Shown here one piece after another: positions 1 through 64,000 of a stretch of DNA of 64,000 nt. Origin of the DNA: Gemmatimonas aurantiaca T-27 (GTDB lineage Bacteria > Gemmatimonadota > Gemmatimonadetes > Gemmatimonadales > Gemmatimonadaceae); assembly GCF_000010305.1 (NCBI RefSeq), contig NC_012489.1:1240001-1304000 (forward strand), in the 5' to 3' direction. Each line of letters begins with the position of its first letter. Position 1 is the stretch's first letter. The notes under the pieces are model-generated. The model made no database searches and was not told the DNA's origin. It saw nothing but the letters and a program-made list of their open reading frames with translations. Position numbers and translations under genes: made by a program.

Positions 1-36
1 TTGTCCATGTGGGGGCTGGGCGGCAGCTTCCAGCCC

Positions 37-1974
37 ATGCCGATCACGTCCCCCACCGCGGCGCCTACAACGCCTCCCCGCCTCGCTGCTCGTTTTGCCT
101 CCTCACTGGCACTGCTCACCCTCCTGACAGGCTGTCGGGCCGCTGGCGGACCCGCCGGAGGAGCCCCCGCCGTGGGGGGAGCAGGTGGGGCCGCGACCAC
201 ATATCCCACCCTCCCGTCGGCTTATGTGATTGCCGAGGGGCAGTCGCAGGTCGCGCCGGCGTTTGCCGATAGCACGCAATGGATCCGCGAGCGGCTCTGG
301 GTGGAGACGGAATTCGACTCCGACTTCGATGGAAAGCCGGACCGCGTCCACGTGGACGTGACACGGCCAGGCGTCACGGCGTCCGGCGTCAAGGTACCGG
401 TGGTCTATGAGACCAGCCCGTATTTTGCCGGCACGCTGGGCAACGAGAACGTGTTCTGGCCGGTGAAGCAGGAGCTCGGCGCCGAGCCGCCGGCGCGGGT
501 GTTGGGCAAAGGTGTGCCGTTCAACGCCGGCCGCACCCGCATCGCCAATTCCCAGGTGCGCACTTGGGTGCCGCGGGGATTCGCGGTGGTGCACTCCGAA
601 TCGCCTGGCACGGGGCTCAGCCAAGGGTGCGTGACCATCGGCGGCATGAACGAATCACTGGCCCCCAAGGCGGTGGTGGACTGGCTCAACGGTCGCGCCA
701 AGGGCTACACCACCGTGGACGGCACGCAGGAGGTGTCGGCGAGTGCCTGGTCCACCGGGAAGGTGGGTATGATCGGCACATCGTTCAACGGGACGCTGCC
801 GGTGGCGGTAGCCACCACGGGCGTGGCTGGGCTCGAGGCCATCATCCCGGTGTCTCCCAACAACTCCTACTATCGCTACTACCGATCGAACGGCCTCGTA
901 CGCGCGCCTGGTGGTTATCAGGGCGAAGACGTGGATGTGTTGTACGACTACGTGCAGAGCGGCAATCCGGCCACGCGTGCGATATGCAACGAGCGGGTAC
1001 GCGACGGGATCATCGCCAAGGGGATCGACCGGAAGACCGGGGACCTCAGTGATTTCTGGACGCAGCGCGACTATCTGCTGCAGGCCAAGGGCATTCGGGC
1101 CGCGATGCTCACCGCGCATGGCTTCAATGACTGGAACGTGATGCCCTCGCACACCGTGCTGATGGCCGATGCGGTGCGCGCCAACAAGGTGCCCGTGCAG
1201 ATGTACTTCCATCAGGGTGGGCATGGCGGCGAGCCGCCACTGGCGATGATGAACCGCTGGTTCACGCGCTATCTGCTGGGCGTGCAAAATGGCGTGGAGA
1301 AGGATCCCCGCTCGTATGTCGTGCGTGAAGCCGCCAATCGCCAGACGCCGACTCCGTATGCCGAGTATCCCAATCCCGGCGCCGCCCCGGTGACGCTGTT
1401 TCCCGGTAGCAGCGGACGGTCGGTGGGTGTGCTCGCCTTCACGGCGCTTGGCGGGCAGGGACGCGAAACGATCACCGATGACGTCAACCAGGCCGGCGCT
1501 GTGCTGGCCGCCGCGCCATCGTCGCCCAATCGCCTGATCTTCGCCACGCCGATTCTCACGCAGCCCGTACACATCTCGGGCACCGCGCAGGTCTCGCTGC
1601 GCGTATCGTCCAGCAAGGCGGCCGCCAATCTGTCGGTCTGGTTGGTGGAACTGCCGTGGCCCGCCGCCGTGGCGGGTGGCAGTGGCAACGGCGGTATCAT
1701 CACACGCGGCTGGGCCGATCCACAGAATGCCAAGTCGCTGCGCGTGTCCGAGCCGCTCAAGAGCGGCGAGTTCGTCACCGTGACATTCGATCTCGAACCC
1801 GATGACCAGATCGTGCCGGTGGGCAAGCGCATCGGGTTGATGGTCATGTCCAGCGACCGCGATTTCACGCTCTGGCCCGCGCCAGGCACCGTGCTCACGC
1901 TCGATCTCGATGCCAGTTCGCTGTCGCTGCCCGTGGTGGGCGGCGTGGCCGCACTGCAGCGTGCGATCCAATAA
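37..1974 (+). CDS. CocE/NonD-type X-Pro dipeptidyl-peptidase (S15) family lipoprotein
   Basis: Serine hydrolase of the S15/CocE family (alpha/beta hydrolase core plus C-terminal jelly-roll). The reading frame is open to the window edge, so an upstream start cannot be excluded. I prefer the ATG at 37 because it gives a lipoprotein signal peptide ending in LLTGC. With that start the catalytic triad is visible: Ser249 in GTSFNG, Asp365 in AHGFNDW and His396 in QGGHGGE. The last 200 residues look like the C-terminal beta domain of the family. Likely exported and membrane-anchored, cleaving peptides or esters; the substrate cannot be read from sequence. Followed 39 bp later by a same-strand GH3 gene, so the two may be co-transcribed. 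Confidence 0.85.
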   Translation: MPITSPTAAPTTPPRLAARFASSLALLTLLTGCRAAGGPAGGAPAVGGAGGAATTYPTLPSAYVIAEGQSQVAPAFADSTQWIRERLWVETEFDSDFDGKPDRVHVDVTRPGVTASGVKVPVVYETSPYFAGTLGNENVFWPVKQELGAEPPARVLGKGVPFNAGRTRIANSQVRTWVPRGFAVVHSESPGTGLSQGCVTIGGMNESLAPKAVVDWLNGRAKGYTTVDGTQEVSASAWSTGKVGMIGTSFNGTLPVAVATTGVAGLEAIIPVSPNNSYYRYYRSNGLVRAPGGYQGEDVDVLYDYVQSGNPATRAICNERVRDGIIAKGIDRKTGDLSDFWTQRDYLLQAKGIRAAMLTAHGFNDWNVMPSHTVLMADAVRANKVPVQMYFHQGGHGGEPPLAMMNRWFTRYLLGVQNGVEKDPRSYVVREAANRQTPTPYAEYPNPGAAPVTLFPGSSGRSVGVLAFTALGGQGRETITDDVNQAGAVLAAAPSSPNRLIFATPILTQPVHISGTAQVSLRVSSSKAAANLSVWLVELPWPAAVAGGSGNGGIITRGWADPQNAKSLRVSEPLKSGEFVTVTFDLEPDDQIVPVGKRIGLMVMSSDRDFTLWPAPGTVLTLDLDASSLSLPVVGGVAALQRAIQ

Positions 1975-2013
1975 TCGATTTTCGCCATGTCAAATTCTTC
2001 GCAGGACATCTTG

Positions 2014-3963
2014 ATGCCGCGCCGCTGGCCACTGAGTGTGTCGGCGCTGCTGTTCGTGGGGCAGGTGGCTGGGTGTGCGACGTACAGTGCCTCGTCGGGT
2101 GGAGCAACACCGACGGCATCGTCCGCGCCATCGGGCGGTGTGTCCGCCTCTTCGCCCAGCATCGTGACGCCCACACCGCCGATGTCGGTGGCCAGGCCCA
2201 CAGCCGCCAGCCAACGCGAGGACGCGCGTTGGGCCGACTCGGTGCTCGCCACACTCTCGGTGCGCCAGAAAGCGGCGCAGTTGGTGTGGGTCTGGGCACT
2301 GGGCGACTACACGCCGGTGGATGCACCTGCGTATGTGTCCATCGAACGTCAGGTGCGTGAACTCGAACTGGGCGGCATCATCATTTCGGTTGGTGGTCCG
2401 GCCGACATCGCACTCAAGGTGAATGCACTCCAGCGATCGGCGAAGTTGCCGCTGCTGGTGGGCGCCGATCTCGAGACCGGCGCGGCATTTCGCGCGCGTG
2501 GTGGCTGGTTCCTGCCCAATGCGATCGAACTCGGTGGGGCTACGTCATTCCCCTATCAGATGGGCATCGGCGCCACGCGTGATACCATGCTGGCGTACGA
2601 GATGGGACGTGTGACGGCGGTGGAAGGTCGGGCGATGGGCATTCACATGGCGTTTGCGCCGGTGCTCGACGTCAACAACAATCCGAAAAATCCTGTCATC
2701 AGTGGCCGGTCGTTTGGCGAAGATCCGGCGCTGGTGTCTCGTATGGGTGCCGCGCTGGTGCGTGGCATCCAGGAGAACGGGATGCTGGCCACCGGCAAGC
2801 ACTTCCCGGGCCACGGCGACACCGATCAAAACTCACACCTCGAACTGTCGCGCGTGAATGTGTCGCGTGCGCGGCTCGACAGTGTAGAGCTGCGTCCCTT
2901 CCAGGCCGCCATCGATGCCGGAGTGCGTGGCATCATGACATTCCATGGGGATCTGCCGGCGCTCGACACGACACACACGGCGGCCACGTTGAGCCGAGCC
3001 GTGATGACCGACCTGCTCAAGCGCCAGATGCGCTTCAATGGGCTGCTCATCACCGATGCACTCGACATGAACGGGGTGCTCGGCAACCTCACCATGCAGG
3101 AAGCCACGTTGCGTGCCCTCGAGGCGGGCAACGATGTGCTGTTGATGCCCACCGACGCGCGTGCGTCCATTCAGGCCATGGTCGATGCCGTCGCCTCTGG
3201 ACGTGTGTCGGAAGCCCGTCTCGATGAGTCGGTGCGCAAGTTGCTGATGGCCAAGCACGAATTTGGCCTGCATCGTGAACGTCTGGTGTCGGTGGAAGGG
3301 GTGCGTGATCGTGTGGGCACGCTCGCCAATCTCAAGCCGGCTGGTGAGGCAGCAGCAAAGGCCATCACGCTGGTGCGTGATTCATTGTCCCTGGTGCCGT
3401 TCCGCATGGCGCGCACGGCGCGCGTGGTCAGCATCACGGTGTCGTCACGTGTCGATATCAGCGCGGGCCGCGGCATCGATGCCGAACTGCGCGCGCAGTA
3501 TCCGCAGTTGCTGTCGCTCACGCTCACGCCGGAAGTGGTCGCAGAAGCCACCGCCGGTGCGGCGGCTGGCAATGCGGGTGGCTATCGCGTGAGCCCCGAC
3601 CCCACCATCCTGCCGGCGTCGGTGGAGAATGCACTGGCCATTGCGCGTGGTGCCGACATGGTGATTGTGTCGAGCTACATCGGTGCGGCCACGAACACGG
3701 CCAACATGAAGCCCACGGCGGGATTGCCTGAACTGCTCAACGGCCTCAAGGCGGCCAACACGCGCGTGGCGCTGGTGAGCTTCAACAATCCCTACCTCGC
3801 GCAGGGGTTGCCCCTCACCGATGTGCACCTCATCGCGTGGAGCCCGTGGACCATGTCGCAGCGCGCCGCTGGTCGCGCGTTGCTCGGCAAGGCGCCGATC
3901 ACGGGTCAGCTACCGATCACCATTCCGGGCGTTGCCAACTTCGGCGCAGGTCTGCGGCGTTAG
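2014..3963 (+). CDS. Glycoside hydrolase family 3, beta-N-acetylhexosaminidase (NagZ-like) lipoprotein
   Basis: GH3 enzyme expected to release terminal beta-N-acetylglucosamine, for example from peptidoglycan fragments or chitooligosaccharides. The NagZ signature KHFPGHGDT begins at residue 262, and the probable nucleophile is Asp348 in ITDALDM. At about 650 aa it is much longer than cytoplasmic NagZ (about 340 aa) and carries a GH3 C-terminal domain, as in exported GH3 enzymes. The ATG at 1987 is possible, but the one at 2014 gives a compact lipoprotein signal ending in VAGC, with a GGA-type ribosome site upstream. It converges on the hydrolase at 3968 with only 4 bp between stop codons. A GH20 hexosaminidase occurs elsewhere in the window (49.6 kb). 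Confidence 0.88.
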   Translation: MPRRWPLSVSALLFVGQVAGCATYSASSGGATPTASSAPSGGVSASSPSIVTPTPPMSVARPTAASQREDARWADSVLATLSVRQKAAQLVWVWALGDYTPVDAPAYVSIERQVRELELGGIIISVGGPADIALKVNALQRSAKLPLLVGADLETGAAFRARGGWFLPNAIELGGATSFPYQMGIGATRDTMLAYEMGRVTAVEGRAMGIHMAFAPVLDVNNNPKNPVISGRSFGEDPALVSRMGAALVRGIQENGMLATGKHFPGHGDTDQNSHLELSRVNVSRARLDSVELRPFQAAIDAGVRGIMTFHGDLPALDTTHTAATLSRAVMTDLLKRQMRFNGLLITDALDMNGVLGNLTMQEATLRALEAGNDVLLMPTDARASIQAMVDAVASGRVSEARLDESVRKLLMAKHEFGLHRERLVSVEGVRDRVGTLANLKPAGEAAAKAITLVRDSLSLVPFRMARTARVVSITVSSRVDISAGRGIDAELRAQYPQLLSLTLTPEVVAEATAGAAAGNAGGYRVSPDPTILPASVENALAIARGADMVIVSSYIGAATNTANMKPTAGLPELLNGLKAANTRVALVSFNNPYLAQGLPLTDVHLIAWSPWTMSQRAAGRALLGKAPITGQLPITIPGVANFGAGLRR

Positions 3964-3967
3964 GTAC

Positions 3968-4903
3968 TTACGGGGCCGTCGCCTGAGCCGGCCCGCGTAT
4001 CAACTGCACGAGGGCGGCGGCGACGATGGCCGGATGTTCCTCGTGCAGCATGGTCCCCCCACCACGCACCGTATCCACGCGGACGTGACGCACATGTCGG
4101 CGGAGCATCGCCAACTGCGACGTATCGGGAGCACTGGGCGTGGCGAGATCGCCTACCAGGAGATGCACCGGCGCCGTGATATACGGCAGCACGTCCGCGA
4201 TGGGCACGGAGTCCCTGGCGTTCCCCATCGCACGTAGTGTGCGCAGTCCCGCCCGGACGTCCCGTTCGATGGGGGCGAGGTAGGACTGCACCACCGCGCT
4301 GGTGATCCATGCATCGTGTGTGCTCTGTGCCCGGAGCGCGGCGGCAAACTTACGGCGTGCAACGGCCCGGCCGATGGGCGTGTCCACCAGCGGGGCGAAG
4401 GCGATGGCCATGCGCACGCCAGGCGTTCGTTGTTGATCCACCGGACCACCGGCAATGGACACGATGCCGTGCACGCGGGTATCCGGCCGTGCCGCCAACC
4501 GGTAGGCGATAGTGGCGCTTGTTCCTTGCGCGGCCACGACCACATGCCCCGATGGTGGCAGGAGGCGCTCTAACAACCGGTGCAGACGGTCAGCCTGCGC
4601 GCTCAGCGAATAGTCGGCGTGCGTCGGACGCAACGACGCCCCCATGCCCAGCGGATCTACGACCAGCACCGAGCATTCCGTCGGACCGAGTGCTCGCAAT
4701 ACGCTCGTCATGGAGGCCGCAGACCCCAGCGTGCCTGGTAGCAGCAGAATCGTGCAGAGCGACTGCCGAAGCGAGCCTGCTGCGCTCACCGCCAGTGAAT
4801 CGGATGCGCCTGAAGACGCGACCCACTGCTGCAGTCGTGGAGCCTGCGCGCGTGGCGCACCGAGGGGCAACAGCAAGGCGAAGAAGAGTGCCGTAAGACG
4901 CAC
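3968..4903 (-). CDS. Exported alpha/beta-fold hydrolase
   Basis: Alpha/beta hydrolase with an N-terminal signal peptide (hydrophobic stretch then APRAQA). The nucleophile region reads AAQGTSAT, so Ser near residue 127 sits in G-T-S-A-T instead of the usual G-x-S-x-G. The preceding oxyanion-side motif LLLPGTLGS and the strand VVDPLGMGAS are typical of the family. A late HEEHP stretch probably supplies the catalytic histidine, and GDLATPSAPD the acid. The start is GTG (4903). The weakened nucleophile elbow may mean altered specificity. Substrate unknown. Divergent from the small exported protein at 5024 across a 120-bp gap. Confidence 0.72.
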   Translation of the reverse strand: MRLTALFFALLLPLGAPRAQAPRLQQWVASSGASDSLAVSAAGSLRQSLCTILLLPGTLGSAASMTSVLRALGPTECSVLVVDPLGMGASLRPTHADYSLSAQADRLHRLLERLLPPSGHVVVAAQGTSATIAYRLAARPDTRVHGIVSIAGGPVDQQRTPGVRMAIAFAPLVDTPIGRAVARRKFAAALRAQSTHDAWITSAVVQSYLAPIERDVRAGLRTLRAMGNARDSVPIADVLPYITAPVHLLVGDLATPSAPDTSQLAMLRRHVRHVRVDTVRGGGTMLHEEHPAIVAAALVQLIRGPAQATAP

Positions 4904-4982
4904 CCGTGTATACAGCGCGGTCCATGTCTCGGGCAGGCTGCTGGCTGGGTCACGGAGAGGACACGAAACGGCCCGCAGTCGC

Positions 4983-4990
4983 TACTTTTG
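4983..4990 (+). promoter_or_regulatory. Candidate -7 promoter element, TACTTTTG
   Basis: Exact match to TAnnTTTG, the Bacteroidota sigma-A -7 consensus, ending 33 bp before the ATG at 5024. No clear -33 TTG partner is visible at the expected distance. Supported mainly by recurrence of similar octamers before other genes in the window. Confidence 0.35.
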
Positions 4991-5023
4991 TAGAATCACC
5001 CGTTTCCCCGTCGAGGAATTCTC

Positions 5024-5410
5024 ATGCCGTTTGTCCGCACCGCCTTTGTTGTCGCTGCACTCACGACATCCGCGTTGGCATCCGCCACCGTGCTTGTGGC
5101 CCAGCATCGGGCCACCGATCTGACCGGCAACTGGACCTTCGCGGTGGTCACCGAGAACGGCACCGGCACGCCCGCGGTGGTCATGAAGCAGCAGGGTGAT
5201 TCACTCAGCGGCACGTACGAGTCGTCCCGTATGGGCGCGCTGGCATTCAAGGGCAGCGTGAAGGACAAGGCGTTCACGTTCGTCGTGAATACCAGCGGCG
5301 GCACAGCGCTCACCTTCAGGGGCACCATCGTCGATGATGACCATGTGAAGGGCGATGTGGATTTTGCCGGTCAGGGCGGCGCGACGTTCACCGGCGAACG
5401 CCGTCGCTGA
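5024..5410 (+). CDS. Small exported beta-rich protein of unknown function
   Basis: 128 aa with a clear signal peptide (hydrophobic residues 6-24). The mature part begins DLTGNWTFAV and then alternates short beta strands, with a Q-Q-G-D-S-L-S-G-TYE turn and repeated G-x-x-x-D/K segments, like small secreted lipocalin-like or beta-sandwich proteins. No catalytic motif is seen. The last 23 bp overlap the 3' end of the convergent membrane-protein gene, so the two transcripts share complementary ends. Function not recognised. Confidence 0.65.
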   Translation: MPFVRTAFVVAALTTSALASATVLVAQHRATDLTGNWTFAVVTENGTGTPAVVMKQQGDSLSGTYESSRMGALAFKGSVKDKAFTFVVNTSGGTALTFRGTIVDDDHVKGDVDFAGQGGATFTGERRR

Positions 5411-5861
5411 CACTCGGCATGGCTCGTGCAGGTGTGTTGCGCAGATGCCGCCGGCTCAGGAAATCTGCGTAGTGCGCCTGCCAGCCTCGGAGTGATTCTT
5501 CGGACAAGGTGTCGAGCAGGTCCGTCACGTCGTCCACGGCCGCTTGCACCCCTTCCACTGTTTCACACGACTCGGCGGATTCGTTGGCGCTCACATGCAT
5601 GATGATCACGTTGAGCTGATTGTTCACGCGGTCGGTGAGCATCTGCCGGATTTCGCGAATGGCCGTCGCGCGCAGGCGACGTTGGCGTCGGCGAATAAGC
5701 CAGAAGATGCCGCCGTGCAACACACCCACGATGAGCGCCGTCACGGCCATCACCGCCCAATAGCTGTCCTGGCTGGCGAGTCCGAGGCGCGGGATCAGCA
5801 GAATGACCGCCACGCCAGCGGCACTCAACCACAGTTCAATGTTGTCGACAAAATGACGCAT
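5388..5861 (-). CDS. Two-helix membrane protein with cytoplasmic coiled helical domain
   Basis: 157 aa. Two predicted transmembrane helices (about residues 10-28 and 35-55) are followed by an arginine-rich stop-transfer stretch (IRRRQRRLR). A helical C-terminal domain comes next, whose start (EIRQMLTDRVNNQLNVIIMH) resembles a histidine-kinase dimerisation helix but lacks an ATPase domain and a recognisable phospho-acceptor H-box. Could be a degenerate sensor or an adaptor. Tail-to-tail overlap of 23 bp with the gene at 5024. Function not assigned. Confidence 0.6.
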   Translation of the reverse strand: MRHFVDNIELWLSAAGVAVILLIPRLGLASQDSYWAVMAVTALIVGVLHGGIFWLIRRRQRRLRATAIREIRQMLTDRVNNQLNVIIMHVSANESAESCETVEGVQAAVDDVTDLLDTLSEESLRGWQAHYADFLSRRHLRNTPARAMPSVSDGVRR

Positions 5862-5971
5862 GGTTCTCGCCGCTCAAGGGGACACGAGAACAGGCACATG
5901 CCTGAATTCACAATGTCCCGATTCTGCATCCTGAGCTGCGATATCGCCAGCCGCGCCGCCTGATGGCGCGA

Positions 5972-7024
5972 CTACGTGACGTCTGCCGCCCCTGCGGGCA
6001 CACCGCAGCTCGGGCAGTACGGATAGAACGCATTCTTGCGGGTGTGGCATCCCCCACACTGATCGAACAGGCGCAGACCGCAGTGTACGCAGAAATTGGC
6101 CGGACCATTCGGGCCGGTGGCAATGCGGCGCTCACATCCAGGACACACACCGGCATCGATGCGCTTGAGTGCTTCCTCATAAGGCAACGCACGACGGCGC
6201 TCGGCTTCCGTCTGCTGTTCCACCCGTTGCCGCTGCGCGAGATACCGACGCATGGCCCGAATGATGTACACCCCCGCAATGGCCGATACGACGATGCCCA
6301 CGGCATAGCGTACGTAGCCGCCGTAACTCGGCAGGAACGGCACCAGCTCCACGAAGAACGCAAACACCGCGAACAACACGAAGCCGCGCAGCAGCGGCCA
6401 GTATTCGCTGCGACGTTTGCGCGCGACCAACCAACCCGCCAGTACCAGCAGCGGCAGGGTGAGCGCGAGGCGAATGCCAAAGACCTTGAGCTCCTGCTGG
6501 AAGCGCGCACGTTCGAACGTGCCCCGCGCGGCGATCTCGAGTTCCACTTCGGCTTCGCGATTGCTCTCCTGCGCCTGGGTGATGGCCAGCAGCGTTTCGT
6601 CGAGTTTCTCGACTCGTGACTCGGCCTCGCGTTCGGCAGCTTTGAGCGTATCGAGCCCACGCGTACGCGCCAGCACCTCGGGGTCCTGCGCGGGATCCGT
6701 GGTCGCTTTTCGTGTCGCCACCCAGGCATCAAAGCTCTCACGCTGCGACGTGTAGGCGTTGCGTGCGACGGCATGCTGTTGGGCGGCCCGATCCCGTTCG
6801 TCGCGGGTGGTGCGTTCCACTTGCAGCAACGAATCACGCTTGACGTGCAGCGGTGCGAGGCGGGTCGGGTCGATGAAGTCGGGGAGCTGCAGACTTTGCT
6901 CCACACCGGGCAGCTCGGCCACGATCTTTCCACCCAGGCCGATCAGGAACCCGGCGAAGACGATCGACACCGCCCACATCGCAATGGCGAAGAGCCGCTC
7001 AGGAACGCGAAAGGATCCGAACAT
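5972..7024 (-). CDS. Membrane protein with coiled coil and C-terminal double zinc ribbon
   Basis: About 350 aa from the ATG at 7024; a longer reading frame upstream has no signal. Order of parts: one N-terminal membrane helix (about 10-30), a long charged coiled coil (about 55-175), two to three membrane helices (about 180-260), then a cytoplasmic zinc-ribbon pair. The pair shows CPGC, CVHC, CGGC and CPSC knuckles in the last 70 residues. This tail resembles the DZANK-type double zinc ribbon found in membrane-associated scaffold proteins. No enzyme motif. Probably a structural or regulatory membrane protein; role unknown. Confidence 0.65.
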   Translation of the reverse strand: MFGSFRVPERLFAIAMWAVSIVFAGFLIGLGGKIVAELPGVEQSLQLPDFIDPTRLAPLHVKRDSLLQVERTTRDERDRAAQQHAVARNAYTSQRESFDAWVATRKATTDPAQDPEVLARTRGLDTLKAAEREAESRVEKLDETLLAITQAQESNREAEVELEIAARGTFERARFQQELKVFGIRLALTLPLLVLAGWLVARKRRSEYWPLLRGFVLFAVFAFFVELVPFLPSYGGYVRYAVGIVVSAIAGVYIIRAMRRYLAQRQRVEQQTEAERRRALPYEEALKRIDAGVCPGCERRIATGPNGPANFCVHCGLRLFDQCGGCHTRKNAFYPYCPSCGVPAGAADVT

Positions 7025-7196
7025 GACACACGGATTGCAGGGTGAACCGCGGCACGAAGGCCGGCATGAAGGGCGCTGTACCGATGTACGCGGAAGCGGC
7101 ACTCAGAAGATGCACTCACCTGATCGCTGCCCGGAAGGCGCCGGCAGGATGGGTTGGATGGTGCGGGCCTCTGGCGTGACACTCGGCGTGCCTCGA

Positions 7197-7204
7197 TAAT
7201 TCTG
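7197..7204 (+). promoter_or_regulatory. Candidate -7 promoter element, TAATTCTG
   Basis: One mismatch to TAnnTTTG, 27 bp before the ATG at 7232. No matching upstream element recognised. Confidence 0.22.
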
Positions 7205-7231
7205 ACGTCCTCCACCCTCTCGCCGACCCGC

Positions 7232-8260
7232 ATGAGTCTCATTTCCCTGCTTCCCCGCTGGACCGAATCGCGCTGGAGCCAGCCGCTCGATCGGGCGCTG
7301 CTCGATCACCTCGAGCCACAGGCTGCGGTTGCCGGACTGTTGGGGCCCGGCCCGCAATGGACATTCACCACAGGGCATCTCAACACGCTCGGTGACATGG
7401 TCCACGCGTGGGTCGGATGGGGACGGCTCCCCGTGCGCTCGACGCCCGATGAGGCCCGCGCCACGACGGGGCAGGGAGATTTCATTCCGGAGCTGTTTCG
7501 CTATCTCAAGGCCATCGATCATCTCGGCTTGATCGACAGCGACTTCATCGATCACATCTATCAGCACAACTGGCTCGCTGCAGACCTGTACAGTGTGATG
7601 GATGTGTTGGAGCTCACGGCGTTCATGGGGCAGACGGACGCGTCGAAGTTTCGGATCGTGGAGATTGGCGGGGGCTGGGGACGTGTGCCCGAGATGCTGC
7701 TCAAGCTGTTCCCGGGCAAAATCGAGTACGTCATGGTGGATGCCGTACCCATCTCGCTGGTGTCCGCTGAAGCCTATCTGCGCGGGGCATTTCCCGAACT
7801 CAACTTCGGCAGCTTTGCCCGTGGCGACGACTATCAGCCCGGCAGCTACGATGTGTACTTCATTCCCAGTTGGGAGCTCAATCACCTGGGTTCGGCACGC
7901 TTCGATGTGGTCATGAACATCGAAAGCTTCCAGGAGATGACGCAGGATCGTGTCGACTACTATCTGTCGTGGTTCGACCTGGTCATCGCCGATCGCGGCA
8001 TCGCCTACATCGCCAACTCACGTGACTACGTGTTTGTGGGCGACTGGAATTTCCCCACGTCGTGGCGCACCCTGGCTCGGCACCGCACGCCGCGGTCGTG
8101 GACACCCGACAACTCCACGCACATTCTGCGCAAGGAAGTGGGGCACTTCAGTGCTGGCAATCGCATCATCGATGTGGCGTACGCGAGTACCATTCCCACC
8201 GATCCCGCCCACGTGGCGGTGAGCACATTGCGGCAGATCCGGGAGTCGAGAGCGGGATAG
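7232..8260 (+). CDS. Putative sugar O-methyltransferase (class I SAM-dependent)
   Basis: 342 aa from the ATG at 7232; the longer frame starting at 7154 has an atypical leader. A glycine-rich SAM-binding loop, VEIGGGWGRVPE, lies near residue 144, followed by an acidic strand end (YVMVDA), as in Rossmann methyltransferases. The overall pattern (IEYVMVDAVPIS, NIESFQEM, YIANSRDY) matches the family annotated as putative sugar O-methyltransferase, usually linked to surface polysaccharide. No glycosyltransferases surround it here, so the acceptor is unknown. Converges on the hydrolase at 8290. Confidence 0.75.
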   Translation: MSLISLLPRWTESRWSQPLDRALLDHLEPQAAVAGLLGPGPQWTFTTGHLNTLGDMVHAWVGWGRLPVRSTPDEARATTGQGDFIPELFRYLKAIDHLGLIDSDFIDHIYQHNWLAADLYSVMDVLELTAFMGQTDASKFRIVEIGGGWGRVPEMLLKLFPGKIEYVMVDAVPISLVSAEAYLRGAFPELNFGSFARGDDYQPGSYDVYFIPSWELNHLGSARFDVVMNIESFQEMTQDRVDYYLSWFDLVIADRGIAYIANSRDYVFVGDWNFPTSWRTLARHRTPRSWTPDNSTHILRKEVGHFSAGNRIIDVAYASTIPTDPAHVAVSTLRQIRESRAG

Positions 8261-8289
8261 TTGAAGAGTGGGATAGCTGGAGAGCTGGT

Positions 8290-9006
8290 CTATCCCGCCG
8301 CATGCTCCACGAAACGGGCCACCGCATCCACTGGGACCTTCTCAATCGGATGCGGCACGCCCGGCAGCATCGTGGATTGGGCGTTCGGCATGAGCGCCGC
8401 CGCCGCTTCACAGTCGGCCAGTGTGACGCTGTCGTCCCGTTCGCCGACCAGCAGGTGAACGGGACACTGCACGGCGGCAAAGGCGGCGTCGGTCAGTGGT
8501 GGGGCATCGCCGAGTCCGCGCAGCAGAACTGCGGTGCGCTGCATGAGTGCTTCCCAGCCGCCCGCGTTCGCGTGTCGTTTGGCCAACGTATCGGCAAACG
8601 CGGGCACCTTGGCCGCGATCACGGCTGGATCGAGGCGTGATGCGGCCAGCGTGGCCACCTCGGGTGTCCAGCGCAGCATCGTGCCCAATGTGACGAGTGC
8701 TGTGAATGCGGCCGGTGCCCGTGACGCGAGCAGCAACGCGGCATAGCCACCCATGGAATACCCAAACACCACCGGCGGGCAATCGTCGGCGCTGCGCGCG
8801 TCACTGGCCTCCACGGCGATGATATCCGCGAAGTAGTCCATGCTGAACGCTGCGCCCTCGGCGAGTGGCGTCTGACCATGTCCCGGAAGCTCGATCACAC
8901 GTACCGATGCGAACCGGTCCAATGCCCGCAAGGCATCAACGACAGGCTGCATCTGTGCCGCGCTGCCCAGCGCGCCATGCACCACCAACACCGAGGGCCT
9001 GCTCAT
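8290..9006 (-). CDS. Alpha/beta hydrolase
   Basis: 238 aa cytoplasmic alpha/beta hydrolase. Visible parts: the oxyanion motif HGALGS, nucleophile Ser84 in GYSMGG, acid in GERDDSV and catalytic His in GVPHPIEKV. Length and layout resemble BioH, MenH or enol-lactonase-like enzymes, but nothing fixes the substrate. Its ATG lies 2 bp after the stop of the crotonase-fold gene, so the two are translated from one message and may act on the same acyl substrate. Confidence 0.82.
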   Translation of the reverse strand: MSRPSVLVVHGALGSAAQMQPVVDALRALDRFASVRVIELPGHGQTPLAEGAAFSMDYFADIIAVEASDARSADDCPPVVFGYSMGGYAALLLASRAPAAFTALVTLGTMLRWTPEVATLAASRLDPAVIAAKVPAFADTLAKRHANAGGWEALMQRTAVLLRGLGDAPPLTDAAFAAVQCPVHLLVGERDDSVTLADCEAAAALMPNAQSTMLPGVPHPIEKVPVDAVARFVEHAAG

Positions 9007-9008
9007 GG

Positions 9009-9794
9009 TTACTTGCCCTTGAAGGCCGAAATGGCATTCCGTGTGAACGGCGAGAGCGCCAGCGTGCCGCTCATGGTCGCACGTTCAGCCAGCATGCTGT
9101 CCCACTGCTCCGTGCCGGCCCAGAAGACCTGCTTCATCTGCGCCATGGCATCCGGATTGGAGCGCGCGAGTGTGGCGGCCAACTGATCGACGCCCGCATC
9201 GAGTGCGGCGACATCGTCGTAGAGACGCGCGTAGAGACCACGCCGCTCACACCACGCGGCATCACGCCAATCGGCATCGACGGCCATCTGGCTGAATGAC
9301 GCGAGGCCAAGCTTCTTCTCGATCACCGGGCCCACCACGAACGGTCCAATGCCCACGGTGAGTTCGCTCAGTTTCGCCGACGCAGTGCGCACGGCCATGC
9401 CGAAGTCGGAGGCCGAGATGAGTCCCACCGCACCACCCGCCGCCTTGCCGTGCACGCGCGTGATGACGAACTGCGGCGCGCGAATCATCGCCAGGATCAC
9501 ACCGGCGAATCCGCTGAAGAACTGTTGTCCCTGTTCCGGCGCCGTGAGTGATGCCAGCTCGTCGAATGACGCCCCGGCGCAGAACGGCCCCGTGCCACCG
9601 CTCTGCAGCACGATCACGCGCACGGCGGGATCCTGGCTGACTCGTGTGACGGTGGCGGCGAGTTCACGCAGCAACACACCGGGCAGGGAATTGCTCTTCG
9701 GGTGAAAAAACTCGATGCGACCGATGCCATCGGTCACGGTCGTGCGGACGTAACCGTCCGCATGCTGGTCGGCGGGGGAGTTGGCAGGAGTCAT
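9009..9794 (-). CDS. Enoyl-CoA hydratase/isomerase (crotonase) family protein
   Basis: 262 aa crotonase-fold protein. Start at the ATG 9794, since the upstream extension has a poor leader. The CoA/oxyanion segments are recognisable: FCAGASFDEL near residue 70 and HGKAAGGAVGL near 115. The first catalytic Glu of classical hydratases, which follows the GGG stretch, appears replaced by Gly (GGAVGL). The second is probably kept in LSELTVGIGP. One missing Glu is common in isomerases, decarboxylases and dehalogenases of the fold, so simple hydratase activity is doubtful. It lies 67 bp downstream of the Ser/Thr kinase and 2 bp upstream of the hydrolase. Confidence 0.8.
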   Translation of the reverse strand: MTPANSPADQHADGYVRTTVTDGIGRIEFFHPKSNSLPGVLLRELAATVTRVSQDPAVRVIVLQSGGTGPFCAGASFDELASLTAPEQGQQFFSGFAGVILAMIRAPQFVITRVHGKAAGGAVGLISASDFGMAVRTASAKLSELTVGIGPFVVGPVIEKKLGLASFSQMAVDADWRDAAWCERRGLYARLYDDVAALDAGVDQLAATLARSNPDAMAQMKQVFWAGTEQWDSMLAERATMSGTLALSPFTRNAISAFKGK

Positions 9795-9861
9795 GGCGGG
9801 GAAGATAGCGCGCGGACAATCCGGGCAAACAGCGCGGCCCGATGTGCGAGGCCGGCGGCGG

Positions 9862-12186
9862 TCAGCGCACCCGCGAAATGGGACCGACGGATTCGAGCGC
9901 CGGGACCACCTGACCATCCCGTTGCTCCCCAAGGAACGTGACGAGCGCCACACCCACGGCCTGTCGTCCGGAGAAGTCCTTCTTGGACACCTGCAGTTCG
10001 AACTGACCGCGGCTGCTGGTTCGGCCTTCGAGGACTTTCACGGAGCCGATCATGGCGAGACGATGATCGCTCCCATCGCGGAAGAAGTTGGCGATCTCGC
10101 GTACCGAGGCACCCTTCGTCGCACGCAGCGCATTGAAGAGATCCGTCGCCGCTTGCCGCATCTCGGCCATCGACGGCAGGCGCGCCGATGTCTCTGCGGT
10201 TGGCGCGGGCGATGGTGGTGCGCTCACCGGTGCGGTGGTGGCGGCCGCTGTGCGCGTATCGACCGGCTCACCGTAGGTGGATCGTGCGGGCTCGGCGCCC
10301 GTTTCCGTCTTGGGTGTGGTCTGCGGTGCGGCGTCTCTGGAGGTGGAAGGAACGGCCGCGGCCGACGACGGCAGTGTGGTGGATGCACGCGGCGCGGGGG
10401 CGAGGGTCACGGGCTCCTGGATCGCGGTCTTGGCGGTCGCGCTTTTGTTCGTTGCGCCGGCTGCTGCCGCACCCGTCGTTGGACCAGAAGCACTTGCCAC
10501 TCGCGATGTATTGGCCGAGGGAACGGTGCCAGCATCCGTCGGAGCATTGCCGGTGTTGACCGTATCAGGCGTCGCGGCGGCCGCACCCACTGACCCTGAT
10601 GGCGTCTGCGCGACCGGTGTCGGAGGCAGGGAGGCCACCTGCACCGAATCTGCATTCGAGCCCGACGGGACTCCGGTCGCGCCACTGACTTGCCGGAACA
10701 CCACATACGCGAGCACCATAGCCGCCAGCGCTGCGGGAACGACGAACCGTCGTCCGCCTGAGGCCGGAGTCTTCGGCACGACAGATGAGGCCAATGACAC
10801 CGCGGGCGCTTCGGCCGCCTCCGCCACCGCTGCAACCTTCCCGGCGGTCACGCGCTCTGTCTCTTCCCGAACCTCTGCGATCACCGACGCCACCTGCGGC
10901 GCACGCACGCGGAATACACAGCTCGCGCGCACGGTCGGCGTGGTGCCGCTGGCGAATGCATGACGCGGTGCAATGATCAGTCGCGTATCGCCGGCGAGTT
11001 GTGCATCGATGCGCAGTGACTCCGGGGTCAGTGTCACGGCGTCGGGGCGATCGAACAAAAAATCCAATCCCGACGTTGGCAGTGGCGCTCCCGCGGCATC
11101 AAAAGCCCGCAGCGGAAGGATCACATGAGCACCCACCTCGAGCTCGAAGGTGGTGGTGCCCAATCGCAATTCCGCGATCACCGGCTCTGCCACCGGCGCG
11201 GGTGTCCGCCCCGCCGGCACAGGGCTCACGGGGGTGAGCGCCTGCAACGCGGGGATCTGTTGTACGCGGGCCTGCTGCGCGAGGTGCGCCACTGCCGCCA
11301 GTGCACGTCCACCGTTGGCGGGCAGGGTCTCCGACACCACCTCCGCCACATCGTGCATCGAGGGCCAGCGTTGGTCCGGATCCTTGGCGAGCATGCGCAT
11401 CACGGCATCGGACAGGAATGCCGGACAATCGGGGCGCAGTTGCTGCACTGGCACGGGCACCGCATTGCTGTGGGCCACGATCAACTCGTACAACTCACCC
11501 GTGAACGGCAGACGTCCGGTCAGCAACGTATAGGCCGTGACACCCAGTGAGTACTGATCGGATGCGGGCCCCACCGGTCGATTGGTGAACTGCTCGGGGC
11601 TCATGTACGACGGGGTGCCGACCTGTGTGCCCGATTGGGTCAGTGACGTGCCTCCCAACGCTTTCGCGATCCCGAAATCGGTGAGGATCACGTCGCCCTT
11701 CACATTCACCAGAATGTTCGCCGGCTTGATGTCGCGATGCACAATGGCTTCCGCGTGCGCATGGGCGAGCGCACGTGCGGCACCGGCAATGATCCATCGC
11801 ACGTCGTCGATGGCCACGGACGTGCCGGGCTGGCACAAATGATCCGCCGCCATGCCTTCGACGAAGCTCATCACGAAATACGAGAGCTCCTGATCCTGCC
11901 GGATGTCATGCACCACGATGATGTTCGGGTGCTGCAGGCGGGCGGCGATGCGCGCTTCCAGCAGGAAGCGGTCGGACATGCCCGGTGTGAGGCTCAGCCT
12001 CGGATCCATCACCTTGATGGCGACGCGCCGATCGAGCTTGAGATCGTGCGCGAGATACACCACCGCCATGCCGCCACGACCGAGTTCACCGGCGATGTCG
12101 TACGTGCCCGCCGTCGACAGGCGAAGCCGTTCGAGCAAGGGATCGCTGGTCGAAGCAGAAGCGGCCGGAGCCAATGGCGTGGTCAT
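9862..12186 (-). CDS. Transmembrane serine/threonine protein kinase
   Basis: 774 aa from the ATG at 12186. N-terminal Hanks kinase domain (about residues 29-290) with GRGGMAVV loop, VAIK lysine (K59), HRDIKPAN catalytic loop near 148, DFGIA and a GTPSYMSPEQ activation segment, so all catalytic residues are present. A linker with a beta-rich region follows, then one membrane helix (about 478-498, AALAAMVLAYVVF). A long Ala/Thr/Pro/Ser-rich exported stalk follows, then a small C-terminal domain of about 100 residues (MRQAATDLFNALRA to the end), which may be the sensor. No PASTA repeats. A candidate promoter, TAAGTTCG, lies 26 bp upstream. It may lead an operon with the crotonase and hydrolase. 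Confidence 0.93.
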   Translation of the reverse strand: MTTPLAPAASASTSDPLLERLRLSTAGTYDIAGELGRGGMAVVYLAHDLKLDRRVAIKVMDPRLSLTPGMSDRFLLEARIAARLQHPNIIVVHDIRQDQELSYFVMSFVEGMAADHLCQPGTSVAIDDVRWIIAGAARALAHAHAEAIVHRDIKPANILVNVKGDVILTDFGIAKALGGTSLTQSGTQVGTPSYMSPEQFTNRPVGPASDQYSLGVTAYTLLTGRLPFTGELYELIVAHSNAVPVPVQQLRPDCPAFLSDAVMRMLAKDPDQRWPSMHDVAEVVSETLPANGGRALAAVAHLAQQARVQQIPALQALTPVSPVPAGRTPAPVAEPVIAELRLGTTTFELEVGAHVILPLRAFDAAGAPLPTSGLDFLFDRPDAVTLTPESLRIDAQLAGDTRLIIAPRHAFASGTTPTVRASCVFRVRAPQVASVIAEVREETERVTAGKVAAVAEAAEAPAVSLASSVVPKTPASGGRRFVVPAALAAMVLAYVVFRQVSGATGVPSGSNADSVQVASLPPTPVAQTPSGSVGAAAATPDTVNTGNAPTDAGTVPSANTSRVASASGPTTGAAAAGATNKSATAKTAIQEPVTLAPAPRASTTLPSSAAAVPSTSRDAAPQTTPKTETGAEPARSTYGEPVDTRTAAATTAPVSAPPSPAPTAETSARLPSMAEMRQAATDLFNALRATKGASVREIANFFRDGSDHRLAMIGSVKVLEGRTSSRGQFELQVSKKDFSGRQAVGVALVTFLGEQRDGQVVPALESVGPISRVR

Positions 12187-12212
12187 CGTCGGGACGGGGC
12201 GAGGGGGCGTTC

Positions 12213-12220
12213 CGAACTTA
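12213..12220 (-). promoter_or_regulatory. Candidate -7 promoter element, TAAGTTCG (minus strand)
   Basis: Fits TAnnTTnG and ends 26 bp before the kinase ATG at 12186. Confidence 0.3.
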
Positions 12221-12292
12221 CCGCGCTCCGCACAGGGCGGACAGCCAAGCGCAGCAATACTGACGGTGACGGGACATTGGTACCAATGCACA

Positions 12293-12325
12293 ACGGGCCC
12301 CGGCGCATTGCACCGGGGCCCGTTG
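12293..12325 (-). terminator. GC-rich hairpin downstream of the OmpA gene
   Basis: Inverted repeat with arms of about 12 bp (AACGGGCCCCGG and its complement) around a 9-nt loop, starting 21 bp past the OmpA stop codon. It lacks a strong T run, so it is either a weak intrinsic terminator or a processing hairpin. Confidence 0.55.
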
Positions 12326-12345
12326 GGTCACTGCGTATCAGGCGA

Positions 12346-13941
12346 TTACTTCAGGTCGCCAAAGCTGCGACGGCCCGAACGCTCACCTTCCGAGCGGCAG
12401 CTCGTCGGGGCGTTCTGTCCATCGAGCTGCTGCCAGATTTCCACGCGGCGGTTGGCCGCCTGGGCCCGGCGATTCGCATCGGAGATGCGGCTACGGTTGG
12501 CTGGCGGCGGCTCCTGCTCGGTATCGCCGTCGCGCACCAGGATGCACTGCTCACCGAAGCTCGACCACACCACACGACCCTTGATGGCGTCCGCGTCGGT
12601 GCCGGCGACCTTCAGGAGCTGCTTGTACACGGCTTCCGCACGCGACTTGGCCAGCTTGTTGTTGTACGCTTCCGAGCCGTACCAGTCGGTGTGGCCTTCG
12701 ATCGAGATGCGGATCGACGGGTTCGCCTTCATGACGTCGACGATCACCTTGAGGGTGTCGTTGCCGGCCTTCAGGACCACCGCGCGGTCGAAGCTGAACA
12801 GCGTGGTATCGAAGGCCACGCGGGCTGCGGGCAGTGCCTTGCACTCCACCGTCGCCTGCTGGGTCTTCGTGGCGCCGTGAGCCGTCTTCGAGACCGTGAT
12901 GGTCGTCGTGCCGGCCGCGTTGCACGTCACCGTGCCGTTGTTCACCGAGGCGATCGAGTTGTTCGCCGACGTCCAGGTGATCGCGCCGAGGTCGACGTTG
13001 TCGGCATCGGTGGCCTTCGACGTGAACGACAGCGTCTTGCCCACATCCGTCGAGCCGCTGCTCGGCGAAAGCGTCAGCGTCCAATCCGGCGCCGGCACCG
13101 TCACGGTCGACTGCACCGAACGCTCCAGCTTCTTCACCGTGCCGCGGCAGGTGATGGTGGCCGTACCGGCCTTCACTGCCGTCACCTTGCCCGTGTTGTC
13201 CACGGTGGCAACCGAGGCATCGCTCGACGAGCAGGTCAGGTTCTGCACGTTGCGGAGTTCGATCGGGCGCGCGCTCGTTTCCGCGGCGCTCAATGCGAAC
13301 TGACGGTCGGTGCCACGATTCACCGTCGCGCTGGCCGGGTCGATACGAAGCGCCCAGTCGAACGGCGTGCCAGCCGCGGCGCAAGCACCACGGAGCGCGT
13401 ACGTGAAGCCCAAACGGAAGCCCATGTTGCTGGACGTGCCGTCGAGTTCCTGTTCGTTCGGCGACGGGTTGTTGTCGTACACGCCGTCAAAACGCGCGCC
13501 CCACTTGCCGCTGCCGCAGATCTTGAGGCCGGCAAGCGCCGAGAAGCCGTCTTCGTATTCGTTGGCCGTGGCACGGCCGGCGAACACCGAGTTCAGGTAA
13601 CCCGCGCCAAGAATCAGCGATGTCTTCTTGGAGGAGGTGACCGGAATCGTCAGCGTGGCCAGACCACGGAACGGACGGTAGGTGATCGTCTCGAACGGAT
13701 TCCGCAGGGCTTCGGTACGGCCGACGTTGATATCGCCCTCGACACCAAGCCACTTGTAGACGGACATGCCGATCCGGCCGCCGCCACCGATGATGTCCTG
13801 CTTCATGCGCAGGTCAGTATCGAGCCTGGTGTACTGCCCGAAAATGCCAACTTCGATACGATCGCCAAGGCCCTGAGCATGGGCCGTCGGTACCGCCGCG
13901 ATGGCGGCCAGCAGCGAGATTCCGACCAGCTTTGTCTTCAT
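12346..13941 (-). CDS. OmpA-family outer-membrane protein with Ig-like inserts
   Basis: 531 aa. Signal peptide cleaved after AHA (about residue 22). Residues 23-195 form an outer-membrane beta-barrel-like region (GIFGQYTRL, GLATLTIPV, GFRLGFTYAL). Two Big_2-type Ig-like domains follow (about 200-290 and 290-375), recognisable by ATVDNTGKVTAVKAGTATIT and the similar second unit. The C-terminal OmpA peptidoglycan-binding domain (about 376-505) has GHTDWYGSEAYN and NRRVEIW. It probably ties the outer membrane to the wall, with the Ig units as spacers. Divergent neighbours and the hairpin at 12.3 kb make it a single-gene unit. Confidence 0.9.
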   Translation of the reverse strand: MKTKLVGISLLAAIAAVPTAHAQGLGDRIEVGIFGQYTRLDTDLRMKQDIIGGGGRIGMSVYKWLGVEGDINVGRTEALRNPFETITYRPFRGLATLTIPVTSSKKTSLILGAGYLNSVFAGRATANEYEDGFSALAGLKICGSGKWGARFDGVYDNNPSPNEQELDGTSSNMGFRLGFTYALRGACAAAGTPFDWALRIDPASATVNRGTDRQFALSAAETSARPIELRNVQNLTCSSSDASVATVDNTGKVTAVKAGTATITCRGTVKKLERSVQSTVTVPAPDWTLTLSPSSGSTDVGKTLSFTSKATDADNVDLGAITWTSANNSIASVNNGTVTCNAAGTTTITVSKTAHGATKTQQATVECKALPAARVAFDTTLFSFDRAVVLKAGNDTLKVIVDVMKANPSIRISIEGHTDWYGSEAYNNKLAKSRAEAVYKQLLKVAGTDADAIKGRVVWSSFGEQCILVRDGDTEQEPPPANRSRISDANRRAQAANRRVEIWQQLDGQNAPTSCRSEGERSGRRSFGDLK

Positions 13942-14040
13942 GGAAACCTCTGGTAATGAGCAAAGGAACGGGTACAGACACGACCCGAGTCCGTCGAGCG
14001 GGAACTACCCGATGGTACGACCCGGACGACGGACGTGGGA

Positions 14041-14048
14041 CAAAGGTA
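14041..14048 (-). promoter_or_regulatory. Candidate -7 promoter element, TACCTTTG (minus strand)
   Basis: Exact TAnnTTTG match on the minus strand, about 100 bp before the OmpA start, implying a 5' leader of roughly 90 nt. A highly expressed OmpA with a long leader would be normal. Confidence 0.38.
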
Positions 14049-14119
14049 AGTGATCCCCACACTGTGCGATATATCACCTGAGGACTATTGTGTGCGCGTC
14101 GTCACCCTGACGGAACGCA

Positions 14120-14148
14120 AAACGGCCCCGCCGAAGGCAGGGCCGTTT
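14120..14148 (-). terminator. Intrinsic terminator of the 2-oxoacid dehydrogenase gene
   Basis: Perfect 9-bp stem AAACGGCCC / GGGCCGTTT with an 11-nt loop, 30 bp past the stop of the E1 gene. On the minus strand the stem is followed by a short T run. It also separates the transcript from the OmpA promoter region. Confidence 0.7.
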
Positions 14149-14177
14149 CACCACCGGACTGGACTGCTACAGCCCGC

Positions 14178-16313
14178 CTACACGACCAGCAGGGCGTCGA
14201 TGGACGCCCGGATGCGCTCAGCCGTCGGCACGACTTCGGCGAGGAGGTCCGGATGGTAGGGCACCGGAATGTCCTTGGGGGCCAGGCGTTCGATTGGTGC
14301 GTCGAGGAACCAGAACGCCTCCTGGGCCAGCGTACCGGCAATCTCCGCCCCGAACCCGGCCGAGAGGTTGTCCTCGTGCACGATCAGGCAGCGGCCGGTC
14401 TTCTTCACCGACGTGAGCACCGCCTCGCGGTCCCACGGGGCGATGGTGCGCAGGTCGAGCAACTCCACCCGGCCGTCCAGCCCTTCGATGGCTTCGGTGC
14501 AGCGATGCACCATGGCGCCCCATGACACCAGCGTCAGGTCGGTGCCGGCCTGGACCAGACGAGCCTTGCCGAACGGGATGACATAGTCGTCGCCCGGATA
14601 CCGGGCGCTCCCGTCACCGGTCATCAGCAACGACCGGTGCTCGAAATAGATGGTCGGGTTCGGGCTCCGCATGGCCGAGCGCAGCAACCCCACCGCGTCG
14701 GCGGCGTTCGACGGCATGGCCACCTGCCAGCCGTAGGCGTGGGCAAACCGGACTTCGTCGCTGAGCGAGTGCCACGGGTCACCCACGTCCTTGCCGAAGC
14801 CGCCGGGCATGCGCACCACCATGGGAGCCGCGAACTGGTTGGCCGTGCGCCACCGCATGGTGCCGGTGTTGTTGAGCTGCTCGGTGGCCGGGTCGGCGTA
14901 CTTCCGGAACTGAATCTCGGCCACCGGCATCAAGCCGCTCACCGCCATGCCGACCGCGCGGCCAATGATGCCTTCTTCGCTCAGGCTGGTATCGAACACC
15001 CGGTCGGCGCCGAACTGCTTCTGCAGCCCCTCGGTCACCAGGTGTACGCCACCCTTGCGGCCCACATCTTCACCGAACACCACCACCTTGGGATTCACCG
15101 CCAGTTCATGCCGGAGGGTGCGACGCACCGCCTCGGCAAAGCGCAGCAGTTCGCCTTCATCTGACGCGGCTTCCGTGTGGGGCAGGCTCGCGCGCTCCTC
15201 CGGCGTGAGACCACCCATTGCCTGGCCATCGAACGCGGGCTCGGCATACACGTGCAACGCCACCGTGGACGGGTCCGGCATGGGGCGGGCGCGGGCGGCA
15301 TCGAGGCCGGCCTGCACATCGCGGGCGACTTCGGCTTCCAACGCTTCCCACTCGCTCTCGCTCAGCAGCGCCGGCACCAGATACTCACGGAGCCGCGGCA
15401 GCGGGTCACGCGTGAGATCGTCGGCAATTTCCTGCTCGCTGCGATAGCCCTTCTGATTGTCCGGGCCGGAGTGGCTCGACAGACGTGGCACCGTCAGGCG
15501 GACCAGGGCCGGGCCTTTGCCATCACGAATGTGCGTGACGGCCTCTTCCAGCAGACCGGCTGCTTCGTGCGGGTCGATGCCGCTGCCGTTGCGGATGAAC
15601 AGGTTGCCGAAGGACGCGAGGTTCTTCGCGATATCGGCGCCGGGCGTCTGCATATCGCCCCGTACGCTGATGCCGAGGTTGTTGTCTTCGATGTAGAACA
15701 ACATCGGCAACTTGAGCGTGGTGGCCATGGTCAGCGCCGCCCAGAAGCCGCTCGTGGCCACCGACGCATCACCACCCAGTGCCACGCTCATGCTGCGGGC
15801 GTACGACGCATCCTTGAGCGTATCGCGATGATAGATCACGCTCTGCGCCCAGCCAGCGGCCGGGGTGTACTGGGAGCCCACATCGCCGGCCATCGGCAGC
15901 ACCGTGCAGCGATCGGGGCGCGCCAGATTGCACACCACCCCAATGTCACGGCCATCGCTGAAGCCACCCGAGCGCCCCAGGGGACTACCCAGTGCATCGT
16001 CGATGGGCAGCCCGAGAGACAGCAGCATCGGGCGTGAGCGGTAATACGCGCCGGCGCCGTCGTGCGGCCCCTGCATGAGTGAGCCCAGGATCACCTGCGC
16101 CATGTCGTGGCCACGGGCGGAGAACTGGTACAGGACCAGGTGTTCCCGCGGGACGCTGGTGCGGTTGCGATTCGTGGCTTCTTCCACGTCGTCGAGCGCG
16201 CGGGATACCAGCGTATGGTATGCGATGCGGCGCCAGTCGAACCCGGTACGCGGGGTCACGGCAGCATGTTTTCCGCTGCGAGCGGCGGGGCGTGTGGCAG
16301 TCTTGGCAGGCAT
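14178..16313 (-). CDS. Fused 2-oxoacid dehydrogenase E1 (alpha+beta), branched-chain/2-oxoisovalerate type
   Basis: 711 aa from the ATG at 16313. The N-terminal half (about 1-365) is the thiamine-diphosphate-binding E1-alpha; the C-terminal half (about 395-711) is E1-beta with GEDVGRKGGVH and SEEGIIGRAVGMA. The fusion would decarboxylate branched-chain or related 2-oxoacids and load acyl groups on a lipoyl E2, but no E2 or E3 gene lies nearby. The TPP motif starts GDAS (about residue 181) instead of GDG and ends EDNN. Translated from its own promoter, divergent from paaG across 190 bp, with a terminator behind it. Confidence 0.88.
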   Translation of the reverse strand: MPAKTATRPAARSGKHAAVTPRTGFDWRRIAYHTLVSRALDDVEEATNRNRTSVPREHLVLYQFSARGHDMAQVILGSLMQGPHDGAGAYYRSRPMLLSLGLPIDDALGSPLGRSGGFSDGRDIGVVCNLARPDRCTVLPMAGDVGSQYTPAAGWAQSVIYHRDTLKDASYARSMSVALGGDASVATSGFWAALTMATTLKLPMLFYIEDNNLGISVRGDMQTPGADIAKNLASFGNLFIRNGSGIDPHEAAGLLEEAVTHIRDGKGPALVRLTVPRLSSHSGPDNQKGYRSEQEIADDLTRDPLPRLREYLVPALLSESEWEALEAEVARDVQAGLDAARARPMPDPSTVALHVYAEPAFDGQAMGGLTPEERASLPHTEAASDEGELLRFAEAVRRTLRHELAVNPKVVVFGEDVGRKGGVHLVTEGLQKQFGADRVFDTSLSEEGIIGRAVGMAVSGLMPVAEIQFRKYADPATEQLNNTGTMRWRTANQFAAPMVVRMPGGFGKDVGDPWHSLSDEVRFAHAYGWQVAMPSNAADAVGLLRSAMRSPNPTIYFEHRSLLMTGDGSARYPGDDYVIPFGKARLVQAGTDLTLVSWGAMVHRCTEAIEGLDGRVELLDLRTIAPWDREAVLTSVKKTGRCLIVHEDNLSAGFGAEIAGTLAQEAFWFLDAPIERLAPKDIPVPYHPDLLAEVVPTAERIRASIDALLVV

Positions 16314-16443
16314 AGCCTGATAATCTGCCCGGTGCACAGGGGAATTGGGAGTTAACCCGCGGCATTGTGTGCTCGGCACGCATGCAGACCGGTGCGCCAG
16401 AGGGAGTGGGATTCGTGGAACTGGGACGACGTGTAGGTGATGA

Positions 16444-16490
16444 GACGTGAAACGTCCTTGGGTGCAACCAGCACCGGGCATGGCCCCATG
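16444..16490. promoter_or_regulatory. Three consecutive dyads upstream of paaG (candidate operators)
   Basis: Three inverted repeats stand in a row: GACGT-gaa-ACGTC (16444-16456), GGTGC-aacca-GCACC (16461-16475) and CATGG-cc-CCATG (16479-16490). They lie between the divergent E1 and paaG genes and directly precede the paaG -7 element. The position suits repression of the paa operon by a PaaR/PaaX-type regulator, none of which is encoded in the window. Confidence 0.35.
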
Positions 16491-16491
16491 C

Positions 16492-16499
16492 TAACTTTG
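16492..16499 (+). promoter_or_regulatory. Candidate -7 promoter element of paaG, TAACTTTG; apparently leaderless
   Basis: Exact TAnnTTTG match ending only 4 bp before the paaG ATG at 16504, which would place the transcription start at or next to the start codon. GGAGG (16499-16503) abuts the ATG with no spacer, so it cannot act as a normal ribosome-binding site for this codon. Confidence 0.42.
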
Positions 16500-16503
16500 G
16501 AGG

Positions 16504-17298
16504 ATGTCTTCTTCTCCTTCTCTCCTCGTAGAACAGGCCGACGGCGTCCTCACGTTGACGCTGAATCGCCCTGATGTCCTCAACAGCTTCAACCACGAGA
16601 TGGCGGCGGCGTTGCAGGACGCACTTCGCCACGCGGCGGACGATCCGACGGTGCGCGCTGTGGTGCTGACCGGTGCCGGTCGTGGCTTCTGCGCCGGGCA
16701 GGACCTCGCCGAGGCGCTGCCGCAGGATGGCGGGCCGATGCCGGACATCGGCGAGATCGTGAAGAAGAGCTACAACCCGATCATTCGGGCCATCCGCAAG
16801 CTGGAGAAGCCGGTGGTGTGCGCCGTGAACGGCATTGCCGCCGGTGCTGGCGCCAATCTCGCCTTTGCCTGCGACATCACGATCGCGGCCGAAGAGGCGA
16901 GCTTCGTGGAGAGCTTCGCCAAGCTCGGGCTCATTCCCGATACGTCGGGCACATTCTTCGTGCCGCGCCTGGTGGGTGTGCAGCGTGCCACGGGCATGTT
17001 CTTCCTGGCCGAGAAGATGAGCGCCGCGCAGGCGAAGTCGTGGGGCCTCATCTGGGACGTGGCACCCAAGGCGGAGCTGATGAACACCGTGCAGGCCATG
17101 GCCAAGCAGTTGGCCACCCAGGCCACGCGCGGTTTTGGTCTCACCAAGCGTGCCATGAACGCCTCCTTCGGCAACGATCTCGATGCGCAGCTCGATGTCG
17201 AAGCACAGGCCATGCATGAAGCCGGTCGTACCGCCGACTACGAAGAAGGGGTGCGGGCGTTCCTCGAGAAGCGTGCTCCCGTCTATCGCGGAGCCTGA
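16504..17298 (+). CDS. paaG: 2-(1,2-epoxy-1,2-dihydrophenyl)acetyl-CoA isomerase PaaG
   Basis: 264 aa crotonase-fold enzyme that rearranges ring-1,2-epoxyphenylacetyl-CoA to the oxepin-CoA in aerobic phenylacetate breakdown. Family segments are clear: GFCAGQDL near residue 65, NGIAAGAGANLAFACD near 112 and KLGLIPDTSGTFFVPR near 145. The end, TADYEEGVRAFLEKR, is very close to that of characterised PaaG. First gene of a six-gene same-strand cluster. The context (paaH, paaI, paaJ, paaY, paaZ) makes the assignment firm. Confidence 0.92.
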   Translation: MSSSPSLLVEQADGVLTLTLNRPDVLNSFNHEMAAALQDALRHAADDPTVRAVVLTGAGRGFCAGQDLAEALPQDGGPMPDIGEIVKKSYNPIIRAIRKLEKPVVCAVNGIAAGAGANLAFACDITIAAEEASFVESFAKLGLIPDTSGTFFVPRLVGVQRATGMFFLAEKMSAAQAKSWGLIWDVAPKAELMNTVQAMAKQLATQATRGFGLTKRAMNASFGNDLDAQLDVEAQAMHEAGRTADYEEGVRAFLEKRAPVYRGA

Positions 17299-17304
17299 CC
17301 CGCG

Positions 17305-18504
17305 ATGGCGTCGTTGATGAAGGTCGGTGTGGTGGGCGCTGGCGCGATGGGCGCCGGCATCGCGCAGGTGGCGGCTCTGTTCGGCCACGAGGTCGTGCTC
17401 GCCGATGCGTTTGCCGCGGCTCTCCCGCGCGCCCGTGCTGGACATGAGAAGGCCATCGCGCGTGACGTGGAGAAGGGACGGCTGACGCGCGAAGCCGGTG
17501 ACGCGGTGCTTCAGCGGTTCACGTATGTGGAAGGGGTGGGCGCCGAGCAGTTGGCCGCGTTCGCGGGGTGCGGCATCGTCATCGAAGCCATCGTGGAGCA
17601 ACTGCCCATCAAGCAGGAGCTGTTCCGGGCGCTGGAGGCCGTGGTGAGCGATGACACGATCCTCGCCAGCAACACGTCCTCACTGTCCATCGCGGCGATT
17701 GCCGGTGCCTGTCGCGGCAGTCACCGCGTGGTGGGTGTGCACTTCTTCAATCCCGCGCCGGTGATGCCGTTGGTGGAGATCATTCCCGCCATCACCACCG
17801 ATGCGGCGGTGGCCGATGCCGCGCGCGCGCTGGTGACATCGTGGAAGAAAGTCACGGTGATGGCGGCCGATACGCCGGGGTTCCTCGTGAACCGTGTGGC
17901 GCGCCCGTTCTACGGTGAAGCGCTGCGCATCCGCGAAGAAGGCATTGCCGATGCGGCCACCATCGACTGGGCGCTCCGCACGATAGGCGGGTTTCGCATG
18001 GGTCCCTTCGAACTCATGGACTTCATCGGGCTCGACGTGAACTTCGCGGTCACACGCTCGGTGTACGACGGGATGTTCCAGGATCCGCGCTACCGTCCGG
18101 CGTTGCAGCAGCAGCGACTGGTGGAAGCGGGTTGGTTGGGTCGCAAGACGGGGCGCGGGTTCTACGACCATCGTGATGGGGCCGACAAACCTGTCCCCAC
18201 CGAAGATGTGGCACTGGGGCAGGTCATCGTGGATCGTGTGCTGGCCATGTTGGTGAACGAAGCGGTCGACTTTGTGCACCTGCAGCTCGGTACCGCGGCC
18301 GACGTGGAACTGGCAATGACGACCGGCGTGAACTATCCCAAGGGGCTGCTGGCGTGGGGCGATGAGATCGGTGCGGCCACGGTGCTCGCACGACTCGATG
18401 CCCTGTATCAGGACAGTGGGGATATGCGGTACCGGGCCAGTGTGCGATTGCGGCGTGCGGTGGCTGCGGGTGCCACGCTGTCCGACGTGCGGCGGTACTC
18501 GTGA
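17305..18504 (+). CDS. paaH: 3-hydroxyacyl-CoA dehydrogenase PaaH (3-hydroxyadipyl-CoA dehydrogenase)
   Basis: 399 aa NAD-dependent dehydrogenase oxidising 3-hydroxyadipyl-CoA to 3-oxoadipyl-CoA. Dinucleotide loop GAGAMGAG at residues 12-19, HFFNPAPVMPLVEI near 145, FLVNRVARPFYGEA near 193 and a second C-terminal domain (about 295-380). It is somewhat shorter than enterobacterial PaaH (about 475 aa) but keeps both helical domains. It begins 6 bp after paaG, and its stop codon lies inside the paaI start (GTGA). Confidence 0.9.
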   Translation: MASLMKVGVVGAGAMGAGIAQVAALFGHEVVLADAFAAALPRARAGHEKAIARDVEKGRLTREAGDAVLQRFTYVEGVGAEQLAAFAGCGIVIEAIVEQLPIKQELFRALEAVVSDDTILASNTSSLSIAAIAGACRGSHRVVGVHFFNPAPVMPLVEIIPAITTDAAVADAARALVTSWKKVTVMAADTPGFLVNRVARPFYGEALRIREEGIADAATIDWALRTIGGFRMGPFELMDFIGLDVNFAVTRSVYDGMFQDPRYRPALQQQRLVEAGWLGRKTGRGFYDHRDGADKPVPTEDVALGQVIVDRVLAMLVNEAVDFVHLQLGTAADVELAMTTGVNYPKGLLAWGDEIGAATVLARLDALYQDSGDMRYRASVRLRRAVAAGATLSDVRRYS

Positions 18505-18965
18505 GCGACGCGACGGCACCGCAGAGCGGATCTGCCGATGCGGCGGCCGTCGTGCAGCATCTGATGGAACGTGATGCCTTTTCGCAGTGGATGGGTGTCG
18601 AGGTGCTCGAAGCGGCCGTGGGGCGCTCCGTTCTGCGCATGCCAGTGCGCGCAGACATGGTGAACGGCTTTGGCACGTTGCACGGTGGTGTGCTGTTTGC
18701 GTTCGCCGACAGCGCGTTTGCCTTTTCCACCAACGCCGGCGGTTTTCTCAGTGTGGCAGTGGACTGCAGCATCAGCTTCCCGGTCGCGGTGCGGCCCGGA
18801 GATGTCCTCACCGCCACGGCGGTGGAGCAGAGCACGACCAACCGGCTGGCTTTCTGTGAAGTGAACGTCACCAATCAGGATGCGGTGACGGTGGGCTATT
18901 TCCGCGGCACGGTGTATCGCACGACACGTCCACACGTAGTGGGGCAGGCCATCGGGGCCGCATGA
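18501..18965 (+). CDS. paaI: Hydroxyphenylacetyl-CoA thioesterase PaaI
   Basis: 154 aa hotdog-fold thioesterase. The catalytic helix segment LHGGVLFAFADSAFAFS (near residue 58) carries the conserved His-Gly-Gly and Asp of the PaaI family. In the pathway it releases CoA from dead-end or toxic acyl-CoA intermediates and so rescues the CoA pool. It starts with GTG and overlaps paaH by 4 nt (GTGA), implying translational coupling. A 72-bp gap follows before paaJ. Confidence 0.9.
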   Translation: MSDATAPQSGSADAAAVVQHLMERDAFSQWMGVEVLEAAVGRSVLRMPVRADMVNGFGTLHGGVLFAFADSAFAFSTNAGGFLSVAVDCSISFPVAVRPGDVLTATAVEQSTTNRLAFCEVNVTNQDAVTVGYFRGTVYRTTRPHVVGQAIGAA

Positions 18966-19037
18966 TGTGGCGGTCCGCTGGTCGTGTGTTCACACCGCGC
19001 GCCAGCGCAACACGAGAACTTCGGATCAGGGTGCACG

Positions 19038-20276
19038 ATGCAGAGTGAAGGACTTCAGGGCGCATGGATCGTTGATGGCGTGCGCACTCCCATCGGGAAC
19101 CTGGGCGGCGCACTGAGCGCGGTCCGGGCCGACGACCTCGGCGCGCATGTGATCAGTGCGTTGGTGGCCAAGGTGCAGCAGGCCACGCCGGGTTTCGATC
19201 CGGCAGCCATTGTGGATGTCATTCTGGGCTGCGCGAATCAGGCCGGGGAAGACAATCGCAATGTGGCGCGCATGTCGGCGTTGCTGGCCGGCTTACCGGT
19301 GACGGTGCCGGGCGAAACGGTGAACCGTCTGTGCGCATCGGGCCTCAATGCGGTGGCTTCGGCTGCACGGGCCATTCGCGCTGGGGAAGGCGATGTGTAC
19401 CTCGCCGGTGGTGTGGAGAGCATGACGCGCGCGCCCTTTGTGCTGTCGAAGGGCAGCACGCCGTTTGCGCGTGATGTGCAGCTCTTCGATACCAGCCTCG
19501 GGTGGCGCTTCGTCAATCCGCGCATGAAGACGATGCATGGTACCGACAGCATGGGCGAAACGGCGGAGAACGTGGCCAGCCAGTACGGTGTCACGCGCGC
19601 CGACCAGGACGCGTTTGCCGTGCGTTCGCAGCAGAAGGCGGCCGTGGCACGCAGCAGTGGCCGATTGGCGCAGGAAATTGCGCTGGTGTCGATCCCGCAG
19701 AAGAAAGGGGATCCGATCGTCGTGCGCGATGACGAGTTCCTGCGCCCTGATACGACCATGGAAACGCTGGCCAAACTCAAGCCTGCGTTCCGTCATGATG
19801 GGCAGGGCAGTGTCACGGCCGGCAATGCCAGTGGTCTCAACGATGGGGCCGCGGCGCTGCTGCTGGCGTCCGATCGTGGGGTGAAGACGCACGGATTTTC
19901 GCCGATCGCCCGTGTGGTGGCCAGCGCGGCCGCCGGCGTGGAGCCGCGCATCATGGGCATGGGCCCGGTGCCATCCACTCGCTTGGTGCTCGAGCGAGCC
20001 GGTCTCACGCTCGACCAAATGGATGTCATCGAACTCAACGAAGCCTTCGCCGCACAGTCGCTGGCCTGCGTGCGTGAATTGGGCATTGCCGATGACGATC
20101 CGCGCGTGAACCCCAACGGCGGTGCGATTGCGTTGGGGCACCCGTTGGGTATGAGCGGCGCGCGCATTGCGCTGTCGGCGGCGCGGCAGTTGCAGATCAG
20201 CGGCGGACGTTACGCGCTGTGCACCATGTGCATCGGCGTGGGGCAGGGTTTTGCCGTCGTGCTCGAACGCGCGTGA
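19038..20276 (+). CDS. paaJ: 3-oxoadipyl-CoA / 3-oxo-5,6-dehydrosuberyl-CoA thiolase PaaJ
   Basis: 412 aa thiolase that cleaves 3-oxo-dehydrosuberyl-CoA and 3-oxoadipyl-CoA, giving acetyl-CoA and finally succinyl-CoA. The nucleophile Cys99 lies in [11 protein letters not shown], His368 in [12 protein letters not shown] and the proton-donor Cys398 in [10 protein letters not shown]. All three are present. Start at the ATG 19038; an in-frame ATG at 18984 lacks the usual N-terminus. It ends 7 bp before paaY. Confidence 0.92.
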
Positions 20277-20283
20277 TCGGCAG

Positions 20284-20895
20284 ATGATCTACGCGTTCGA
20301 TGGGTTCATTCCGGTCATTCACGAATCGGCGTTCATTCATCCGCAGGCCACCGTGACGGGCAACGTGACGATTGGTCGGGATGTGTACGTCGGTCCCGGT
20401 GCGGCCATCCGTGGGGACTGGGGCGGCATCGTGATCGAAGACGGGTGCAATGTGCAGGAGAATTGCACCGTACACATGTTCCCCGGTGTCGTGGTGACGC
20501 TCGAGGCCGCGGCGCACATCGGACATGGCGCGATCATTCATGGCGCGCGCATCGGCGCCAACGCGTTGGTGGGCATGAACGCGGTGGTGATGGACAACGC
20601 GGTGGTGGGCGCCGGCTGCATTGTGGGGGCGCTCTGTTTTGTGCCGACGGGTATGGAGATCCCGCCGCGTAAAGTGGTGGTCGGCAACCCGGCCAAGATC
20701 GTGAAGGATGTCAGCGACGAAATGCTGGCTTGGAAGACCGAGGGCACGGCGCTGTATCAGCAGTTGCCGGCGGCCATGCGGGGATCGTGGCGCGAGGTGG
20801 AACCCTTGCGCAGCGTGCCCGCCGACCGGCCGACGCAGATGGCGATGCTCAAGAACTGGCAGGATACCCAGCGCTCACGCGAGGAATACGGCTGA
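20284..20895 (+). CDS. paaY: Phenylacetic acid degradation protein PaaY (gamma-carbonic-anhydrase-like thioesterase)
   Basis: 203 aa left-handed beta-helix protein with hexapeptide repeats (PQATVTGNVTIGRDVYVGPGA and following). Metal-binding histidines are seen in NCTVHMF and in AHIGHGAIIHGA. PaaY proteins hydrolyse the reactive CoA by-product of the pathway. The end, NWQDTQRSREEYG, is typical. The stop codon overlaps the paaZ ATG by one base (TGATG). Confidence 0.9.
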   Translation: MIYAFDGFIPVIHESAFIHPQATVTGNVTIGRDVYVGPGAAIRGDWGGIVIEDGCNVQENCTVHMFPGVVVTLEAAAHIGHGAIIHGARIGANALVGMNAVVMDNAVVGAGCIVGALCFVPTGMEIPPRKVVVGNPAKIVKDVSDEMLAWKTEGTALYQQLPAAMRGSWREVEPLRSVPADRPTQMAMLKNWQDTQRSREEYG

Positions 20896-22949
20896 TGTTG
20901 ACGGTGCAGAACTACGCCCTTGGCGAGTGGGTCACGGGCACGGGCCCACGTACGGATCTGATCGATGCCGTGACGGGCGAGAAGATCGGCGATGCGTCGA
21001 GCCATGGGCTCGATTTCAAGGCGATGCTGAACTACGCGCGCACGGTGGGTGGTCCCAAGCTGCGCGATCTCACGTTCCATGAACGCTCGCTGCGCCTCAA
21101 GCGCATCGCGCAAGCACTCATGGCACGCAAGGAAGAGTTCTATCCGCTGTCATTCATGACAGGCGCGACGCGCACCGATTCGTGGGTCGACATCGAAGGC
21201 GGCATCGGCACGTTCTTCGCATACGCCAGCCGCGGTCGTCGGGAATTCACCAACGAGCGGTTCCATGTGGAAGGCCCCACCGAACCGCTCTCCAAGGGCG
21301 GCACGTTCGTGGGTCGGCACATTCTCGTGCCGCTCGAAGGCGCGGGTGTGCACATCAATGCGTTCAATTTCCCCGTGTGGGGCATGCTCGAGAAATTGGC
21401 GCCGGCCCTCGTGGCTGGTGTGCCGTGCATCGTGAAGCCGTCCACCACGGGCAGTCATCTCACCGAAGCGGTGTTCCGCGCCATCATCGAAACGGGTGAA
21501 CTGCCGGCCGGTGCGCTGCAGCTCATCTGCGGTGATGCCCGCGACCTGCTCGACCATGTCGAAGAGCAGGACGTGGTGGCCTTCACCGGCTCCGCGAACA
21601 CCGGGCACAAGCTGCGTCAGGGCAAGGCCATCGTGGCCAACTCCACGCGCTTCAACATGGAAGCCGATTCGCTCAACTGCACCATCCTGGGTCCCGACGC
21701 CACGCCCGGCACGGAGGAGTTCGATCTCTTCGTGAAGGAAGTCGTGCGCGAGATGACGACCAAGGCGGGACAGAAGTGCACCGCGATTCGCCGCACCATC
21801 GTGCCCTCAGGGCTCGAAGAAGAGGTGATCAAGGCGATTTCGAAGCGCCTGGCCACCACCACCATCGGCAGCCCGACGGCGGAAGGCGTGCGTATGGGCC
21901 CCTTGGCGTCGGCCAGTCAGGTACGCTCGGTGGGGGAGAGTGCGGCGCGCATTCGTGCGGCCGCCGAGCGGGTGTATGGCAACGATGATTTTGCCGTGGT
22001 GGGCGCGGACCGGGAGAAGGGCGCGTTTTATTCGCCCGAACTGCTGTACTGCGCAGATCCGCTCAACCGCCTCGAGCCGCATGACATCGAAGCGTTTGGT
22101 CCGGTGAACACCATCATGCCGTACAAGACTCTCGACGAAGCCGTGCAGCTCGCGCGCATGGGTCGTGGCTCGCTGGTAGGATCGCTGGTGACACATGACC
22201 CGAAGGTGGCGCAGAAGGTCGTGCTGGGCGTGGCGCCGTATCATGGTCGTGTGCTGGTACTCGATCGCACGAGCGCGAAGGAAAGCACGGGACACGGCTC
22301 ACCGCTGCCGAACCTGGTGCATGGCGGTCCGGGTCGCGCCGGTGGCGGCGAAGAAATGGGTGGCGCGCGCGGTGTGACGCACTACCTGCAGCGTGTGGCG
22401 CTTCAGGGCAGTCCCAGCATGCTCACGGCCATCACCCGTGAGTGGACGAAGGGCGCCGAAGAAGTGAAGGACACGGTGCACCCGTTCCGGAAGACCTTCG
22501 ATCAGTTGCAGGTGGGTGACACCATCATCACGAAGTCGCGTGAGATCACGCTGGCCGACGTCGAGAAGTTTGCAGCGCTGAGCGGGGATACGTTCTACGC
22601 GCACATGAACGACGAGCATGCCCGCAGCAATGGCGTGTTCGAAGGGCGCGTGGCGCATGGGTACTTCATCGTGTCGGCAGCGGCCGGTCTGTTCGTCGAC
22701 CCGGATCTTGGTCCGGTGCTCGCCAACTACGGTCTCGAGAAACTGCGCTTCACGAAGCCGGTGTACCCGGGTGACACCATCCACGTACGCCTCACGGTCA
22801 AGCAGAAGACCGCCAAGGACGTGCCCGAGGGGACCATTCCGCAGGGTGTCGTGGAGTGGGACGTGGAAGTGTTCAACCAGGAGAACGAAGCGGTGGCGGT
22901 GTATTCCATCCTCACGTTGGTGGCGCGTGGTGACGCAAAGGCTGCCTAG
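20895..22949 (+). CDS. paaZ: Bifunctional oxepin-CoA hydrolase / aldehyde dehydrogenase PaaZ
   Basis: 684 aa fusion. The N-terminal aldehyde dehydrogenase (about 1-520) carries Glu256 in FNMEADSLN and nucleophile Cys295 in GQKCTAIRR, at the same numbers as in Escherichia coli PaaZ. The C-terminal MaoC hydratase (about 540-684) has the Asp565/His570 dyad in GDTFYAHMNDEHARSN. It opens oxepin-CoA and oxidises the resulting aldehyde to 3-oxo-5,6-dehydrosuberyl-CoA with NADP. Length matches the family. Last gene of the operon; the MATE gene starts 18 bp later but has its own candidate promoter. Confidence 0.94.
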   Translation: MLTVQNYALGEWVTGTGPRTDLIDAVTGEKIGDASSHGLDFKAMLNYARTVGGPKLRDLTFHERSLRLKRIAQALMARKEEFYPLSFMTGATRTDSWVDIEGGIGTFFAYASRGRREFTNERFHVEGPTEPLSKGGTFVGRHILVPLEGAGVHINAFNFPVWGMLEKLAPALVAGVPCIVKPSTTGSHLTEAVFRAIIETGELPAGALQLICGDARDLLDHVEEQDVVAFTGSANTGHKLRQGKAIVANSTRFNMEADSLNCTILGPDATPGTEEFDLFVKEVVREMTTKAGQKCTAIRRTIVPSGLEEEVIKAISKRLATTTIGSPTAEGVRMGPLASASQVRSVGESAARIRAAAERVYGNDDFAVVGADREKGAFYSPELLYCADPLNRLEPHDIEAFGPVNTIMPYKTLDEAVQLARMGRGSLVGSLVTHDPKVAQKVVLGVAPYHGRVLVLDRTSAKESTGHGSPLPNLVHGGPGRAGGGEEMGGARGVTHYLQRVALQGSPSMLTAITREWTKGAEEVKDTVHPFRKTFDQLQVGDTIITKSREITLADVEKFAALSGDTFYAHMNDEHARSNGVFEGRVAHGYFIVSAAAGLFVDPDLGPVLANYGLEKLRFTKPVYPGDTIHVRLTVKQKTAKDVPEGTIPQGVVEWDVEVFNQENEAVAVYSILTLVARGDAKAA

Positions 22950-22967
22950 CTGGTAAGCTGTACACCC

Positions 22968-24371
22968 ATGGCCACGACCCCGACCCGCACCATCGATCGT
23001 TCGATCATCGAAGGACCCATTGGCCCGGCCGTATGGAAAATGGCCTGGCCGTCGGTGGTGCAAAATGTGATTGCCGGCGCACAGGGGATGATCGACCATG
23101 CACTGGTCGGTCATCTCGTGGGGTTTGCCGGCAACGCGGCGATGGGGGTGGGCTACCAGGTCTTCCTGGTGGTGATGGTGTTCATCTCCTCGCTGTTCAG
23201 TGGCATGGGGGTGTTGGTGGCGCGCTTCGCGGGCGCCGGAGATCACGCGGGCATGAATCGCGCCGCCTCGCAGGCATTTCTGCTCGTGCTGATCATGAGT
23301 GTGGGCATCCTGGCACCGGTGGGCTATGTCTTGGCGCCCACCTTGCTGGGACTGGTCAAGGCGTCCGAAGCCGTGCAGGCGGAAGCCTTGCCGTTCCTCC
23401 GCATCATGTTCGTGTTCGGATTTGGCATGATGATGTTCTTCATGCTCGGTGGCGCATTGCGTGCGGCGGGCGATTCCCGAACGCCCATGCGGCTCGGCAT
23501 CGGACTCACGATCGGCAATATCTTCTTCAATGTGCTGCTCATTCGTGGCGCTGGTCCGATCCCGGCGATGGGCACGGCCGGTGCCGCTGCGGGTGTGATG
23601 ATCTCGAGCGGGTTGGTGGCGATCTATGCCATCGCCAAGTTGTTCAGCGGTGCCTGGGTGATCGATTTCCGCGGCATGTCGTGGAAGCCCGACTGGGACA
23701 TCATCCGCGCACTGTTCCGATTCGGTCTACCCACGGGGCTGCAGGGGATCGCAATGAACGTGGCCGGCGTGATGCTGCTGCGTTTCATCGGCACCACCGC
23801 CCAGAGTGCCGAAGCGCAGGCTGCATACGTGGTGGGTTACTCGCAGCTCTTCTCGCTGGTGACGTGGACGTCGGTAGGTCTCATGGGCGCGGCGGCGGCC
23901 GTGGCCGGACAGAACCTCGGCGCCGGATTCCCCGAACGCAGCCGATTGGCAGTGCGCCACGCCGCGAAGATCGGCCTCTATATCGCTGCGGTGGTCGGTG
24001 CGTCATTCCTGCTCATTCCGCAGGCCTTGCTTGGCTTCTTCGGTATGACCGATCCGGCGGTGGTGCGCATCGGACGCGAACTGCTCGCGTATCTCAGCAT
24101 CTCTGGCCTGTTCATCACCGTGGCGCTGACTTTCACCGGTGGGCTTCAGGGCGCGGGTGACACCAAGAGTCCGCTGTACATCACGCTGATCTCCCAGTTT
24201 GCGGTACCGATCGGTTTCCTCACGTTCATGGAAACACTTGGCACACTCGAGCCGCATCACATCTGGCTGGCCATCGTCATGGGCCATGCGCTGCGCTGTT
24301 TGCTGAGTGTGTACCGGTTCGAGCAAGGTCGATGGCAAACCATTCAGCTCGGGGTCAAAGCGCGCGGGTGA
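22968..24371 (+). CDS. MATE-family multidrug/toxin efflux transporter
   Basis: 467 aa inner-membrane protein with about 12 hydrophobic helices in two similar halves. The MATE signature around GPAVWKMAWPSVVQN at the N-terminus and GLPTGLQGIAMN at the start of the second half is visible. It probably exports cationic compounds with Na+ or H+. TAAGCTGT at 22954-22961, 6 bp before the ATG, may be a promoter element producing a near-leaderless message, so it need not belong to the paa operon even though only 18 bp separate them. Confidence 0.88.
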   Translation: MATTPTRTIDRSIIEGPIGPAVWKMAWPSVVQNVIAGAQGMIDHALVGHLVGFAGNAAMGVGYQVFLVVMVFISSLFSGMGVLVARFAGAGDHAGMNRAASQAFLLVLIMSVGILAPVGYVLAPTLLGLVKASEAVQAEALPFLRIMFVFGFGMMMFFMLGGALRAAGDSRTPMRLGIGLTIGNIFFNVLLIRGAGPIPAMGTAGAAAGVMISSGLVAIYAIAKLFSGAWVIDFRGMSWKPDWDIIRALFRFGLPTGLQGIAMNVAGVMLLRFIGTTAQSAEAQAAYVVGYSQLFSLVTWTSVGLMGAAAAVAGQNLGAGFPERSRLAVRHAAKIGLYIAAVVGASFLLIPQALLGFFGMTDPAVVRIGRELLAYLSISGLFITVALTFTGGLQGAGDTKSPLYITLISQFAVPIGFLTFMETLGTLEPHHIWLAIVMGHALRCLLSVYRFEQGRWQTIQLGVKARG

Positions 24372-24402
24372 AGGTTGGTGATCTGCGTTCCCCCCGCTGT
24401 TC

Positions 24403-25539
24403 TCACCGCATGCGCATGACGAGCTGCCGGTAGCTGCGCACTTCCGCTACGCGCGGGTCGTTCACCATGTCCGCGATTGGTTCCACGAGCTGGGTGGTGT
24501 GATAGCCTGCTACGGATCGTGGATGGGAGCCTTCACCGCCAAACCAGCTACGGATGATCACGGCATTCGACGCGCGTGGCAGCGGCGCCAGTGCACGCAC
24601 AAAGGCCGGGAAGCGTCCATCGCGAATGAGGTAGTCTTCCACGTTCGACGTGTAGAACACACTCAGCGAATCACCGCGCTCACGCAGGACCGCCGCGAGA
24701 GTGGGCAAACCTTTCGGTCCTGCCAGGTCACTCACGACGGGCACCACGAGATTGCGGCGCTCGAGTGACTGCACCACACGAAAGGCGTTTTCGCTGGCCA
24801 GGTATCCGGATTGCACACCATCGAGATCCCGTTCGGTGAGCAGTTGGGCCAGCGTCGGATAGTACGGCTGTGGGGCTCGGCCATGGCTCGTGAAGCGCAA
24901 CGCGACCCCTTCGGCAATGAAGGCACGATGGAATCGCTCGATGGTTGCGAGATCTTCGCCAGACAGCGTGATGCCGGAACGCGTCACTTGATCGCGAACC
25001 TTCGCAATGGCCGATGACGAGCTGGCGGGCGTGCTGGGGGTGCGGCGCGCCCATGCTACGAGGGAATCGATGGAGAGCGCAGTCCGTGCGTCCACATCCT
25101 GCGGCACCGGACGGCCCAGCCACAGCGCCAGGTACTCTGCCCGGTTGCGTGACGAGGCAAAGAGCGCCTTGAAGAGCAGATGTTGCAGCAGGTTGTCGCG
25201 GCGGATGTCCACCATGAAGGCGACGCGTGGTGCCGTACGCGCGATGTAGTTGAATCCCTGATCCGGTCCCACGCCCACGAAAGCGCCGCCACGTACGCCC
25301 CGACGATCCAGATCGGTGAGCGGGTGCAGCAGGCTCTTTTCGTTGGAAATGAGATTGTCGGTATCGAAGTAGGCGCCTCCGTCGCTGAGCCTTGCCGACA
25401 GCGCGGCAAACTGAGCCGTGCTGAGACTGTCCGTGCTGCGCGGAGTGCTCGGCGAAGTGTCCTGCACACGGGCGTCGGCGGCGGTGCTACACGCCAGCGA
25501 CAGGGTCACGACGATCGACAGCAGCAGGGCAATCGGCAC
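24403..25539 (-). CDS. Conserved lipoprotein of unknown function (LIC10091-like)
   Basis: 378 aa with GTG start and lipobox-like end of the signal peptide (LSLAC). Distinctive segments are GGAFVGVGPDQGFNYIA followed by VAFMVDIRRDNLLQHLLFKALF. This arrangement resembles the glycine-rich loop and acidic strand end of Rossmann methyltransferase folds, and I associate it with an uncharacterised family typified by Leptospira LIC10091. The match is from memory and not proven. No catalytic evidence. Divergent from the S9 peptidase at 25618 through a palindromic promoter. Confidence 0.55.
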   Translation of the reverse strand: MPIALLLSIVVTLSLACSTAADARVQDTSPSTPRSTDSLSTAQFAALSARLSDGGAYFDTDNLISNEKSLLHPLTDLDRRGVRGGAFVGVGPDQGFNYIARTAPRVAFMVDIRRDNLLQHLLFKALFASSRNRAEYLALWLGRPVPQDVDARTALSIDSLVAWARRTPSTPASSSSAIAKVRDQVTRSGITLSGEDLATIERFHRAFIAEGVALRFTSHGRAPQPYYPTLAQLLTERDLDGVQSGYLASENAFRVVQSLERRNLVVPVVSDLAGPKGLPTLAAVLRERGDSLSVFYTSNVEDYLIRDGRFPAFVRALAPLPRASNAVIIRSWFGGEGSHPRSVAGYHTTQLVEPIADMVNDPRVAEVRSYRQLVMRMR

Positions 25540-25578
25540 GGGTCGTCCTCGGGGAAGATCGGGCAGCAGACTCCGGTT

Positions 25579-25594
25579 TCAAGCTATAGCTTCG
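25579..25594. promoter_or_regulatory. Palindromic back-to-back divergent promoter
   Basis: TAGCTTCG on the plus strand (25587-25594) and TAGCTTGA on the minus strand (25586-25579) directly abut and together form the perfect 12-bp palindrome AAGCTATAGCTT (25581-25592). They lie 23 bp before the S9 peptidase ATG and 39 bp before the GTG of the lipoprotein. One melted region could serve both directions. Confidence 0.42.
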
Positions 25595-25617
25595 GCAGTC
25601 TCTTCACCCCACCGCAT

Positions 25618-27903
25618 ATGCCCACGTTCCTTCGCTTTACCGGTCTCGCGGCGGCATTGGCCTTGCCGGCAGCGGGCGTCTCCACGGTTGCCGCGCAGCA
25701 GGCGCCCACCGTGCCCAGTATCGCGCCGTGGCTCTCGCCGGCGTCGCCGCTCACGCTGGTGTCGGCGCGCAAGGCCGACCGCATTGCCTGGATGGTTTAC
25801 GATCAGGGGCTGCGCAATGTGTACACGGCCGCGGCACCAGGCTTTCGACCTGTTCGGGTGACCAGCTTTCTCGACGACGATGGCACCGACCTCACCGACG
25901 TGCGCATTTCGGACGATGGTGGCGTCATCGTATTCGTGCGTGGCTCGGCGCCCAATCGATTCGGGTGGGTGGCCAATCCCTCGCACGACCCGCGCGGCGC
26001 CGAACGGGCGATCTGGGCGGTGCGGAGCACGGGAGGGGCCGCATGGCGCGTGGCCGAAGGTGGTGCACCGGAACTGTCACCGGATGGTCGGTGGGTGCTG
26101 TTTACACGTGACGGACAGATCCACCGCGCCCGCGTGGTGCGTACGCCCGGTGTGCCCATCACCGCGATGGATACCGGGGGCGTACCACTCATCACAGGGT
26201 GGGGGCGCAATGGGACACCGCGCTGGTCACCCGACGGGGCGCGCATCGCGTTTGTCAGTGACCGCGAGAATCACGCCTTTGTGGCCGTGTATGACGTGGC
26301 GAAGCGCACGGTCACGTACGTAGCGCCAGGTGTCGATTGTGACGGCACTCCGAGTTGGTCACCCGATAGCAAATCACTGGCCTTCTCGCGCCGACCCGGT
26401 GTGCCGTTTGGCAATCAGGCGCAGCGCGGTCAGGGCAGCATCGGCAATCCCGCTGGTCCTGCTGTGAACTTCAGTGCGGCCATCCAGACCGGCAATCCGG
26501 CAGGCGGTTGTGGTGGCGGTGGCTTTGGCGGCGGAGCTCCGGCCCAGACGGCTGCAGCGAATGACCGCAACAACATGCGCGGTTCACCGGGCTTTTACAC
26601 AGCGGCCTTCGAGGGTGGTCACACGCTCAAGCTGATGATCGCCGATCCGGTCACGGGACGTGCACGGGAGGTGTGGCAGAACGCGCCGCGTGACAGCGTG
26701 TTCACCACTCTGAACAACATGGTGTGGGCCGGCGATCAGATCGTGTTTCCGGTGAACGTGCCCAAGGACGACTTCGAACGCTGGTACGCGGTGTCGGTGA
26801 ACGGTGGTTCACCGGTACGCCTCACTACCACGGACGGCATCATCGAAGATGCAACCTCGGTGTCGTTCTCGCGTGATGGTGGTCGGTCGTTGATCTACAC
26901 CACCAACGCCGACGACATCGAACGGCGGCACATCTGGTCGGTACCTGTTGGCGGCGGCACACCGCGGCGCCTGTCCACGGGCGATGGGGTGGAGACGTAC
27001 CCTCAGCCCCTGTCCTCAGGGAAGCAGGTGGCGGTGCTGTACTTCGGCGCAAAGACCCCGGCGTCGGTAGCGCTGGTGCCGATGGAAGGTGGTGCGCCGC
27101 GCATCATCTACCCCACGCTCGACAAGTCATTCCCTACGGCGTCGCATGTGGTGCCCGAGGTGGTGAAGACCAAGGCCGCCGACGGCCTCGAAATCAGCAA
27201 CACGCTCTTCCTGCCAAAGAACCTCAAGCCCGGTGACAAGCGACCAGCCATTGTGTTCGTGCATGGCGGACCGCGGCGGCAGATGTTGCCAGCCTATCAC
27301 TACATGCAGTTCTACCACTGGTCCTATGCCGTGAACCAGTGGCTCGCTGATCAAGGGTATGTGGTGCTCAGCATCAACTATCGAAGCGGCGTGGGCTATG
27401 GCAAGAGTTTCCGGGACGCACCAAACACTCAGGGGCGTGGAAACTCGGAGTATCAGGATGTGCTGGCAGGCGCGAAGTACCTGCAGGCACGCGCCGATGT
27501 CGATCCGGCACGTGTTGGCATATGGGGGCTGTCGTACGGCGGTCTGCTCACGTCACAGGCGCTGGCACGCAACAGCGACATTTTTGTGGCGGGCGCCGAT
27601 CTCGCCGGTGTGCACCTCTACGGCAATGTGATCGACTCCACCAATCTGGCTTTCAAATCCTCCGCCGTTGGCGCCATCGATGGCTGGAAGTCACCGGTGT
27701 TCCTCGTGCACGGCGATGACGACCGCAATGTGGACTTTGCGCAAACGGTGGGGCTCGTGCAGCTCCTGCGAGCGCGGAACATCTACCACGAGCTCATCGT
27801 CGTGCCCGATGATCTGCATGAGTCGATGATTCATGCAAACTGGATCGATACGTTCGATCGCATGGGCGTGTTCCTGAAGCGATTCGTGTGGGACAAGCGA
27901 TAG
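25618..27903 (+). CDS. Exported S9 family peptidase (dipeptidyl-peptidase / prolyl oligopeptidase type)
   Basis: 761 aa. Signal peptide to VAAQQ. Residues about 30-480 form a WD40/TolB-like beta-propeller with SPDG-type repeats (LSPDGRWVLF, WSPDGARIAFVS, WSPDSKSLAFS). The C-terminal alpha/beta hydrolase carries Ser639 in GLSYGGL, Asp near 700 in HGDDDRN and His734 in PDDLHES. A glycine-rich insert with no equivalent in the core (CGGGGFGGG, about residue 300) loops out of the propeller. It probably clips peptides in the periplasm. A strong bidirectional terminator follows the stop codon. Confidence 0.9.
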   Translation: MPTFLRFTGLAAALALPAAGVSTVAAQQAPTVPSIAPWLSPASPLTLVSARKADRIAWMVYDQGLRNVYTAAAPGFRPVRVTSFLDDDGTDLTDVRISDDGGVIVFVRGSAPNRFGWVANPSHDPRGAERAIWAVRSTGGAAWRVAEGGAPELSPDGRWVLFTRDGQIHRARVVRTPGVPITAMDTGGVPLITGWGRNGTPRWSPDGARIAFVSDRENHAFVAVYDVAKRTVTYVAPGVDCDGTPSWSPDSKSLAFSRRPGVPFGNQAQRGQGSIGNPAGPAVNFSAAIQTGNPAGGCGGGGFGGGAPAQTAAANDRNNMRGSPGFYTAAFEGGHTLKLMIADPVTGRAREVWQNAPRDSVFTTLNNMVWAGDQIVFPVNVPKDDFERWYAVSVNGGSPVRLTTTDGIIEDATSVSFSRDGGRSLIYTTNADDIERRHIWSVPVGGGTPRRLSTGDGVETYPQPLSSGKQVAVLYFGAKTPASVALVPMEGGAPRIIYPTLDKSFPTASHVVPEVVKTKAADGLEISNTLFLPKNLKPGDKRPAIVFVHGGPRRQMLPAYHYMQFYHWSYAVNQWLADQGYVVLSINYRSGVGYGKSFRDAPNTQGRGNSEYQDVLAGAKYLQARADVDPARVGIWGLSYGGLLTSQALARNSDIFVAGADLAGVHLYGNVIDSTNLAFKSSAVGAIDGWKSPVFLVHGDDDRNVDFAQTVGLVQLLRARNIYHELIVVPDDLHESMIHANWIDTFDRMGVFLKRFVWDKR

Positions 27904-27907
27904 CCGG

Positions 27908-27939
27908 TGGCGGGTCGCGGAGCTCTCCGCGACCCGCCA
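27908..27939. terminator. Bidirectional intrinsic terminator
   Basis: Perfect 14-bp stem TGGCGGGTCGCGGA / TCCGCGACCCGCCA with a 4-nt GCTC loop, between the convergent S9 peptidase and gamma-glutamyltransferase genes. Confidence 0.8.
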
Positions 27940-27944
27940 TCGTG

Positions 27945-30872
27945 TCAGCGCACTGCCCCCGCTACACCCGCGCGCCGCGGATCCGCTCCCGCGGTCACAC
28001 TCTTGCCGTCGATGCGAATCGCCGCGCCGTATCCTTCGCGCAACTCACCGCGCGCCGATACGAATGACAGGTCGTAGCCCAACCCCCGCAACCGCTGCAC
28101 CACCTGCGGGGCAAAGCCGTCTTCGAGCTGGATGTTGTAGGGCGGATTGGAAGCGCCCGCTGGCGCACCGCCGCCGGGCAGAAACCGCGGCAGCTCGAGC
28201 GCAGCTTGTGGTCCGAGATTGTAGTCGAGCGCGCCGAGCAGTGTCTGGTACACCGCGGACGTGATCCAGGCATTGCCGGCTGCACCCACCGCAAACACCG
28301 GACGATTGCCTTTGTAGGCAATGGTGGGCGCGAGTGTGCTGCCATGGCGGGCGAAGGGCAAGCGCGATCCGTACTGCGTCGGATCGGTGCCGTAGCTGGT
28401 CAGTTTGTCGTTGCTGAGGAAGCCGAGGCCGGGTGTCACGTAGAAGTTGCCACCCCAGGTGCCCAGGGTCTGCGTCACGGCGACCACATTCCCGTCGGCG
28501 TCGGCCACCGTGTAAGCTGTCGTGCCCGCCGCGTGGCACACGTCCATCTCGGCCGCGTGGTCGTCTCCACATGGCGAATCGGTGTCGAGCGACGTGGCGA
28601 ACGCGTTGTTCGACGCATCACGTGTGGCATCACTCGTCGCATCGCCGGCCCCCGACGAGGTGGTCTTCGCCGCGGAGGCCTTGAGGCAGGGCAGAGTATC
28701 ACCACGCACACTTTGTGGTGTGAGTGCCCGCGTGGCATCGAAACACTGCCAGCGCACCCGTGCCGTGTCCTTGTCCACGATGGTGGCGATGTCGATGGGC
28801 CAGAGTGCCGGGTCAGCGATCTTGCCACGCGACGATGGGGTGAGGAACCACGCCGACAGGGTGGCGTGCAACGTGCCCGCGTCATCCGTGTAGCGCTTGG
28901 GAGCGCGGTACTGCTCCAGCAGGTTGAGGCGTGCCACCAGATCGGCCCCACCGCTCACCGGCGGCGAGCTCGAACACACGCGGAACGTGCGATAGGTGCC
29001 GCACACCGGTTCCCGCTCATTGGCAAAGTAGCGGGCCAGATCACTGGTCTTCATCGCGTTGCCTTTGCCGCGCAGATCCTTCACCCAACGCTCGGCCACT
29101 TCGCCCTTGTAGAAGCCGTCCGCGCCTTTGCTGGCGATCTGTTCGAGCACCCACGCCAGATCCGGATTCCGCACCGTGTCGCCGGCGACCAGCGGCTTGC
29201 CATCGCGGAAGAACAAGGCGCGGCTGCCTTCGTACTTCGTGAAGTGTTCCCGCTCGGTGGCCAACGTGGTGGCGAGACCATCACTCACCGCATAGCCATC
29301 GCGTGCGGCGCGAATGGCCGGGGCGAGCAACTGCGCCCACGTGAGCTTCCGGCTGCCATAGCGCTGCCACGCGAGATACATCCCGGCCACCGTGCCAGGC
29401 ACATTCACCAGCACCGGCCCATCGCTCGGATAGCGGCCATTCACGAGCAGGGACGTGTTGTTCAGTCCACCTTCTTCGGGCACACGGCTCATGAACTCGA
29501 TGAGAGTGGGGTTGGCCTGTCCCTTGAGATTGATGACCATCTCTCCGTACCCGCCGATCCCACTGGCGTCCGGCTCCACCACACCCAAGGCAAAGCTCAC
29601 CGCCACGGCGGCATCGATGACATTGCCACCCTGCCGGAACATCTCGAGGCCGGCTTCGGTGGCGGTGGGGTGCGCACTCGACACCGCGGCTCGGCCTGTG
29701 GCTTCACGACGCAACGCCGGACGTTGCTGCAAGGCAGCGTGCAGCACCTGCTGCAAGGCACTATCCGACGGCGCGGCCACAGCGAGTGGACGCCAGCGGT
29801 CGCGCACGCCGTGCCACGTGCTGCGTCCCGTCTCATTGGCCGAGCCGCTGAAGTAGAGTCGTGCGCTGCGATCCCACATGCGGTCGAACGCCGCAGCGTT
29901 GGTCGTCGCACGATCGGGCAATGCGGAGGCGGCGACTGTGGCGCGATCACTGTCCACCACACGCGGCGCGGTCACCTGATACACCCCGGGCAATGCACCA
30001 CCAGAAAGCACTTGTCGTTCGTGCGCCGAACGGTCCACGCCCCGATCCGGATCGCCGTTGTAACTCACCACCACATCGCGCTGTTCGGCGATGGTGATGG
30101 TTGTGCCATTGGCTGACCAGTCGATGTCGCCATGGCTGCGAGAAGCCAGATTGAGATACGTGCTGCCGGTGACGGGCACCACGTACACGCCATTGCGGGT
30201 GGAGAGGGCGATCTGCGTCGTACCACCCCAGGCGAGATCTTCCAGTGTGGCATCCGTGCTCACGGTCGACTCACCACTGCCATCGATCGACAGTGCCACG
30301 GCCTTTCGTCCGGTTTCGGTCAGTGCGAGCAGGGCCACGCGTCGGCCATCGCTGGACATCCGAGGGCGGCGTTCGGTGCGCTCGGTCGTGCTCAGACGAC
30401 GTTCGCGCCCATCGGCTTCACGCACCCATGCACGCGATTCGCCACCCAGTCCGCGCTGAAAGACGATCACGCCGTTGGTGCCCGCGCTCGGCGATACGTC
30501 GTGTGCCGACGAGGTGGTCAGACGGGTGGCGGCACCGCTGGGACGATCCCGCCCGTCGAGCGGAAGGCGCCAGATGTCATAGTGCCCCGCGGAGTCCGAC
30601 GCGAAGTACAGGGCGCCGGACGTGAAGCTGGCGTCACGATGATACGCGGTGCCCGCGCTCACACGCGTGGTGGTGCCGTCTGCAAACCGGAAGTAGAGGT
30701 GGCCGTCCTGTTCAAACGCGAGGGTGCCGAGCGACGAGACGGCAGGGCGTCGAACCGGCGACTGGCGTTCGGTCACCGCGGTGCTGGCCGATTGCGCGTG
30801 TCCGATGGTCAATGGCACAAGAAGCGCCGACACGATGCTCGTGCAATACAGTACCGAGAGACGTGATCTCAT
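27945..30872 (-). CDS. Gamma-glutamyltransferase with N-terminal TolB-like propeller
   Basis: 975 aa, about twice the usual 550-600 aa. After a signal peptide (to GHAQ), residues 45-330 carry TolB/WD40-like repeats (SAGALYFASDSAGHYDIW-type and MSSDGRRVALLAL). The gamma-glutamyltransferase fold follows (about 395-975): DASGIGGYGEM, then the self-cleavage site GTTAYTVADADGN. By analogy with other family members Thr784 should become the new N-terminal nucleophile. The end contains DPRRAGVAG, as usual. Expected to transfer or hydrolyse gamma-glutamyl groups, such as glutathione, in the periplasm. Its ATG overlaps the upstream cyclophilin stop by 4 nt (ATGA). Confidence 0.88.
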   Translation of the reverse strand: MRSRLSVLYCTSIVSALLVPLTIGHAQSASTAVTERQSPVRRPAVSSLGTLAFEQDGHLYFRFADGTTTRVSAGTAYHRDASFTSGALYFASDSAGHYDIWRLPLDGRDRPSGAATRLTTSSAHDVSPSAGTNGVIVFQRGLGGESRAWVREADGRERRLSTTERTERRPRMSSDGRRVALLALTETGRKAVALSIDGSGESTVSTDATLEDLAWGGTTQIALSTRNGVYVVPVTGSTYLNLASRSHGDIDWSANGTTITIAEQRDVVVSYNGDPDRGVDRSAHERQVLSGGALPGVYQVTAPRVVDSDRATVAASALPDRATTNAAAFDRMWDRSARLYFSGSANETGRSTWHGVRDRWRPLAVAAPSDSALQQVLHAALQQRPALRREATGRAAVSSAHPTATEAGLEMFRQGGNVIDAAVAVSFALGVVEPDASGIGGYGEMVINLKGQANPTLIEFMSRVPEEGGLNNTSLLVNGRYPSDGPVLVNVPGTVAGMYLAWQRYGSRKLTWAQLLAPAIRAARDGYAVSDGLATTLATEREHFTKYEGSRALFFRDGKPLVAGDTVRNPDLAWVLEQIASKGADGFYKGEVAERWVKDLRGKGNAMKTSDLARYFANEREPVCGTYRTFRVCSSSPPVSGGADLVARLNLLEQYRAPKRYTDDAGTLHATLSAWFLTPSSRGKIADPALWPIDIATIVDKDTARVRWQCFDATRALTPQSVRGDTLPCLKASAAKTTSSGAGDATSDATRDASNNAFATSLDTDSPCGDDHAAEMDVCHAAGTTAYTVADADGNVVAVTQTLGTWGGNFYVTPGLGFLSNDKLTSYGTDPTQYGSRLPFARHGSTLAPTIAYKGNRPVFAVGAAGNAWITSAVYQTLLGALDYNLGPQAALELPRFLPGGGAPAGASNPPYNIQLEDGFAPQVVQRLRGLGYDLSFVSARGELREGYGAAIRIDGKSVTAGADPRRAGVAGAVR

Positions 30873-32803
30873 CGACGGGCTCCCGATCGCCCCGCTCCCG
30901 CGGACGCGCGCTGGATGGTGATGGATTCGATCACATTGCCTTCCTGGATGCGATCGATGACATCGAGTCCGGAGATCGTTTCGGCAAACACCGTGTAGTC
31001 GTTGTCCAGGCGGACATTGTCTACGAGGTTGATGAACATCTGTCCATCGCCCGTATCGCGGCCTCTGGTGGAAATGCCGAAGGTGCCGCGACGGTGACTG
31101 CCGCCGATTTCATCGCGCATGAAAGAGGACGTGGCGGGATCGTATTCATCCGCTCCCGGACTGCCGCCCTGCAGCACGAAGCTCGAGACCACCCGGTGCA
31201 GTGTTCTTCCGTTGAAGTCACCGCGTTCGGCCAGCGTGACGAACGTGTGCACCGTGGCTGGTGCGTCTTCGGTGAGCAGGCGAATGCGGATAGTGCCGAG
31301 TCCACGCATGCGGATGGTCGCCGTGGCATCGCGCAGTGCACTGAGCGTCGCCTCACCGGGAAATGGCGCCGGGGAATAGCGCAGGGTGAGTGGACGTGTG
31401 GTGGAGAGGGCCTCCAGCCGCTTGGCTGCCGCGCCAGCGATCGCCGTATCAGCGTCGGTCAATAGCGAGGACATCCACGGCACATACTCGGTTGGACCGA
31501 CGGCCGCAGCATTCAGCAGTGCCATGCGTGCGTCACGCCAGGTGGCCGGCTTGGTGCGCGTGATCCGATCGAATGCCGCGATGACCTGCTTCAAGACCTG
31601 ATCGCGTTCAACACCTGGGACGCGCAGCGCCGAGTCGCGTAGCACATTGCCTGCCCGCATCAACAGGCCCGCGTGGTCGCGTGAGAGTGCGTGGTAGGCC
31701 TGGGCCGGTGTGGTCAGCGCCGCGATGGCCACGTTGGGGTCGCGGTCACTCGCCAGGCGACCCAAGACCACGGTATCGCGCAGGATACGCGCGGCTTGTG
31801 CAGCCCAGGCCCGTGCCTGCCACACCGGTGAGGCGGCCAGGGCCTGCGTGGGGCCCGCCGCGCGATCCGGCGCCACTTTGGCGAGGGCGACGGTCGCATG
31901 CGCTCGCTGCAGCCACGGTGCGTTGGCCTGCACCAGCGGCAGAAGCAACGCAGCATCACACTTCTTGTCTCCCAGCAGATCTATGGCAAGCAATGCCACA
32001 TGCTGACTGCTGTCTCGCACCAGCGCTGCGGCCCGTGTGCAATCACCAGCGACACGCAGTGCCTGCCATCGCACCATGGGCGAGGTGTCGTCGGTCCACA
32101 CACCGCCCAGCGCCACCGATAGACGGCGTACCTGCTCATCGCGATCCGCCAGTCCGGTGCGCACCACCACCGAATCGCGAAGGCCCATCGCCGTCATGGC
32201 CGGCAACAGAAACCGCCGCACTTCGACATCTGGGGAGTCGAGAAAGGCCTGCCGCATGGGGGAGAGCGCATCGGCAGACACCTTGTAGGCGCGGGCCGTA
32301 CGGCGCGACCAGACTTCCAGTCCGCGTGCGACGCCCCGTCGTGCGACGAGGGACGTGTCACGCAGGCCTTCGATCAGCACTCGTTCTGCGGCCGCGTCGC
32401 CCGGTGCCGTCCGACCGTAGGCGGCGTAGGCCAGGGCACGTAATTCGGCATCGCGAAAACGGGTGAGCGGTCCCTTGCTCAGCAGCGAATACGGCGGTGC
32501 GGCAAAGGCGAGTACCCGCATGGCTTCGCGTTGCACGGCCAGTGGTGCCGAGTCGAGGGCCGCTGCGGCTTCCGTGGTGAATCGCGCTGGCTCCGAACGC
32601 ATCACCGAACGAAACGCCAGCAGCCGAATCGAGGGATCGTCGGCTCGTAGCGCGGCAGCGAGTACCGGCCGCCCCTGCTCACGTTGGTACTCGGCGACCA
32701 GAATGTCGTATGGCGTGATCGTTCTGGACGGCGCGACGATGCGGGCGGGCTGGGCAGACGCAGCGCTGGCTCCCTGAAGCAGCGCAAAGACAAGAGGCCA
32801 CAT
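30869..32803 (-). CDS. HEAT-repeat protein with C-terminal cyclophilin-type peptidyl-prolyl isomerase
   Basis: 644 aa. Signal peptide (to ASAQP), then about 400 residues of helical HEAT-like repeats (DPSIRLLAFRSV, DVEVRRFLLPAMT, DEQVRRLSVAL). A cyclophilin domain (about 480-635) contains FNGRTLHRVVSSFVLQGGSPG and GQMFINLVDN. The isomerase core arginine, LHRV, is present. It is exported, so it probably assists folding of envelope proteins, with the repeats acting as a client platform. Translationally coupled by a 4-nt overlap to the gamma-glutamyltransferase, whose maturation it might assist (inference). Confidence 0.87.
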   Translation of the reverse strand: MWPLVFALLQGASAASAQPARIVAPSRTITPYDILVAEYQREQGRPVLAAALRADDPSIRLLAFRSVMRSEPARFTTEAAAALDSAPLAVQREAMRVLAFAAPPYSLLSKGPLTRFRDAELRALAYAAYGRTAPGDAAAERVLIEGLRDTSLVARRGVARGLEVWSRRTARAYKVSADALSPMRQAFLDSPDVEVRRFLLPAMTAMGLRDSVVVRTGLADRDEQVRRLSVALGGVWTDDTSPMVRWQALRVAGDCTRAAALVRDSSQHVALLAIDLLGDKKCDAALLLPLVQANAPWLQRAHATVALAKVAPDRAAGPTQALAASPVWQARAWAAQAARILRDTVVLGRLASDRDPNVAIAALTTPAQAYHALSRDHAGLLMRAGNVLRDSALRVPGVERDQVLKQVIAAFDRITRTKPATWRDARMALLNAAAVGPTEYVPWMSSLLTDADTAIAGAAAKRLEALSTTRPLTLRYSPAPFPGEATLSALRDATATIRMRGLGTIRIRLLTEDAPATVHTFVTLAERGDFNGRTLHRVVSSFVLQGGSPGADEYDPATSSFMRDEIGGSHRRGTFGISTRGRDTGDGQMFINLVDNVRLDNDYTVFAETISGLDVIDRIQEGNVIESITIQRASAGAGRSGARR

Positions 32804-32912
32804 GGCGATTCGCAGGCGAGAGTGGGAAAGTCCGGTGGATATGCGGAGCCGTCCGGAATGCCGTAACTTGCATGGATCCCGCCTTCTGCAACATCACTTT
32901 CCGGAGAAACTC

Positions 32913-34730
32913 ATGCGGCTCGTCTGCTCTCGGTGGCCCATCGCGGCCACCGGTGCGCTGCTCGCGTCGTCCCTCGTGTCCGTGGCCCAGGCCCAGGGCA
33001 CCAACCGTTACGGCAACCCCGCGCGCGTGGCGCCGGCGCCGACCAAGGCTGCCATCGACGTGCGTGACCTGCAGATCCGCCTCTACCAGTTTGCCGACGA
33101 CTCCATGCAGGGGCGTCAGGTGGGGCGGGCCGGCAACAAGAAGGGCACCGATTACCTCGCTGCTGAAGTGAAGCGCCTGGGGTTGGTGCCCGCTGGGGAC
33201 AATGGTACCTACTTCCAGAACCTGCCGTTTCACCTCCGCAAATTCACCGACCATTCGCGGCTGACCGTCGACGGCAATCCACTGCTGTGGAATGCCGACT
33301 TCGTGGCCGTGCCCGGTCAGCGCGCGCCGCGATTCATCACGGATGCCGAGGTGGTGTACGGCGGCATTCAGGGTGACACGAGCACGCAGATTTCATCCGC
33401 GGCTGCGGCTGGCAAATTTGTCGTGCTGCTGCCGCCAGCCGGTGGCGCGCGGGCGTCGCAAGGTCAGGCCTTTGCCGTGCGTCCCGGATTTGCGCCGGCC
33501 CCGACACGTTTTGCCGACGCGGTGGCCGTGGCCACGGTGGATCTCGACGCGCTCACCCCTGCGCAGCGTGTTGCGATCAACGAACCCACCGCCGCATCGC
33601 AGATAGCCCCGCCGCGGGCTCCGCGTGCGGGCGCACCTGGCGCGCCTGCCACCACCGGGCCTGTGGACTCGCTCGTGTTGCTGAAACAGCAGCTCGCGGC
33701 ACTGCAGCCGTCGGCCACCATCCGTCTCACGCGCGACGCGGCCTCACGGCTCTTTCACGGCGCCAGCGTAGAAGGACTCTCACCGGGCGCCAAGGGCGGC
33801 ACGGTGTCGGCGGCGCTCGACTTCGTGGAGCTACCCACTGAGTGGGCCCGCAATGTGATTGCGGTGATCCCGGGCAGCGATCCGAAGCTCAAGCATCAGT
33901 ACGTGGCCATCGGCGCTCACAATGATCATGTGGGCTTTGCGACGCCGGTGGACAAGGATTCCATCAAGGTCTTCAACGACGCGCGCATCAAGCTGCAGAT
34001 CGCAAACGAAATGCGCGGACTCGGCCCCGAGCAGCTCTCGTCGATCAAGGTGAACATGGACAGCATCCGTCGTGTGCATCCCAAGCCGCGTCTCGACTCC
34101 ATCAACAATGGCGCTGATGACGACGGCTCCGGTTCGATGGCGGTACTGGAAATCGCCGAAGCCATCCAGGCCATGCCGGTGAAGCCCAAGCGCTCCACCA
34201 TCTTCATCTGGCACGCCGGTGAAGAAGCCGGGTTGTTGGGCTCTGCCTACTTCGTGCGCAATCCCACCGTGCCGATCGACAGCATCGTGGCGCAGCTCAA
34301 CGTGGACATGATCGGGCGTGGCCGCACCGAAGATCTGCCTGGTGGCAGTGATGACTATCTCGGTGTGGTGGGCTCGTGGTTCGATTCCAAGGACCTGGGT
34401 GAACAGGTGCAGGCGGTGAACAAGAAACTCGCCAAGCCACTCGCCTTCGACTACAAGTTCGACGATCCGATCGCGTGGGCCGGTTACAACAACATCTACG
34501 GTCGCAGCGATCACTACAACTACGCTGTGCAGGGTATCCCGATCGCGTTCTTCTTCACGGGACTGCATGGTGACTATCACCAGCGCAGCGACGAAGCCGA
34601 ATTCATCGACTATCCGCACTATGCGCGCATCGCGAACTATATCCGCGACCTGACGGTGGAAGTGGCCAACGGACCGCGCCCGCGGCTCAATGGCACCAAG
34701 CCGGCCAAGCCGAAGAATATCGTGCCGTAA
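32913..34730 (+). CDS. Exported M28 family zinc metallopeptidase with PA-like insert
   Basis: 605 aa from the ATG at 32913, preceded by GGAGA and giving a clean signal peptide (to AQAQ). M28 zinc-site segments: His336 in AIGAHNDHVGF, Asp402/403 in NGADDDGSG, Glu437/438 in AGEEAGLLGS, Asp in QLNVDMIGRG and His in GRSDHYNY. All ligands are present. A protease-associated-like domain sits between about residues 110 and 230. Likely an aminopeptidase. TAACTTGC at 32864 is a weak promoter candidate. A perfect hairpin terminator follows the stop. Confidence 0.9.
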   Translation: MRLVCSRWPIAATGALLASSLVSVAQAQGTNRYGNPARVAPAPTKAAIDVRDLQIRLYQFADDSMQGRQVGRAGNKKGTDYLAAEVKRLGLVPAGDNGTYFQNLPFHLRKFTDHSRLTVDGNPLLWNADFVAVPGQRAPRFITDAEVVYGGIQGDTSTQISSAAAAGKFVVLLPPAGGARASQGQAFAVRPGFAPAPTRFADAVAVATVDLDALTPAQRVAINEPTAASQIAPPRAPRAGAPGAPATTGPVDSLVLLKQQLAALQPSATIRLTRDAASRLFHGASVEGLSPGAKGGTVSAALDFVELPTEWARNVIAVIPGSDPKLKHQYVAIGAHNDHVGFATPVDKDSIKVFNDARIKLQIANEMRGLGPEQLSSIKVNMDSIRRVHPKPRLDSINNGADDDGSGSMAVLEIAEAIQAMPVKPKRSTIFIWHAGEEAGLLGSAYFVRNPTVPIDSIVAQLNVDMIGRGRTEDLPGGSDDYLGVVGSWFDSKDLGEQVQAVNKKLAKPLAFDYKFDDPIAWAGYNNIYGRSDHYNYAVQGIPIAFFFTGLHGDYHQRSDEAEFIDYPHYARIANYIRDLTVEVANGPRPRLNGTKPAKPKNIVP

Positions 34731-34736
34731 ATGAAC

Positions 34737-34767
34737 ATGTGGGGCGCCTCTATGAGGCGCCCCACAT
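34737..34767. terminator. Bidirectional intrinsic terminator
   Basis: Perfect 14-bp stem ATGTGGGGCGCCTC / GAGGCGCCCCACAT with a 3-nt TAT loop, between the convergent M28 and PagL-like genes. Confidence 0.82.
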
Positions 34768-34787
34768 TGCTTTCACGCGATGGTCGC

Positions 34788-35462
34788 CTATCGGGAGCGG
34801 AGGCGCACCGTGATCAAATGCGAATTGAGCCCCGGATTGGCATCACCGAAGCTCGCATTGGACAGGTGATGCAGGGCATATCCCACGGCCAGTGCCCGCG
34901 ACTTCGACAGCGGAATCTGCAGGGCTGCGCCCGGTGCGACCGTGAAATTGGCCTGCGTCGCGCGTCCGTAGGGCACCACTTTGTTGAACCACGCACCGCC
35001 GGCGGTGGTGTTCAGCAGAACATGCACGCGTGGAGAGAGCGGGATCTCTACTTCGGCGCCGAAGGGCGACACGCCAAATCCGTACACATCCCGCGTGGCA
35101 TACCGCGCCATGCGCACCGGATCGAGTGCCTCTTCTCGGCTGCTTTGCAGGGTGGGCACCCGATTGGCTGGCGCGCCGGCTTTCACCAGCATCGCTGGCA
35201 GCGCCTCGCCCAGCCATGACACGGTGAGTGGCTGACCGCGCCAGGTCGTGCGAAATGCCGCGCGTGTGAACTGCACCGACAGTGCGCGCAGATCACCTTT
35301 CACCGCTTCGTTGTGCGAGGCCGTGCGCAGTGCCACGGCATCGGAGAACGCAAAATCCACCTGCACCGGGGCCCGACGCAACCACTGCGCTGCCCCCGGA
35401 GTCGGGAGCAGCGCAGTGGCGAGCAGCATCAGGATCACACGCAAGCGTGGATCGATCCGCAT
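34788..35462 (-). CDS. PagL-like lipid A 3-O-deacylase / acyloxyacyl hydrolase family protein
   Basis: 224 aa. Signal peptide to PGAAQ, then an outer-membrane barrel-like pattern (YGFGVSPFGAEVEIPL, VLLNTTAGGAWFN, ALAVGYALHHLSNAS) ending in the family motif HLSN-x6-NPGLN. PagL proteins remove the 3-O acyl chain of lipid A using His, Ser and Glu. The His and Ser (H-x-S) are present, but the position 14 residues after the His, where Glu lies in Pseudomonas PagL, reads Asn here. Its ATG overlaps the S9 peptidase stop by one base (TAATG), so the two form an operon. Confidence 0.72.
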   Translation of the reverse strand: MRIDPRLRVILMLLATALLPTPGAAQWLRRAPVQVDFAFSDAVALRTASHNEAVKGDLRALSVQFTRAAFRTTWRGQPLTVSWLGEALPAMLVKAGAPANRVPTLQSSREEALDPVRMARYATRDVYGFGVSPFGAEVEIPLSPRVHVLLNTTAGGAWFNKVVPYGRATQANFTVAPGAALQIPLSKSRALAVGYALHHLSNASFGDANPGLNSHLITVRLRSR

Positions 35463-38152
35463 TACATGGCCGTGTTCTTGGTGCCGGCGTTCTTCACGTA
35501 CTTGTCGAGCCAGGCCACCCAACGCGCCCACTGATCGAGCACCGTTTCCTTGGCGATCGGCCCGTGATCTTCGTACGGGTACATGTACAGCGAGGTGGTC
35601 TTGCCCAGCCCCATCAGCGCATGGTACAGGCGCGTGGAGTTGATCGGGTCGGTGCCCACGTTCTGGTCTTCGGTGCTGTGGTACATGAGCAGCGCACCGT
35701 TGAGCTGATCGGCGTACAGCATCGGCGACATCTCGAGGTACGTCTGACGGCCCTGCCACAGGTCACGACGCTCGCTCTGGAAGCCGTTTGGCGTGAGTGT
35801 GCGGTTGTACGCACCATCACCCGCGATGCCGGCCTTGAAGAACGGCGTGTGCACCATGGCGTTCACCGTGCTGAACGCGCCGTAGCTGTGGCCACCAAGA
35901 CCCAAACGATGACGGTCGATGATCTGCAGCGTGTCGAGCGCATCGATGATGGCGGCCAGGTTGTTGCGCAGGTCCGCGACATAGTTGTCGTTCGGCAGTT
36001 GTCCGTCGCTGGCGAAGATCGGCGCATCCGGCTCCACTACGGCATAACCCTGCGTCACCAGGAACTGGAGCGAGCGTGGGCCAAAGCTCGGGAAGCGACG
36101 ATCTGCCGCCGCACCCTGTGACAGTGTGCGATCGTAGGCCGCCTGATTGTCGTACTCGCGCGGATAGAACCAGAACATCGCTGGCAGACGTGTGCCGTCC
36201 TTGTAGTCGGCAGGCAGGGTGACGTTCACGTTGAAGCTGAAGCCGTCGGCGCGACGGGCCACCACCTTCTTCTTGACCGCCTTGCTGAGCTCGGGCATCA
36301 CGTCGACGTTGTTCGTGAGCTGCTTCGCGTCCTTCGACGCGAGAGTCAACGCGAACGACTGCGGCACCATGGTCGGCGATTCACGCTGCACGATGGCCTT
36401 GGTGAAGTCGTCGTCGAGTGGTGCGGAGATGGTTTCCACCACATCACCGGTGCTCTCGTAGATCCGCGTACGGGCGCCTGTACGGATATCGATCTTCTCC
36501 ACGTTGGCCTTCGGCGTACGCGCGGTGTCCTGCGGCGCGCCGATGGTGAACACCGACTTGCCGTCGGTGGACACCACCACCACCGCGTCTCCCTTGCTGC
36601 CTGGGCGTGTCACCAAACCGCCGGCCGCGGCGCGGCCAAATCCACCCGCCGCCGGGGCGGGGGCTGCCGCGCTGTCACCACGACCACGCGGACGCGGCGC
36701 GATCACGGTGAACTTGGCATTGTTTTCGTTGAGGAAGATCGCCTGTTCGTAGGTGCCGGCCGTTGCCGTCTCCGTCACGAACAGGATGGTGCCGGCATCG
36801 TTGAACCGTGCGGCGGTGATGCGGTTGGGCGTTTCGTACAGCACCGCGGCACCATTGGCGTCGAACGGTGCCTTCCACTGCATGAGGCGATCGGCACGAC
36901 GCGCCGCGGCACTGTCCGTGCGGGCGGCAGCCGCATTGCCACCGGCCGCCGGCGCTGGTGCCAACTGCGCGTACAGCAGCGCGCCCGACGGAGCCCACGC
37001 AATGTTGCGCTTGCCCGTGTCCACCGGCACGCGGCCCGCCAGACGGCTCGGGTTCATCGGATCGACCGGATCCGTGGGATCGTCTGATTCACGCAGCGGC
37101 TTGTTCACGATCTCGCGAATCACCGCGCCCGTGCCATCCACGATCACGTCCCGTGTGCCGAACGACGACACCGGCAACACATACGAGAAGGGCTTCTCGA
37201 CGTAGGTCACGCGGAAGTACTTGCCATCGGGCGACGCATCGAGCGCGCGGATCATGCCCGGCGCGCCGATCTTGCGGGCCGCGCGTGTCTTGGCATTGAT
37301 GACGGCCAACTGGCCCGTGATGTGGTACGCCAGCAAGTCCTTCTCGTACGGCGTCATCACGAGATCGGCGTACGTACGTGTCTTGAGCTTGTTGCTTTCG
37401 TTGAGACGCACCATCGGGCCCGCCGCGAGCGCGGGTTCCTTGGGTTCGGCCGCCCGCGCGTCGGGCGTCAACACCACCACGAGTGACTGCCCATCGGCGC
37501 TCCATGCCGGTGTGGTGACCGTGGTGGCCAACACGTTGCGACCCGACACCGGCGTGGCCTTGCCGGTAGCCGCATCGGCGACGTAGAGCTGGGTGGCGTC
37601 ATCGAAGAGCGCGAGAAACGCGATACGCGTACCATCGGGCGACCACACCGGCTGCGTGGTGCGCGCGCCGGCCGGCAGGGCGACCGGAATTTTGCGTCCC
37701 GTTTCCCACTCCAGAATTTCGAGGCCCGCATTGCTGCGCATGGTGATGCCACGCTCGCGATTGCCGGCCTGATCGATCTGGAAGCCGCCGAGATTGTGGT
37801 GTGCCTTGCCCACGTTCTTGAGCGAAGGGAGGCCATCGCTCACCGTGCGGGCGAAGTACTTCCGATTGCCGGGGCTCGGGGCGCTGAACGATGCGTTGCC
37901 TTCACGCGGCGCGGTCACCAGCCGGGCGATGGCTTCGGGCGGCGCGATGTATCCCTCATCGGCCAGCGGGTCGGCGGGCTTGGCAGCCGACGCCGCAGGT
38001 GCCGCGTTGGCACCGGGGCGGTTCTGGGCCGTCACCAAGGACGGCACAACGAGGAGCCCGACAGCGAGTGCCATCCTGCGGGCCAGAGTGGGCGACCACG
38101 TCAACGGACGACCGTCGACCAGGACGAGGGGAGAGCGCAACGAGGAGCGCAT
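35462..38152 (-). CDS. Exported S9 family prolyl-oligopeptidase-type peptidase
   Basis: 896 aa from the ATG at 38152; a TTG 45 bp upstream is less likely. Signal-anchor-like stretch MALAVGLLVVPSLVTAQ at about residues 27-43. Propeller repeats follow (WSPDGTRIAFLAL, WSADGQSLVVVL, ASPDGKYFRVTYV), then an alpha/beta hydrolase with the nucleophile in GLGGHSYGAFSTVN, acid near ENVGTDPINS-type sequence and His in PYEDHGP. The layout resembles the large S9 peptidases that cleave after Glu or Pro. Followed without gap by the PagL-like gene. Confidence 0.88.
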   Translation of the reverse strand: MRSSLRSPLVLVDGRPLTWSPTLARRMALAVGLLVVPSLVTAQNRPGANAAPAASAAKPADPLADEGYIAPPEAIARLVTAPREGNASFSAPSPGNRKYFARTVSDGLPSLKNVGKAHHNLGGFQIDQAGNRERGITMRSNAGLEILEWETGRKIPVALPAGARTTQPVWSPDGTRIAFLALFDDATQLYVADAATGKATPVSGRNVLATTVTTPAWSADGQSLVVVLTPDARAAEPKEPALAAGPMVRLNESNKLKTRTYADLVMTPYEKDLLAYHITGQLAVINAKTRAARKIGAPGMIRALDASPDGKYFRVTYVEKPFSYVLPVSSFGTRDVIVDGTGAVIREIVNKPLRESDDPTDPVDPMNPSRLAGRVPVDTGKRNIAWAPSGALLYAQLAPAPAAGGNAAAARTDSAAARRADRLMQWKAPFDANGAAVLYETPNRITAARFNDAGTILFVTETATAGTYEQAIFLNENNAKFTVIAPRPRGRGDSAAAPAPAAGGFGRAAAGGLVTRPGSKGDAVVVVSTDGKSVFTIGAPQDTARTPKANVEKIDIRTGARTRIYESTGDVVETISAPLDDDFTKAIVQRESPTMVPQSFALTLASKDAKQLTNNVDVMPELSKAVKKKVVARRADGFSFNVNVTLPADYKDGTRLPAMFWFYPREYDNQAAYDRTLSQGAAADRRFPSFGPRSLQFLVTQGYAVVEPDAPIFASDGQLPNDNYVADLRNNLAAIIDALDTLQIIDRHRLGLGGHSYGAFSTVNAMVHTPFFKAGIAGDGAYNRTLTPNGFQSERRDLWQGRQTYLEMSPMLYADQLNGALLMYHSTEDQNVGTDPINSTRLYHALMGLGKTTSLYMYPYEDHGPIAKETVLDQWARWVAWLDKYVKNAGTKNTAM

Positions 38153-38247
38153 GGGCGTGGAGGCCTCAGGCAACGGGGAAACCGGACAGGGCGACAAAGT
38201 CCCTCGTTCCCTAACGCAACGGCCCCGTGAAACGCTTGTCCAGACAC

Positions 38248-38271
38248 ATTCGGATGCGATTTCGTCCGAAT
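38248..38271. promoter_or_regulatory. Inverted repeat upstream of the S9-pagL operon
   Basis: ATTCGGA and TCCGAAT arms separated by 10 bp, roughly 100 bp upstream of the S9 peptidase ATG and downstream of the DUF2490 stop. It could be an operator or part of a weak terminator. The surrounding 206-bp gap (38153-38358) holds nothing else I recognise. Confidence 0.25.
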
Positions 38272-38358
38272 CGTCCTCGTCCGGGCCTCAGGGAGCGGCC
38301 TCTGGACACCTCGCACGCTCCCACCACTCGGCCTCCGCCACTCGCCCTCCCCTGCCGG

Positions 38359-39144
38359 TCAGCGCGGCCGGCCGATGTGGTTGAGCAGGATCCACACCGT
38401 GCCATTGTTCTCACTCGCCCGCCGGGCCGGATGCGCGATCCACTGCTGCAACCAAAGGACGTCCAGGCGCTTGGTGGCACTGAGCGGGATGCCCGTACCG
38501 AACGAGAACCGGTTCTGGTCGACTGCGAGTCCCCGGTCCGTGTGGTGGATGCCCACGAACACATCGTTCTGCAGCACCGCCGTCACGTCGCGCGTGCGGT
38601 ACTTGAGGCCGGGCACGGGATAGGCGGCCCGCAACAGATACCGGGCCCGCTGCTGGTACCGATTCGCCCCCCGCGAACGGTCACCGTCCTCGTCGGTGAA
38701 GATGTCCGACAGCCAACGATGTTCGTACCGGTACCGATGCATCAGGTCGAACTTGCCCGGCCGCTGGTTCATCTGCGCGAACAGGAAGAGCTGATGGTCC
38801 CGCACCGGGCGGGCGGAGGGCAGTTCCCCATAGGGGGCCGTGGCTCCGTAGTTCACACCGCCACCCAGCCGCAGGCCGTCGGCCAGCTTGTACGTGAGGG
38901 TATTGCGGAACATGAACTGCTGCGGCTTGGAAAGCCCGTCGGTGCGACGCCACTGGATATCGCCCAGCACTGCCCAGCGCGGGCTGACCGGCTGGTCGTA
39001 GGTGACCGCCAGCCAGATGTGGTCATTCTGCCGCACAGTACGCCACGGCTCCTGCGCCTGAGCGCCGAGCTGGTGGGGGAGAACGATGGCCACGGCGGTC
39101 AGGGCCACGGCAAACACGCGGTTGGTGAGGCGGGAGAAGTGCAT
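38359..39144 (-). CDS. DUF2490 family outer-membrane beta-barrel-like protein
   Basis: 261 aa from the ATG at 39144, with a signal peptide to QLGAQA. Alternating beta strands typical of DUF2490: WLAVTYDQPVSPRWAVLGDIQWRR, FMFRNTLTYKLADGLRLGGGVNY, HRYRYEHRW and RARYLLRAAYP. No enzymatic motif. The family is widespread in Gram-negatives and is taken to be an outer-membrane barrel of unknown role. Divergent from the hypothetical gene at 39198 with only 53 bp between starts. Confidence 0.8.
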   Translation of the reverse strand: MHFSRLTNRVFAVALTAVAIVLPHQLGAQAQEPWRTVRQNDHIWLAVTYDQPVSPRWAVLGDIQWRRTDGLSKPQQFMFRNTLTYKLADGLRLGGGVNYGATAPYGELPSARPVRDHQLFLFAQMNQRPGKFDLMHRYRYEHRWLSDIFTDEDGDRSRGANRYQQRARYLLRAAYPVPGLKYRTRDVTAVLQNDVFVGIHHTDRGLAVDQNRFSFGTGIPLSATKRLDVLWLQQWIAHPARRASENNGTVWILLNHIGRPR

Positions 39145-39197
39145 AGATTCCAATCTCGTCGATGAATTGTAACGACGCTACTACTTGCCCCACGCTC

Positions 39198-39668
39198 ATG
39201 TCCGAATCAGCTCCCGAGACCAATTCCGCGCCCGAGTCGGTGGACGCCATTCCCGCGACCCCCGAACAGCGGCAGCGCCTCGATCGGGTGCGCGATGACC
39301 TGCTGCGCGTGCACCGGGCACTCCTGCACGTGGAACGCGAGCGCTACGAGAAGGTGAAGGGGCGGCTGGCCAACAACAGCGCGTTCCTCCAGCTCGTGAT
39401 CAACGATCCGTGGTTCGACTGGTTGCGTCCCATGGCCCAGTTGGTGCTGCTCATTGACGAGCGCCTGGCCGACAAGAAGCAGTTGCTGGGCGCCGGAGAG
39501 GCCAAGGCCCTGTTCGACCGGTCGCGATTGCTGCTCCAGGCCGATTCGGAGGGTGACGCCTTCCAGCGGTTGTACTACCAGGCCGTGCAGCATTCGCCGG
39601 ATCTGGCCGTGCTGGCCCGGCAAGTGGCGTTGGGGCTCGCCAGCGGGCTCGACGGCGGAAAGGCGTAA
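39198..39668 (+). CDS. Conserved hypothetical cytoplasmic protein, helical
   Basis: 156 aa from the ATG at 39198. No signal peptide. Mostly helical and charged, with LLRVHRALLHVERERYEKVKG (about 40-60), a FLQLVINDPWFDWLRPMAQL segment and a C-terminal helix. TACTTGCC at 39182, 8 bp before the ATG, is a possible promoter element. Function not recognised; the length and DPWFDWLRP core look like a small conserved family. Confidence 0.6.
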   Translation: MSESAPETNSAPESVDAIPATPEQRQRLDRVRDDLLRVHRALLHVERERYEKVKGRLANNSAFLQLVINDPWFDWLRPMAQLVLLIDERLADKKQLLGAGEAKALFDRSRLLLQADSEGDAFQRLYYQAVQHSPDLAVLARQVALGLASGLDGGKA

Positions 39669-39710
39669 CGCCTTTTGTCCCAACAGGCTGGACCCTGCGC
39701 GGTCCGGCCT
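39659..39710 (+). terminator. Terminator-like double hairpin at the end of the hypothetical gene
   Basis: First hairpin: AAAGGCG / CGCCTTT (39659-39675) with the stop codon TAA as loop, followed by a T. Second: AGGCTGGACC / GGTCCGGCCT (39685-39710) with one G-U pair. Together they should end the short transcript before the S41 peptidase gene. Confidence 0.5.
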
Positions 39711-39723
39711 GCATCGTTCTGGT

Positions 39724-40839
39724 ATGCAATGCGCAGGGCGGTTTCGGGCCGCGCTGGCGCTGGCGGGTTTTGCGCTCGCTGTAGGTTGCGGGCGTCCTAC
39801 CACACCTGCCCGTCCAGTCGCGCCGAATGTGGCGCCGCGAGCGGCGTTCATCGATCAGTTTGACGCGTTGTGGACGCGCTTCGACGACGTGTATCCGTCG
39901 TTTGCGTACAAGCGCGTCGACTGGAATGCGCAACGGGCGCGCTATCGCCCACGCGCGGAGCGTGCGCGTTCGCAAGATGAATTGGTGGCCGTGCTCATCG
40001 AGATGCTGGCACCATTGCACGACCGTCACGTGTGGTTGGTTGATCCACGGGGGCAGGCCGTGCCCACCTACCGCGCCAACGCCCTCACGAACTTCGATCG
40101 TGCGCGTTGGGAAGCCGCTATGCGTGACGCAAGCATCGTACGGCGCAACGAGATCGGTGAAGGGCTGGTGGGCGGCTATGCCTACCTCTACATCGGAACA
40201 TGGCGAGCACCGGTCGACATCGACGCGCTCGACCTGGCGCTGGAGCGCGCCCGCGATGCGCAGGGACTGATCATCGATCTGCGCACCAACGCGGGCGGCA
40301 GCGACGGCACGGCAATGGCCTTTGCCGGACGGTTCACGCGCCGTGCGTTCCCCGCGTCCTACGTGGAGATCCGCACCGACCCGCGAGTCACCGATGTGGA
40401 GATGCCGTTGGCGCGCACGATCGCCCCGCGCGGCCCGTGGCAGTTCACACGCCCCGTCGTGCTCATCACCGGGCGTGGTGGACTCAGCGCCACCGAGAGT
40501 TTTGCGGCCGCCATGCGCACCTTGCCCCAGGTCACCGTCATCGGCGACACCACGGGTGGTGCGTCTGGAAATCCCGCCACCTTCGCCCTCGGCAATGGCT
40601 GGCAATTCACTGTGCCCCGCTGGCTCGAATACGGCCCTGATCGGCAACCCATCGAAGGGCGTGGCGTGGCACCGCATTTGGCCATGGCGTGGGACCCGGC
40701 CAGCTACGATTCGATGCGGGATCCGCTGATCGATGCGGCGGTCGGATTGCTAGGAGAGCGGACTGGAGTGTACCGTATCGCGCCGAGTGGCTCGGCAGAT
40801 CCGCCGAGTCGACAACTGGACGTGCGCGATCGCCATTGA
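39724..40839 (+). CDS. S41 family (C-terminal processing-type) peptidase, lipoprotein
   Basis: 371 aa. N-terminal hydrophobic stretch ending AVGCG suggests a lipoprotein. The S41 core is visible: LIIDLRTNAGGSDG (about 180) and the nucleophile region GRGGLSATESFAAAM (about 258), in which a Ser precedes the conserved x-x-E helix. GDTTGGASGNPATFALGNGW follows. No PDZ domain is apparent; the N-terminal part resembles tricorn/interphotoreceptor-type members. It ends 51 bp before the FAD enzyme gene. Confidence 0.82.
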   Translation: MQCAGRFRAALALAGFALAVGCGRPTTPARPVAPNVAPRAAFIDQFDALWTRFDDVYPSFAYKRVDWNAQRARYRPRAERARSQDELVAVLIEMLAPLHDRHVWLVDPRGQAVPTYRANALTNFDRARWEAAMRDASIVRRNEIGEGLVGGYAYLYIGTWRAPVDIDALDLALERARDAQGLIIDLRTNAGGSDGTAMAFAGRFTRRAFPASYVEIRTDPRVTDVEMPLARTIAPRGPWQFTRPVVLITGRGGLSATESFAAAMRTLPQVTVIGDTTGGASGNPATFALGNGWQFTVPRWLEYGPDRQPIEGRGVAPHLAMAWDPASYDSMRDPLIDAAVGLLGERTGVYRIAPSGSADPPSRQLDVRDRH

Positions 40840-40890
40840 ATGGTGGCGCCGCGCGCCCCGTGCCGGTGCCCTCCGCGACGCGAGCGCCTC

Positions 40891-42081
40891 ATGAGTAAAT
40901 CCAATATCCCCGTCTGGGATGACGGTCGCTGGACCCCGCTGCCCGCCTTGAATGGCGATGTCAGTGCGGACAGTTGTGTGATCGGCCTGGGCGGCACCGG
41001 CCTGACTCTCATCGAAGAACTCCTGCGCCGGGATGAACGCGTGGTGGGGCTCGATGCGGGCGATGTCGGCGCAGGGGCCGCCGGTCGCAATGGCGGCTTT
41101 CTGCTGGCCGGCGCCTATGACTTTTATCACGATGCGGTGCGCAAACACGGTCATGATCGCGCTCGTGCGATCTATGCGGCCACGCTGGCAGAACTGCCGC
41201 GCATTGCATCGGCCGCACCAGGAACCGTGCGGTTCACGGGTTCGCGTCGGCTCGTGGCCGACGACTGGGAACTCGAAGATTGCCGCGCGCAGCAGGCGAT
41301 GATGCAAGCCGATGGTCTGGCCTGCGAGTGGGTGGAGGATGCACTGGGGGTGGGGCTGTTCCTCCCATCCGATGCGTCATTCAATCCGCTGGCGCGTTGC
41401 CGGGCACTGGCCCTGCGGGCCCGTGACGATGGTGCGCGATTGTTTGCGCGCACGCCGGTGCAGCAGATCGACGGGACGCGAGTGATCACGGCTCAGGGGT
41501 CGGTGCATTGTGCGCGGGTGTTCGTTGCCGTGGATGGTCGCCTGGAGTTGTTGCTGCCGGAACTCGCTGGACGGGTTCGTACCGCGCGCCTGCAGATGCT
41601 GGCCACTGCCCCAACGGCGGAGCGCACCATTCCATGTCCGATGTACTACCGCGAGGGATACGAGTACTGGCAACAGTTGCCAGATGGTTCGGTGGCGTTC
41701 GGGGGATTTCGCGATCGGGCGGGTGAGAGCGAGTGGAGCACCGATGCCACGCCCACGGCGGCGGTGCAGGACATGCTCGAATCGTTTTTGCGTTCCCACA
41801 TCGGCGTCACGGCACCCATCACGCATCGCTGGGCGGCGTGCGCCGGATACACCGACACGGGACTGCCGGTCATCGAACAGGTGCGCGAACGGGTCTGGGC
41901 GCTGGGCGGATATTCCGGCACCGGCAACGTGATCGGTGCGCTGGCGGCGCGGGGCGTGGCGGCGGCTGCCCTCGACGGGGATCCATCGGGCATTCGCACC
42001 TTGCTCGGCGATCAATGGTCGACCGCCGTCACACATGGTGCGCTGCGTGATGACAGTTCCGGGGTAGGCCCTACGGCGTAG
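40891..42081 (+). CDS. FAD-dependent amino-acid/amine oxidoreductase (DAO family)
   Basis: 396 aa flavoenzyme of the D-amino-acid-oxidase superfamily. N-terminal dinucleotide loop VIGLGGTGLTLIEELLRR with VVGLDAG, then AGAAGRNGGFL, the pattern seen in gamma-glutamylputrescine and glycine oxidases. C-terminal FAD contact GGYSGTGNVIGALAARGVAAA. It would oxidise a secondary or primary amine with O2 or a quinone. Followed 22 bp later by an SSAT-like acetyltransferase, which hints at polyamine or amino-acid modification, but the substrate is not shown. Confidence 0.8.
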   Translation: MSKSNIPVWDDGRWTPLPALNGDVSADSCVIGLGGTGLTLIEELLRRDERVVGLDAGDVGAGAAGRNGGFLLAGAYDFYHDAVRKHGHDRARAIYAATLAELPRIASAAPGTVRFTGSRRLVADDWELEDCRAQQAMMQADGLACEWVEDALGVGLFLPSDASFNPLARCRALALRARDDGARLFARTPVQQIDGTRVITAQGSVHCARVFVAVDGRLELLLPELAGRVRTARLQMLATAPTAERTIPCPMYYREGYEYWQQLPDGSVAFGGFRDRAGESEWSTDATPTAAVQDMLESFLRSHIGVTAPITHRWAACAGYTDTGLPVIEQVRERVWALGGYSGTGNVIGALAARGVAAAALDGDPSGIRTLLGDQWSTAVTHGALRDDSSGVGPTA

Positions 42082-42103
42082 TTCTTCGCATTCACTTGGA
42101 TCC

Positions 42104-42601
42104 ATGACAACATCGCTGATCATCCGTCCGGCCACCGCGCAGGACGTATCCGTCATTCGTGAGCTCATCGAAGGGCTGGCCGACTACGAGCGCCTGCGGC
42201 ATGAGTGCGTGGCGACCGACGCGTTGCTCACGCAGGCCCTGTTCGGCCCGCGTCCGTATGCCGAGGTGCTCATCGCGGAGTGGGAAGGTGCCGTCGCTGG
42301 TTTTGCACTCTTCTTCCACAACTTCTCCACGTTCCTTGCGCGACCGGGCATCTACCTCGAAGATCTGTTTGTCCGACCGGCGTTCCGTGGCAAAGGGATT
42401 GGCAAAGCCCTGCTGGTGCGACTGGCTGCGCTGGCGGTGGAACGGGACTGTGGCCGCCTCGAGTGGTCGGTGCTCGACTGGAACGTGGATGCCATCGGTT
42501 TCTACGAAAAACTCGGCGCGCGGCCGCAGGATGAATGGACTGTCTATCGCGTCACAGGCGACGCACTTTCGCAGCTCGCGACAGGAGGACCGGAGACATG
42601 A
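42104..42601 (+). CDS. GNAT acetyltransferase, spermidine/thialysine N-acetyltransferase-like
   Basis: 165 aa GNAT enzyme. The acetyl-CoA loop is FVRPAFRGKGIGKALLV (R/Q-x-x-G-x-G/A). The preceding YLEDLFVRP strand and the later LEWSVLDWNVDAIGFYEKLGA match the diamine acetyltransferase (SSAT/thialysine) branch closely. It would acetylate a small polyamine-like amine or an S-aminoethyl-cysteine-type substrate. The stop overlaps the ATG of the next gene by 4 nt (ATGA), coupling it to the TIM-barrel gene. Confidence 0.82.
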   Translation: MTTSLIIRPATAQDVSVIRELIEGLADYERLRHECVATDALLTQALFGPRPYAEVLIAEWEGAVAGFALFFHNFSTFLARPGIYLEDLFVRPAFRGKGIGKALLVRLAALAVERDCGRLEWSVLDWNVDAIGFYEKLGARPQDEWTVYRVTGDALSQLATGGPET

Positions 42602-43551
42602 ACGAACAGAGCGACGACGTGCGGAACAACGATCCGCAGAACGATGGCATGCACGATGATGCCGTGCGGGCATCGGACGCGCTTTCGCGTCGTGCGATGT
42701 TGGGTGCGCTCGCCGGCGGGGTGGTGGGCGGTGCGATCGGTGTGCGTGCACTGTGGCCACGCACGGCGATGGCTGCCGAGCCGCATGCGCTCGACGCGCG
42801 CCATACGCGCATCGACCGCATCGGATTGCAGTTGTATACCGTGCGTCGTGCGATGGCCACCGATCTTGAAGGCACCATCGCGGCGGTGGCGCGCGCCGGA
42901 GTTACCGAGCTCGAGTTCGCGGGCTACTACAACAAGGATGCGGCGTGGTGGAAGGCACTCCTCAAGCAGCATGGTCTCACCGCGCCCGCCACGCATGAAG
43001 CGCTACCGGCCACCGACGACGGGTGGGGCGCGGTGTTTGATCGCGCCAATGCGATGGGACATCGCTATGTGATCGTGCCGTCGGTCAACAATGAGTATCG
43101 TGGTTCGCGCGCCAACTGGCAGCGTCTGGCCGAGCGGCTGAACACCGGTGCCACCCGGGCGAAGGCCGCGGGATTGTCGTTCGCCTATCACAATCACGAC
43201 TACGAGTTCACGCCCGTCGATGGCACCACGGGCTACGAGATTCTCACCACGCAGACCGATCCTGCGGTGATGAAGCTTGAGCTCGATCTGTATTGGGCCG
43301 TAAAGGCAGGGCACGATCCGCTGGCTATCATCGCACGTTGGCCTGGTCGCGTGGTTGCGTGTCATGTGAAGGACGCCGGACCGCCGCCTGAGCGTGTCAT
43401 GATGGATGTCGGTGCCGGCACCATCGACTTCAAGAGCATTCTGACCAAGGGGCGCGCGTCGGGGTTGGCCCACTGGTTCATCGAACACGACAATCCCACG
43501 GATCCGCTCGCGTCGGTGAAAGCGAGCGCCGCCGCCCTCAAGGCGTTGTAG
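42598..43551 (+). CDS. Exported sugar phosphate isomerase/epimerase-like TIM-barrel protein (TAT signal)
   Basis: 317 aa. A TAT-like signal (SRRAMLGALAGG) is followed by a xylose-isomerase-like TIM barrel: IGLQLYTVRRAM, GVTELEFAGYYN, FAYHNHDYEFTP with metal-site His/Asp, MKLELDLYWAVKAG and VACHVKDAG. Such proteins act on free or oxidised sugars; export to the periplasm is notable. Next to the GMC oxidoreductase pair, it may isomerise or split a 3-keto sugar. A good AGGAGG ribosome site precedes the ATG, which overlaps the acetyltransferase stop. Confidence 0.82.
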   Translation: MNEQSDDVRNNDPQNDGMHDDAVRASDALSRRAMLGALAGGVVGGAIGVRALWPRTAMAAEPHALDARHTRIDRIGLQLYTVRRAMATDLEGTIAAVARAGVTELEFAGYYNKDAAWWKALLKQHGLTAPATHEALPATDDGWGAVFDRANAMGHRYVIVPSVNNEYRGSRANWQRLAERLNTGATRAKAAGLSFAYHNHDYEFTPVDGTTGYEILTTQTDPAVMKLELDLYWAVKAGHDPLAIIARWPGRVVACHVKDAGPPPERVMMDVGAGTIDFKSILTKGRASGLAHWFIEHDNPTDPLASVKASAAALKAL

Positions 43552-43594
43552 TCGCCACCGTCACGCTGTTTCCTCCCACACTCCCCACCTTCTG

Positions 43595-45292
43595 ATGCAG
43601 ATCCAGCCCCGCCGCCCCGAATACGATGTCTGCATTGTTGGCTCCGGCGCCGGCGGCGCCATGGCCGCATATGAACTCACACGGCAGGGCGCGCGTGTGG
43701 TGATGCTCGAAGCCGGACCATGGTGGGACAACACCAAGGATTCGTCGATGCTCAAGATGCCGTACGATACGGCACGTCGCGGCGGCAGCACGCCGGAGCG
43801 GCAATTTGGCGAGCACGATGCCTGTCTGGGTGGGTGGGATATTCCCGGCGAACCGTACACGGTCGCCGAAGGCTCGCAGAATTTCCGTTGGTGGCGCGGA
43901 CGCATGCTGGGCGGACGCACCAATCACTGGGGGCGCATCTCATTGCGTTTCGGGCCGCATGACTTCAAGGCCAAGAGTCGTGATGGCCTTGGTGACGACT
44001 GGCCGATCGGGTACGACGACATCAAGCCATACTACGATCGTGTGGACCGGCTGGTGGGCATCTTCGGCAGCAATGAAGGGCTGGAGAACCATCCCGATGG
44101 TGAATTCATGCCACCGCCGGAACCCCGCTGCTACGAGAAGCTGGTGCAGCGTGCCTCCAAGAAACTCAATGTGACCTGCATTCCGGCTCGGCTCTCGATC
44201 ATCACCAAGCCGCTCGGCATGCGCGCGCCGTGTCATTACTGCGGGCAGTGCAACCGCGGATGCATGACGAACTCCAACTTCACCGCGCCGAATGTGTTGC
44301 TGTTCCCGGCGCAGAAAACAGGGCGTCTCACCATTCTGAGCAATGCGATGGCGCGTGAGGTGACGGTGAACGACGCCGGCCTCGCCACCGGGGTGAGTTA
44401 CATCGACAAGAAGACCGGGCGGGATGAACATGTGCGCGCCAAGGTGGTGGTGCTGGCCGCATCGAGTCTCGAGTCGAGTCGCATCATGCTCAACTCGAAG
44501 TCTTCACGATTCCCTGATGGCATCGGCAATTCCAGCGGCGTGGTGGGACGCTACATCACCGATTCCACCGGCACCGATGTGGCTGGGTATATCCCTGCGC
44601 TGGAAGGCATGCCCCGGCACAACTGCGATGGGGTGGGCGGTGGCCATGTGTACATGCCGTGGTGGCTGGACAACAAGAAGCTCGACTTCCCGCGGGGGTA
44701 CCACATCGAAGTGTGGGGCGGGTACGGCATGCCGAGCTACGGGTTCATGGGCGGCATTCAGCGCTATCCGGACGGTGGTGGTTACGGTGCCTCCCTCAAG
44801 GAGAGCTATCGCAAGTACTGGGGCACGACCATCGGGTTTTCGGGACGTGGCGAAATGATCCCCAACGAGAAGTCGTATGCCGAACTCGATCCCGAACGGC
44901 GTGATCAGTGGGGCATCCCGGTGCTGCGGTTCCATTGGCAGTGGACGGATCATGAGTACAACCAGGTGAAGCACATGCAGGAGACGTTTCGGGCGTTGAT
45001 CGCCGAAATGGGCGGCACCGTGTTCAATGCCATGCCGAGCAAGGAGCAGGGCTACGGTATCGCGACGGGTGGATCGATCATCCACGAACTGGGCACGGTG
45101 CGCATGGGTAGCGATGCAAAGGTGTCGGCGCTCAACAGTCAGTGTCAGGCGTGGGATTGCAAGAATCTCTTTGTCGCGGACGGTGGGTCATTCGTGTCGC
45201 AGTGCGACAAGAACCCTACCTGGACCATTCTTGCACTTTCGATGCGGGCATCAGAGTACATCACCCAGCAGCGCAAGGCGGGGGCCCTCTGA
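43595..45292 (+). CDS. GMC family FAD oxidoreductase, large subunit of a periplasmic sugar dehydrogenase
   Basis: 565 aa flavoprotein. ADP-binding loop VGSGAGGAMAAYELTRQGARVVMLEAG at the N-terminus, GGRTNHWGR for FAD contact, a CHYCGQCNRGC cysteine cluster (about residue 212) as in related gluconate and glucoside dehydrogenases, and a C-terminal GTVRMG plus NPTWTILALS. Gluconate-2-dehydrogenase and glucoside-3-dehydrogenase large subunits have this layout. No own signal peptide is seen, so co-export with the TAT-bearing small subunit is likely. Stop overlaps the small-subunit ATG by one base. Confidence 0.88.
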   Translation: MQIQPRRPEYDVCIVGSGAGGAMAAYELTRQGARVVMLEAGPWWDNTKDSSMLKMPYDTARRGGSTPERQFGEHDACLGGWDIPGEPYTVAEGSQNFRWWRGRMLGGRTNHWGRISLRFGPHDFKAKSRDGLGDDWPIGYDDIKPYYDRVDRLVGIFGSNEGLENHPDGEFMPPPEPRCYEKLVQRASKKLNVTCIPARLSIITKPLGMRAPCHYCGQCNRGCMTNSNFTAPNVLLFPAQKTGRLTILSNAMAREVTVNDAGLATGVSYIDKKTGRDEHVRAKVVVLAASSLESSRIMLNSKSSRFPDGIGNSSGVVGRYITDSTGTDVAGYIPALEGMPRHNCDGVGGGHVYMPWWLDNKKLDFPRGYHIEVWGGYGMPSYGFMGGIQRYPDGGGYGASLKESYRKYWGTTIGFSGRGEMIPNEKSYAELDPERRDQWGIPVLRFHWQWTDHEYNQVKHMQETFRALIAEMGGTVFNAMPSKEQGYGIATGGSIIHELGTVRMGSDAKVSALNSQCQAWDCKNLFVADGGSFVSQCDKNPTWTILALSMRASEYITQQRKAGAL

Positions 45293-45891
45293 TGGAACGC
45301 CGCGAGATGATGAAGCTGTTGGCCACCATGCCGATGGGTGCCTGGGCGCTTTCGCATAGTGATGTGGCCGATGCCGCCTTGCATACACACACCGTGCTCG
45401 ATGAGCTGGAGCAGGCACAGCCACGGGCCGCGTTTGTGCCGAAGTTCTTTCAGCCGCTCGAGTGGCGCACCGTGCGCGTGCTGGCCGATATGGTGATCCC
45501 GCGTGATGCGCGATCGGGCAGTGCGACGGAAGCCGGTGTGCCCGAGTTCATGGACTTCGTGATGATGACGTACACGGGCAATCAGGCCCGTATGCGCGAC
45601 GGATTGGGATGGCTCAACGCCGAATCGCGGGCGCGTTTTGGCAAGGCGTTCCCGGATCTCGCCGCGGCGCAGCGCACCGCGATTGTCGATGACATCGCCT
45701 GGCCCGCCAAGGCCAAGCCGGAGCACCAGGCGGGCGTCCGATTCTTCAATGCGTTCCGCGATCTGTGCGCGAATGGGTTTTTCACCAGCCGCATTGGTGT
45801 GAAAGACATCGGGTACATGGGCAATGTGCCCGTCTCTGCCTGGGCGGGTTGCCCTGCGCCGGCCAATCGCAAAGCGCTGGGGGGCGCGTGA
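45292..45891 (+). CDS. Gluconate 2-dehydrogenase subunit 3 family protein (small subunit)
   Basis: 199 aa. Begins ERREMMKLLATMPMGAWALS, a TAT-like leader with twin Arg, then the family core FFQPLEWRTVRVLADMVIPRD (about 58) and the EAGVPEFMDFVM helix. Small subunits of this type carry the large GMC subunit through the TAT channel and are needed for its stability. Start shares a base with the preceding stop (TGATG), giving strict coupling. No cytochrome c subunit follows; the electron acceptor must lie elsewhere. Confidence 0.86.
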   Translation: MERREMMKLLATMPMGAWALSHSDVADAALHTHTVLDELEQAQPRAAFVPKFFQPLEWRTVRVLADMVIPRDARSGSATEAGVPEFMDFVMMTYTGNQARMRDGLGWLNAESRARFGKAFPDLAAAQRTAIVDDIAWPAKAKPEHQAGVRFFNAFRDLCANGFFTSRIGVKDIGYMGNVPVSAWAGCPAPANRKALGGA

Positions 45892-47336
45892 GTCAGCGTG
45901 GGATGATGGGTCATCGTATCGCCGCCGCTCTGGCATTTGTGGCGGCGATGGTGGGTTCCGGTGTGAGTGCGCAGCGCGCGCCCATAGGTCCCGCCACCCG
46001 GTCGTATGTGCGGGTGGATACCGCTGTGGTCGCACTCACCAATGTGCGTGTCATCGACGGCACGGGCGCCGCACCGCGTGATGGGCAGACGGTGGTCATC
46101 CGCGATGGTCGCATTGCGTCCATCGGGCCGGCCGCGAGTGCCTCGATACCAGCGGGCGCGGTGACGATGGATCTGGCCGGCAAGACGGTGATCCCGGGTC
46201 TCGTGATGGTGCATGAACATCTCTACTACCCGGTGGGTGCCGGCACGTACGGCAACCTGACGGAGAGTTTCACGCGACTGTATCTGGCCGGCGGTGTGAC
46301 CAGCATGCGCACCGGCGGCAACATGAACGGGATCTCGGAAATCCTGATCGGCAAATCCATCGCACGTGGCGACAAAGCCGGTCCGTGGATTGACGCCACC
46401 GCGCCGTATCTGGAAGGCCCCGGTATGGGCTTCAATCAGGTGCAGATCCTTCGTGATACGACCGACGCGCGCAAGCTCGTGGAGTATTGGGCCGATTTGG
46501 GCGCCACGTCGTTCAAGGCGTACATGAACATCTCGCGCGCCGCGCTCAAGGTCGCGGTCGATGCGGCACACAAGCGGGGACTCAAGGTCACGGGCCACCT
46601 GTGCTCCGTGACCTATCGCGAAGCGGCCGACGCGGGAATCGACGATCTGGAACACGCGTTCTTCGCGATGAATGACTTCGTGCCCAACAAGCCGGTCGAT
46701 ACCTGCGTGGGGCGGGGTGGTGCCGCGCAAAACACCATGGCCGCGCTCGACCCGGCCAGTCCGGAGGTGCAGGCGCTGTTCAAGTATCTGATCGACCGGA
46801 ACGTGGCAGTCACCAGCACGCTCACGATCTTCGAGACGTTCACCCCTGGCCGTCCGCTGCCGCGCGGGCTCGATGTGTTGCTGCCACAATTGCGCGATGA
46901 GTATCAGCGGCGGCATGACGCCACGCAGCGCAACACGCAGTCGCCGTATCTCAAGTCGTTTGCCAAAGGTATGGCGATGGAGCGCGCGTTTGCGAAAGCC
47001 GGTGGTACGGTCATCGTGGGCACCGATCCCACGGGTGGTGGTGGGTTGGTGGCCGGATTCTCCAACCAGCGTGCCGTGGAGCTTCTGGTGGAAAGTGGCT
47101 TCTCCCCTCTCGAAGCCATTCGGATCTCCACGCTGAATGGGGCCACGTATCTCGGACGCGGTGATGTGACCGGTTCGTTGGTCCCGGGCAAGCTCGCGGA
47201 CCTCGTGGTGCTCGATGGCAACCCGGTGCAGGACATCACGGCCATCCGCAATGTGGAGCTGGTATTCAAGCAGGGCGTGGGCTTCGATCCCAAGGCGCTG
47301 ATCGAATCGGTGCGCGGCAAAGCGGGGCTTTGGTAG
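45888..47336 (+). CDS. Exported amidohydrolase family protein
   Basis: 482 aa with a GTG start that overlaps the preceding stop by 4 nt (GTGA); an ATG at 45903 is the alternative. Signal peptide to GVSAQ. Binuclear metal-site residues of the amidohydrolase superfamily (numbered from the GTG): His109 and His111 in MVHEHLYY, Lys210 in FKAYMN, His237 in VTGHLCS, His256 in LEHAFF and Asp380 in VGTDPTG. Resembles the imidazolonepropionase/prolidase-like branch common in this type of genome. Substrate not inferable. Confidence 0.83.
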   Translation: MSQRGMMGHRIAAALAFVAAMVGSGVSAQRAPIGPATRSYVRVDTAVVALTNVRVIDGTGAAPRDGQTVVIRDGRIASIGPAASASIPAGAVTMDLAGKTVIPGLVMVHEHLYYPVGAGTYGNLTESFTRLYLAGGVTSMRTGGNMNGISEILIGKSIARGDKAGPWIDATAPYLEGPGMGFNQVQILRDTTDARKLVEYWADLGATSFKAYMNISRAALKVAVDAAHKRGLKVTGHLCSVTYREAADAGIDDLEHAFFAMNDFVPNKPVDTCVGRGGAAQNTMAALDPASPEVQALFKYLIDRNVAVTSTLTIFETFTPGRPLPRGLDVLLPQLRDEYQRRHDATQRNTQSPYLKSFAKGMAMERAFAKAGGTVIVGTDPTGGGGLVAGFSNQRAVELLVESGFSPLEAIRISTLNGATYLGRGDVTGSLVPGKLADLVVLDGNPVQDITAIRNVELVFKQGVGFDPKALIESVRGKAGLW

Positions 47337-47358
47337 TCTCCTTTCCAGGAGTCGCACG

Positions 47359-48309
47359 ATGAGTATGGCGCGCAGCATCCCGCGTCGCATGCTGTTGGCT
47401 GCTCTGCTGTGTTGGCCGATCGCCGCCGCGCACGCGCAACGCCGCTTTACCAACACGCAACGCTGCAGCGAGACACAACGTGCTGCAGGCTGTCTGATCG
47501 TGCTGGGTTCAGGGATGCCGGTTCCAGACCCCGATCGCGCGGGGCCCGCCTATGCGGTGGTGTTTGGTGATCGGGTGCTGTTGTTCGACGCTGGTGCCGG
47601 TGTGATGCGCCGTGCGGCGGCGGCCGGACTGCCGATCGACGGATTCACCCATGTCTTCCTGACGCATCTGCATTCCGATCACACACTTGGCTTGCCCGAT
47701 GTGCTGCTCACGCCATGGGTCATGGGACGGCGAACGCCGCAGCGACTCAGTGGACCACCGGGCACGATGCGCATGGTTGACCGTATCGTCGATGCCTGGC
47801 GTGAGGATGTCGATGTGCGCGTGAGTGGACAGGAGCGCCTGCCACGTGTGCCTGGTGGAGATGTGCGCGAAATCACCGGCGGAGTGGTGTATGACAGCGC
47901 GGGCCTGAAGGTGACCGCCGTCCGTGTGCCACACGGCGCATGGTCCACAGCTTTGGCCTACGTCATCACCACCCCTACGCGCCGCCTGGTGCTGTCTGGT
48001 GACACCGGTCCCAGCCCCGAATTGCAGGCTGCCGCGCGCGATGCGGACGTGCTGGTGCACGAGACCTATCCGGAAGTGCGGCTCAAGCCCGAAGACCGTC
48101 CGGGCGGAGAAGAATGGCCGGCCTATATGCGCACCGTACACACCAGTGATCGTGAGGTGGGAGCCTTGGCCGCGGCGGCACGCGTGAAGCAGGTGGTGTT
48201 GTCGCATATCGTGCGCATGGGCGGCACAGATGACGAATTGCTCGAGGGTGTGAGGCGTGGTGGCTACAACGGCCCTGTCGCCATCGCCGCCGACCTGTCC
48301 GTGTGGTAG
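47359..48309 (+). CDS. Exported metallo-beta-lactamase-fold hydrolase (RNase Z/arylsulfatase-like)
   Basis: 316 aa with a signal peptide (to AHAQ). Zinc motif THLHSDHTLGLPD with His103, His105, Asp107 and His108; further His in VPHGAWS and SHIVRM, Asp in LSGDTG. The branch is close to tRNase Z and alkylsulfatases but exported, so a periplasmic ester or phosphodiester is more likely. It begins 22 bp after the amidohydrolase. Its stop TAG is the start of a candidate promoter element for the next gene. Confidence 0.83.
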   Translation: MSMARSIPRRMLLAALLCWPIAAAHAQRRFTNTQRCSETQRAAGCLIVLGSGMPVPDPDRAGPAYAVVFGDRVLLFDAGAGVMRRAAAAGLPIDGFTHVFLTHLHSDHTLGLPDVLLTPWVMGRRTPQRLSGPPGTMRMVDRIVDAWREDVDVRVSGQERLPRVPGGDVREITGGVVYDSAGLKVTAVRVPHGAWSTALAYVITTPTRRLVLSGDTGPSPELQAAARDADVLVHETYPEVRLKPEDRPGGEEWPAYMRTVHTSDREVGALAAAARVKQVVLSHIVRMGGTDDELLEGVRRGGYNGPVAIAADLSVW

Positions 48310-48314
48310 TTTCG
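48307..48314 (+). promoter_or_regulatory. Candidate -7 promoter element, TAGTTTCG
   Basis: Fits TAnnTTnG, overlaps the stop codon of the metallo-hydrolase gene and ends 32 bp before the ATG at 48347. Confidence 0.28.
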
Positions 48315-48346
48315 AAATACCTACCTGACCAACTCTCCCGCACATC

Positions 48347-49585
48347 ATGTCTGCCAAACGACTCGGTATCGGTTTCGTCGGCTCGGGGTTCAACGCCCGC
48401 TTCCACATGCAGGGACTGCGCTTCGTGCGTGATGCCGACGTGCTCGGCGTGTGGAGCCCGAACCAGAAGAATGCCGCGTCAGCGGCCCGCTACGCCCGTG
48501 AACTCGATGTGGGTGAGGCCAAGGCGTACAAGACCATCACCGACATGGTGGCCGATCCGGCTATCGATGCCATTTGGCTCAATGGGCCGAATCAGGCGCG
48601 CATCGAAAATGTCGAGGAGATCTGTGACGCGGTGACGTCGGGGAAGGGCACACTCAAAGGCATCGCCTGCGAGAAGCCGCTTGCCCGCACCGTGGCCGAA
48701 GCGAAGCAGGTGATCAAGCTGGTGGAGGGCGCCGGCATCATGCACGGTTACCTCGAGAACCAGTACTTCGCACCGCAGGTGGCCGTGGGACACGATCTGC
48801 TGTGGCGCCGCGGTGCGGCTACCACCGGTGCGCCGTACCTGGCACGTGCGGCAGAAGAACATGGCGGACCGCACGCACCGTGGTTCTGGAACGGTGCGCA
48901 GCAGGGCGGTGGTGTGCTGAACGACATGATGTGCCACTCCGCGCTCGTCGTACGCCAGTTGCTCACGCCACCGGGCAAGCCGCTGTCGTCATTGGCCGTG
49001 AAACGCGTCACCGGACGTATCGCGTCACTCAAGTGGTCGCGGGCCCCCTATGCGGCGCAGCTCAAGAAGTCGAGCGGCGTGGACTACACCAAGACGCCCA
49101 GTGAAGACTTTGCCAGCGTGACCATCGAGTTCGAAACGCCGGATGGCCATACGGCCATCGGTGAGGCAACCACGAGCTGGAGTTTTGTCGGACCGGGACT
49201 GCGACTCAGCGCCGAGTTGCTTGGCCCGGAGTATTCGATGCGCTGGAATACGCTCGACAGCGGACTCGATCTGTTTTTCTCACGCGCCGTGAAAGGCAAG
49301 ACGGGCGAAGATATCGTGGAAAAGCAGAACGCCGAGATCGGGCAGATGCCGGTGGTGGTGAACGAAGCGATCGCGTACGGCTACGAAGCCGAAGATCGCC
49401 ATTTTGTGCGCGCGTTCCTCGGCAAGGAGAAACCGCTGCTCACCTTCCAGGATGGGCTCGATGTCGTGCGCATTCTCATGCACGCCTACAAGAGTGCGGA
49501 GCTGGGCAAGACGCTGGAGTACAGCGAACGCGGTGTCGACAAATTTGTGCCGCAGGTGGCGCAGGGGACCTGGAATCCGCGCTGA
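48347..49585 (+). CDS. Gfo/Idh/MocA family NAD(P)-dependent oxidoreductase
   Basis: 412 aa. N-terminal Rossmann segment GIGFVGSGFNARFHMQGLRF, substrate-side motif ACEKPLARTVAEAKQ (the conserved E-K-P) and a C-terminal alpha/beta domain. No signal peptide, so cytoplasmic. Members interconvert hydroxyl and keto groups of sugars and cyclitols. Next to a GMC sugar oxidase and a DUF1080 hydrolase, the likely role is reduction of an imported 3-keto sugar (inference). It converges on the GH20 gene with 9 bp between stops. Confidence 0.88.
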   Translation: MSAKRLGIGFVGSGFNARFHMQGLRFVRDADVLGVWSPNQKNAASAARYARELDVGEAKAYKTITDMVADPAIDAIWLNGPNQARIENVEEICDAVTSGKGTLKGIACEKPLARTVAEAKQVIKLVEGAGIMHGYLENQYFAPQVAVGHDLLWRRGAATTGAPYLARAAEEHGGPHAPWFWNGAQQGGGVLNDMMCHSALVVRQLLTPPGKPLSSLAVKRVTGRIASLKWSRAPYAAQLKKSSGVDYTKTPSEDFASVTIEFETPDGHTAIGEATTSWSFVGPGLRLSAELLGPEYSMRWNTLDSGLDLFFSRAVKGKTGEDIVEKQNAEIGQMPVVVNEAIAYGYEAEDRHFVRAFLGKEKPLLTFQDGLDVVRILMHAYKSAELGKTLEYSERGVDKFVPQVAQGTWNPR

Positions 49586-49594
49586 GCGGTTTCG

Positions 49595-51265
49595 CTATGG
49601 TAGCCGTCGGTAGTTCACGTCCATCGCATCGAGCCGTGCCAGATGCGATGGCAGGCGGCGCAGGAAGTCGTTGAAGTTCCGGCGTTCCTTCCGGCTCCAG
49701 ACCACCTCCGACAACGCCGAGAGCCGCGGGAACGCCATATACTCGGCGTGTTTGGGGTTGGGGATGTACTCACTCCACAGTTGGCCTTGTGCACCGAGCA
49801 CATGTTTCGCTTCCGCAGCGCTGAGCTCCGAAGGAACGGGCTCGAACGCGTACGCCGAATCGAGTGGTGTGAACCCACCAATGGACAGCGGCTCCCTGGC
49901 ATCCCGTGATTGCCGGTGGTCGAAGTAGGTGTAGCCGGCCGGCGCCATCACCACATCGTGGCCGGCCTTGGCTGCGGCGATGCCACCGGATGTGCCACGC
50001 CAGCTCATCACCGTGGCCTGTTCAGCCAGCCCACCTTCGAGAATCTCATCCCAGCCGATCATCCGGCGCCCCTGCGCGCTCAGGAACGTGTCCATCTGGC
50101 GGACGAACCAGCTTTGCATCTCGTGTTCGTCTTTCAGGCCGAGTGATTTGATGCGCGCCTGAATGGCGGGACTGGCTTTCCACTGCTTTTTGTCTGCCTC
50201 GTCGCCACCAATGTGAATCCATGGCGATGGAAACAGGGTGAGGACTTCGCGCAGCACATCCTGCATGAAGGCCACGGCACTGTCACTGGGAGCGAGGATG
50301 AAATCACTCACGCCAAACACCTGCATCACACCCGGTGTGGTGTCGGGTCGGCTGGAGAGAAACGGATAGGCGGTGATGGCGGCCTGTACGTGACCAGGCA
50401 TCTCCACTTCCGGCACCACCGTGATCATGCGTTCGGCCGCGTAGGCCACGATTTCCCGAACGTCGTCCTGCGTGTAGAAACCGCAATGCCGACGGCCATC
50501 GAACACGCGCTTGGCCGGATCGGTGTTGTGCGAGCCGACCACCGTGGCCTCACGACAAGAGGCCACTTCCGTGAGACGCGGATACTTTTTCACCTCGAGA
50601 CGCCACCCCTGATCATCGGTGAGATGCCAGTGGAATCGATTGAGCTTGTGGCGTGCCAAGAGGTCGATGTACTTGCGCACGAACTCTTTGGGCATGAAGT
50701 GCCGCGCTCCATCGAGATGCGCCCCGCGCCAGGAGAAACGTGGTGCGTCTTCAATGGACACCGCAGGAATGGCCCACACGGTGCCCGGCACCGGCGCGCG
50801 GCGATACACCGCCGGTGGCAACAACTGCTTCACCGTCTCGAGCGCGTAGAAGGCGCCAGCCGGCGCACTCGCGTGGATGATCACCTGTGATGGCGAAACC
50901 TCGAGCCGATACCCTTCAGCGGGCAGCGAGGACTGCAGGCGCAGGTGGATGCCGGCTGCGGACGTGGCCGAGCGCGTGGACACGGCTGGTTCGAAACCGA
51001 ATGGGTCGGCGACATCACGGGCGAAGCGGCGAGCCACCGCGGCGAAGACCGGCGCCGCGTGCACCACGGTGGCTCGTGTGATGACATGGCGGCCTGTGCG
51101 CGCCACAAGCTGTGCCGGCTTCGGCACCAGCCCCAGCATCGACGCACCGTCCGAGGAAGCCGCAGACGATTGAGCGTGTGTGGCACGGGGCGTGGTCAGA
51201 ACCAGCAACAGGGTCAACGCCAGCGCCTCAAACACACGCGATCGCCACGCCGGAGCTGATGTCAC
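49595..51265 (-). CDS. GH20 beta-N-acetylhexosaminidase
   Basis: 556 aa. Signal peptide to ATHAQ. GH20b-like N-terminal domain (about 45-165), then the catalytic barrel: RGAHLDGARHFMPKEFVRKYID, HWHLTDDQGWRLEVKKYP and the catalytic Asp355-Glu356 pair in HIGGDEADK. Removes terminal GlcNAc or GalNAc from glycans, chitooligosaccharides or muropeptides in the periplasm. Last gene of the reverse-strand operon; its ATG overlaps the cutC stop by 4 nt (ATGA). Confidence 0.93.
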   Translation of the reverse strand: MTSAPAWRSRVFEALALTLLLVLTTPRATHAQSSAASSDGASMLGLVPKPAQLVARTGRHVITRATVVHAAPVFAAVARRFARDVADPFGFEPAVSTRSATSAAGIHLRLQSSLPAEGYRLEVSPSQVIIHASAPAGAFYALETVKQLLPPAVYRRAPVPGTVWAIPAVSIEDAPRFSWRGAHLDGARHFMPKEFVRKYIDLLARHKLNRFHWHLTDDQGWRLEVKKYPRLTEVASCREATVVGSHNTDPAKRVFDGRRHCGFYTQDDVREIVAYAAERMITVVPEVEMPGHVQAAITAYPFLSSRPDTTPGVMQVFGVSDFILAPSDSAVAFMQDVLREVLTLFPSPWIHIGGDEADKKQWKASPAIQARIKSLGLKDEHEMQSWFVRQMDTFLSAQGRRMIGWDEILEGGLAEQATVMSWRGTSGGIAAAKAGHDVVMAPAGYTYFDHRQSRDAREPLSIGGFTPLDSAYAFEPVPSELSAAEAKHVLGAQGQLWSEYIPNPKHAEYMAFPRLSALSEVVWSRKERRNFNDFLRRLPSHLARLDAMDVNYRRLP

Positions 51266-51945
51266 GCGCCCTCCAGGGCAAGAACGACATCCCGTACGAT
51301 GGTGGGGTCGGTGGACCGTGCGTGTACCTCCGCCACACCCGTGTCGGCTACGATGTCCTGCACGTTGTCGCCGCGTACTCCACCGCCGGCCAGAATCACC
51401 AGGCGGTCGCCAGCCAATGCACGGAGTGAGCGCAACGTCGCAGCACCGGCCAATGCGGTCGGCGCATGACCGGCCGTGAGTACCAGGCCCACACCGGCCT
51501 CCAGAAGCGTGGCGAGGGCATCGGTGGCATCGGGGGTGCGATCGAACGCCCGATGAAACGCCACACGCATGGGGCCTGCCGCAGACACCAGTGCCTGCAA
51601 CTGCTCGCGCTGGATATGGCCATCAGCACGCAGCGGTCCCACGACGATGCCGTCCATACCTGCCGCGCGCGCCGCCTCGATATCACGCACCATCACCGTG
51701 ATATCGTCTTCGTCGTACACGAAGCTGTGCGTGTGAGGGCGGACCATCACATGGATCGGTACGCGCACCGCATCACGGCATCGCGTCATCAGACCCAGGG
51801 ATGGCGTCGTGCCCCCATCCCCCGGCCCGCAGAGCTCGATGCGATCGGCACCGAATCCAACCGCCGCCGTGGCGGTGGGCACGGAATCACAGCAGGCTTC
51901 CACCAGCACTCGTCGCGTGCTGGTGGTGGGCGATGGCGCGGTCAC
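51262..51945 (-). CDS. cutC: CutC family TIM-barrel protein
   Basis: 227 aa. Begins [12 protein letters not shown] and shows the full CutC pattern: [63 protein letters not shown] and [10 protein letters not shown]. The family is annotated as copper homeostasis, but the copper role is doubtful and the fold is a TIM barrel with a small-molecule pocket. Start is GTG, overlapping the MFS stop by 4 nt (GTGA); both neighbours are coupled to it. Context suggests sugar metabolism. Confidence 0.88.
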
Positions 51946-53159
51946 GAGGTGGCGGTGCGCGAAGTCGAGGACGTGGGGCGGAACAGCAACAGGAATACGA
52001 TGAACACCGCCAGAGCGAAGTAGGCCGCGTACTGCCAGATCGCGAGCCAATCATGCTTGAGCGCGCCGGCGGTTGGTTCGAGCACGTATTGGCTGACCAC
52101 CTTGCCCGACACGGCAGCACCGATGAAGTACCCCACACCGTTGGTGATCAGATTGAGAAAGCCCTGAGCCGCCGCCCGCACTTTCGGACCCGCCCGCTCG
52201 TCGGTGTAGATCTGACCGGCCACGAAAAAGAAGTCGTAACACACGCCATGCAACAGGATGCCCAGGTAGACCAGCGGCATGACGGGCCCGCCGGCGCCAT
52301 AGCCAAACGCGAAGTACCGCAGTGCCCAGGCCAACATGCCCACCAACATGATCCACTTGATGCCGAGCGAGCGCAGGGCGATCGGCAGGAGCAGCATGAA
52401 GCCGATTTCGCTCATCTGTCCGAACGTCTGGATGAACGCCGGCTCCGGTGCACCGATCTCGTTCAGGTACGGGTTGGCGAACGCGTAGTAGAACTGCAGC
52501 GGAATACACAGGAAGAACGACCCCAGCACGAAGATCACGAAGTCACGATGGCGGAGCAGTTGCAGCGCATCGAGTCCGATCGCGTCACGCAGGCTGAACG
52601 GCGCACCGGCCGCCCTGGGTGGTGTGTGTGGCAACGCCAGTGCGTACAGTCCGAGCACGATGGAGCCACCAGCCGAGAGCAGCATCGGGGTGTTGAGCGC
52701 ATCCGCCTTGAGCACCTTGCCCACGACGATGCCGGCCACGATCCAGCCGATGGTACCGAGCACGCGCACGATGGGGAAATCACGCGCAGCATCGGTGATG
52801 TGGTGGAACGAGATGGAGTTGGTCAGCGACAACGTGGGCATATAGCAGAACGCATACGCGAGCAGCAGGGCATAAAAGCCCGGCCACTCGGTCTGCTGTG
52901 CCATGAAGTACATCAACACACCACCGACCAGGTGCAGGATGGCCAGCAGTTTTTCGCTCGCGAAGAAGCGGTCGGCCACGATGCCGATGAAAAACGGCGA
53001 TACGATGGCCGCGATGGCGGTGGCTCCGTAGGCGGCCCCGATATTGGTGTCGGAGAAGCCGCGGGTGGAGCCGAGATACGTGCCCATCGTGACGAACCAC
53101 GACCCCCAGACGAAGTACTGGAGGAACATCATGATCGACAGCCGGCCGCGCGTGCCCAT
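51942..53159 (-). CDS. MFS transporter, NupG/nucleoside-permease-like
   Basis: 405 aa integral membrane protein with about 12 helices. N-terminus [23 protein letters not shown] and the internal [24 protein letters not shown] belong to the nucleoside:H+ symporter family. In carbohydrate operons of this type the carrier probably imports a (keto-)sugar rather than a nucleoside (inference). Its ATG overlaps the stop of the DUF1080 gene by one base (TAATG), and it is coupled to cutC by GTGA. Confidence 0.87.
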
Positions 53160-53935
53160 TATGGCAGCTCCCGGATGCGGAGGTTGCGGAAGGCCACCCG
53201 GTCACCGTGGTCCTGCAGCGCGATGTATCCGCGGGCGGCGCGACCATACCCCGTCCAGGTGGCGAACTTGCTGGCCTGCCGGCGCGTTTCCCAATCGGGT
53301 GAGCCGAGCTCGTATTCCACAGCCTTGATGCCGTTGAGCCAATGTTCGACGTGATTGCCGTTCACGATGAGGCGGATGGCATTCCATTCGCCCACCGGCT
53401 TCACGATGCCTGCCGGCGGCGCGTGCAGCGCGTAGTTGGCGCCTGCGGACGTGAGCGGATTTTTGCCGTCGGGATGTTTGGTATCGTCGAGGATCTGCAT
53501 CTCCGGTCCGCTGGTATACGAAACCTCGGACGCCGGGTCGATGCGATAGATGATGCCGCTGTTACCACCGGCTTCCACCTTCCACTCGAGTTCGAGTTCG
53601 AAGTTGGTGTACTGTTTGTCGGTGGTGAGGTCGCCGCCGGGACCTGAGCGGACCAGCTCTCCATTGATCGCGCTCCATCCAACCACCGGCGCGCCCGGCG
53701 TTTTGTAGTTGTGCCAGCCGCTGATGGCTTGACCATTGAACAGCGATACCCACGCCCCAGGCGTTGCGGTTTGTGCTGTTTGTGCTGTTTGCGCGGGCGC
53801 GGCACCGGCCCGTACCCCACCGCCTATGGCGCCACGAATGGCTGACGCATCGCCGCTGGAGGATCGGGCACCACCACCGCCACAGGCGATAAGCAGGAGG
53901 GCGGCGGACGAAATGACGAGCGGGCGTATAGGCAT
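53159..53935 (-). CDS. DUF1080 family lipoprotein (3-keto-disaccharide hydrolase)
   Basis: 258 aa from the ATG at 53935 (ATG 53983 is possible), with lipobox LLIACG. DUF1080 concanavalin-like fold: [52 protein letters not shown] and [19 protein letters not shown], all typical. Characterised members split 3-keto-glucosides made by a periplasmic dehydrogenase. A short AQT tandem repeat links the lipobox region to the domain. First gene of the operon with MFS, cutC and GH20. Such a dehydrogenase pair lies 8 kb away. Confidence 0.88.
53769..53795 (-). repeat. 9-bp tandem repeat coding an AQT linker
   Basis: Three copies of a 9-bp unit (GTTTGTGCT, the third diverged) encode a repeated Ala-Gln-Thr linker between the lipobox and the DUF1080 domain. 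The unit is in frame, so copy-number change would only alter linker length. Confidence 0.7.
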
Positions 53936-54023
53936 CGGCCGGATCTGGTGTTGAGAAAGCGGCGGGGACGGAGCGTCTCGCATCGGGATGAACCGGGAAG
54001 AGTCCCTATGCTATGGTCGGCGC

Positions 54024-54046
54024 TGGCCGTGCGGAAGACACGGCCA
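54024..54046. promoter_or_regulatory. Stem-loop between divergent genes
   Basis: TGGCCGTG / CACGGCCA with a 7-nt loop, in the 173-bp gap between the DUF1080 operon and the DinB-like gene. It could be an operator or a leader hairpin. TAAGCTGT on the minus strand (54053-54046), bordering the stem, may be a promoter for the operon. Confidence 0.3.
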
Positions 54047-54108
54047 CAGCTTAGAGGGCCGTCCGTCACCGTCGACGATCCCTGTCCTCAGCCATTGTCC
54101 CGTTTCCG

Positions 54109-54645
54109 ATGACCATCGCTTCTTCTGCGACCGACGCACAGCGCTATCCGATTGGCCGGTTCGAGCGGCCGTCCGATTTTACGGCGGACCAACGTGCCGC
54201 CTTCGTGGCGCGCATCGCCGCGCTGCCCGGCAATCTGGCCGCGGCATTGGCGGGTATCAGCGACGGCGCACTCAACGCCCCCTATCGGCCCGATGGTTGG
54301 ACGATCCGGCAACTGGTGCATCATGTGGCCGACAGTCACCTGAACGCCTATATCCGGCTCAAGCTGACGCTCACCGAGCATGAGCCCACGATCAAGCCGT
54401 ACGATCAGGATGCCTGGGTGGAACTGGCCGACATCGACTCGGTATCGCCACAGGTCTCATTGACCATGCTCACGGCCGTGCATGAACGCTGGGTGGCCAC
54501 CATGCGCGGCATGAGTGATGCCCAGTTCGAGCGTGCGTTATATCATCCCGAAAATGGCCGCATGACGCTGGATCAGATGCTCGCGCTCTATGCATGGCAT
54601 GGCGACCATCATGTGGCGCATGTCGTGAACGCCCTGCGTGCGTAA
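54109..54645 (+). CDS. DinB/YfiT-family putative metal-dependent thiol-transferase-like protein
   Basis: 178 aa four-helix-bundle protein. The metal-binding His triad appears as HHVADSH (about residue 66) and the C-terminal YAWHGDHHVAHV. Sequence around YPIGRFERP and WTIRQLVHHVADSHLNAYIRLKL follows Bacillus YfiT/BstA, a nickel- or zinc-binding bacillithiol S-transferase-like protein. Whether this organism makes bacillithiol is unknown. Convergent with the propeller lipoprotein, with a terminator over both stops. Confidence 0.85.
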   Translation: MTIASSATDAQRYPIGRFERPSDFTADQRAAFVARIAALPGNLAAALAGISDGALNAPYRPDGWTIRQLVHHVADSHLNAYIRLKLTLTEHEPTIKPYDQDAWVELADIDSVSPQVSLTMLTAVHERWVATMRGMSDAQFERALYHPENGRMTLDQMLALYAWHGDHHVAHVVNALRA

Positions 54646-54670
54646 CGGTGGGTCGTGGGGGCCCACCGTT
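54644..54670. terminator. Bidirectional terminator overlapping the stop codon
   Basis: 9-bp stem AACGGTGGG / CCCACCGTT with a 9-nt G-rich loop between the convergent DinB-like and propeller genes. It overlaps the TAA of the DinB-like gene. Confidence 0.65.
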
Positions 54671-54672
54671 CC

Positions 54673-56760
54673 CTACGGTCGGCCTTCCCAGATCCGTCCA
54701 CCATCGCCCACCGCCACCACGGCGTCGTCTCCGGGCACACCAGACAGCGCATACAGCAGATGGCGCATCGGCGTTGTGAGGGTGCGCCATGCGCTGCCGT
54801 CGTAGCGCAGCACGGCACCGCTGTCGCCGGCCGCATACACCTCGGTGCCACTGCGCCCCCACAGGGCACGCAGATCACGTGGGGTGGGCTTGCTCAGTGC
54901 GCGCCAGGCGACACCATCGTAGCGCAGTGTGGTGCCCGAATCGCCCACCGCGAAGATGTCTGTCCGGCTCGTGCCCCACACGGCGCGCAGGCGACTGGTG
55001 GTGGGCACCGGCATGGGCGTCCAGCGGCCACCGTCGAAGTGCAGTACTGTGCCTGAATCACCGACCGCGTAGAGGTCGCTGGCGTCCGGCCCCCAGACCG
55101 CGCGCAGGAAGCGCTGCGTGCCACTCGCCTGTGGACTCCACCCGGCACCATTCGAGCGGAAAATGCTGCCACGCTCACCGACGATGACATGTTGTCCGTT
55201 GCCACTCCAGACGGCGCGCAACACGTACAACGTGGGGGGGGCATCCTTACGCCAGGTCGCGCCATCGTAGCGCAGGATGGAGCCCGTGTCGCCCACCGCC
55301 ACGATATCCGACGGACCGTTGCCGCTGATGCCATAGAGATCGTGCGCCGGTGGCACCGGTTCGAGTGCCCACATCTGTCCCTGTCGACGGAACACGGTGC
55401 CACCCAATCCCACGGCAAACGTCGCTCCGCCGGTGGCACCCCAGGTTGCCAGCAGCGGCGGGTCCGTGAGTTCCGTGGTCGCCGTGGCCAGCAGGCCCGG
55501 ACCACGCAAACGCACCATCGTGCCATACCAGCCGGTGATGCGGAGATCGCCGTTGCCGCGACGGGTGATCGCTCGCAGGTTCTGCCCATTGCCGATGGTC
55601 AAAGCGCGCCAGGTCGTACCATCGAAATGGTAGGTCGCGCCGTTGTTGCCCACCGCGTACACATCGTTGAATTCCCGGCCGCGAATCGCAAACAGATTGG
55701 CCGCGCCCGGCGTGCTCATCGCCGTCCAGCCTGACCCATCGTAGCGCACGATGGAACCACCGACGCCCACCGCAAACACGTTGTTCTCGCTGGTGCCCCA
55801 CACATCGAAGTAGGGCATGCCGTCGGGAGAGGCCATGCGGCGCCACGCGAAACCATCGTAACGCAGCAGCGTGCCATTGTTGCCCACGGCATACAGCGCG
55901 TTGGTGCTCGCGCCCCAGATGCCCCACAGCTCGTCGCCCACACCACTGACCATCGGCTCGAGGGTGGCCCCGTTCCAGCGGAGGATGGTGCCACGGTCGC
56001 CGGTGATGTACACCTCGTTCGACGACAGCCCCCACACCTCGAGCAGGGTACCGGTGACGTTGCTGGTGATCCGGCGGAAGGTGTTGCCGTCACCGCGCAT
56101 GATCAGGCCACCGGATCCCACCAGCCAGATGTCGGTGGGGGCGGCGCCCCAGACACCCACCACCGTCTCATTGTGCCCCAGCGAGACGTATTCCCACGGG
56201 CCGTCATTGCGCGAGCGCAGCAGGCCGCCGTTTTGCCCCACGGCATACGTACTGCCCGCGCCATCGTCCCAGATGCCGAGGAACGTCACGTCGGTCAGGC
56301 CAGGTCGCGCGGCACGCCACTGGGCGAGGCCGGGCGTGGCCGCGCTGATCGTCACCGGCACCGACGCGGCAACGGATCCGGTGGTCGCGGCGGCGGTGAG
56401 CTGGGCGTTGCCGGGTGAGACACCGCGAACGGTCCCACGTGCATCCACCGTGGCAACGGTGGGCGCGTCGGTACGCCAACTCACCACGGGATTCGCGATG
56501 AGCTGGCCGACGCTGTCACGTGCCTCCACCGTCAGCGTGCGCTCCTGGCCGGCCTGTAAGTTCACGGAGGCGGGGCTCACGATCAAAGACGCGATGCGCG
56601 CATGCGAGGGCTCCACGATCGGAGCCACACCTTTGTCATCGCGGCAGGCGCTCAGCATCAACGCGCCCAGTACCATCGGCCACAGCGCGCGCCGCACGGG
56701 CCGTATGGCGGATTCGGTACGGGACCGCAGCCCGGTGCCCTGGAGAAGGAAACTGGTCAT
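54673..56760 (-). CDS. Lipoprotein with Ig-like domain and 14 propeller repeats
   Basis: 695 aa from the ATG at 56760. Lipobox LMLSACRDD (Cys39). A Big_2-type Ig-like domain (about 55-140, VSPASVNLQAG to VPVTISA) is followed by thirteen full and one partial repeat of about 40 residues. Each repeat reads roughly W-G-x-x-x-x-D-h-Y-A-V-G-x-x-G-T-h-L-R-Y-D-G-x-x-W. Fourteen units would make two seven-bladed propellers. No enzyme motif. Probably a surface-exposed binding protein. Divergent from the M28 gene across 97 bp. Confidence 0.85.
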   Translation of the reverse strand: MTSFLLQGTGLRSRTESAIRPVRRALWPMVLGALMLSACRDDKGVAPIVEPSHARIASLIVSPASVNLQAGQERTLTVEARDSVGQLIANPVVSWRTDAPTVATVDARGTVRGVSPGNAQLTAAATTGSVAASVPVTISAATPGLAQWRAARPGLTDVTFLGIWDDGAGSTYAVGQNGGLLRSRNDGPWEYVSLGHNETVVGVWGAAPTDIWLVGSGGLIMRGDGNTFRRITSNVTGTLLEVWGLSSNEVYITGDRGTILRWNGATLEPMVSGVGDELWGIWGASTNALYAVGNNGTLLRYDGFAWRRMASPDGMPYFDVWGTSENNVFAVGVGGSIVRYDGSGWTAMSTPGAANLFAIRGREFNDVYAVGNNGATYHFDGTTWRALTIGNGQNLRAITRRGNGDLRITGWYGTMVRLRGPGLLATATTELTDPPLLATWGATGGATFAVGLGGTVFRRQGQMWALEPVPPAHDLYGISGNGPSDIVAVGDTGSILRYDGATWRKDAPPTLYVLRAVWSGNGQHVIVGERGSIFRSNGAGWSPQASGTQRFLRAVWGPDASDLYAVGDSGTVLHFDGGRWTPMPVPTTSRLRAVWGTSRTDIFAVGDSGTTLRYDGVAWRALSKPTPRDLRALWGRSGTEVYAAGDSGAVLRYDGSAWRTLTTPMRHLLYALSGVPGDDAVVAVGDGGRIWEGRP

Positions 56761-56857
56761 TGAGCGGAGCCTAGTCCCCCAAACCCTGTCCCCGCAACGC
56801 CCACGTCGTACCTTGGAAGCCATCGCGTCTTTCACATTCTCATCCGTGACGTTGCCC

Positions 56858-58879
56858 ATGTCCCGTGCTGCGGTTGAAAAGTCAGGTGTGCGAGTCGGTC
56901 GGCGCCCTTCGGCGCTCCGCCACACCTCGGCCCTCACGTGCTTCGCCACACTGGCGGCGACGTGGGTTGTTGCCGCCAGTGCCGTGGCCGAGCCGCTGAA
57001 GGCCCAGCCAGGCATACCCCGCACCTCCACACCGGCCCCCGAGGCGGAGGTGTATCTGGTGCCGCTCACTGTGCGCGGCGACACCATCCGCATCGGCGTG
57101 CCGGCCAACCTCACCCGGCGTGCGGGCTACGACAACCAGCCGGCCTTCGCCGCTGACAGCCGCTCCCTGTTCTACACATCGAACCGGGGCGATGGTCACA
57201 CCGACATCTATCGCACCGACCTCTCCACCGGACTCTCGGTACCTGTCCGGCGCACGATGCCCGAGAGTGAGTATTCGGCCATGCCCACCGGCGACGGCAA
57301 GGCCATCACGGTGATCCGGGTGGAAGCCGACTCCACGCAGCGACTCTGGCAGTTGCCTCTCGATGGCGGCGAGGCCCGTGTGCTGTTTCCGGAGATCAAG
57401 CCGGTGGGGTATTTCGCGCAGCCCAATGACTCCACGTGGGCGCTCTTTGTGCTTGGTACGCCTGCTACGCTGCAACTCGCCCATCATGGTCGCGGCACCG
57501 GCGAGGTGCTGGCGCGAGACATCGGTCGCTCACTGCACCGCATTCCGGGTACCAACGCGGTGAGCTTCGTGCAAAAGGGCAGCACGCCATGGCGCGTGAT
57601 GCGTCTCGATCCCGACACACGCCGTATCGAACCACTGGTGGAGCTACCGACGGGCAGTGAAGACGTGACGTGGGTGGACAGCACCACGTTGCTGGTGGGG
57701 AGCGACACGCGCCTGCTCAGATGGAGCCGCGGCAGTGGCACGGGCGTAAGTGCATGGCAATCGCTGGGTGACGTGGGCTTTGCACACCTGCATCACATTT
57801 CCCGTCTGGCGGTGAGCGCCAACCGACAGTGGTTGGCCATGGTGGCCGAAGCCACGCCACGTTCGGCCGCGTCGGCCAGCCGTTCTCCGGCCGCCACCTA
57901 TGTGGACCGCATCGACGCGGCGTCCGTGCGCCGGGGAATCAACATCCTCGCGGCCGATTCCATGGAAGGACGCATGACTGGTTCGCGTGGCATGGAGCGC
58001 GCAGCCCGCTATCTCGAGAGTGCGTACAAGGCGGCGGGACTGGTGCCGGCCGGCGACTCGGGCACGTACCGGCAGCACATTCCGCTGCGCAAGGCGCAGG
58101 GGCCGAACCAGGTATCGGGCAGGGAACGACCAGCGCCCGTCGAATCCTGGGCGCAGTGGAACACGCTGCCCGCTGCTGATCGACTCCGCACGCAGAACAT
58201 CGCGGGGCTGATTGTGGGCAGCGATCCGGCGCTGCGCGATGAAGTGGTGCTGGTCACCGCACACTACGATCACATCGGCGTGCGCGCGCCCGTGGACGGT
58301 GACTCCATCAACAATGGCGCTGACGATGATGCGTCAGGAAACATCGCGCTGATCGAAATCGCCAAGGCGCTGCGCAGTGGACCACGGCCCAAGCGTACCA
58401 TTCTCTTTGTGGCCATCACCGGCGAAGAGGTGGGCGGCTTTGGCACGCAATGGTACCTGCGCCATCCCATCCGTCCGCTCGACAAAACGGTGGTCGATCT
58501 CAACATCGAGATGATCGGCAATGCCGACTCCCTCGCTGGCGGCAAAGGCAAGGCGTGGCTCACGGGTTATGAACGTTCCACCCTGGGAGACCTGCTGGCC
58601 GACAACGGCATTCCGCTGGTTCCCGATCCTCGGCCGGGGCAGAGCTTTTTCACGCGCAGTGACAACGCCGCATTCGCCCGCATCGGCATCCCGGCCCATT
58701 CGTTGTCGTCGTACAATCTCATCACGCCGTATCACTCTCCCAAGGATGAGCCCTCGGTGATCGACGTGGAGCACATGACGCAGGTGATCGCCGCTACGGC
58801 GCGTGCGGTGCGTCTGCTGGCCGATGGAGACCGTCCCATCTGGCATCCCGGTGGGCAACCGGAGGCACGGCGCCGCTGA
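56858..58879 (+). CDS. M28 family zinc peptidase with N-terminal TolB-like region
   Basis: 673 aa from the ATG at 56858. Membrane/signal segment (about 29-48), then propeller-like repeats (FAADSRSLFYTSNRGDGHTDIYR and similar, up to about 350). The M28 catalytic domain starts near 360: AHYDHIGVR, NNGADDDASGNIALIEI, TGEEVGGFGTQWYL, DLNIEMIGNADS and a late YHSPKDEP. All expected zinc ligands appear. TACCTTGG at 56809 may be its promoter. It resembles the M28 peptidase at 32.9 kb, but the N-terminal part differs. Confidence 0.87.
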   Translation: MSRAAVEKSGVRVGRRPSALRHTSALTCFATLAATWVVAASAVAEPLKAQPGIPRTSTPAPEAEVYLVPLTVRGDTIRIGVPANLTRRAGYDNQPAFAADSRSLFYTSNRGDGHTDIYRTDLSTGLSVPVRRTMPESEYSAMPTGDGKAITVIRVEADSTQRLWQLPLDGGEARVLFPEIKPVGYFAQPNDSTWALFVLGTPATLQLAHHGRGTGEVLARDIGRSLHRIPGTNAVSFVQKGSTPWRVMRLDPDTRRIEPLVELPTGSEDVTWVDSTTLLVGSDTRLLRWSRGSGTGVSAWQSLGDVGFAHLHHISRLAVSANRQWLAMVAEATPRSAASASRSPAATYVDRIDAASVRRGINILAADSMEGRMTGSRGMERAARYLESAYKAAGLVPAGDSGTYRQHIPLRKAQGPNQVSGRERPAPVESWAQWNTLPAADRLRTQNIAGLIVGSDPALRDEVVLVTAHYDHIGVRAPVDGDSINNGADDDASGNIALIEIAKALRSGPRPKRTILFVAITGEEVGGFGTQWYLRHPIRPLDKTVVDLNIEMIGNADSLAGGKGKAWLTGYERSTLGDLLADNGIPLVPDPRPGQSFFTRSDNAAFARIGIPAHSLSSYNLITPYHSPKDEPSVIDVEHMTQVIAATARAVRLLADGDRPIWHPGGQPEARRR

Positions 58880-58901
58880 ACGGGGGCGTTGATGGCGGAA
58901 A

Positions 58902-58940
58902 CGACGAAGGGCCGTGCGCTATCTGCACGGCCCTTCGTCG
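58902..58940. terminator. Bidirectional intrinsic terminator
   Basis: Perfect 16-bp stem, CGACGAAGGGCCGTGC / GCACGGCCCTTCGTCG, with a 7-nt loop between the convergent M28 and DUF1501 genes. Confidence 0.85.
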
Positions 58941-58964
58941 TTCACCACTGCACGTGTGAAACGG

Positions 58965-60278
58965 TCAGGGTTTGGTGACGCCGCGGAATCGCGGTGTGAA
59001 GTCGGGGAAGACCACCGACAGGTTCGTATTGCCCAGACGGTTCTGCACGATCTCGGCGAGGATGTCGCGATGGTCGAGCGTGACGCGCAGGTCCTGACCC
59101 GATTCGAGATTCTCACGCGCCAAACCGGGCCAGCCGTTGGTCAGCACACGCCCACCGGCGATCTTGCGTCCCATGGCGAAGGCCACATTGCCACGACCGT
59201 GATCCGTGCCGCGTGTGCCATTCTCGCGGGCATTGCGGCCGAACTCCGAGATGATCACCACCGTCACGCCCGACGCGGCGTTGCCCTGGATCACATCGGC
59301 GTGGAACGCGGCCAGCGCACGCGACAGGTCGAGCATCTTGTTGTGCATAAAACCGCCGTCGAGATCGGCCAGCGGTCCCTGCGTGGCATGTGTGTCCCAG
59401 CCGCCGTTGAAGGCGTGCACGGCCTCGACACCCACATCCGCCTTGATCAGCGCCGCGGCCGAACGCAGTGCCTGTCCAAAACCCGACGTGGGGTAGGTGG
59501 CACCGTTGGAGGGCGCATACCCCGAGAAATTGATGCGCTGCAGCAGCGCGATCGTGTTCGTGGAATCGAGCGCGTTGTCCGAAACCGGATCTGTGGTGGA
59601 CGCATAGTTCTGCGCCAACCACTGTGTCCGCGCCGCTGTCGTCGTGCCACTGCCGCCAATGGTGAAATTGGCGGGGTTCGGGATGGGCAACGTCTTGGGG
59701 CCACCGACGAGCGTCTGCGGCAACCCGGATGTGAGGCCGAGGGCACGCAATGGCGCATCGGCGCGCAGCGGCGTCGATGTGGCCAAATGACGTCCGAGCC
59801 AACCGCCGGTGACGCGCGGATCTTTGGGCTTGCCCACTTCGATGTACCGCTGCGCATCGAAATGCGAGCGCGAATTGTCGACCGACCCCGTGGCATGTGC
59901 GACGAGCAGATCACCTGCCGTGTAGGCTGGCATCAGTGGAGCCATGCCGGGCGAGAACCCAAAAAAGTTGTCGAGCGCGACAGCTTTTGCGCCGTTGCCG
60001 GCGGCGTCGGGGCGCGGAACGGCAATGGTCGGCCGACCGGTGTAGTAGTCGGGATCACCGAAGGGCACGACCAACGACATGCCGTCGGTGCCACCACTCA
60101 GAAAAATCGAGACGATGACATCGCGCGAAGAATTGGCGCTCTGGGCGAGCACCACCTTGGGCAGCCACATCGGAAGCAGCGCGGTCACACCGACACTGCC
60201 TGCTACGCTCAGGAAATCACGGCGCGCGAGGGAGTTGTACTCGTTGCACCCGTGATGGTGATGATGGTCGTCGCTCAT
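58965..60278 (-). CDS. DUF1501 family protein (TAT-exported)
   Basis: 437 aa. Begins with five histidines (residues 5-9) followed by GCNEYNSLARRDFLSVAG, a TAT-type leader with twin Arg. Core segments: IVSIFLSGGTDGMSLVVPFGDP, SHFDAQRYIEVGKP, GWDTHATQGPL and VTVVIISEFGRN with ENGTRGTDHGRGN. DUF1501 proteins have an alkaline-phosphatase/sulfatase-like fold and occur in pairs with DUF1800. The DUF1800 gene lies directly upstream (85-bp gap) on the same strand. Substrate unknown. Confidence 0.86.
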   Translation of the reverse strand: MSDDHHHHHGCNEYNSLARRDFLSVAGSVGVTALLPMWLPKVVLAQSANSSRDVIVSIFLSGGTDGMSLVVPFGDPDYYTGRPTIAVPRPDAAGNGAKAVALDNFFGFSPGMAPLMPAYTAGDLLVAHATGSVDNSRSHFDAQRYIEVGKPKDPRVTGGWLGRHLATSTPLRADAPLRALGLTSGLPQTLVGGPKTLPIPNPANFTIGGSGTTTAARTQWLAQNYASTTDPVSDNALDSTNTIALLQRINFSGYAPSNGATYPTSGFGQALRSAAALIKADVGVEAVHAFNGGWDTHATQGPLADLDGGFMHNKMLDLSRALAAFHADVIQGNAASGVTVVIISEFGRNARENGTRGTDHGRGNVAFAMGRKIAGGRVLTNGWPGLARENLESGQDLRVTLDHRDILAEIVQNRLGNTNLSVVFPDFTPRFRGVTKP

Positions 60279-60363
60279 CGGTTCTGAATGCGGGTGAAGA
60301 GTGGAGCCAGAATTCGGCGAGGGTCATGATCGCCGATCGCGCTGCGAACGGTCACAGGAGTCA

Positions 60364-61902
60364 TCAGTACCATTGGAACTCCTGCGCACAGAGTGCCAGA
60401 GACAGCGTCTCTCGCACCCGTGCGTCGTTGTAGGTGCCGCCCTTGAGATACGACAGCAACGCGGCACGCAGGCTGGTGGGGAACTCACCACCATAGAGGC
60501 GCGCGCCAATCTGAGCCACCACACCTTCCGCCGAATCGGGCGCGCGGAACAACATGGAGTCGACACGCGCCGTGGTGGCACTGTTCAGCACCGACAACGC
60601 CTGCGCATACGACCAGCGTGTGATGACCAACCCACTCCACCAATCGATGCGATCGGGGTATCCGTTGGGCTGCTCCCACTGGAAGAGGGGCATGCCCATT
60701 TGATCAGCGCGTGTGCGTACCGATCGGATGTTGGGTACCGACGTGAGGTCGGTCCCGAGCGCCCGCAACCCGGATACTGCGTAGTGGAACGGCCGCTTGT
60801 ACTTGGCAGGCGCTGCCATGAGGTTCTTGCTGCTCAGAATCGTGCGGATCATCGCCGGGATGTCGCCGCCGGTGCGCGTGTACGTGGCCGCTGTGGCATC
60901 GACCACGGCAACCGGCGGCTCGTACGCCAGGAGCCAGCGTGCCATCTTCTGCGCGATGTACCTCGCCGTTGCCGGATGATCGAGCAGCATCTGAATGGCC
61001 ACATCCCCTTCGGCCTGCATCTGCGCATCGGTGGCGGTGGTCGCCATCGCCGGAAACGTGCGACCCAGGAACGTCTTCGCGTTGCGATCGTGATACGACC
61101 GGATGAAGCGGAAGACGCCGTTGTTGGTCATGCTCCAGCCGGTCAGAATGCGCGAGAGCTCGGCCACATCGTTCTGTGAATAGCCGCCATCCACGCCGAC
61201 CGTGTGCAGCTCCATGATTTCGCGCGCGTAATTCTGATTGGGCGTTGGCGTGCGGCTGGTGTTCTGGTCGAGGTAGAAGAGCATCGCGCCGCTGTGCGCG
61301 GAGGCCTTGAGCAAATCCGGGAACTTGCCGAGGGCGTACGGCCGGATGACCTCACGATCGTCGATCAGCTTGAGGAACCCGGCCTTGTTGATGCTGATCG
61401 TGAAGTGATCGGTCCAGAAATCGATCATGCGTTCACGCAACTGCGCTTTCGAGAACGCCGCGCGATACCACGCCGCGTCGGCCAACTGGGCAGCGACCTC
61501 ACCACCGTCGGCGGTGCGCAGCATATCGGCTGTCATCTGCATCATGGGCAGACGTGAAGCGATCTGCGATTCCAGCACGGCATCATCCATCGCGGCCGGG
61601 CGCAACTGATAGTCGAGATAGCCGTTGTAGCCGAGTTGCCGCGCGAGTGCCACATCGGCCGGTGCAAGGCCCATGGTGATGCGGCGGACCAGTCGCAGCA
61701 GCGGATCCTGCCACTGCGCCGACGGATCGGTCCCTGGTGCATTGCCAGCGGGCAGTGGCTGAGGGCGCCCAACGGGTCGCTGCGCTTCTGCCGTGTTGCT
61801 GAGCGCGAGGCCGGCCGCAGCCGACGCACCCAGGGCGAAAAAACGACGACGACTGTGGGTCGCCGACGCGTGAGTGTCAGGGCCTTCGTCAGGAACTGAC
61901 AT
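60364..61902 (-). CDS. DUF1800 family protein (TAT-exported)
   Basis: 512 aa from the ATG at 61902; ATGs at 61938 and 61989 are also open. TAT-like SRRRFFALGASAAAGLALS leader near residue 17. DUF1800 hallmarks: LLRLVRRITMGLAPADVALAR at the start, RERMIDFWTDHFTISINKAG, YLDQNTSRTPTPNQNYAREIMELHTVG and DVAELSRILTGW. Paired with DUF1501 in an apparent two-gene operon. The pair is common in Planctomycetota, Gemmatimonadota and Proteobacteria, with no established activity. The unusual 12-bp repeat array lies upstream. Confidence 0.87.
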   Translation of the reverse strand: MSVPDEGPDTHASATHSRRRFFALGASAAAGLALSNTAEAQRPVGRPQPLPAGNAPGTDPSAQWQDPLLRLVRRITMGLAPADVALARQLGYNGYLDYQLRPAAMDDAVLESQIASRLPMMQMTADMLRTADGGEVAAQLADAAWYRAAFSKAQLRERMIDFWTDHFTISINKAGFLKLIDDREVIRPYALGKFPDLLKASAHSGAMLFYLDQNTSRTPTPNQNYAREIMELHTVGVDGGYSQNDVAELSRILTGWSMTNNGVFRFIRSYHDRNAKTFLGRTFPAMATTATDAQMQAEGDVAIQMLLDHPATARYIAQKMARWLLAYEPPVAVVDATAATYTRTGGDIPAMIRTILSSKNLMAAPAKYKRPFHYAVSGLRALGTDLTSVPNIRSVRTRADQMGMPLFQWEQPNGYPDRIDWWSGLVITRWSYAQALSVLNSATTARVDSMLFRAPDSAEGVVAQIGARLYGGEFPTSLRAALLSYLKGGTYNDARVRETLSLALCAQEFQWY

Positions 61903-62070
61903 GACACTCACGGATGACTCGGAATCGCTCGATGCCATGGAGGCGGACCAGGGACGTGGGGCATGCGAGATGGTCGGCGCGCCATGCACGCCTTCGTGTC
62001 ATGGTGCTACGCCACCGACATCTCACCATATCCATAACTCAACCTTCCAGAGCGGCTGTCAATGAGCCGC

Positions 62071-62084
62071 GTCACAGAAGTGAC
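62071..62084. promoter_or_regulatory. GTCAC-n4-GTGAC inverted repeat
   Basis: Perfect 5-bp dyad with AGAA spacer. The half-site is the same pentamer that appears repeatedly in the neighbouring 12-bp array (read as GTGAC on the minus strand). Possible operator for the DUF1800-DUF1501 promoter. Confidence 0.4.
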
Positions 62085-62178
62085 AGATTGCTCCATCGGT
62101 GGTATGACGACCCGATCGCCATCCGGTTAACGAATTCGCGATGCGATAGATCACAACTCCGAGCATATCACGACGACA

Positions 62179-62290
62179 TCACCAAACACATCACCAAACA
62201 CATCACCAAACACATCACAGATGGCGTCACATTCGACGTCACAATGTGTGTCACAGTTCATGTCACATAGTGCGTCACACGGCGCGTCCT
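62179..62290. repeat. 12-bp-periodic TCAC (TGTGA) array
   Basis: TCAC tetramers start at 62179, 62191, 62203, 62215, 62227, 62239, 62251, 62263 and 62275, exactly 12 bp apart, with a degenerate TCCT at 62287. The first three spacers are identical (ATCACCAAACAC-type units). Later units keep only the core, usually GTCACA, while the other bases differ. Not CRISPR-like: the period is too short and there are no unique spacers. Confidence 0.85.
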
Positions 62291-62311
62291 GCGCGGTGCT
62301 ACGCGAGCGTG

Positions 62312-63616
62312 TCAGAGTACGCCGGCGTTCAGACCGTAGATGGCCTGCAGCAGGGCCAACGCCACAAAACCGACGAGGCCGCCAAGACCCAGGATGAGCA
62401 TCGGCTCGAGCAATGCCACCACACGCGCGAGGGTGCGCTGAGCGTCCGTCTCCGATGCCGTGGCCGCGCGGGCGGCCAAAGGGCCCAAGGCGCTCGCCGC
62501 CTCTCCCGCTTCGAGCAACTGGCGAGACAGTGGTGGTAGCTGTGGGCCCAGCGCGCTGGCCAACGAGCCCCCCTCACGCACCTCGCGTTCGGCCGGCTCG
62601 AGGGCCGCCGCGAGGGCCACGTTTTGTACAGTGGCCCGTGCCAGCCCCATTGCGCGCAACAGGCTCACGCCGGAACCGAGCGCCAGGGCGAGCGTGCGCA
62701 GATATCGGGCGATGTCCAGTTGACGCTCCGCCGCACCAGACACCGGCAGCGTCAGACGCCAGGTGTGCCACTGGCGACGTCCTTCGGCACTTTGCAGCCA
62801 TTGCCGAAGCCCCACCATCGCCACCACGGCCACCATCGTCAGCAACCACCACCATTGTCCCACCAGGGCGCTGACGCCAACCAGGAGCTTCGTGCTGGTC
62901 GGCAGTGGTGCGCCGGTGTCGGTCAGCAGGGCGGCAAACCGTGGCACCACCACGAGCACGATCACCAGAATCGCGATGGCCGACGACGAGGCCAGTAATG
63001 TGGGATAGGTGAGCGCCCCACGAACGCGGGCCCGCAGTTCCGCGCCCCGTTCCAGATACTCGGCCAATCCTTCGAAGGCCGAGGCCAGTGAACCGGTGGC
63101 TTCGGCCGCCGCCACCGTCGGAGCCATGATGCTCGGCAACGCTGATTCCGCCGCGCAGGCGGTCGACAACGATTCGCCGCGACGGACCGCATTCCTGATG
63201 CGGACAAATGGGGCGCGCCAGTGAACGTTTTCGCTCGATGCGGCATGGCTCAGCGCGCGATCGATGGGCACACCGGCCGCGAGCAGCGTCGCCATACTGC
63301 GTACCAGCGCGGCCAGCGTTTCGGCGTCCTGCCCGCTCACCCGCGACCACCATGCGCTCAGCACGTCGCCGAACCGGTCGACCATGCGGGGGGGGCGGTC
63401 CACGGTCGCCAACGTCGTGGCGTAGTTCACCATGACGGCGGCGTCACCGTGCACATTCGTTGATGTGGTTGTGGCCTGCGGTCGCAGGTCGATCACCCAC
63501 AACGTGCGTGCCCTGAGTTGCGCCAGCGCATCGTCGGCGTTGGCCGCAGAGAGAACACCCTCCTGCTCGCGGCCCGTGGTATCTGCCGCACGGTAGTGCC
63601 AGCGCCCTTCGTTCAC
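62312..63616 (-). CDS. gspF: Type II secretion / type IV pilus inner-membrane protein GspF (PulF/PilC family)
   Basis: 434 aa from a GTG start at 63616; an open frame continues upstream but is low-complexity and overlaps gspE. N-terminus RWHYRAADTTGREQEGVL is typical of the family. The two T2SSF domains are at about 90-215 (MATLLAAGVPIDRALSHA) and 285-420 (RYLRTLALALGSGVSLLRAM), with hydrophobic helices after each, including one ending in VGFVALALLQAIYGLN. It forms the platform that couples the ATPase to pseudopilus assembly. GTGA overlap with gspE shows coupling. Confidence 0.92.
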   Translation of the reverse strand: MNEGRWHYRAADTTGREQEGVLSAANADDALAQLRARTLWVIDLRPQATTTSTNVHGDAAVMVNYATTLATVDRPPRMVDRFGDVLSAWWSRVSGQDAETLAALVRSMATLLAAGVPIDRALSHAASSENVHWRAPFVRIRNAVRRGESLSTACAAESALPSIMAPTVAAAEATGSLASAFEGLAEYLERGAELRARVRGALTYPTLLASSSAIAILVIVLVVVPRFAALLTDTGAPLPTSTKLLVGVSALVGQWWWLLTMVAVVAMVGLRQWLQSAEGRRQWHTWRLTLPVSGAAERQLDIARYLRTLALALGSGVSLLRAMGLARATVQNVALAAALEPAEREVREGGSLASALGPQLPPLSRQLLEAGEAASALGPLAARAATASETDAQRTLARVVALLEPMLILGLGGLVGFVALALLQAIYGLNAGVL

Positions 63617-64000
63617 GCCGGGATGTCCGCATGCAGCACGTTCACCACGCGCCGCACTTCTTCGGGAGTCGTATGCCCGTCCCGCACGGCGCGCACGCCA
63701 TCGGCCGCGAGCAACTGCATCCCCTCTGTACGGGCAATGTCGTGCAACGTTCGCGACGTGGCCGACTGCGCGATAGCCTCTCGCATTCGATCGGACACGA
63801 TGAGCAATTCTGCGATGGCCATGCGTCCGCGATATCCCGTTTGTGCGCAGGCCGCGCAGCCACGGCCTGCAAACACCCGCTCGATGGATCCATCGAGCAT
63901 CCGCCGCTCCTCGGCGTGCGCCTCCCGCCAGACACCGCAGGCCGGGCACACTCGCCGCACGAGACGCTGGGCCAGGACACCCTGCAGCGTGCCGGTCAGC
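63613..64000 (-). CDS. gspE: Type II secretion / pilus ATPase GspE, C-terminal part (cut by window edge)
   Basis: Only the last 128 or so residues are inside the window; the gene continues past 64000. The visible part reads GVLAQRLVRRVCPACG, then a zinc knuckle completed by CAACAQTGYRGRMAIAEL, and the family end GMQLLAADGVRAVRDGHTTPEEVRRVV. These are hallmark C-terminal features of GspE/PilB ATPases. It powers the assembly platform formed by GspF, whose GTG overlaps its stop codon by 4 nt. Confidence 0.93.
   Translation of the reverse strand, partial: LTGTLQGVLAQRLVRRVCPACGVWREAHAEERRMLDGSIERVFAGRGCAACAQTGYRGRMAIAELLIVSDRMREAIAQSATSRTLHDIARTEGMQLLAADGVRAVRDGHTTPEEVRRVVNVLHADIPA

Follow-up and report, generated by a model that had tools for sequence, protein, structure and literature searches.

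CRP sites are TGTGA-N6-TCACA palindromes, and iteron and centromere arrays (ParR, TubR and replication iterons) are built from short direct repeats, ~10-12 bp or longer. The boxes of the OmpR-family protein MtrA in M. tuberculosis are direct repeats of GTCACAgcg (PMC4285127, PMC13189361), and in the MtrA site of Streptomyces a 5-bp spacer separates two half-sites (PMC13189361). A literature search for Gemmatimonas with TGTGA sites found no paper. Here we analyse a 12-bp ladder of TGTGA-type words in a 64,000-nucleotide stretch of Gemmatimonas aurantiaca T-27 DNA (the window), where the neighbours of the array are T2SSE, T2SSF, DUF1800 and DUF1501. The features of the locus, in window positions, are as follows.

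62312-63616, minus strand: T2SSF/GspF-like gene upstream of the array, in a synteny with DUF1800 that is kept in the genus
62168-62290, minus strand: whole array of KGTGAY-N6 units, nine in register, flanked on either side by a degenerate or off-register unit
62214-62279, minus strand: distal half of the array, six cores (five TGTGAC and one TGTGAT)
62176-62218, minus strand: promoter-proximal half of the array, near-identical 12-bp units, ACATCACCAAAC on the plus strand
62150-62155, minus strand: isolated TGTGAT, downstream of the array and out of register
62071-62085, no strand assigned: GTCACA-GAA-GTGACA pair beside the TTGACA box
62057-62062, minus strand: -35-like TTGACA box, conserved among the orthologous gaps; no clear sigma-70 match in the -10 region
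60364-61938, minus strand: first gene downstream, DUF1800 protein (PF08811) with a Tat-like RRRFF signal; the start codon is inferred, and GTG at 61989 is possible too
58965-60278, minus strand: second gene downstream, DUF1501 protein (PF07394)

The 12-bp ladder and its units

TCAC occurs nine times at an exact 12-bp period (62179, 62191, 62203, 62215, 62227, 62239, 62251, 62263 and 62275). All nine positions agree with those given by an earlier, sequence-only reading of this DNA, which had likewise placed a TCAC at 62168, 11 bp off register, and a degenerate unit at 62287; the latter reads TCCT. The DUF1800 and DUF1501 genes are both encoded on the minus strand, on which the ladder reads KGTGAY-N6, with the nine cores in register across 62179-62279; five TGTGAC units with unrelated spacers are followed by TGTGAT, by three promoter-proximal GGTGAT cores and then by the off-register GTGAT. 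The five spacers separating the six distal cores (GCACTA, ATGAAC, ACACAT, GTCGAA and GCCATC) are saturated, and the spacer GTGTTT is common to units six to eight. TRF split the array into 62176-62218 (period 12, 3.6 copies, 100% match) and a poor 24-bp array at 62211-62279. The near-identical 'first units' and the drifted later ones described before correspond to the promoter-proximal end and to the distal end by gspF, respectively, and the near-identical units are probably the youngest expansion of the array. A consensus scan for promoters and terminators around the array gave no sigma-70 match.

When the whole genome (a single contig of 4,636,964 bp) was searched, TGTGAY-TGTGAY-KGTGAY at 12-bp spacing was found in this array only, and three GTGAY at the same spacing were found at one other place, as an isolated triple; no second ladder of this kind exists in the 4.64 Mb. 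Among 464 kb sampled from three Gemmatimonas species, the search for other ladders (any 4-mer, period 8-30, at least six copies) returned none but one 27-bp repeat, and first-order Markov sequences yielded zero such ladders in three trials. The ladder exceeds chance expectation.

Mean pairwise mismatch among the six non-identical units was 0.056 (5.6%) over the six core columns and 0.70 (70%), about the random level, over the six spacer columns. TGTGA (columns 1-5) is invariant in these six units and GTGA in all nine. A column shuffle gave P = 0.013 for the conserved columns making one block; the contrast between the core and spacer rates is the stronger argument. The sequence-only reading had proposed a decayed tandem array with a preserved core and drifted spacers, and had held that a core no better conserved than its spacers would speak against it; the divergence just described bears the proposal out. 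Since all unit positions of a neutral minisatellite should diverge alike, these rates indicate that the core itself was kept, beyond mere repetition. The old spacers have drifted without change of length, a hint, from few intervals, that spacing matters as well.

The ladder might nevertheless be a functionless, partly decayed minisatellite that chanced to hold TGTGAY, as the near-identical units at one end would suggest. However, slippage or gene conversion would homogenise entire units and not cores, and here saturated spacers accompany invariant cores; we consider this explanation unlikely, although it deserves real weight in view of the comparisons below. Phased DNA bending, which had also been suggested, is not supported, as a 12-bp period does not match the 10.5-bp turn of the helix. 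A coding repeat, with a peptide of Cys-Asp or Val-Thr units, or an RNA element was considered too, as the minus-strand TGT-GAY frame is open through the array and a plus-strand frame is open up to a stop near the distal end. Third-position GC, however, is 0.42 in the array versus 0.78 in DUF1800, the predicted fold is weaker than that of shuffles (z +1.2), the array has no Rfam match and the congeners have no counterpart. Coding repeat and RNA structure were therefore rejected as extremely improbable.

The TGTGAC word in the orthologous gaps and before a small-RNA candidate

The gspF-like and DUF1800 genes are adjacent throughout the genus, and the gap between them, compared from the gspF stop to the conserved TTGACA box, was readable as a syntenic, orthologous region in 24 congeneric species. 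The ladder was present in none of these 24 gaps and is restricted to one species among those examined, which would also fit a functionless minisatellite. The related species have one or two copies of the TGTGAC word in the same promoter; they are thus without a repeat and have kept the core, which is the opposite of the fast-changing repeat without a core that the sequence-only reading had regarded as fatal to its proposal. TGTGAC/GTCACA was the top-ranked 6-mer in the orthologous gaps, with 18 occurrences seen versus 1.1 expected from mononucleotide shuffling (~16-fold). Its density there was ~6 per kb, whereas intergenic DNA sampled from three species had 0.3-1.1 per kb. The congeners are mutually related, so the gap counts are not fully independent.

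Similar sequences were grouped into 17 clusters, and site positions were counted once per cluster. Measured from TTGACA, TCAC lay at -54 +/-1 in 8/17 clusters, at -74 +/-1 in 7/17 and at -21 in 4/17, and 0/500 shuffles equalled the top count in a position test anchored on TTGACA. The sites keep their fixed distance to TTGACA although the flanking sequence has diverged: the -21 site of G. aurantiaca, which belongs to the pair beside the box, recurs at this position in four related species, with flanks that share just 25-38% identity with its own. The ladder runs in the opposite orientation to most of the sites in orthologous promoters. Being fixed in position and enriched in relatives, the TGTGAC word is an old part of the DUF1800 promoter and the ladder a local upstream addition. 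That other species keep this word in the promoter where the array lies argues against a functionless minisatellite. The same enrichment and positional conservation suggest that the binding platform envisaged from the sequence is probably correct. As a separate observation, intergenic DNA rich in AACTGA/AAAACT words (L229-L234, G028 sample) suggests another degenerate short repeat family.

A search for paired TGTGAC turned up intergenic pairs with a 20-bp spacing. One family of these pairs precedes a strongly conserved segment (GGTAGGACGGAGAGTTCCAATGAC) that is present in 28/30 Gemmatimonas genomes and represents a small-RNA candidate of ~80-100 nt, with an adjoining tRNA gene where checked (L272, L273-L299). 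A terminator-like hairpin follows the conserved segment, and the two sides of the putative stem show a C-G to T-A exchange, read by eye, that looks like covariation; the candidate has no Rfam match of its own. The YGTGAY pair precedes the small RNA in 26/28 genomes, with N14 spacing in 25/28 and N15 in one, and the G. aurantiaca operator is CGTGAC-N14-TGTGAC (G000:C1:3165695-3165718). Conservation of the direct-repeat YGTGAC in the genus is therefore not tied to the DUF1800 promoter, and this genus-wide operator, YGTGAC-N14-YGTGAC, could serve as bait in the search for the regulator. TGTGAC-N14-TGTGAC was also seen before genes with a common leader, GTGCCGCCGGCGTGCGTGAGTCGTCCA (L263/L334 and L251); the gene with this leader in G. 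aurantiaca encodes Big_2 Ig-like domains.

The sequence-only reading had pointed to CRP/FNR-like proteins, and a CRP/FNR-family operator array would be in keeping with TGTGA as the CRP half-site, with the clear CRP-type domain detected in the genome and with the GTGA-N6-TCAC palindromes in two congener promoters (L031 and L039). However, all half-sites of the ladder point one way, with no inverted partner at N6, and the repeats of the conserved operators are direct and 20 bp apart; moreover, that CRP-type domain was the only clear one. Because the ladder and the conserved operators are both in direct orientation and not palindromic, we disfavour this attribution and regard it as very improbable.

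Enriched and fixed in position in the DUF1800 gaps, and paired before the small RNA, TGTGAC is very probably the half-site of a genus-wide, direct-repeat-binding regulator. The word that is repeated in the ladder thus looks regulatory elsewhere in the clade, in the orthologous promoters and in the small-RNA promoter, as in a homotypic cluster. We therefore favour, with some confidence but well short of certainty, the reading that the ladder is a homotypic cluster of YGTGAC half-sites for such a regulator, multiplied by slippage in the DUF1800-DUF1501 promoter region, with the cores held by selection; saturated spacers beside intact cores, together with the promoter's own history, argue for function. 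A 12-bp segment with one site, ~105 bp upstream of the TTGACA box, would have been multiplied by replication slippage in G. aurantiaca, after which the spacers would have drifted while selection held the cores. Several regulator molecules side by side might then raise the local concentration and tune the DUF1800-DUF1501 promoter; alternatively, the clustered sites might sequester the regulator. The 12-bp period of the ladder, as opposed to the 20-bp spacing of the conserved operator, counts against the regulator cluster, and so does its orientation, which is the reverse of that of most orthologous sites. The exact period could itself be functional if a protein oligomerised head to tail over the nine sites, forming a stiff or helical filament as a promoter-bound polymer platform; we think this improbable, and we know of no chromosomal promoter with such a platform of this word and period.

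Ladders in other genomes

In another congener (G021), a six-unit degenerate 12-bp TGTGAY ladder, TGTGAYGTSRAT (G021:C19:237480-237545; L006, L338), lies before a GAF-like gene (named by eye). The orthologous regions upstream of this gene have no ladder, and TGTGAC was seen 0 times versus 2.1 expected, so similar ladders can arise without a pre-existing site; this case went against the expectation that other ladders, too, would always have grown on sites already present. This ladder is the main counter-evidence to the regulator-cluster reading, and it is consistent with a functionless minisatellite, as is the presence of TGTGAY in ordinary near-identical tandem repeats with periods of 9-19 across the phylum. 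Some TGTGAY ladders may be plain minisatellites. Degenerate AATCCCC-type repeats adjoin the G021 ladder.

Among the matches listed in a scan of 84,980 species, most were pure tandem or coding repeats, and the Bacillus ladders were inside long reading frames. In the alphaproteobacterium IMCC14465 (L154), a degenerate four-unit 12-bp TGTGAY ladder lies between HPr kinase-like and PTS EIIA component-like genes (recognised by eye). Rumen Prevotella (L110, L128, L133, L140, L144 and L177) carry dispersed elements with two 12-bp TGTGACG ladders ~70 bp apart, inside reading frames with Val-Thr-x-x repeats, and at least two of these frames open with a CRP/MarR-like winged helix (weak match). Direct TGTGAC ladders can thus accompany winged-helix-like proteins elsewhere, and the element may be a protein gene that includes its own binding sites or origin. 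The Prevotella cases are a dispersed element separate from the Gemmatimonas ladder.

These double ladders, together with the exact period, single orientation and nine units of the array, would fit a polymerising or partition/iteron-like platform, with head-to-tail repeats coated by a winged-helix protein in the manner of ParR, TubR, BldC or replication initiators. However, no partition or replication gene lies beside the array, which is single-copy in the genome and is located at 1.30 Mb, away from dnaA at the contig start, and this reading of the ladder appears decidedly improbable. If the regulator-cluster reading is correct, the locus apparently shows a promoter in which slippage is multiplying the site where its regulator lands; little is known about regulation in this phylum.

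Comparison with known systems

The ladder shares the TGTGA half-site with CRP/FNR sites but differs from them in having neither the TGTGA-N6-TCACA palindrome nor any inverted half-site. Like iteron and centromere arrays, it is made of short direct repeats, but it stands in a chromosomal promoter context without adjacent replication or partition genes. Its tandem 12-bp units, with 3.6 identical copies at one end, are those of a minisatellite, whereas its core is conserved against saturated spacers. It resembles homotypic transcription-factor site clusters, in which many copies of one word lie upstream of one promoter, and is unlike them in its strict 12-bp spacing, single orientation and presence in one species only. 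An MtrA-type operator would have half-sites ~11 bp apart, compared with 12 bp in the ladder, with its nine sites, and 20 bp in the small-RNA operator, and the genome has 16 matches to OmpR-type DNA-binding domains, none linked to the ladder site. OmpR-type proteins bind similar words, though at other spacings, and the GTCAC-containing sites described here have in common with those of Mycobacterium and Streptomyces MtrA a GTCACA half-site arranged in direct repeats.
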